From assembly GCA_025774205.1 (NCBI GenBank), contig JALGWK010000074.1, positions 1 through 12,301 of the forward strand: a DNA stretch of 12,301 nucleotides. Direction: 5' to 3'. Positions 1-12,301 of the stretch are shown one piece after another (position 1 is the stretch's first letter; each line of letters opens with the position of its first letter). Below the pieces are notes generated by a model. That model was not told where the DNA came from. It searched no databases and worked only from the letters and a program-made list of their open reading frames with translations. The translations under genes and the position numbers were made by a program. The DNA comes from a bacterium. GTDB lineage: Bacteria; Blakebacterota; Blakebacteria; Blakebacterales; Blakebacteraceae.

Positions 1-659
1 TCGGCGATATCGTTGATCTCGTAATCGGCGCCCGCGTCGACGGTCTCGAAGACATCCCCGTACCGGGCGAAGACGGTCCCGATCCCGAGTCGCGCGGCGC
101 CCGCCATGTCACGTTCGACCCAGTCACCGACCATGAGCGCTTCACCGACCTCGACGTCGAGCAGTTCCAGGACTTTCCGGAACGGAGCAGGATCAGGTTT
201 CTGTTTCCCCGTATCCTCGAAGGTCACGACCACGTCGAAGAGGTTGTGGATCCCGAGCGCCACCAGCCGCATCCACGCCTCCCGCCGGGGAGCGTCGGTC
301 ACCACCGCCAGCCGGATTCCCATCTTGATGATCCGCACCAGGGTGGTCTGCGTGTGGGGATAAAGGACCAGGTGGGCCTCCCGGCGCCGGCGATAGGCCA
401 GGATCCCCGCGGCCAGTATCTTCCAGTCGATGGCGCCGATCTGTTCGGTCAGGAAGTCGTCGAACACCTGCTGGTACTCGATACCCTTCCGGGAATACAC
501 ATCCTCGATCCCCGCGATCGCCTCACCCACGGTCAGATCGAGACCGACGTCGACCATGGCGACAGCCGCCGCCTTCACCGCCTCATCCTTCATCCGCATG
601 AAGTCGATGAGCGTGTTGTCGAGGTCAAAGATGACTGCTTTGATCATTGTTTCATCCAT
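1..659 (-). CDS. HAD-superfamily hydrolase (subfamily IA), 3' end cut by window edge
   Basis: The 219 visible residues form most of a cytoplasmic HAD phosphatase, a family that hydrolyses phosphate monoesters through an aspartyl-phosphate intermediate. All four HAD motifs are visible: FDLDNTL with nucleophile Asp12 and acid/base Asp14 (motif I), VVTDAP with Thr121 (motif II), GKQKPDP with the motif III lysine near residue 154, and MVGDWVERD with Asp179 and Asp184 (motif IV). The segment between motifs I and II is a helical cap, as in subfamily IA. The stop codon lies beyond position 1. I chose ATG 659 because the in-frame stop shared with thiL at 672-674 leaves only this ATG and one at 647; either is possible. 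A GGAGGAGAGGG tract (676-686) lies 16 bases upstream, farther than usual. It follows thiL by 12 bases and is probably co-transcribed. The substrate is unknown; a role on a thiamine phosphate is only a guess from the neighbour. Confidence 0.88.
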   Translation of the reverse strand, partial: MDETMIKAVIFDLDNTLIDFMRMKDEAVKAAAVAMVDVGLDLTVGEAIAGIEDVYSRKGIEYQQVFDDFLTEQIGAIDWKILAAGILAYRRRREAHLVLYPHTQTTLVRIIKMGIRLAVVTDAPRREAWMRLVALGIHNLFDVVVTFEDTGKQKPDPAPFRKVLELLDVEVGEALMVGDWVERDMAGAARLGIGTVFARYGDVFETVDAGADYEINDIA

Positions 660-671
660 CTCGGCGGCAAG

Positions 672-1751
672 TTATCCCTCTCCTCCGTCATACTCCCTGT
701 GACTCCAGCCCCCGGGCGCGATCGATCGTTCCCGCGAGCCTTCCCGCAGGAGCACGTCGGGCGGACCTTCATCTATCCGGCCGATCACCGACAGTGGTCC
801 CTCCCCGTCCAGGTCTTCTTCGGCCAGGGCCGGGTGATCGGGGAGGAGGGTGAGCAGGAGTTCGAACTCCTCCCCGGAATCGAGCGCGTAAAGGGCGGTC
901 TCTTCCACGCGAACCACCTCACCCCGTGCTTCGGCCCGCCACCTCAGGAATGGATCGAGCTCGGGACAGACCGGTATGGCGCCGGCGTCGATTATCACCC
1001 GGACCTTCGAGTCGAGAGCAAGGTGCCAGGCCTCGCTCGACAGGCCGTCACTGATATCAATTCCACCATGCACCCCGGCATGCCGGTTCACCGCCGCGGC
1101 TGCCTTCACCCTGGCCCGTGGACGGAGGTGCCGCTCGATGAGCGCTGCCGCCCACGCGTCGGGCGGCGGTCCACCGTCGAGAGCGAGCAGTTCCACCCCT
1201 GCCCGGCTACCGCCCAGATGTCCGGTAACAGCCAGCACATCCCCCGGGCGGGCGCCCGATCGCCTCCAGAGACGGTCGGCCGGGGCTGTGCCGAAAACGG
1301 CGATCGAGATGGCCAGCGGTCCCGGCGTATCCACCACATCGCCCCCGACCACCGCTACCCCGAGCTGAGCAGCTTCTTCTCTTATCCCGTCGTACAGCTG
1401 CTCGAGTCGCCGATCATCGATTCCCGCCGGAATCTGGAGACCGATCACCGCTACCAGCGGTGTCCCGCCCATGGCAGGGATGTCGCTCACCGCGGCGGTC
1501 AGCGCCCGGGCTCCCACGGCAGAGGGTGGTTCATGGGGGAAGGCATGCACGTTCTCCACGACGGTATCGATCGTGAGCAGACCGAGGACACCGGGAGCCG
1601 TCTCCCAGACCGCCGCGTCATCTCCGATGCCGCAGGCCAGGTCGCCTCCCGGCAGAGGAGGCTCGGGTCCAAGGTGGGCAGCCAGTTGCTCAATGAGCCG
1701 GAACTCCGGACCGAGCGGTCCGGCGCCTTTGTCCTGAGCCCTCCCTTTCAC
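672..1751 (-). CDS. thiL: Thiamine-monophosphate kinase ThiL
   Basis: ThiL uses ATP to phosphorylate thiamine monophosphate to thiamine diphosphate, the active cofactor, in the cytoplasm. The 359-residue product has the family's motifs in order: GIGDDAAVW (41-49), IDTVVENVH (61-69), VSDIPAMGGTP (88-98), VVGGDVVD (134-141), a GDVLAVTGHLGG turn, GGIDISDGLSSEA, and SGEEFELLL near the C-terminus. The acidic Mg/phosphate-binding residues are kept. The usual GGDT is GGDV here and EGVHF is ENVHAF, both mild departures. Length is slightly above the usual 320-350. An upstream ATG at 1841 would overlap the preceding gene by 94 bases and add a tail foreign to the family. The GTG at 1751 instead overlaps the preceding stop as GTGA and has GGAGGAGG eight bases upstream, so I chose it. 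It lies within a four-gene operon. No TPP riboswitch was seen nearby. Confidence 0.95.
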   Translation of the reverse strand: MKGRAQDKGAGPLGPEFRLIEQLAAHLGPEPPLPGGDLACGIGDDAAVWETAPGVLGLLTIDTVVENVHAFPHEPPSAVGARALTAAVSDIPAMGGTPLVAVIGLQIPAGIDDRRLEQLYDGIREEAAQLGVAVVGGDVVDTPGPLAISIAVFGTAPADRLWRRSGARPGDVLAVTGHLGGSRAGVELLALDGGPPPDAWAAALIERHLRPRARVKAAAAVNRHAGVHGGIDISDGLSSEAWHLALDSKVRVIIDAGAIPVCPELDPFLRWRAEARGEVVRVEETALYALDSGEEFELLLTLLPDHPALAEEDLDGEGPLSVIGRIDEGPPDVLLREGSRERSIAPGGWSHREYDGGEG

Positions 1752-3211
1752 GGTAACTGCCTCCTCCGGGAGAAATCGAACCGGGTGATTCCCCGCCGGG
1801 TGCCGAACCAGATCGTATCTCCCAGCAGGGCCGAGCACCACACCCGGGCATCTATCAGGCCGTCAGCTTCATCATAGTGATACCACTGCTCTGAATCACG
1901 GATCAGACGCCACACTCCCCGGGTTGTCGTCACCCAGACATTCGTTCCGTCGAGGACCAGTGAGGTCGCTTCACCCGGGAGGAGGGGTCCCGGTCCCGGC
2001 ACGGGCAGCCACTCGCCGCTCGCCGCGTCATACGCCGTGATCCCGCGCGATCCGGCCCACCAGACCTCATCCTTCCAGGTACCCACCGCGTCGATCCTCC
2101 CCCCGAGGGTGTCTTCGGGATGGCTCAACGTGAAGAGCGTACCGGTCGGCCAGTCACCCCGGTAGCCCAGGGCTCCGATATCGGTCGCGAACCAGGTGAC
2201 ACCGTCGCCGGCGGCAATATCGGTGATCAGCGCCTCAACGGGGAGGGCCGTCACGCTCAGGGAATCACCGGCGATCGCAACGGTACCCCGCCTGGTTCCC
2301 ACCCAGATCGCGCCGCTTCCGGACGCGATCGCCGTCACACGGTGATCGGGCAGTCCGTTCCGCTCGGTCCACGTCTTCCATCGTCCGGTGGCGTCACGGC
2401 GCGCCACTCCGATGTCGACCGCCAGCCATATCTCCCGACCGGAACGGGTCATGTCGAATACGCGATCGGAGAGGAGCCCGATCGCCTCCCCCGCCAGCTC
2501 GTACGACCAGGCATCCTGCGCGAACTGCCATTCGGTCAGGCCGCCGGTCGCCCTGAGATCTCCGGACCCGCCCGCGATCAGCCGGTCAACGGTGACGACC
2601 ATCGCCCTCACATCCCCGATCCAGAGTCCATGCGGTCTCATCCGGAGCTGTCCGATCCGCAGATCGGCCTCTCCTGCGCCGAGGCCCCAGGTCGTCAGCC
2701 ACAGCTCGGCTCCCTCCCCGACCCTGACATCGGTCACGGGAGCGGAGATCGAAAGCGGTCCGATGATCCGCCCGTCACTCAGGTACTGGTAGTCTGGATC
2801 GGTGAAGAGGTTGGCCGGCAGGGGCGCCGTCGGGACCGGAGGCAGTTCGGGAAATCTGTCACTCCGCAGGTATCCAGTCGCCGGTTCCACCCGGATCTCG
2901 CCCGATCCCGCCCGCACCGCGATCGTCCCGTCGGAGGCCATACTCACGCCCTCGATGGCACCTTCGGGGAGACCGTCCGCTGATGTCAGGGGCGCCCGCC
3001 ACCGGTCGAGCAGACGGTCGTGGAGCAGCAGTCCGCCGGTGGTGGCAACAGCCGTATATCTCGATCCGGGCACCACCAGGCTGGCATATCGGGTGACCGT
3101 AATCGATTCCCATTCGGAGGGTGAGTAGAAGGCATTCTGCCCGCCGGGATCGGGCCCTGCCCCGGCCACGATCCCGAGCCAGAGGAGAACCGCTCCCGAG
3201 AGGTACTTCAT
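1748..3211 (-). CDS. Secreted beta-propeller protein with Reg_prop-like repeats
   Basis: This 487-residue protein begins with a signal peptide (short K-containing n-region, hydrophobic 5-18, small residues GAG near 17-19), so it is exported to the periplasm or surface. The rest is a string of roughly 40-50-residue blades carrying aromatic/DG and IWxG signatures: NGLPDHRVTAIASG-AIWVGTRRG (285-309), ITDIAAGDGVTWFATDIG (329-346), EVWWAGSRGITAYD (382-395), NVWVTTTRGVWRL (424-436) and DTIWFGTRRGITRFDF (465-480). These match the two-component-regulator propeller type found in sensors and in free-standing secreted proteins. No kinase, DNA-binding or C-terminal sorting domain is present, so it is probably a binding or scaffold module with unknown ligand. 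Its ATG overlaps the upstream lipoprotein stop as TGATG (one base), and its stop overlaps the thiL GTG. Translation of the three genes is therefore likely coupled. Confidence 0.85.
   Translation of the reverse strand: MKYLSGAVLLWLGIVAGAGPDPGGQNAFYSPSEWESITVTRYASLVVPGSRYTAVATTGGLLLHDRLLDRWRAPLTSADGLPEGAIEGVSMASDGTIAVRAGSGEIRVEPATGYLRSDRFPELPPVPTAPLPANLFTDPDYQYLSDGRIIGPLSISAPVTDVRVGEGAELWLTTWGLGAGEADLRIGQLRMRPHGLWIGDVRAMVVTVDRLIAGGSGDLRATGGLTEWQFAQDAWSYELAGEAIGLLSDRVFDMTRSGREIWLAVDIGVARRDATGRWKTWTERNGLPDHRVTAIASGSGAIWVGTRRGTVAIAGDSLSVTALPVEALITDIAAGDGVTWFATDIGALGYRGDWPTGTLFTLSHPEDTLGGRIDAVGTWKDEVWWAGSRGITAYDAASGEWLPVPGPGPLLPGEATSLVLDGTNVWVTTTRGVWRLIRDSEQWYHYDEADGLIDARVWCSALLGDTIWFGTRRGITRFDFSRRRQLP
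1760..1767 (-). promoter_or_regulatory. Strong Shine-Dalgarno that sets the thiL GTG start
   Basis: Read on the minus strand, GGAGGAGG sits eight bases before the GTG at 1751, inside the last codons of the propeller gene. Together with the GTGA stop/start overlap it argues for translational coupling and for GTG rather than the longer ATG frame. Confidence 0.75.
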
Positions 3212-5067
3212 CAGAACTCCACGTTGGGCAGCAGTCTCTGAGGCAGGGGCAGCGGGACCAGGCCGATCGACTGCATCCGTTCATCCCACTCCTCACTCAG
3301 GGTCCGCATGGTGACTGAGATCGAGCTGTCGATCTTCAGGATCTCTCCCGGCAGGATATGGGCGCGTATCGTTTCCAACGCTTCCAGGTACCAGATTTTC
3401 CAGGCGTTGAGGATCTCCTGCTCGAGGAACCGGTCGCCGGCGGTCGGAACTCCCTCGTCATCCACCTGAAGGTTATCGCGGGCCAGATCGATCAGGATCT
3501 CCATCCGTTCCCGGGCCCGATTATACACCAGGGTGATCAGTTTCCGGGCAGCCGCCAGGTCGGCCAGGGCGATCTCGTAGGCGGTCACCGCCGCAACCCC
3601 CGCGCCCGCAGTCACCAATCCCCGCTCCACGTGACCGGGGGAGTCGAGGCTCGATCGATAAAGGGGATCGGGGAATGACCAGAGCCGCTGTGCCGGGATC
3701 AGCTGCTCGAGGAGTTCATCATGGTCGGCTCCCCCTTCATAGGGATGCGTGGCGAATGGCCGCCCTCTGTCACCACCGGTAATCCTCATCGCCACCTCGG
3801 CCGTCAGCAGGCTGAGGTAGTGCCCCTCGAACGGCCAGTAGGGCAGTATCGCTGCTCCCCACGGGGTGTGTTCGTCAGGCGGCCGGGTCCAGACCGAGGC
3901 AGGATCAGGCACGCCCTCGAGCAATAGCCGTGAAGGTTCGGCTTCCTGCCGGCCGGCCAGGAGGTGGACCACAGTCGCTGAATGGAGTTCATCGACCACG
4001 GTCGGGTGATGCCTGGCCCATGAATCGGTACCCATCATCGTCGCCCCCCAGACGAAGACGATCCCGCGACGGGGCGACTCGAGCTTTCCCTCCCGTATGG
4101 CCGTGTTGATGGCCAGGGCCGCCTCCACCAGGGCTGCGGCTCCGCTCACATCACCGGCTCCGGGGGCAGGGCCGGAGAAGGACGCGACCAGCGCGACCCG
4201 CTCCAGAAGCGGCTCACATCCGGGAATCTCCGCGACGAGGGTTCGCAGATACCGTCCCTCGAGGGGCTGCGTCAGCACGGTCGCCCTCACCTCGGTCCCG
4301 CCACCCCCGCGCTCCATCGCCTGCTCCAGTCTCAGGGCAGTCGCGATGCTCACCTTGAACCCGAAGCCTTCCCGACCCACAACGCTCCATGAAACGAGGT
4401 CGGGGTGACTGTCGGTGTCCTGCCAGGAGGGCGCGGAGGCGCTCACCACCCCGGCGGCTCCCCGCTCCAGGACTGCGTTCCGGTAGATGTCGGCCAGCTG
4501 CTGACGGCCATAGACGATCGCGCCCGCGACGTCCACTCCTTCATATTCCTCATCGAAGGTGCCATTCCCGAGGTTGATCATCCTGGTCGTCAGGCCCCCG
4601 GCGGGTGTCGCCCGGGAATTCCCGGCCAGGACCATGGGGGTTTCGTCATAATCCGCGGCCGTGAATCCGTCGGGACCGGTCACTTCGAGCCGGGCTGAGA
4701 TCGGGTTGATGATCTCGTATGGCAGGGAGTCCCGTAATACAAAGGCGTAACCCCCGGAGACGCCCGTCAGGGGAGGCCCGTCGGGCGGTTCGTCCACGAT
4801 CGCGAATCCTCCCGCTTCGAGCCTGTCCAGGATCAGATCGAGGGCGGTGTCGAAATCGGGGGTTCCGGGGAGACGCTGCAGTGGCGCGAGTGCCTCGATA
4901 AGTTCTCCGGAAACGGTGCCGTCGATGTAGGGCAGCAGGAAGCGGTCAGCGTTGAGGGGGGTGCCCCGGCCGCAGCCGGTCATGACCAGGAGGGAGATGG
5001 CAAGCAGGCGGAGAGTGCCGTGCCTGCCGGGCGCCGAAAGCGGATGATAGCTCGACATAGTGTGCAA
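3211..5067 (-). CDS. Lipoprotein related to M28/DUF4910-type aminopeptidases, probably catalytically dead
   Basis: The 618-residue product has an export signal ending in VMTGC (Cys32, TTG numbering), so it is predicted to be a lipoprotein. Residues about 143-238 resemble a protease-associated (PA) insert (VAGAIVYGR, LERGAAGVVS). Residues about 273-505 follow the M28-like layout PGAGDVSGAAALVEAA, RRGIVFVWG-ATMMGT, GGADHDELL and SSLDSP. As I recall the family, HLDEPKPGANDNASG and FLWVPEMYGT are expected at the first two blocks. Here the HxD positions are Ser296 and Ser298 and the catalytic Glu position is Thr343; only Asp306 and His449 of the likely metal ligands remain. The last ~110 residues are helical and unassigned. 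TTG 5067 was chosen because GGGAGGT lies six bases upstream; ATG 5058 is the alternative (spacing 15). ATG 5121 would run into the divergent promoter region. It is first in an operon with the propeller protein, thiL and the HAD gene. Confidence 0.82.
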   Translation of the reverse strand: MHTMSSYHPLSAPGRHGTLRLLAISLLVMTGCGRGTPLNADRFLLPYIDGTVSGELIEALAPLQRLPGTPDFDTALDLILDRLEAGGFAIVDEPPDGPPLTGVSGGYAFVLRDSLPYEIINPISARLEVTGPDGFTAADYDETPMVLAGNSRATPAGGLTTRMINLGNGTFDEEYEGVDVAGAIVYGRQQLADIYRNAVLERGAAGVVSASAPSWQDTDSHPDLVSWSVVGREGFGFKVSIATALRLEQAMERGGGGTEVRATVLTQPLEGRYLRTLVAEIPGCEPLLERVALVASFSGPAPGAGDVSGAAALVEAALAINTAIREGKLESPRRGIVFVWGATMMGTDSWARHHPTVVDELHSATVVHLLAGRQEAEPSRLLLEGVPDPASVWTRPPDEHTPWGAAILPYWPFEGHYLSLLTAEVAMRITGGDRGRPFATHPYEGGADHDELLEQLIPAQRLWSFPDPLYRSSLDSPGHVERGLVTAGAGVAAVTAYEIALADLAAARKLITLVYNRARERMEILIDLARDNLQVDDEGVPTAGDRFLEQEILNAWKIWYLEALETIRAHILPGEILKIDSSISVTMRTLSEEWDERMQSIGLVPLPLPQRLLPNVEF

Positions 5068-5073
5068 CTTGAG

Positions 5074-5080
5074 ACCTCCC
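5074..5080 (-). promoter_or_regulatory. Shine-Dalgarno GGGAGGT favouring a TTG start
   Basis: On the minus strand GGGAGGT is six bases before TTG 5067 and fifteen before ATG 5058. The spacing favours TTG as the real start of the M28-like lipoprotein, though the two proteins would differ by only three residues. Confidence 0.5.
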
Positions 5081-5082
5081 GC

Positions 5083-5120
5083 TGACGGTGTCAAGACGGG
5101 GCTTTCACTCTTGACCGTCA
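5083..5120. promoter_or_regulatory. Interrupted inverted repeat between divergent genes (candidate operator)
   Basis: The arms GTCAAGA (5090-5096) and TCTTGAC (5109-5115) are perfect 7-base complements separated by 12 bases. After a two-base bulge (5088-5089) the pairing resumes as TGACG (5083-5087) against CGTCA (5116-5120), giving 12 paired positions. It lies in the gap between the divergent lipoprotein operon and the M50 gene. Each arm contains a TTGAC(A/C) hexamer resembling a -35 box on its own strand, but no convincing -10 box follows at 16-18 bases on either strand. A regulator-binding site is one reading and an RNA hairpin in a leader is another; neither is proven. Confidence 0.45.
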
Positions 5121-5182
5121 CAGCCGGAGTGACCCTCTTGTCATCTGACGTGCGAAGCGGCCGATGCGCAGAGAGTGACTCG

Positions 5183-6214
5183 ATGGAACCTGATCCGCGA
5201 CAGAAGGACCTGCCCTTCGGTTACCGCCCGGAGGAAGAGCACAGGGCCCCCGCCCCATCCGACTGGCAGCGGTTGCCGGAGGGTGTGGCAGAGGAGATCG
5301 AAAGGCGCAGTTGGCGCCGGGCGGCGTTCCTCTTCATCGCCACCCTTCTCTCCACCCTCTGGGTAGGTACCCGCTGGGCGACCACCGTCCTGGACCGTCC
5401 TGTCACGCTGCTGGACGGCTGGATCTTCGCGGTCCCGCTGATGGTTATCCTGCTCTGTCACGAGTTCGGTCACTACCTGTTCGCCCGCCGCCACGGGGTC
5501 GTGGTCTCCCCCCCCTACTTCCTGCCGATCCCAAACCTGATCGGGACCATGGGTGCCTTCATCTCTATCCGTTCCCCCATCCCTGACCGGAAGGTGCTCT
5601 TCGACATCAGCGCTGCCGGCCCCCTGGCCGGGTTCGTGCCGAGCGTCATCGCGCTCGTGATCGGTTATGAACTCTCCACAGTTGCCCCCATGATCACCGA
5701 GCCCGGTATGGTGGTCTACTCCTTCGGCGACAGTCTGCTGACCCTGATCATCCAGCAGTTGACCATCGGTCCGCTCCCGGAGGGGATGGAGATCTGGATC
5801 CATCCGGTAGGATTCGCCGGCTGGGTCGGCCTCCTGGTGACTATGCTCAACCTGATTCCGATCGGCACCCTCGACGGCGGCCACCTCGCCTACGCCCTTT
5901 TCGGCCGTCGCCAGTGGGCGGCGAGCTATTTCATCCTGGGCGGTATCCTCTTCCTCGGGATCACGGTCCACTGGATCTGGATCACCTTCCCGCTCTTCCT
6001 GACTGTGGCGATCTCGCTGGTTTGGATGATAATGAAACGGACGGGCAGGACCGGAGCGCGGTTGATCGATTATTGGAAGGGTCTCCTGTTGAAACACCCG
6101 CCGGTGCCCGACGAGAGCCCGCTCGATCCGGGACGGAGACTGCTGGGATGGGTCTGCCTGATAGTATTTCTGCTCTGCTTCATCCCGGCGCCGCTCCGCG
6201 CCTTCATCACCTGA
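5183..6214 (+). CDS. Site-2 protease family intramembrane zinc metalloprotease (M50, EGY-like)
   Basis: This 343-residue integral membrane protein belongs to the site-2 proteases, which cut transmembrane segments of partner proteins, often anti-sigma factors. The zinc motif HEFGH is at residues 93-97 inside a membrane segment. The third ligand lies in LNLIPIGTLDGGH (Asp231) in a later segment, so the catalytic centre looks complete. The block YFLPIPNLIGTMGAF...RSPIPDRK (112-137) followed by AAGPLAG (145-150) is typical of the bacterial, archaeal and plant EGY branch. About seven hydrophobic segments are visible and no PDZ domain is present. I took ATG 5183 (weak AGAGAG seven bases upstream); the longer reading from 5060 adds 41 residues unlike the family and lies over the lipoprotein promoter region. 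Transcribed alone, divergent from the lipoprotein operon and convergent with etfA. No anti-sigma factor is adjacent, so the substrate is unknown. Confidence 0.92.
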   Translation: MEPDPRQKDLPFGYRPEEEHRAPAPSDWQRLPEGVAEEIERRSWRRAAFLFIATLLSTLWVGTRWATTVLDRPVTLLDGWIFAVPLMVILLCHEFGHYLFARRHGVVVSPPYFLPIPNLIGTMGAFISIRSPIPDRKVLFDISAAGPLAGFVPSVIALVIGYELSTVAPMITEPGMVVYSFGDSLLTLIIQQLTIGPLPEGMEIWIHPVGFAGWVGLLVTMLNLIPIGTLDGGHLAYALFGRRQWAASYFILGGILFLGITVHWIWITFPLFLTVAISLVWMIMKRTGRTGARLIDYWKGLLLKHPPVPDESPLDPGRRLLGWVCLIVFLLCFIPAPLRAFIT

Positions 6215-6243
6215 GCAGGAGCGGCAACCGGGTACATCCTGTC

Positions 6244-6259
6244 CGGCTGGTATCAGCCG
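6244..6259. terminator. Weak hairpin at convergent gene ends
   Basis: CGGCTG-GTAT-CAGCCG forms a 6-bp stem with a 4-base loop between the convergent M50 and etfA genes and overlaps the etfA stop codon. No T-run follows on either strand, so it is at best a weak or factor-assisted bidirectional terminator. Confidence 0.25.
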
Positions 6260-7233
6260 TTCAGCTTCTTCAGTTCCCCGGCCAGCGCCGGGAGGACCTC
6301 CATCACGTTCCCGACAATGCCGTAATCGGCCACCTGGAAGATCGGGGCCTCCGCGTCGCGGTTGATGGCGACGATGACCTTCGAGCGGCCCATACCGGCC
6401 AGGTGCTGCATGGCGCCGGAGATGCCGCAGGCGACGTAGAGTCCCGGTGTGACTACCTTTCCGGTCTGTCCTACCTGTTCGCTGTGCGGTCTCCAACCGG
6501 CGTCGACAGCCGCCCGGGAGGCGCCCAGCTCAGCGCCGAGAAGATCGGCGACCTCTTCGAGGAGACCCCAGTTCTCCGGTCCTCCCATGCCGCGACCGCC
6601 CGACACGATCCGATCGGCTTCGGTGAGATCGACCGCCGCGCCCTCGGCCGCTTCCACCCCGCCCGCCGTGACACCCTCCACACCCGCCAGGGCGGCAGTA
6701 TCGAGCTGCTCTATGGCCGGGGTCGCTCCCCGGGAACCATCCGCCTCGAACGCCTTCGGTCGGACACTGACGACGGAGACCGGTGTGGTCAGCCGGATCG
6801 TTTCGAAGAGCTTGCCCGCGTATACCGGCCTGGTCGCGACCACAGCTCCATCATCCAGGTCGATACCGGTGACGGATGCCGCGTAACCGGCCCCCTGCCG
6901 GGCCGCAATCCTCGGAGCCAGGTCTTTGCCGAGACTTGAGGCGGCGATCACGATGACCGCCGGATCCGCGGCCTCTGCGGCTGCGGTAACTGCCTCGAGC
7001 CACAGCTCACCCGAATAGGCCCCGAGAGCCTCCTGATCGGCCACGTAGACGGTATCGGCGCCAAAGGCTCCGAGTCCTGACGCGTGGTCGGAGATTCCAC
7101 TGCCGGCCAGCAGGACCGAGCATGGTCCGCCGATGCCGTCAGCCAGCCGTCTGCCGGCGCTCACCGCCTCGGCCGTAACGGCCCGCAGTTTTCCATCCCG
7201 GGTCTCCGCGATTACCAGTACACCATTGGGCAT
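6253..7233 (-). CDS. etfA: Electron transfer flavoprotein subunit alpha
   Basis: EtfA pairs with EtfB to carry electrons from acyl-CoA and other flavin dehydrogenases to the membrane quinone pool; the alpha subunit binds FAD. The 326-residue product has the usual length. The N-terminal domain runs from VLVIAE (5-10) to about residue 190. The C-terminal FAD domain carries VSGGRGMGG (210-218), [11 protein letters not shown] (237-247), [10 protein letters not shown] (250-259), the family signature [16 protein letters not shown] (265-280), and [10 protein letters not shown]...ADYGIVGN (290-309). ATG 7233 was chosen because AAGGAG lies eight bases upstream and the family starts here; ATG 7263 adds ten unrelated residues. 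It follows etfB by 50 bases in the usual etfB-etfA order. No ETF:quinone oxidoreductase or dehydrogenase gene is visible in the window, so its electron donor cannot be named. The gene itself is intact even though its partner is broken. Confidence 0.96.
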
Positions 7234-7241
7234 ATTCCCTG

Positions 7242-7247
7242 CTCCTT
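7242..7247 (-). promoter_or_regulatory. Shine-Dalgarno of etfA
   Basis: AAGGAG on the minus strand lies eight bases before ATG 7233 and decides between the two in-frame starts. The same hexamer precedes etfB. Confidence 0.75.
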
Positions 7248-7257
7248 GCTCGTTCCT

Positions 7258-7278
7258 GGTCACCGTCGAGCGGTGTCC
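7258..7278. repeat. Short dyad in the etfB-etfA gap
   Basis: CACCG (7261-7265) and CGGTG (7271-7275) pair around a five-base loop. A T/T mismatch and two further G-C pairs extend the stem. It occupies much of the 50-base gap between etfB and etfA. It could be an intercistronic RNA hairpin that tunes the subunit ratio, or chance in GC-rich DNA. Confidence 0.3.
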
Positions 7279-7283
7279 TCCGG

Positions 7284-7971
7284 CTACAGAACCTTGGCTT
7301 CCTCTTTCAGGAGTCGGACCAGCTCGACGACCGCCTCCGGCCCTTCACCCACGATTTTCCCTTCCAGCCGTGCCGGCGGAAGTGAGAGCTGAACGGTCTC
7401 GAAACCGGCTTCGCCCGAATCGCTGTCGACGGTGGCGATCTCTTTCTTCTTGGCCGCCATGATCCCCTTCAGTGACGCGTACCGGGGTTCGTTGAGCCCC
7501 TTCTGGGTCGTGAGGAGAGCCGGCAGTTCCAGCTTGAGGGTCTGTCTGCCACCCTCGACCTCCCGGGATGAGGGTCGCTATCATGGGTCCCTGTGCCTGG
7601 CTGTCATCATCCACCGACTGCTTCCCGGTGAGGACCAGATCGTGAGGCTGATCGCCGAGGGCCTGCGCTACCAGTCGAGCCTGCTGCAGCGGATCGTCGA
7701 CCGGAGCGGCGGTCTTCAGGTGGAGGGCCTCGTCGCAGCCGAGCGCGAGACACGATCGGAGCGCGGTGCCGACCCGCTCGGGTCCGACCCCGATCGCGGT
7801 GACGGTACCTTCACCCGCTTCCCTGATCTGCAAGGCGGCCTCTACCGCGAACTCATCGTATGGATTCACGACCCAGGTGACATCCTGCTCGTCGATCTGA
7901 CGTCCATCGGCGCCGATCCTGACTCGTGCCGCGGTGTCGGGCACCTGCGTGATATACACAAACAGGTTCAT
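7284..7971 (-). pseudogene. etfB: Electron transfer flavoprotein subunit beta, interrupted by deletion and frameshift
   Basis: EtfB binds AMP, completes the ETF heterodimer and contacts partner dehydrogenases. From ATG 7971 (AAGGAG five bases upstream) 135 residues match the family: MNLFVYITQVPDTAARV, WVVNPYDEFAVEAAL (34-47), GKQSVDDDSQAQGPM (116-130). The frame then drifts into an unrelated tail ending at 7345. A second frame, starting at 7565, carries the family's C-terminal part for 93 codons: REVEGG, LPALLTTQ, the recognition loop LNEPRYASLKGIMAAKKKE, and an end at TAG 7284-7286. The two parts total about 228 residues against a usual ~250. Family members have about 20 residues between these blocks (the region around WPQ...TF), which are absent. 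A simple one-base indel cannot explain this; a deletion of roughly 60 bases with length 2 mod 3 would. Product as read: 208 residues, without its docking loop. An assembly collapse is equally possible. Confidence 0.88.
7551..7577. repeat. Imperfect palindrome at the etfB break point
   Basis: ACCCTC (7551-7556) pairs with GAGGGT (7570-7575), and in an alternative register CGACC (7556-7560) pairs with GGTCG (7573-7577). CCCGGG (7562-7567) lies at the centre. The inferred etfB junction (about 7565-7567) falls in that centre, so the structure may be linked to the deletion, or may have been created by the join. Confidence 0.4.
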
Positions 7972-7976
7972 GACTG

Positions 7977-7982
7977 CTCCTT
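7977..7982 (-). promoter_or_regulatory. Shine-Dalgarno of etfB; divergent gap to 8120
   Basis: AAGGAG lies five bases before the etfB ATG. The rest of the divergent gap (7983-8120) should hold promoters for both etfB and the Omp85 gene, but I found no hexamer pair on either strand good enough to call, and no strong dyad. Confidence 0.7.
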
Positions 7983-8120
7983 ACAGACCGGGGTGTTCGT
8001 TCTGCCATTCGGTTTGAGGATGGGTACGGTAGTGAGAGCCGCCGGGACCTACAAGCCGATTTTCTGTCCCCTATTCACGCGTCTGGCGCCGTAGCCGGCA
8101 AGGCCCTATCTTCTTCGGCA

Positions 8121-9461
8121 ATGCCTGCCGTCAACCCACAGATAACCTGCCGGACTTGCCCGCCGGTGTTCCTCCTGGTTGTCCTGCTCTGCCTACCGGA
8201 TATGGTAAATGCGCAGACCCCCATCCCCCCCGATCCCCGCCTCGAGGGGCTCCCGGTGCGTACTATCACTGTCCACGGTCTGCAGAGCATGGATGAGGAG
8301 GTGGTTCTCCGACGACTCGAATTGCGTCCGGGCGGCCGCTGGGAGGCACAACGGGCCCGCCGCGACGAACGAGTTGTCACCGGATTGATGATCTTCTGGT
8401 CAGTGCGGATCACAGCCGCCGGTTTCCCGGAGGATGACGAGCCGGTAGCCGTCGACGTCCATCTCCATCTCGAGGAACGGATCGGGTGGTTCATCGTTCC
8501 CCAGCTCTACTGGACCCCGGAGGAGAGCTGGTCGTACGGTGTGGCTGCCGGCCACTTCAATCTTGCCCGGCGCGGTCACCGGTTCTATCTCTCCGCGGTC
8601 ACCGGCGGCGCGCACTATTTGAGCGCCAGCGTCCGCAACTCCTGGAACGGCACGCATCACGAATCGTTCAGCATCGGCGGATCAAAAGTCGATATCCGCA
8701 ACCGGCTTCTCAATTTCGATGAGCTGGGAGAACGGTTCCATTACCGGTTCGGACGCTGGTTCGGGCGAAACGGCCGCGCCGCAGCAACTCTCGAATACCG
8801 TCGGGTCTCCGGTCTCATGCCGAATTGGCTGCCCCCCGGCACTGCAGGTACAGCCTTTGAGGACCGGATGGTCGCCGTCCGTCTCACTCTCGGTTCCGAT
8901 ACCTCCGATCCCTGGGCCGTTCCGCGCCTGGGACACTGGTCGTCGATTACCCTGGAGCAGTGCGCTGACCTCCTCGGGGGGACCTTCTCGGGCGGCAAGG
9001 CCAGGGGGTTGACGGTCCGGAGCATCGGACTCGGGCGGCAGGTGGCACTGGCCGGTTACGGCCTCCTCGTGGCCCAATGGGGAGACATCCCCTTCTGGCG
9101 GACAATGACACTGGGCGGGATGAACAGCGTGCGTGGTTTCGGACTCGGGAACTGGCTGGTCAATCGCCGATGGGAGATCTCGGGGGAATGCAGGTGGTAC
9201 TTCCTGCCGATGCGGGTCATCGATCTCGGTTTCCTGGGGGACCAGATCGTGGGAGCTTCCTTCACCCTCTTCACCGACGCCGGGATGGGCTACGGTATCC
9301 GGCGAGGGCCCGGCCCGGCTTACGGGCGAACCCCGCTCCTGCTGTCAGGCGGGGCGGGACTCTATCTGCACAACGCTCTGCTCGGTTCGCTCAGGCTGGA
9401 GGTCGCCTGGCCGGAGGGGTACGGTCCCCGCTGGGGATTCGGTCTGGGAACGAAATTCTGA
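8121..9461 (+). CDS. Small Omp85/BamA-family outer-membrane protein with one POTRA domain
   Basis: Omp85 proteins are beta-barrels that insert or translocate proteins, or act as lipid or phospholipase-linked pores, in the outer membrane. The 446-residue precursor starts with a signal peptide (hydrophobic 15-26, likely cleavage after VNA at 31). Residues 45-120 fit one POTRA domain: VRTITVHGLQ, VVLRRLELRPGGRW, LMIFWSVRITA, VAVDVHLHLEER. The remaining ~325 residues alternate like barrel strands. They hold the Omp85 signature SVRGFGLGNW (336-345) and end in a C-terminal Phe, the usual outer-membrane signal. BamA has five POTRA domains and is about 800 residues, so this is not BamA; TpsB transporters have two. 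No Shine-Dalgarno is visible before ATG 8121, but the signal peptide demands a start near here. It stands alone: etfB diverges upstream and the next gene is convergent. Substrate unknown. Confidence 0.88.
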   Translation: MPAVNPQITCRTCPPVFLLVVLLCLPDMVNAQTPIPPDPRLEGLPVRTITVHGLQSMDEEVVLRRLELRPGGRWEAQRARRDERVVTGLMIFWSVRITAAGFPEDDEPVAVDVHLHLEERIGWFIVPQLYWTPEESWSYGVAAGHFNLARRGHRFYLSAVTGGAHYLSASVRNSWNGTHHESFSIGGSKVDIRNRLLNFDELGERFHYRFGRWFGRNGRAAATLEYRRVSGLMPNWLPPGTAGTAFEDRMVAVRLTLGSDTSDPWAVPRLGHWSSITLEQCADLLGGTFSGGKARGLTVRSIGLGRQVALAGYGLLVAQWGDIPFWRTMTLGGMNSVRGFGLGNWLVNRRWEISGECRWYFLPMRVIDLGFLGDQIVGASFTLFTDAGMGYGIRRGPGPAYGRTPLLLSGGAGLYLHNALLGSLRLEVAWPEGYGPRWGFGLGTKF

Positions 9462-9499
9462 ACCTGCCCCGATGCCGACGTTTGCTGCCTTACATGACA

Positions 9500-10804
9500 C
9501 TACGCTTTGATAATTCTGGCGGCCGGCGCGGTAACCTCCTTCATGGCATTACGGGTGTCTACTATCAGTGCCGCCTGGCTGCCGACCAGTTCGTAATCGA
9601 TCAGGGTATGGTCGGTCACAATAATCACCACGTCCGCGGCGGCCAGGTTCGGGCCATCGAAGGATACTGATTCCCGACCAGCGAATTGGGGGAACTTCCG
9701 GGTATGCGGCAGCCTCGGCACATGAGGATCGTGATACGATACGACCGCTCCCTCCTTGTCTTCGAAAAGGGACATAAGTTCCAGACCCGGCGATTCACGT
9801 ATGTCGCTGATGTCCTTCTTGTAAGACATGCCGAGGATCAGGACCTCCCCTCCCTTCAGTTCGGCACCGTCGTCCTGCAGCGCCTGGCGGGTCCTCTCAA
9901 CCACATAGGCCGGCATCGCGGTATTGATCTGACCCGCCAGTTCCACGAAGCGCATCTCGAAGTCGTACTTCGTCTTTGCCCGCCAGTTCAGGTAGAAGGG
10001 GTCGATCGGCAGACAATGTCCTCCCAGACCCGGTCCGGGGTAGAAGGCCTGGAATCCGAACGGCTTGGTACCGGCTGCGTCGATGATCTCCCAGATATCC
10101 AGATCCATCCTGTCGGTCAGCATCTTGACTTCGTTGACCAGGGCGATATTTACTGCCCGGTAGAGGTTCTCAAGTATCTTTGCCGTTTCCGCCACTTCGA
10201 GTCCGGAGCACGGCACCACTTCCGGCACGATGGTCGAATAGAGGTCCAATGCCCGCTGCAGTGACTGTTCATCATACCCGCTGACCAGCTTCGGCACCTC
10301 GGTGATGTCATGGTCCGCCTGGCCCGGATCCACCCGTTCAGGCGAGAACGCCACCAGGAAATCAGTGCCCACCCGAAGACCGGAGACTGCCTCCAGCCGT
10401 GGGATGAGGACTTCCCGCGTAGTCCCGGGATAGGTAGTACTTTCCAGGGAAATGAGCTGCCCTTCACGAAGGTGTGGCCCCAGAGCGACAGCAGTGTCCT
10501 CGATGAATGACAGGTCCGGTGTCATGACATCTGTCAGGGGCGTGGGAACCGCTATCACCACGGCCTCGACCTGGTTGAGCGCTTCCATCTGCGTCGTCAG
10601 AATACAATCTGTCGACAGAACCCGCCTGATACGATCGGCCGGGATATGAGAGAGATAGGTCTCCCCGGCTTCGAGGAGTCTGATCTTCTCCGGATCGATA
10701 TCCACTCCCGTAACGCTCAGACCGGCCTCCCGGAAGGCCAGCAGCAGAGGCAGGCCGACGTAGCCGAGGCCGATGACACCTACGGTTCTTCCTGAGGATT
10801 CCAT
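9500..10804 (-). CDS. UDP-sugar 6-dehydrogenase (UDP-GlcNAc/UDP-ManNAc dehydrogenase type)
   Basis: The enzyme oxidises C6 of a UDP-sugar twice with NAD to give a UDP-uronic acid for surface polysaccharide. The 434 residues show the NAD fold GVIGLGYVGLP (9-19) and VDIDPEK (34-40), the ESTTYPGTT segment (121-129), and FSPERVDPG (153-161), a form typical of the WbpA/WecC-like N-acetylhexosamine branch. They also show catalytic Lys209 and Asn213 in AETAKILEN, catalytic Cys264 in GPGLGGHCLPIDP, and LILGMSYKKDISDIRESP (322-339) in the C-terminal UDP-binding domain. All key residues are present. ATG 10804 was chosen because AGGGAG stands six bases upstream; ATG 10825 adds seven residues and overlaps the methyltransferase stop. 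The gene is last in its operon, 13 bases after the methyltransferase. No glycosyltransferase or other sugar-nucleotide gene is visible, so UDP-GlcNAc as substrate is inferred from family features only. Confidence 0.93.
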   Translation of the reverse strand: MESSGRTVGVIGLGYVGLPLLLAFREAGLSVTGVDIDPEKIRLLEAGETYLSHIPADRIRRVLSTDCILTTQMEALNQVEAVVIAVPTPLTDVMTPDLSFIEDTAVALGPHLREGQLISLESTTYPGTTREVLIPRLEAVSGLRVGTDFLVAFSPERVDPGQADHDITEVPKLVSGYDEQSLQRALDLYSTIVPEVVPCSGLEVAETAKILENLYRAVNIALVNEVKMLTDRMDLDIWEIIDAAGTKPFGFQAFYPGPGLGGHCLPIDPFYLNWRAKTKYDFEMRFVELAGQINTAMPAYVVERTRQALQDDGAELKGGEVLILGMSYKKDISDIRESPGLELMSLFEDKEGAVVSYHDPHVPRLPHTRKFPQFAGRESVSFDGPNLAAADVVIIVTDHTLIDYELVGSQAALIVDTRNAMKEVTAPAARIIKA

Positions 10805-10810
10805 GGTTTT

Positions 10811-10816
10811 CTCCCT
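10811..10816 (-). promoter_or_regulatory. Shine-Dalgarno fixing the UDP-sugar dehydrogenase start
   Basis: AGGGAG on the minus strand lies six bases before ATG 10804 and just after the methyltransferase stop (10818-10820). It supports this start over the in-frame ATG at 10825. Confidence 0.7.
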
Positions 10817-10817
10817 G

Positions 10818-11636
10818 TCAGACATGCGGTCCCGCGACGGTGGTCAGGCCGTGAAGCAGGATCCCTCCGGCTACCGCTACATTGAGAGATTCTGCCGCTC
10901 CTGTCATGGCGATATGGATCGCCTCACCCAGCTTGCTGAGTTCTTCACTGACTCCATGGCCTTCATTGCCGAGGAGCAGAACCCACTTTCCGGTCGGGAG
11001 GAGAGCCCGGTGCTCCTTCCCCTCACGGACTTCTGCCCGATAGATTGTCCAGCCGTGCTCTGACAGCAGCCGGAGGGCCGGTAGCAGAGCAACCTCCTCG
11101 GCCACGAAAGAGAGGTTGAGCAGGCTGCCGACGCTGCTGCGGACCACCTTCGGATTGGTGCTCTCCACGCTGCCCGTTCCGAGGAGTATCGCATCCAGCC
11201 CGAACGCGTCGGCCGATCGTATGAGACTGCCCACGTTCCCCGGATCGGCTACGGCGTCGAGACAGAGCAGTCGCGAGGCCCGGGTGTTCTCCAGCATCCC
11301 CGGGATTTCTTCCGGTCGCGGAGCGCGCAGCGGTTCCCAGGCGACCGAGGCGACGATACCGGACGGAGTCATGGTGGCGGTCAGTTCCTCCACCACCGAC
11401 TGTTCGGCCAGCCTGACCGCGACTCCCTGCTGTTCCGCCAGCTCCAGGGCTCCCCTGAAGGCGGGCTGATCACCCTGGTCATCTCCGATAACCACGAGCC
11501 GGATGTCGGCTCCCCCCTCGAGCGCGGTCCGGATCGCCCGGATTCCCTCCAGCAGAAAGAGACCCCGGCGCCTGCGGACGGGCCGGCTGGTCAATCCCCG
11601 CAGGGTTCTCAGTTCATTCCGGCTGAGCGGTTCCAT
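10818..11636 (-). CDS. SpoU/TrmH-family RNA 2'-O-ribose methyltransferase (RlmB-like)
   Basis: These SPOUT enzymes transfer a methyl group from S-adenosylmethionine to a ribose 2'-OH in rRNA or tRNA. The 272-residue protein starts with a substrate-binding segment (GLFLLEGIRAIRTAL, 25-39, as in the L30e-like SpoU_sub_bind domain). It continues with the three SPOUT motifs: LDAVADPGNVGSLIRSADAFG (126-146, with Asn134 and catalytic Arg140), LLGNEGHGVSEEL (221-233) and AESLNVAVAGGILLH (248-262). The knot is complete. The length and the short N-terminus suit the rRNA Gm methyltransferase type (RlmB or the YsgA-like group) rather than tRNA Gm18 TrmH, but the target nucleotide cannot be read from sequence. 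ATG 11636 matches the family N-terminus and overlaps the preceding gene by 23 bases. A GGGAGAG stands 13 bases upstream, a long spacing. It is followed directly by the UDP-sugar dehydrogenase. Confidence 0.93.
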   Translation of the reverse strand: MEPLSRNELRTLRGLTSRPVRRRRGLFLLEGIRAIRTALEGGADIRLVVIGDDQGDQPAFRGALELAEQQGVAVRLAEQSVVEELTATMTPSGIVASVAWEPLRAPRPEEIPGMLENTRASRLLCLDAVADPGNVGSLIRSADAFGLDAILLGTGSVESTNPKVVRSSVGSLLNLSFVAEEVALLPALRLLSEHGWTIYRAEVREGKEHRALLPTGKWVLLLGNEGHGVSEELSKLGEAIHIAMTGAAESLNVAVAGGILLHGLTTVAGPHV

Positions 11637-12153
11637 GCGATTCCGGTGGCTCTCCCGGTTCAGGTATCACCGGGGGCGGAGGTGTCGTGGGTCTCGTCAG
11701 CCGCGCGTACAGGAGCGCTCCCAGTGCCCCGAAACCGGCAAAAATCCCCATCAGGAACAGGGCTGAGAAGAGTTGCATGGCCACCATTGCGAGGCCGCTC
11801 TCAGGCATCCCCTGCAGCATCTCCAGGCTCCCCTCCGGGATGCCACCCGGCACCAGGTCACCAAGCGAGTCCATCATGCCGGTCATCGAGAAACCCGAAA
11901 TGAGGGCCCAGACCAGCTGGAGGATCGACGTCACAAGGCCCGCGAAGACGCCGGCCAGGGCCCCGGTAGCGGGCACCTGTTTCTCAACAAGCGGTTCGGT
12001 CCGCCCGACCACCGCTACCGCCACCGCTCCCGCTACCCACGCCCAGAGGCAGCAGAAACAGTTCATGAAAGCCATCAGAGGGATCACCGAGGCTATGCCG
12101 CCGGTCAGTCCCCCCCAGAAGATTCCGCGCAGTCTTGATTCAGAAAGTGCCAT
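11614..12153 (-). CDS. Four-helix membrane protein with NCFCCLW motif, function unknown
   Basis: I do not recognise an exact family. The 179-residue protein has hydrophobic stretches at about 11-28, 33-50, 62-87 and 122-151. A Gly/Pro/Met-rich loop (88-121) lies between the last two, and a hydrophilic Pro-rich tail runs from 153 to the end. The motif NCFCCLWAW (31-39) at the junction of helices 1 and 2 recalls small DUF5518-like proteins with a NCxCCLW turn and GG helices. The three close cysteines might bind metal or form disulfides, but that is conjecture. I took ATG 12153 with an AGG-containing ribosome site about eight bases upstream; the adjoining GTG 12156 is equivalent. Its start overlaps the stop of the DUF2085-like gene by 14 bases, and its end overlaps the methyltransferase by 23 bases, so the three are very likely co-transcribed. 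Confidence 0.82.
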   Translation of the reverse strand: MALSESRLRGIFWGGLTGGIASVIPLMAFMNCFCCLWAWVAGAVAVAVVGRTEPLVEKQVPATGALAGVFAGLVTSILQLVWALISGFSMTGMMDSLGDLVPGGIPEGSLEMLQGMPESGLAMVAMQLFSALFLMGIFAGFGALGALLYARLTRPTTPPPPVIPEPGEPPESHGTAQPE

Positions 12154-12301
12154 CACGTGAACCTATCAGTAAGAGTGCGAGTGGGGCGGCCGCGGCCGCT
12201 CCCGTAAGCGATCTGAGTATACCGCCCGTATCCCAGATGTTGAACAGATTCGCCGCGCCATCCACCAGCAGGGGCACCACGAGCAGGAAGAGCAGCGTCG
12301 G
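12140..12301 (-). CDS. C-terminal end of a DUF2085-like membrane protein (5' part outside window)
   Basis: The last 53 codons of a gene entering from the right edge read in one open frame to a TGA at 12140-12142. The peptide has a hydrophobic segment LLFLLVVPLLVDGAANL, then IWDTGGILRSLTGAAAAAPLALLLI and a short polar tail. The order 'hydrophobic, P-L-(L/I)-DG, S/T-N-x-LR-x-L-TG' recalls the last two helices of DUF2085 proteins (small bacterial membrane proteins of unknown role). The stretch is too short for certainty. Its stop lies inside the start of the next gene, a 14-base overlap that supports its being a real gene. Confidence 0.65.
   Translation of the reverse strand, partial: PTLLFLLVVPLLVDGAANLFNIWDTGGILRSLTGAAAAAPLALLLIGSRDGTF

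Follow-up and report, generated by a model that had tools for sequence, protein, structure and literature searches.

The question raised by this locus is whether etfB, the gene for the ETF beta subunit, is broken in the organism or only in its assembled genome. The window that we analyzed is an entire contig of 12,301 bases (C233), belonging to a draft genome of 3.09 Mb that is spread over 527 contigs and is 85.9% complete. In this window, etfB is split between two reading frames and is 62 nt short, and the initial annotation had named a recent event, an assembly collapse, and a subpopulation variant as possible causes. We put the probability that the 62-nt gap is a local assembly error, and not a biological feature, at about 0.9.

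The two parts of etfB lie on either side of a junction that can be placed to within a few nucleotides (Table 1). As the initial annotation had described, each part is recognizable in its own frame: the 5′ part was 84% identical to residues 1 to 135 of EtfB from a relative in the same genus (G001), and the 3′ part was 85% identical to residues 156 to 249 of the same protein. Matching both frames to the ETF domain profile (PF01012), a check that had been proposed, likewise found the domain in two frames instead of complete in one, with ~21 profile positions (between 111 and 133) absent at the join, and a codon-usage model put the frame switch at 7564/7565. Read onward from its start codon, the gene continues past the junction into unrelated sequence and stops at 7345-7347, for a total of 208 amino acids. 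The LNEPRYAS loop, which lies past the junction, is therefore out of frame with the N-terminal part, as had been claimed. In human ETF-beta, the loop that this motif matches is the recognition loop that binds dehydrogenases (PMC4148887). Lacking ~20 residues and with its recognition loop out of frame, the printed product would be unable to work as EtfB. A 220-amino-acid open reading frame on the plus strand (window 7432-8094) runs antisense to etfB; it spans the faulty join and is therefore probably spurious.

Table 1. Locations of the etfB parts, etfA, and broken genes elsewhere in the same genome
Feature	Location	Strand	Remarks
etfB 5′ part	window 7567..7971	minus	EtfB residues 1-135, ATG at 7971; PF01012 positions 4-111
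etfB 3′ part	window 7284..7565	minus	93 codons and a stop codon, out of frame with the 5′ part; LNEPRYAS loop inside; PF01012 positions 133-178
etfB junction, 62 nt absent	window 7564..7571	minus	best breakpoint 7568/7567, uncertain by a few nt
etfA	window 6253..7233	minus	intact; PF01012 and PF00766 complete
valS, broken	L098:3054-5611		
topA, broken	L100:2-1371		
hslU, broken	L100:2918-4313		
dinG-like gene, broken	L104:10244-12759		
pyruvate-phosphate dikinase gene, broken	L068:1-1219		
unnamed gene, broken	L072:9762-11723		

We compared the locus with those of three relatives, G001 and two members of the same family (G002 and G003). All three carry an uninterrupted etfB of 249 codons (750 nt including the stop codon) that contains the additional bases, compared with 688 nt in the window, so that the net loss is exactly 62 nt. 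This agrees with the earlier observation that no DNA is left to encode ~20 residues. The window is collinear with a single G001 contig (C184) at 72.5% nucleotide identity overall, and etfB was the only one of its main genes whose G001 counterpart matched in two frames. We found no second copy of etfB in the genome and no trace of the missing 62-nt block elsewhere in it, other contigs included; its lack on other contigs speaks against an assembly error. It had been proposed that relatives carrying the extra bases would by themselves mark the break as an artifact. The bases are indeed present, but the rule is insufficient alone because a recent deletion fits the same result equally well.

Such a deletion, 62 nt long and genuine, would have knocked out etfB, before further decay set in, either in the population that was sampled or in a sub-strain whose sequence the assembler happened to trace. 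The presence of the block in all of the relatives is in keeping with this, as is the intact state of the remainder of the window relative to G001. Differences from G001 fell mostly at the third codon position; at positions 1, 2, and 3, they numbered 15, 9, and 46 in the 5′ part of etfB and 7, 6, and 40 in the 3′ part, and the corresponding dN/dS values (NG86) were ~0.12 and ~0.08. By these measures, both halves are strongly constrained, with no decay after the break, and pseudogene decay of etfB was rejected on the strength of that constraint, which we also count in favor of an assembly error; conservation of both halves would also be expected if a deletion were very recent.

The same conservation might be taken to mean that the broken gene is still expressed, either through programmed frameshifting or in the form of two separate polypeptides, an idea that we regard as barely credible. 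The ~20 core residues at the junction have no DNA at all, so that a frameshift could not restore them. The two-polypeptide version fares no better, in that the 3′ frame offers no start codon until an ATG 58 codons before its stop, beyond the LNEPRYAS loop, and the relatives encode EtfB in one uninterrupted frame.

A recent deletion also has to be reconciled with the rest of the ETF system. The ETF locus is single in this genome and etfA and two acyl-CoA dehydrogenases are intact, so loss of etfB would be costly. The etfA gene lies directly downstream of etfB, in the same order as in G001, and the pair appears to form one putative transcription unit. The etfA product was 79% identical over 325 amino acids to the 326-amino-acid G001 protein, with a start codon (ATG at 7233) that matches the G001 start, and an AAGGAG sequence precedes the start codons of both etfA and etfB; the earlier description of etfA and these sites as intact thus stood. 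A short third acyl-CoA dehydrogenase match, on C210, was set aside as a contig end and not a break. ETF-quinone oxidoreductase (PF21162), sought as a sign of the pathway, was not found in the 85.9%-complete genome, a result that is uninformative because the genome is incomplete. Elsewhere in the window, a gene on the minus strand (3211-5121) encodes a 636-amino-acid protein that has no Pfam match and is 72.5% identical to a G001 protein over 651 amino acids.

The sequence around the breakpoint bears on how the 62 nt could have been lost. The initial annotation had suggested slippage at a CCGGG microhomology. Read from G001, G002, and G003, and thus indirectly, not from the parental sequence, the ends of the 62-nt block share 0 to 1 nt of homology, and there is no CCGGG microhomology at the breakpoint in any of the three. 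The longest direct repeats nearby are 6 to 8 nt long and in a different register, with none longer than 8 nt in these relatives, so that the short direct repeat at both ends of the deletion that slippage calls for was not seen in any of them. These findings argue against slippage and against the collapse of a direct repeat in a k-mer graph, and we set both aside as unsupported. The lack of microhomology at the ends counts against a recent deletion in the organism as well. Among assembly errors, strict repeat collapse is left unsupported, and a faulty contig join fits better. Of the causes named at the outset, assembly stood, although not in the form of a strict repeat collapse.

The main evidence for an assembly error came from the rest of the genome. 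We scanned 345 kb of sampled contigs from it (313 kb without N) and 489 kb of G001 (475 kb without N) for mid-gene frame switches, using a codon-usage model trained on the genome that contains the window and counting overruns of the upstream frame of at least 40 nt. The scan is noisy (a spurious short switch appeared near window 688-736), and a few of the switches found (e.g., on L066, L074, and L092) may mark places where genes naturally meet or end, but it gave 17 switches in 313 kb here versus 3 in 475 kb of G001. A search for complete exact tandem duplications with a unit of at least 14 nt, which is independent of any relative, gave 12 versus 2 over the same lengths. When G001 proteins were placed on the DNA of this genome, 3 of 36 orthologs were broken in frame; with the comparison turned the other way, none of 39 was. 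Short runs of N occur inside contigs (28 at L077:3397-3424 and 4 at L087:847-850), which shows that the contigs of this genome are scaffolds with estimated gaps.

Family profiles confirmed that genes for valine-tRNA ligase (valS), HslU, topoisomerase I (topA), pyruvate-phosphate dikinase, a CstA-like transporter, an RND permease, a DinG-like helicase, and an enoyl-CoA hydratase-like protein are split. DNA alignment traced the breaks to deletions of 106 nt in valS (profile positions 1 to 85 and then 123 to 862), about 32 nt in hslU (1 to 343 and then 356 to 441), and 16 nt in the dinG-like gene and to a 47-nt exact tandem duplication in topA. The unnamed gene on L072 carries a 21-nt duplication plus an additional small shift, and the break in the dikinase gene coincides with a 22-nt duplication that is 1 of the 12 exact tandem duplications. 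In addition, one part of topA lies at the end of L100 (G000:C360) and the other part at the end of a second contig (G000:C225:4760-5278). In whole-genome searches, valS, topA, and hslU were present here only in broken form and were whole in G001. Both valS and topA are normally indispensable.

Lesions of the same class as that in etfB are thus in excess in this assembly, as a local assembly error would entail, and because many other conserved genes, some of them essential, carry the same kind of break, the etfB break is almost certainly an assembly error. The frequency of like lesions, those in valS and topA among them, gives an artifact a high prior, and we therefore consider it unlikely that a recent 62-nt deletion inactivated etfB. 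That a natural population of this uncultivated bacterium lost EtfB function in this way while keeping etfA and the acyl-CoA dehydrogenases is similarly improbable. The number of broken genes might instead point to genuine decay across the whole genome of the organism. We hold this to be very improbable, given that essential single-copy genes are among those broken, that constraint is strong on either side of the etfB break, and that the complete exact tandem duplications are better explained as unmerged overlaps.

Short deletions and exact duplications throughout a genome, with near-essential genes among those hit, are the mark of faulty contig joins. If neighboring contigs or scaffolds were joined here and the intervening sequence was dropped, the printed etfB would have lost its 62 bases and its frame in the process, and the living organism would almost certainly retain an intact EtfB of 249 amino acids. 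The same process would have produced the other short deletions (16 to 106 nt) and, where overlaps went unmerged, the exact tandem duplications seen across the genome. The etfB gene itself would then hold no biological surprise. The draft genome has ~1 gene per 20 kb broken by short deletions or duplications, and gene losses, pseudogenes, and split genes reported from it should be treated with caution and not taken at face value.

Compared with known EtfB proteins, the window copy is ~20 residues short and shifted in frame, but both of its halves align with the intact 249-amino-acid protein of the same genus and family. The lesion itself resembles the local assembly errors described for MAGs by Chen et al. 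(2020; PMC7111523), which lack read support and include duplicated sequence at scaffold joins. That study detected errors by read support, whereas ours relied on sequence comparison, and the etfB lesion differs in being a deletion without Ns. The likeness lies in short, gene-breaking errors inside otherwise good scaffolds and in duplications at joins, prominent in some assemblers according to that study, which noted that such errors spread wrong gene sequences in public databases.
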